Shown here one piece after another: positions 1 through 6,631 of a stretch of DNA of 6,631 nucleotides. This DNA is from Streptosporangiaceae bacterium. Lineage in GTDB: Bacteria > Actinomycetota > Actinomycetes > Streptosporangiales > Streptosporangiaceae. A program made the translations under genes and the position numbers. Under the pieces are notes generated by a model. It saw only the letters and a list, made by a program, of their open reading frames with translations. It did no database searches and was not told the DNA's origin. Position 1 is the first letter of the stretch, and each line of letters starts with the position of its first letter. The stretch covers positions 1 through 6,631 of the forward strand of contig JASHOI010000805.1 in NCBI GenBank assembly GCA_030041195.1, in the 5' to 3' direction.

Positions 1-1
1 C

Positions 2-991
2 CACTTCCGGCGGCTGTTCGACATCACGCCCGAGGTGGTCGCCCACGACCTGCATCCCGACTACCTGTCCACGAAGTACGCGGCGCAGCTCGCGGACGGA
101 GAGGTCGCCGGCGCGGCGGACCTGGCCGGCGTCGAGCTCGTGGGCGTCCAGCACCACCACGCGCACATCGCGTCCTGCCTGGCCGACAACCGGGCCAGCG
201 GGCCGGTGATCGGGGTGGCGTTCGACGGCACCGGCTACGGGCCGGACGGCACAATCTGGGGCGGCGAGTTCCTGATCGCCGACCTGGCCCGGTATGAGCG
301 GGCCGGTCACCTCGCGCCGGTGCCGATGCCCGGCGGTGTCGCCGCGATCCGGCAGCCGTGGCGGATGGCAGCGGCCTACCTCGACGCCGCCTATCCGGAC
401 GGCCCGCCGGACGGCCCGGACGATGCCGGCGGCCTCGACGTGGCCCGGCGCAACCGGCGGCTCTGGCCCGGGGTGCTGCAGATGGCCAGGCGCGGGGTCA
501 ACTCCCCGCTGACGTCGAGCGCGGGCCGGCTGTTCGACGCGGCGGCCGCGATCCTCGGCGTCCGCGACGCGATCAACTATGAGGGCCAGGCCGCGATCGA
601 GCTTGAGCAGCTGGCCGACCCCGCAGAGCGGGGCGGCTACCGTGCCGGCATCACCGGGCCGGAGCCGTTCCGGATCGCCGGCCATGACCTGATCCGGGCC
701 GTCGTCGAGGACCTGGCCGCCGGCGCCGCGCCGGACGTGGTCGCCGCCCGGTTCCACAACGGTGTCGCCGGCCTGATCGCCGAGTGCTGCCTGCTGCTGC
801 GCGAGCGCCACGGCCTGAGCACGGTCGCCCTGTCCGGCGGGGTGTTCCAGAACCTGCTGCTGCTGCGGGCCACCGTCGCCCGGCTGGAGCGGCATGGCTT
901 CGGCGTCCTGGTGCAGTCGCGGGTGCCGTGCAACGACGGCGGGATCAGCCTCGGCCAGGCGGTCGTGGCGGCGGCGCGGCACCGGGGCTGA
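2..991 (+). CDS. hypF: HypF carbamoyltransferase, C-terminal part (5' end outside window)
   Basis: HypF converts carbamoyl phosphate to a carbamoyl-adenylate and passes the carbamoyl group to the C-terminal cysteine of HypE, the first step toward the cyanide ligands of the [NiFe] active site. The reading frame is open from base 2 and gives 329 residues ending in TGA at 989-991. Full HypF proteins are about 750 residues, so only the Kae1-like C-terminal half is here; the acylphosphatase, zinc-finger and YrdC-like parts must lie to the left. Visible family motifs are AHDLHPDYLSTKYA near the start, the metal-binding HHHAH (fragment residues 51-55), GVAFDGTGYG (71-80), SSAGRLFDA (about 172-180), YEGQAA (193-198), LSGGVFQN (277-284) and NDGGISLGQ (311-319). 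No damage is seen. The gene converges on hypB with a 48-bp gap, so it is not part of the - strand operon. The identification is very secure. Confidence 0.97.
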   Translation, partial: HFRRLFDITPEVVAHDLHPDYLSTKYAAQLADGEVAGAADLAGVELVGVQHHHAHIASCLADNRASGPVIGVAFDGTGYGPDGTIWGGEFLIADLARYERAGHLAPVPMPGGVAAIRQPWRMAAAYLDAAYPDGPPDGPDDAGGLDVARRNRRLWPGVLQMARRGVNSPLTSSAGRLFDAAAAILGVRDAINYEGQAAIELEQLADPAERGGYRAGITGPEPFRIAGHDLIRAVVEDLAAGAAPDVVAARFHNGVAGLIAECCLLLRERHGLSTVALSGGVFQNLLLLRATVARLERHGFGVLVQSRVPCNDGGISLGQAVVAAARHRG

Positions 992-1024
992 GCACCGCGG
1001 CTGAGCGCCGCGGCTGAGCACCGG
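986..1024. repeat. 13-bp direct repeat, three copies, across the hypF stop
   Basis: Three adjacent 13-bp units (986-998, 999-1011, 1012-1024) read GGCTGAGCACCGC with one change in copy 2 and one in copy 3. Each contains TGA. Because 13 is not a multiple of three, the TGAs at 989, 1002 and 1015 fall in all three + frames, the first being the hypF stop. Two CCGCGG boxes (995-1000 and 1008-1013) could pair as a 6-bp GC stem with a 7-nt loop. There is no T-tract on either strand, so a terminator role is only a weak possibility. Confidence 0.8.
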
Positions 1025-1039
1025 GGATGGCGGCGTGCG

Positions 1040-1891
1040 CTACTCGTGCGGTGCCGGGGTGCGGCGCCGCAGCCAGGCGTACCACTCGTTCATGCCGGCC
1101 CCGGTCGCGGCCGACACCTGCAGCATCAGCGCGTCCGGTGCGGTCTTCCTGACGTCGGCGGCGTGCCGCTTGCTGTCGAAGTCCACGTAGGGCAGCAGGT
1201 CGGTCTTGCTGACCAGGACCAGGTCCGCGCGGCGGAACATGTGCGGGTACTTCAGCGGCTTGTCGTCCCCCTCGGTCACCGACGCGAGCACCACCCGCGC
1301 CTGCTCTCCCAGGTCGAACAGGGCCGGGCAGACCAGGTTCCCAACGTTCTCGATTATGACGACCGACCCGCTCGGCGGGTCGAGCAGGCGCAGCCCCTCG
1401 GCCACCATCGCGGCATCCAGGTGGCACCCGGCACCGGTGTTGATCTGCACGACGTGGCACCCGGCCGAGCGGATCCGCTCGGCGTCGAGCATGGCCGCCT
1501 GGTCGCCTTCGATGACCCTGATGGCCATCTTGCCGGCCAGCTCCCGCGCCGTGCGCTCGAGCAGCGTGGTCTTGCCCGCGCCGGGGGAGCTCATCAGGTT
1601 GACCGCCAGAACGCCCCGCTGCCGCAGCCAGTCGCGGTTGAGCTCGGCCAGCCGGTCGTTCTTGGCCAGCACCTTCTGCTCTAGCTGGACGGTCCGCTCG
1701 TCCCCGTGGGCCCCGTGGTCGTGCTCGTCGTGCGTCCCGTGGTCGTGCTCGTCGTGGGTCCCGTGGTCGTGCGGCGGGTGCTCGTGGCCGTCGTGGTGAT
1801 GCGCGTGCTGATGCTGCCCGGCTGTCCCGGCCTCGCCGACCGGGAACAGCCGGACCGCCGAAGTTCCCGAGCAGCCACACGTCGCGCACAT
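1040..1891 (-). CDS. hypB: HypB, nickel-binding GTPase for hydrogenase maturation
   Basis: HypB is the cytoplasmic GTPase that, with HypA, delivers nickel to the hydrogenase large subunit after the Fe(CN)2CO group is in place. The 283-residue product starts MCATCGC, the N-terminal Cys motif (C2, C5, C7) that binds nickel tightly in several HypB proteins. Next comes a His-rich stretch with 16 histidines in residues 27-62, partly made of HDHGTHDE units. The G domain follows: Walker A PGAGKTT (103-109), EGDQ (127-130), the G-domain metal site Cys155-His156 in GAGCHLD, ENVGNLVCP (180-188) and the guanine-specificity motif SKTD (227-230). The frame extends further upstream, but ATG at 1891 is chosen because it gives the family N-terminus and has AGGTGG seven bases upstream. 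The gene lies 2 bases after the hypA stop, so coupled translation is likely. The His-rich region implies nickel storage as well as delivery, by analogy with other His-rich HypB proteins. Confidence 0.97.
   Translation of the reverse strand: MCATCGCSGTSAVRLFPVGEAGTAGQHQHAHHHDGHEHPPHDHGTHDEHDHGTHDEHDHGAHGDERTVQLEQKVLAKNDRLAELNRDWLRQRGVLAVNLMSSPGAGKTTLLERTARELAGKMAIRVIEGDQAAMLDAERIRSAGCHVVQINTGAGCHLDAAMVAEGLRLLDPPSGSVVIIENVGNLVCPALFDLGEQARVVLASVTEGDDKPLKYPHMFRRADLVLVSKTDLLPYVDFDSKRHAADVRKTAPDALMLQVSAATGAGMNEWYAWLRRRTPAPHE
1712..1772 (-). repeat. 24-bp in-frame tandem repeat in the HypB His-rich region
   Basis: On the + strand a 24-bp unit beginning CCCGTGGTCGTGCTCGTCG occurs at 1712-1735 and 1736-1759 (23 of 24 bases identical), with a 13-base third start at 1760-1772. 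It encodes eight-residue HDHGTHDE-type units on the - strand. Gain or loss of a unit would keep the frame and change the number of histidines. Confidence 0.85.
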
Positions 1892-1893
1892 GG

Positions 1894-2223
1894 TCAGGCC
1901 ACCTGAACCGAAGCGATCTTGAGTTCCTCCCCGGAGACCACCTTGACCTCGATGCTGCCGCACGGGCAGATCGCGATCGGGCCGTCCGGCTCGAAATCGC
2001 TGCCGCACACCTTGCAGTGGCACCGGCCCGCGGTCTCGGTGATCTCCAGCCGCGCCCCCTCCAGGTTCGTGCCCTCCGTGACCAGGTCGAAGCAGAACCT
2101 GACCGAATCGGCAACAACGCCGGACAGTGCGCCAATTTCCAGGTGTACACAGGTGATCCGGGCGTCGGGGAGACGCTCGGTCACCGCGTCGACGACGCTC
2201 TCGGTGATGGCTAGCTCGTGCAC
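1894..2223 (-). CDS. hypA: HypA, nickel metallochaperone
   Basis: HypA is a small zinc protein that binds nickel through its N-terminal Met-His(-Glu) motif and hands it, with HypB, to the hydrogenase large subunit. The product is 109 residues, close to the usual 110-120. The start is GTG at 2223, giving MHELAITESVV. A longer reading with an upstream ATG would bury His2, which must be at position 2 to bind nickel. An AGAGGA Shine-Dalgarno ends six bases before the GTG. The zinc site is visible as C70-x2-C73-G and C86-P-C88-G-S; Cys68 is an extra cysteine. The second pair is CPC rather than the CPxC found in many homologues. The gene is 43 bases after hypE, the widest gap in the array, and 2 bases before hypB. 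Confidence 0.96.
   Translation of the reverse strand: MHELAITESVVDAVTERLPDARITCVHLEIGALSGVVADSVRFCFDLVTEGTNLEGARLEITETAGRCHCKVCGSDFEPDGPIAICPCGSIEVKVVSGEELKIASVQVA
1899..1904 (-). promoter_or_regulatory. Shine-Dalgarno for hypB
   Basis: AGGTGG on the - strand lies within the last codons of hypA, seven bases before the hypB ATG at 1891. It supports that start over the longer open frame. Confidence 0.7.
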
Positions 2224-2229
2224 CGCCTG

Positions 2230-2235
2230 TCCTCT
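2230..2235 (-). promoter_or_regulatory. Shine-Dalgarno for hypA (decides a GTG start)
   Basis: AGAGGA on the - strand lies in the 43-base hypE-hypA gap, six bases before the GTG at 2223. Together with the need for His at position 2, it fixes the hypA start. Confidence 0.65.
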
Positions 2236-2266
2236 TCCGTTCGCTCCGGTGGAATGCTGCGCCCGC

Positions 2267-3457
2267 TCAGCAGATGCGGGGGAGGGGGTCGCCCACCAGC
2301 AGGTCAACGATCCTGGTGCCGCCGAAGGCGGTCTTGAGCTGCACGATGCCCGGCGGATCGGCGGTGACCTGCCCGATCACGGCCGCATGCTCGCCGAGCG
2401 GATGGGCCCGCAACGCGGCGAGGGCCCGGTCGGCCTGGTCTGGTTCCACCACGGCGACCATGCGCCCCTCGCACGCCACGTACATCGGGTCGATGCCGAG
2501 CAGTTCGGCGGCGCCGCGCACCTCGGGACGCACCGGGATGTCGTTCTCGCTGACCATGACGCCCACGTTGGCGGCCTTGGCGATCTCGTTCAGGATCGTG
2601 GCCACCCCGCCGCGGGTCGCGTCGCGCAGCGCGCGGACCCCGTGGGTTTCGGACAGCAGCCCGGCCACCAGCCCGCTGAGCGGTGCGGTGTCCGAGGTCA
2701 CGTCCGCCTCGATGTCCAGCTCGCCGCGGGCAAGCATGATCGTGACCCCGTGGTCGCCGATCGGGCCGGAGACGATGATCGCGTCCCCGGGCCGCGCGTT
2801 CGCGACGCCCAGGTCGAGACCGTCCTCGACGGTGCCGACACCGGCCGTGTTGATGTAGCAGCCGTCGGCCTTGCCCTTCTCCACCACCTTGGTGTCGCCG
2901 GTGACCACCTGGACGCCCGCGGCGTCGGCGGCCTCGCGCATGGACCGGACTATTCTGGTCAGGTCCGCGACCGGGAAGCCTTCCTCCAGGATGAAGCCGG
3001 CCGACAGGAACAGCGGGCTGGCGCCGGACATCGCCAGGTCGTTGACCGTGCCGTTGACGGCCAGGTCACCGATGCTTCCGCCGGGGAAGAACAGCGGCGA
3101 CACGACGTAGGAATCGGTCGTGAGCGCCAGGCGCGCCCCGCCGACCTGCAGCCGGGCGGCGTCCTCGAGCGGCTCGAGCAGGGGGTTGCGGAACTCGTCG
3201 AGGAAGATCGCCTCGATCAGGGTCTGGGTGGCCTTGCCCCCGGCCCCGTGCGACATGGTGATCCGCTCTTCCTTGACCCGCGGGCGGCTGCGGCGGGCCC
3301 GGTCGATGCGCTCGAGCACCAGTTCCTCGCGGACCGTGCCCGGCAGCGGCTGCGGGGAGCCGCGCCGGGCGCCGCTGGCCTCCTCTTCGCGGGCCTGCTC
3401 TTCGTGGACCTTGAGGGCCTCGGCCACCCAGCCGAGGTTCTGCTGGCCGGCGGTCAT
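2267..3457 (-). CDS. hypE: HypE, carbamoyl dehydratase (cyanide ligand synthesis)
   Basis: HypE accepts a carbamoyl group from HypF on its C-terminal cysteine and dehydrates it with ATP to a thiocyanate, the cyanide donor for the HypC-HypD iron. The C-terminus reads PRIC, so the acceptor Cys396 is present. It has the PurM/AIRS-type ATP fold: SHGAGGKA (69-76), then DSYVVSPLFFPGGSIGDLAVN, GDTKVVEKGKADG and DATRGGVATILNE. The product is 396 residues against about 330-350 for typical HypE. The excess is N-terminal: about 60 residues precede the usual start of similarity near KEERIT, including a charged, probably helical stretch (EEQAREEEASGARR). The ATG at 3457 is well supported: it overlaps the hypD stop as ATGA, and a perfect AAGGAGG lies 10 bases upstream. 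A GTG at 3319 (350 residues) is a possible internal start, with a GAGGAA just before it. Confidence 0.96.
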   Translation of the reverse strand: MTAGQQNLGWVAEALKVHEEQAREEEASGARRGSPQPLPGTVREELVLERIDRARRSRPRVKEERITMSHGAGGKATQTLIEAIFLDEFRNPLLEPLEDAARLQVGGARLALTTDSYVVSPLFFPGGSIGDLAVNGTVNDLAMSGASPLFLSAGFILEEGFPVADLTRIVRSMREAADAAGVQVVTGDTKVVEKGKADGCYINTAGVGTVEDGLDLGVANARPGDAIIVSGPIGDHGVTIMLARGELDIEADVTSDTAPLSGLVAGLLSETHGVRALRDATRGGVATILNEIAKAANVGVMVSENDIPVRPEVRGAAELLGIDPMYVACEGRMVAVVEPDQADRALAALRAHPLGEHAAVIGQVTADPPGIVQLKTAFGGTRIVDLLVGDPLPRIC

Positions 3458-4584
3458 GACCGGGTCGCCTCCTTGACCCTGGTCCTGGTCAGCCGGCCGT
3501 AGTTGTAGTACGCGGCACAGGCGCCCTCGGGCGAGACCATGCAGGTGCCGATCGGCGTCTCCGGGGTGCACGCGGTCCCGAAGACCTTGCACTCCCAGGG
3601 TTTGAGCACGCCCTTGAGGACTTCTCCGCACTGGCACGCCTTCGGGTCCGCGACCCGCACGCCCGGCACCGAGAACAGCAGCTCGGCATCGAACTTGGCG
3701 TACTGCTCCCTGACCTTGAGCGCGGAATGCGAGATAAAGCCGAGGCCGCGCCACTCGAAGTACGGGCGCAGTTCCATGGTCTCGCCGATCGCCTTGAGCG
3801 CGACCAGGTTGCCGTCCCACGGGACGACCCGCGAGTACTGGTTCTCGACCTTGGACTCGCCGCGGGAGAGCTGCAGCATCAGCATGTAGATCGACTGCAG
3901 GATGTCCAGCGGCTCGAACCCGGCGACGACGACGGGCTTGCCGTAGTCGCGGGCGATGAACTCGTAGGGCCGGCAGCCGATCACCGTGGACACGTGCCCG
4001 GGCCCCAGGAACCCGTCGAGCCGCAGGTCGGGCGAGTCGAGGATGGCCTTGATGGCCGGGATGATCGTCACGTGGTTACAGAAGATCGAGAAGTTGTCCA
4101 GGCCCTCGGCCGCGGCACGCAGCACGGTCATCGCGGTCGAGGGCGCGGTGGTCTCGAACCCGATCGCCATGAAAACCACCCGTTTATCGGGATTTTTTCT
4201 GGCGATCTTCAGCGAGTCGAGCGGCGAGTACACCATCCGGATGTCGGTGCCCTTGGCCTTGGCGTCGAAGAACGACCCGTTGCTGCCGGGCACCCGCATC
4301 ATGTCGCCGAACGAGGTCATGATCACGTCGGGCTCGGCCGCCAGCGCCATCGCGTCGTCGACCCGCCCCATCGGGATCACGCACACCGGGCAGCCGGGCC
4401 CGTGTACCAGGGTGATCTGCTCCGGCAGGTAGTCCTCGAGCCCGTGCTTGTAGATCGTGTGGGTGTGCCCGCCGCACACCTCCATCAGCTTGTACTGGCG
4501 CCCCGGCTCGCACAGCGCCGTGATCTTGGCGGCGAGGGCGTGTGCCTTGTCGGCGTCACGGAACTCATCGACGAACCGCATCAT
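3454..4584 (-). CDS. hypD: HypD, [4Fe-4S] scaffold for Fe(CN)2CO assembly
   Basis: HypD forms a complex with HypC in which the Fe(CN)2CO precursor of the [NiFe] site is built. It carries a [4Fe-4S] cluster and redox-active thiols. The 376-residue product matches the family's usual length. Visible motifs are MRFVDEFR at the N-terminus, VCGGHTH (Cys37), HGPGCPVC (Cys65, Cys68), AIGFETTAPST, and the C-terminal cluster cysteines 317, 319, 332, 339, 348 and 356. Two tandem ATGs exist at 4584 and 4581. The second gives the family-typical MRFVDE start and better spacing (7 rather than 4 bases) from the AGGGGG upstream, so the true start may be 4581. The gene begins 8 bases after hypC and overlaps hypE by 4 bases. 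An AT-rich codon run around residues 129-134 (AGA AAA AAT CCC GAT AAA) stands out from the GC-rich surroundings, although its amino acids look normal for the family. Confidence 0.97.
   Translation of the reverse strand: MMRFVDEFRDADKAHALAAKITALCEPGRQYKLMEVCGGHTHTIYKHGLEDYLPEQITLVHGPGCPVCVIPMGRVDDAMALAAEPDVIMTSFGDMMRVPGSNGSFFDAKAKGTDIRMVYSPLDSLKIARKNPDKRVVFMAIGFETTAPSTAMTVLRAAAEGLDNFSIFCNHVTIIPAIKAILDSPDLRLDGFLGPGHVSTVIGCRPYEFIARDYGKPVVVAGFEPLDILQSIYMLMLQLSRGESKVENQYSRVVPWDGNLVALKAIGETMELRPYFEWRGLGFISHSALKVREQYAKFDAELLFSVPGVRVADPKACQCGEVLKGVLKPWECKVFGTACTPETPIGTCMVSPEGACAAYYNYGRLTRTRVKEATRS
3468..3474 (-). promoter_or_regulatory. Perfect Shine-Dalgarno for hypE
   Basis: AAGGAGG on the - strand, inside the 3' end of hypD, lies 10 bases before the hypE ATG at 3457. 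It is the strongest ribosome binding site in the window and fixes the long N-terminus of HypE. Confidence 0.8.
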
Positions 4585-4592
4585 CGCACCCC

Positions 4593-4865
4593 CTACTCGA
4601 TCCGTGATTCGGCCAGCGCGGCGAGCTCGTCCTCGTAGGCCTGGCCGATCCCCTCGAGGAACTGCATGGCCGCCGCGGCCTCGGCCTCGTCGATCTTCGA
4701 CAGGGCGAACCCGACGTGGATCAGCACCCACTCGCCGGGCTTGGGCGGATCGTCGGACAGCAGGCCGATATTGATGACGCGGCGAACACCGCTCACGTCC
4801 ACCCGGGCCAGGTCGGGCTGATCGGGCACGAACTCGATCACCTCACCGGGTATGCCGAGGCACAT
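4593..4865 (-). CDS. hypC: HypC, Fe(CN)2CO chaperone
   Basis: HypC (HypC/HybG/HupF family) partners HypD during Fe(CN)2CO assembly and carries the iron unit to the hydrogenase large-subunit precursor. The 90-residue product begins MCLGIPGEV; after Met removal, Cys2 is the essential iron-unit ligand. The conserved HVGFALSKID lies at residues 50-59, with His50. The middle is the expected small beta-barrel, and a charged helical C-terminus (DEAEAAAAMQFLEGIGQAYEDEL) follows. AAGGGG, ending eight bases before the ATG, is a good ribosome binding site. The gene lies 13 bases after the protease and 8 before hypD. Its partner HypD follows directly, consistent with co-production of the complex. Confidence 0.96.
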   Translation of the reverse strand: MCLGIPGEVIEFVPDQPDLARVDVSGVRRVINIGLLSDDPPKPGEWVLIHVGFALSKIDEAEAAAAMQFLEGIGQAYEDELAALAESRIE

Positions 4866-4878
4866 GTGATCAACCCCT

Positions 4879-5523
4879 TCACGATCGGCGGCTGCTGCCG
4901 GCGGCTGGTTGCCGGTCTGCCTCGGCGGGCAGGCCGTCTGCCCCGGGGGGCAGGCTGTCTGTCTCGGCGGGCTGGCCGGCTGCGTCGGCTGGCCGGCCCC
5001 CTTCGGCCACGGATCCGGCGGCTTCGCCGGCTCCGGCGGCGCGTACCAGGTCGAGCACGATCCGCACCGCCTCGTCGACCGCGGCGGTGACCGGCGCGCT
5101 CAGCCCGATCCGTTCATCGATGCTGGCCGGCTCGCAGCCGACCAGGAGCACCCGCCCGGCTTCGGCGCCGAGCAGGTTCAGCATCCCGAACACAACGTCA
5201 GGCTGCATGCCATGACCGTCAAGTAGCGGGATTCCCCTACCCGGCTCGGGCGGCTCGGGCGGCGCCGCCGGGGCACCGGGGTCCAGCTCCATGACGTACA
5301 CCGTGCCCGGGTCGCCGCCGCGCGGCGTGGCGTCGACCAGGATCGTGGTCTCAAAGCCTTCGGCCAGGTCGTAGGCCAGGTGCATGCCGCTGATGCCGTA
5401 GTCGGCGACCCGGACCCAGTCCGGCAGCCCGGCGGAGGCCAGCCGGCCGGCGACCTCGACGCCGAACCCGTCGTCACCAAGAAAGATGTTGCCGACCCCG
5501 GCGATCAGCATCCGCCCGGTCAC
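4879..5523 (-). CDS. [NiFe]-hydrogenase maturation endopeptidase (M52, HyaD/HycI-like) with repeat-built tail
   Basis: This family cuts the C-terminal extension from the hydrogenase large subunit once nickel is inserted. The product is 214 residues from a GTG at 5523 that overlaps the preceding stop as GTGA. An in-frame ATG at 5511 (MLIAGVGN) is an alternative and closer to the usual family N-terminus. Motifs are GVGNIFLGDDGFG (residues 9-21), where Asp18 sits at the position of the nickel-sensing acidic residue of HybD; LVDATPRGG with Asp64; and LLDGHGM with His104, the likely third metal contact. GCEPASIDERIGLS (129-142) is also typical. A proline-rich insert (about 81-95) precedes the HGM motif. 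The core ends near residue 162. Residues 163-214 are a low-complexity Ala/Gly/Pro/Glu/Asp tail containing four seven-residue repeats, unusual for a family of about 150-165 residues. Position just before hypC is consistent with maturation. Which hydrogenase it serves cannot be told from this window. Confidence 0.93.
   Translation of the reverse strand: MTGRMLIAGVGNIFLGDDGFGVEVAGRLASAGLPDWVRVADYGISGMHLAYDLAEGFETTILVDATPRGGDPGTVYVMELDPGAPAAPPEPPEPGRGIPLLDGHGMQPDVVFGMLNLLGAEAGRVLLVGCEPASIDERIGLSAPVTAAVDEAVRIVLDLVRAAGAGEAAGSVAEGGRPADAAGQPAETDSLPPGADGLPAEADRQPAAGSSRRS
4915..4998 (-). repeat. 21-bp in-frame tandem repeat encoding the protease tail
   Basis: Four adjacent 21-bp units (4915-4935, 4936-4956, 4957-4977, 4978-4998) with a + strand core like GTCTGCCTCGGCGGGCAGG are imperfect copies. 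On the - strand they encode GRPADAA, GQPAETD, SLPPGAD and GLPAEAD, residues 176-203 of the maturation protease. A degenerate fifth protein unit (RQPAAGS) follows. Expansion by replication slippage is the likely origin. Confidence 0.85.
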
Positions 5524-6212
5524 CGTGCCGCCGCCTCGGCCCGGCCGAGCTCGGCCAGCGTCAGCTCCCACAGGATGTGGTAGACGGTGGTCTGCGCCTC
5601 CTGAATCCGGTGCACCGATGACGACGGCGCGACGAACAGGTAGTCGATGCTCCCCATCTCTGCCATCTTCCCGCCCTGGTAGCCGGCGAAGCCGATCGTG
5701 AGCAGCCCGCGCCGGCTCGCCTCGTCGAACGCACGCAGCAGGTTCTCCGAGTTGCCGCTGGTGGACAGGCCCACCGCGATGTCGTTGCGGCGGCCGAAGG
5801 CGGCGATCTGCCGGGCGAAGACCACGTCGACGCCGATGTCGTTGCACAGCGCTGTCACGACAGAAGTGTCCGCTGCCAGCCCGAGCGCGGGCAGCGGCCT
5901 GGCGTCGCCGCCCGGGTTCAGGAACGTCGTCACGAGCTGCTGCGCGTCGGTGGCACTGCCGCCGTTGCCGAAGGCCAGCAGCCGCCCGCCAGCGGCGAAC
6001 CTGGCGGCGGCGTCGGCGGCGCAGGACATCAGCCGGGCGCCGTCGCGCTCACTGATCACCCGGCGCAGCTCCATGATCTCCTCGGCCTTGGCGACCGTGG
6101 ACCGGCGCACCTCCTCCAGCACGGCGGACATGTCGGTCTTGCCGGAGTAAAGGAACGGGTAGAGCGACTCCATCGAACCCGCGCCTGGCTCGCCCTGCCC
6201 CATCCCGGTCAT
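5520..6212 (-). CDS. SIS-domain protein, GmhA-like but lacking key isomerase residues
   Basis: The 230-residue product has a sugar-isomerase (SIS) fold of the phosphoheptose isomerase type. Motifs are LLAFGNGGSATDAQQ (residues 78-92), CNDIGVD (123-129), the phosphosugar loop STSGNS (150-155) and HRIQEAQTTVYHILWE (201-216). It would probably be labelled sedoheptulose-7-phosphate isomerase by similarity. Aligning by eye to E. coli GmhA as I recall it, substrate Ser55 is kept (Ser86) and Gln172 and His180 are kept (Gln204, His212). Zinc ligand His61 is Gln92 and catalytic Glu65 is Thr96. Classical isomerase activity is therefore doubtful. The start at 6212 overlaps the upstream stop as ATGA; ATG at 6203 has better spacing (9 bases) from GGGGAG, and MESLYPF at 6173 may be where conservation begins. 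The gene overlaps the protease by GTGA. Coupling to the hyp genes suggests a role in hydrogenase maturation or its control; the actual function is unknown. Confidence 0.88.
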   Translation of the reverse strand: MTGMGQGEPGAGSMESLYPFLYSGKTDMSAVLEEVRRSTVAKAEEIMELRRVISERDGARLMSCAADAAARFAAGGRLLAFGNGGSATDAQQLVTTFLNPGGDARPLPALGLAADTSVVTALCNDIGVDVVFARQIAAFGRRNDIAVGLSTSGNSENLLRAFDEASRRGLLTIGFAGYQGGKMAEMGSIDYLFVAPSSSVHRIQEAQTTVYHILWELTLAELGRAEAAAR

Positions 6213-6439
6213 CTCCCCACGACCGCGATCGCTTCCCTGGCGTGCACGAGGATCGTGTCCCCGACGGCCGCGCTGACCAGCGCGACGCTGACCTCTTCCT
6301 CGCCCTGGCCAGTGTCGACGATCGCGAGGCCGTCGTCGAGCAGGCGCACGATCGTCACCGGCACCGCCGTGTCCGAGCACGTGATGCAGACCTCATCGTG
6401 GCCCCGCCCGCCTCCCCATCCCACTTCACAGTTGCTCAT
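6209..6439 (-). CDS. Divergent HypC/HupF-like small protein with internal CxxC
   Basis: This 76-residue protein resembles the HypC beta-barrel in its second half: VTIVRLLDDGLAIVDTG, EEEVSVALV, then GDTILVHAREAIAVV, which parallels the VGD-LVHVGFAI pattern of HypC with His66 at the conserved position. It does not begin with MCLGIPG. The cysteines nearest that position are an internal pair, C18-I-T-C21, preceded by a glycine-rich 17-residue leader that also has Cys4. The codon before Cys18 is GTC, not a start codon, so no alternative start puts a cysteine at position 2 there. ATG at 6439 is supported by GGGAG seven bases upstream and by an ATGA overlap with the preceding stop. Its own stop overlaps the next gene by ATGA. 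Assignment to the HypC family rests on context and a by-eye match; another small barrel protein remains possible. Confidence 0.82.
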   Translation of the reverse strand: MSNCEVGWGGGRGHDEVCITCSDTAVPVTIVRLLDDGLAIVDTGQGEEEVSVALVSAAVGDTILVHAREAIAVVGR

Positions 6440-6631
6440 GTCACCACTCCCGGGCCGAGCAGCCCCGGCTGCTCGAAGAAAACATGCACGAGCTCCCAGA
6501 GCACGTGATACCCGGTTACCTGAGTTTCCTTAACGATCCGAGGGTCGGCTGATCTGGCCACGATCAGGTGATCGACGGCGTCGCTCGAGCCGATCGCGCC
6601 GCCGTCGCCGCCGACGAGGGCGACGGTCAGC
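6436..6631 (-). CDS. Second SIS-domain protein, C-terminal 64 residues (5' end outside window)
   Basis: The frame is open from the right edge of the window to a TGA at 6438-6436, giving 64 residues. It aligns with the C-terminus of the neighbouring complete SIS protein: the block IVKETQVTGYHVLWEL shares 9 of 16 positions with RIQEAQTTVYHILWEL. It also has the preceding LTVALVGGDGG strand-loop and an HLIVA strand matching LTIGFAGYQGG and YLFVA. It is therefore a paralogue or ancient duplicate. At the position of the GmhA zinc-ligand Gln it has Lys34, while the later His (His42) is kept. A short tail, FFEQPGLLGPGVVT, ends the protein. Its stop overlaps the start of the HypC-like gene as ATGA. 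Codons in its last 30 residues (GTT AAG GAA ACT GTA TAT) are less GC-rich than in neighbouring genes. The gene is too truncated here for a functional call. Confidence 0.8.
   Translation of the reverse strand, partial: LTVALVGGDGGAIGSSDAVDHLIVARSADPRIVKETQVTGYHVLWELVHVFFEQPGLLGPGVVT
6447..6451 (-). promoter_or_regulatory. Shine-Dalgarno for the HypC-like gene
   Basis: GGGAG on the - strand lies seven bases before the ATG at 6439, inside the end of the upstream SIS gene. It supports that start over the in-frame GTG five codons downstream. Confidence 0.6.
6456..6475 (-). other. Perfect inverted repeat before the HypC-like ribosome binding site
   Basis: CGAGCAGCC at 6456-6464 and its exact complement at 6467-6475 are separated by two bases. 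In the - strand transcript this makes an 8-bp GC-rich stem with a 4-base loop. It ends four bases before the GGGAG ribosome binding site and lies within the last codons of the SIS gene (EQPGLL). There is no T-tract, so it does not look like an intrinsic terminator. It could slow ribosomes or shape coupling at the junction, or be a by-product of GC-rich coding sequence. Confidence 0.5.

What the first reader, a model, noticed from the sequence alone, without database searches (positions are those of the whole stretch)
5520..6631. SIS / HypC-like / SIS module coupled to a hydrogenase maturation operon
Two paralogous SIS-domain proteins flank a divergent HypC-like protein. Both junctions are ATGA overlaps, and a GTGA overlap leads into the maturation protease. 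Seen directly: the overlaps, the 9-of-16 match between the SIS C-termini, and the HypC-like barrel pattern. Inferred: the three proteins form one functional unit, perhaps a SIS heterodimer working with the small barrel protein, that adds a step or a control to [NiFe] maturation. None of the canonical HypA-F steps needs a phosphosugar-binding fold. I recall SIS proteins annotated as phosphoheptose isomerases in other actinobacterial hydrogenase clusters, so the association may be widespread, but I cannot check it and know no assigned function.
Basis: partly seen in the sequence, partly recalled or inferred. Interest (0 to 1): 0.72.

Follow-up and report, generated by a model that had tools for sequence, protein, structure and literature searches.

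The report
Split sugar-isomerase enzyme in hydrogenase maturation
Many bacteria that carry hydrogenases of the air-scavenging type have, next to the genes that build the enzyme's metal centre, a pair of sugar-isomerase-like proteins that each keep half of one active site plus a small partner protein; it looks like an unassigned enzyme that may make a missing building block of that metal centre.

Summary
In detail: SIS2 (C-terminus only, cut by the window edge), a HypC-like protein and SIS1 overlap by ATGA and ATGA, and SIS1 overlaps the protease by GTGA. The trio is widespread. All 80 related loci kept have SIS2 beside SIS1, 72 of 80 with the HypC-like gene between; SIS2-SIS1 and SIS2-HypC-like fusions occur. 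SIS1 and SIS2 descend from one duplication of a GmhA-like isomerase and split its zinc ligands: SIS2 keeps His/Glu/His, SIS1 keeps the phosphate loop and the neighbour-supplied Gln. The composite site is readable in 107 of 109 loci (two gaps), the reverse in none. In 346 actinobacterial genomes SIS1 tracks HypD and met HypX, the known CO-ligand enzyme, once; group 1h hydrogenases use either Hyp set. Best reading: a dedicated maturation enzyme with a composite active site feeding HypCD; supply of the CO ligand is the leading, unproven job. Against it: 28 of 67 HypD+ COX1+ genomes have neither gene, and whole Hyp sets were exchanged, not SIS alone. gmhA in such loci is already drawn in print, without a function that I found.

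The parts
6436..6631 (-). SIS2, C-terminal 64 residues only; carries the SIS2-type Lys (for GmhA Gln) and the Tyr-His motif (VKE...YHVLWEL)
   Evidence: class by comparison with 109 SIS2 domains, in which the window's own piece was not included
6436..6439 (-). ATGA overlap SIS2 stop / HypC-like start
   Evidence: read directly
6209..6439 (-). HypC-like protein (HypC*), 76 aa; C18-x-T-C21-x-D23 and H66; the extra upstream Cys found in 83 of 98 relatives is Gly here
   Evidence: PF01455 35.5 bits; fold matches HypC; signature
6209..6212 (-). ATGA overlap HypC-like stop / SIS1 start
   Evidence: read directly
5520..6212 (-). SIS1, 230 aa: keeps GNGGS (82-86), STSGNS (150-155), R202, Q204, E205, H212; GmhA His and Glu replaced by Q92 and T96
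5520..5523 (-). GTGA overlap SIS1 stop / protease start
   Evidence: read directly
4879..5523 (-). hydrogenase maturation protease with a low-complexity C-terminal tail
   Evidence: TIGR00072 104.8 bits, HycI
4593..4865 (-). canonical HypC (MCLGIPG)
   Evidence: PF01455 83.9 bits
3454..4581 (-). HypD
   Evidence: PF01924 522.7 bits
2267..3457 (-). HypE with 69 residues before HGAGG
   Evidence: TIGR02124 455.7 bits
1894..2223 (-). HypA
   Evidence: PF01155 105.5 bits
1040..1894 (-). HypB with His-rich N-terminus
   Evidence: TIGR00073 271.5 bits
2..991 (+). HypF, C-terminal part, convergent
   Evidence: HypF_C_2 281.4 bits

Best explanation
SIS1, SIS2 and the HypC-like protein are a dedicated module of the Hyp machinery of high-affinity [NiFe] hydrogenases. 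Shown by comparison: SIS1 and SIS2 come from one duplication of a GmhA-like phosphosugar isomerase whose single-copy relatives also sit beside hypC-hypD, and they divided the active site: SIS2 keeps the metal ligands and base/acid (His61, Glu65, His180), SIS1 keeps the phosphate-binding loop and the Gln that in GmhA comes from the neighbouring subunit. Inferred with good confidence (about 0.8): they form an obligate heteromer with one working metal/phosphosugar site per SIS1-SIS2 pair. Inferred with less (about 0.6): the HypC-like protein docks this enzyme on HypCD. Inferred with least (about 0.35): its product supplies the Fe(CN)2CO unit with its CO ligand, standing in for HypX, by metal-enediolate chemistry on a phosphosugar. 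The confidence below is for the enzymatic-step reading as a whole, not for CO alone.
For: Complementary residues: SIS2 His61 109/109, Glu65 109/109, His180 107 (2 gaps); SIS1 Gln172 110/110, Ser-Thr-Ser...Ser loop 109-110 of 110, His61 0 and Glu65 0 of 109 read (1 gap); complete composite site readable in 107 of 109 loci, reverse 0 of 109 (one place was fetched twice, so 106 of 108 distinct). In GmhA zinc is held by H61, E65, H183 of one monomer and Q175 of the neighbour (PMC5387315, passages). SIS1 and SIS2 are clades of 110 and 109 (support 99, 100), each holding one half of the Thermus and Mycobacterium proteins. SIS2-SIS1 in one frame at 20 loci (two doubtful), SIS2-HypC-like in 12; the fused model is confident (pTM 0.87) and matches GmhA and tandem-SIS GlmS. 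Hydrogenase link. HypX: of 67 HypD+ COX1+ genomes 31 have SIS1 only, 8 HypX only, 0 both, 28 neither (Fisher p 0.006; p 0.018 if six weak COX1 genomes, all with neither gene, are put back). HypX clusters sit at two separate places within the group 1h tree.
Against: 28 of 67 HypD+ COX1+ genomes have neither gene (34 of 73 with the weak COX1 matches). Of these 28 I looked at 20 regions: two are group 1h clusters (L118, L129) and two show the other large subunit of this kind, taken as group 2a (L125, L133). 10 of 41 SIS1+HypD+ genomes lack a strong COX1 match, so the module is not strictly aerobic. SIS and HypX clusters differ in the whole Hyp set (HypD about 400 against 611-728 bits), so the swap is not of SIS alone, and SIS-like HypD (550-609 bits) also occurs without SIS (L124, L126-L128). 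The Fisher tests ignore relatedness. C. necator pHG1 has both genes. No substrate, metal or interaction was measured; no chemistry is known to me by which a SIS fold makes CO. On stretches over 18 kb, L050, L069 and L082 have the SIS pair with neither the HypC-like gene nor a hyp marker, and L068 only a HypA match.
Confidence: 0.55

Rival explanations
1. Sensor or gate: the SIS pair binds a phosphosugar and, through the HypC-like protein, switches Hyp-dependent maturation on or off with the carbon state of the cell. No catalysis is needed.
For: SIS domains are common in regulators (established knowledge); the module is joined to HypC/HypD; one pocket is rewritten in SIS2 (S121 to Asp in 78, S124 to Cys in 70 of 109).
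Against: The metal ligands and the catalytic base and acid are kept wherever readable in SIS2 while the phosphate loop is kept in SIS1, a pattern of catalysis; in one cluster where no SIS1 was found the SIS2 part has lost both motifs (L133).
Confidence: 0.2
2. Oxygen-protection or storage scaffold for Fe(CN)2CO, working like HupF-HupK (HoxL-HoxV), with the HypC-like protein as second chaperone and the SIS pair as its platform.
For: A second HypC-type protein is part of the module; the review describes HupF-HupK as O2 protection (PMC12134894, passages).
Against: No large-subunit-like scaffold is among the three proteins; a scaffold would not need an intact metal/phosphosugar site.
Confidence: 0.1
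3. Iron or C1 donor: the SIS enzyme makes a metabolite used for Fe delivery, or a formyl/C1 unit passed on to HypCD, rather than CO itself.
For: The review treats the anaerobic CO source as open and the iron source as only recently linked to the Isc machinery (PMC12134894, passages); the HypC-like protein has a Cys-x-Thr-Cys-x-Asp motif and the HypC His (98 of 98) that could hold a metal.
Against: No direct evidence.
Confidence: 0.1
4. Ordinary heptose isomerase genes that happen to lie beside hyp genes.
For: Annotated as D-sedoheptulose 7-phosphate isomerase; GmhA is the nearest solved structure.
Against: Below the GmhA equivalog cut-off (128.8 against 209.45 bits); apart from ten GmhA-like genes, two of them from genomes that also hold a hydrogenase-type SIS; hydrogenase link in two phyla.
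Confidence: 0.03

Closest known systems
GmhA, sedoheptulose 7-phosphate isomerase (TIGR00441)
   Same: SIS_2 fold, GNGGS and STSGNS loops, the same set of metal ligands if SIS1 and SIS2 are taken together
   Different: two genes or two halves instead of one; SIS1 alone lacks two of the four ligands and SIS2 mostly lacks the Gln and the phosphate loop; below the equivalog cut-off; sits in hyp operons
Single hydrogenase-linked SIS protein (C. necator pHG1 H16_RS31885; Bradyrhizobium, Sphingopyxis)
   Same: lies between hypC and hypD of hydrogenase clusters; outside the SIS1/SIS2 clade but in the same hydrogenase-linked group
   Different: one protein with all four ligands; no HypC-like partner seen in those regions
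HypC / HupF (PF01455)
   Same: small barrel, passes Pfam cut-off, top structural matches are HypC
   Different: no N-terminal Met-Cys; Cys-x-Thr-Cys-x-Asp instead; below TIGR00074
HypX, CO-forming maturase
   Same: extra enzyme of the Hyp set in aerobes; found in place of the SIS module in some group 1h clusters
   Different: unrelated domains (formyltransferase, enoyl-CoA hydratase) and substrate class
Tandem-SIS proteins (GlmS isomerase domain, GKRP)
   Same: two SIS domains in one chain in the fused versions
   Different: sequence about 10 per cent identical in the structural alignment

Membership tests
GmhA | NCBIfam equivalog cut-off TIGR00441 (209.45 bits) | tested here: not met
   SIS1 128.8 bits
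GmhA | SIS_2 domain | tested here: met
   51.8 bits, cut-off 27
GmhA | His61, Glu65, His180 and Gln172 in one polypeptide | tested here: not met
   window SIS1 has Q92 and T96 at the His and Glu places; of 110 SIS1 domains none keeps either (1 gap each)
GmhA | isomerisation of sedoheptulose 7-phosphate | not testable with these tools
   no assay
HypC | PF01455 gathering score | tested here: met
   35.5, cut-off 28.5
HypC | N-terminal Met-Cys | tested here: not met
   starts MSNC; Cys-x-Thr-Cys-x-Asp at 18-23; that Cys2 is essential in HypC is recalled
HypC | TIGR00074 cut-off (48) | tested here: not met
   20.8 bits
HypC | HypC barrel fold | tested here: met
   model pLDDT 83; Foldseek ranks 1-6 are HypC, probability 1.00 but E 4e-3 to 1e-2, followed closely by proteasomal ATPase OB domains
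HypX-type CO maturase | formyltransferase plus enoyl-CoA hydratase domains | tested here: not met
   none in the trio; both in the C. necator HypX used as query
HypX-type CO maturase | provides the CO ligand | not testable with these tools
   indirect only: genome pattern
HupF-HupK protection pair | large-subunit-like HupK/HoxV partner | tested here: not met
   no such domain in the trio

The most novel reading that the evidence does not exclude
The SIS1-SIS2-HypC-like module is a second CO-ligand synthase of [NiFe] hydrogenases: a heteromeric GmhA-derived metalloenzyme that releases CO, or a direct CO precursor, from a phosphosugar enediolate and hands it through the HypC-like protein to HypCD. 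It would be the counterpart of HypX in bacteria with air-scavenging hydrogenases, and the single-SIS form in C. necator a candidate for the second, HypX-independent CO pathway reported for [NiFe] hydrogenases (PMC6802093, passages).
Probability: 0.3. Interest if true: 0.92.

Novelty: new variant of a known kind. Interest (0 to 1): 0.74.

Why it matters
[quoted passage not shown] it has no occurrence of 'SIS', 'sugar' or 'phosphoheptose'. Yet 44 of the 48 trio-bearing genomes searched have no full-length HypX. Here is a widespread, well-delimited enzyme inside their Hyp operons. Whatever its product, it is an unassigned step of hydrogenase maturation with an exact, testable active-site prediction, and it may be needed to make such hydrogenases in other hosts.

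Tried and rejected
Chance neighbours: rejected, because the link holds from the SIS side, from an even genome draw and in a second phylum. Plain GmhA: rejected by cut-off, clade and residues. HypX present everywhere as well: rejected, HypX above 350 bits in 4 of 48 trio genomes (42 of 49 records gave some match, the rest being short matches under 40 bits) and in 1 of 44 SIS1 genomes. Three of these five HypX copies (G131, G012, G027) form a deep clade whose loci show no hydrogenase marker. A clean exchange of SIS for HypX alone: rejected, the whole Hyp set differs. SIS only with COX1: rejected, 10 of 41 lack it. HypE N-terminal extension as a marker of SIS clusters: not clear-cut (rough motif in 56 of 91 SIS-cluster rows against 3 of 18 others; the HypX clusters gave no row). 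L048 and L079 as real SIS2-SIS1 fusions: doubtful (in L048 a HypC-like frame lies between; L079 is cut). Geometry of the composite site could not be measured: the structure tool returns no coordinates.

Literature: searches in the open-licence PMC library only. Prior mentions of the neighbourhood found there, all seen as passages: PMC5900883 (figure legend: a putative gmhA marked in a drawing of group 1h loci of Acidobacteria, S. avermitilis and Pyrinomonas; which of them bear it the legend does not say), PMC5445863 (table: MSMEG_2706 gmhA among hyp genes), PMC3231954 (GmhA with HypD and HypE in an association network, their relation 'not well understood'), PMC12727194 (table: SIS as one of the gene clusters near [NiFe] hydrogenases). 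PMC4767420 (passages) already notes that hypX is not always present in high-affinity H2 oxidisers, citing Constant 2011. None of the passages seen gives the SIS protein a function. Constant 2011, Schaefer 2013 and Buerstel 2016 were not read (the last is not held).
Full report
What is there. The window is a stretch of an actinobacterial hyp operon. Its nearest named relatives are Trebonia and Streptosporangiaceae, and no whole genome is held for it. On the - strand, in order of transcription: SIS2 (last 64 residues), HypC-like, SIS1, maturation protease, HypC, HypD, HypE, HypA, HypB; HypF is convergent.

How widespread. All 80 have SIS2 within 2.5 kb of SIS1; 72 of 80 have the HypC-like gene between them; 71 of 80 show a large-subunit gene or one of HypB-F in view. 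Of the nine others, four lie on pieces under 9 kb (L047, L066, L070, L079), and L044 and L068 show only a HypA match. I searched 48 of the 80 genomes (49 given, one not held): all 48 have a NiFe large-subunit match, 47 over the cut-off. Of eight of these that I checked for HypD, seven have it. These loci were chosen by likeness to SIS1, so they are not a random sample.

An even draw. Of 346 genomes drawn from the phylum, 171 have HypD, 44 have SIS1 at 200 bits or more, 11 have HypX and 202 have a strong COX1 match, my stand-in for aerobic respiration (209 matched, seven weak ones dropped). 41 of the 44 SIS1 genomes have HypD (Fisher p 5e-11). The three without it, G076, G212 and G272, have a group 1h large subunit or HypA/HypB next to the SIS genes (L106-L108). 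Where SIS1 and HypD positions were both listed (39 genomes), 30 lie on one contig within 15 kb and 9 on different contigs; none lie further apart on one contig. In a second phylum (centre: a MAG named Acidobacteria), 7 of 77 HypD+ genomes have a hydrogenase-type SIS at 267.9 bits or more, the next match being 195.7; six of the seven lie within 3 kb of HypD. There both the single form (L156, L157, L161) and the double form (L158-L160) sit in hyp clusters.

One duplication, two halves of an active site. In a tree of 235 SIS domains (the C. necator protein entered twice), with ten GmhA-like genes as outgroup, the hydrogenase-linked rows (226) split into seven single-copy rows (six proteins) and a clade of 219 (support 100) made of SIS1 (110, support 99) and SIS2 (109, support 100). 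Each of the two clades holds one half of the Thermus double protein and one of the two Mycobacterium proteins. These are FastTree supports only; the branch to the GmhA rows is weak (64), and related rows are not independent. Residues, with E. coli/Neisseria GmhA labels (Q172 is a recalled label): SIS2 keeps H61 109/109, E65 109/109, H180 107 (2 gaps), but has Lys at Q172 in 79 (Gln in 15), Asp at S121 in 78 and Cys at S124 in 70. SIS1 keeps Q172 110/110, the S-T-S...S loop 109-110 of 110, N53 and S55 109 (1 gap), R169 110/110 and H180 97; H61 and E65 are kept in none of 109 read (1 gap each). Single-copy rows and the ten GmhA-like genes keep all four ligands. In GmhA the zinc is bound by H61, E65 and H183 of one monomer and Q175 of the neighbour (PMC5387315, passages), and changes at these places lower activity (PMC5705639, passages). 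The composite site SIS2 (His, Glu, His) plus SIS1 (Gln) is readable in 107 of 109 loci; the two misses are alignment gaps (L058, L079); L068 and L162 are the same place, so 106 of 108 distinct. The reverse site is intact in none. In the window SIS1 has Q92 and T96 at the His and Glu places.

One unit. SIS2 and SIS1 are one open frame at 20 loci (two doubtful), in Thermus and in actinobacterial and second-phylum genomes; SIS2 and the HypC-like domain are one open frame at 12. A model of such a fusion (P0241, 46 rows) has pTM 0.87; its best structural matches are GmhA for one half and, over the whole chain, tandem-SIS proteins such as GlmS (TM 0.60 at rmsd 5.3). In one cluster (L133) no SIS1 was found and the SIS2 part has lost the His/Glu and Tyr-His motifs while the HypC-like part remains.

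The HypC-like protein. 98 relatives share C-x-T-C-x-D (C 97 and 98, T 92, D 97 of 98), mostly with one more Cys upstream (83 of 98; Gly in the window), and the HypC His (98 of 98). The model of the window's protein has five strands from 26 to 75 (51 of 76 residues at pLDDT 90 or more) after a loose N-terminus; the best PDB matches are HypC alone and in HypCD(E) complexes, with weak E-values (4e-3) and proteasomal OB domains close behind. Where SIS2-SIS1 is fused and hypD is in view, the HypC-like gene lies instead beside hypC-hypD in L137, L138, L146 and L148-L154. So it goes with both partners, which suggests an adaptor (inference). L126-L128 carry it without a detected SIS1 gene in the genome.

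HypX. The C. necator query (Pfam formyltransferase and enoyl-CoA hydratase domains) found copies above 350 bits in 4 of 48 trio genomes and in 11 of 346 of the draw, one of them with SIS1. Among the 67 HypD+ COX1+ genomes: SIS1 only 31, HypX only 8, both 0, neither 28 (p 0.006); among 104 HypD+ COX1- genomes: SIS1 only 9, both 1, neither 94. Six of the seven dropped weak COX1 genomes are HypD+ with neither gene; putting them back gives neither 34 of 73 and p 0.018. One 'neither' genome, G227, has a partial SIS match at a contig end 1.4 kb from HypD and may be miscounted. These tests ignore relatedness. The 8 genomes with HypX and HypD but no SIS1 all have HypX beside a hyp cluster, 7 of them with a group 1h large subunit in view. 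In a FastTree of 73 group 1h large subunits the seven HypX rows fall at two places among SIS rows, so one hydrogenase kind works with either set; 'SIS' there means SIS present, since HypX was not searched in all of those genomes. But HypD differs too (396-418 bits to the window HypD in HypX clusters, 611-728 in the 19 of 20 SIS regions where HypD is in view), so whole Hyp sets were exchanged, and HypD of 550-609 bits also occurs without SIS (L124, L126-L128). Of 20 'neither' regions fetched (of 28 genomes), two are group 1h clusters (L118, L129). In the second phylum HypX was found in 2 of 77 and not together with SIS. In a draw from the genus of G035 (a Streptomyces locus) SIS1 at 200 bits is rare (2 of 100, both already known loci); HypX could not be searched there. 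S. avermitilis is reported to have hypX (PMC4767420, passages). Group labels: 1h means best match to the C. necator actinobacterial-type large subunit; 2a, for the L002/L004 type, is recalled.

How it may work. Shown by comparison: a kept, split GmhA-type site; coupling to HypC/HypD genes; near-absence of HypX where SIS1 occurs. Inferred: SIS1 binds the phosphate end of a sugar, SIS2 holds the metal that polarises C1-C2 and supplies base and acid, giving an enediolate. Its use for CO release is a guess by analogy with CO-forming enediol chemistry (acireductone dioxygenase, recalled). The 2025 review states that exogenous CO can be built into the cofactor (PMC12134894, passages), so rescue by CO gas is a clean test.

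Known or new. That a putative gmhA lies in group 1h loci is in print (PMC5900883 legend). I found no assigned function, and no account of the SIS1/SIS2 division or of the pattern with HypX, in searches, which cover open-licence papers only. I therefore file it as a new variant of a known kind, with the CO reading as the bold case.

Noticed in passing
L109, L110 (genomes G097, G262): Full-length HypX relatives in genomes with no HypD match; a HypX used for something other than hydrogenase, or a lost hydrogenase.
   Followed up: partly
L103, L111, L113: A deep clade of HypX relatives with no hydrogenase marker nearby.
   Followed up: partly
L133 around 7044-7718: SIS2-HypC-like fusion whose SIS part has lost its motifs in a cluster without a detected SIS1, as if the pair decays together.
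   Followed up: partly
L024 9572-10660, L071 9767-10618: HypC-like and SIS1 lie in one open frame, a possible third kind of fusion.
   Followed up: no
window 2267-3457: HypE has 69 residues before HGAGG, with a basic stretch (RARRSRPRVKEERITM) seen in many SIS-type clusters.
   Followed up: partly
window 4879-5050: The protease ends in a long low-complexity tail rich in Ala, Gly, Pro and Glu.
   Followed up: no
L003 10617-10877: A small Uxx-star glutaredoxin-like gene follows the SIS2-SIS1 fusion of Thermus; PMC5900883 also marks a glutaredoxin in group 1h loci.
   Followed up: no
L002, L135, L139-L143, L145: A DUF6390 protein matches in several SIS-type hyp clusters.
   Followed up: no
SIS2 domains, GmhA Ser124 place: SIS2 has Cys at this place in 70 and Asp in 22 of 109, and Asp at Ser121 in 78; the second pocket may have a new role.
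   Followed up: no
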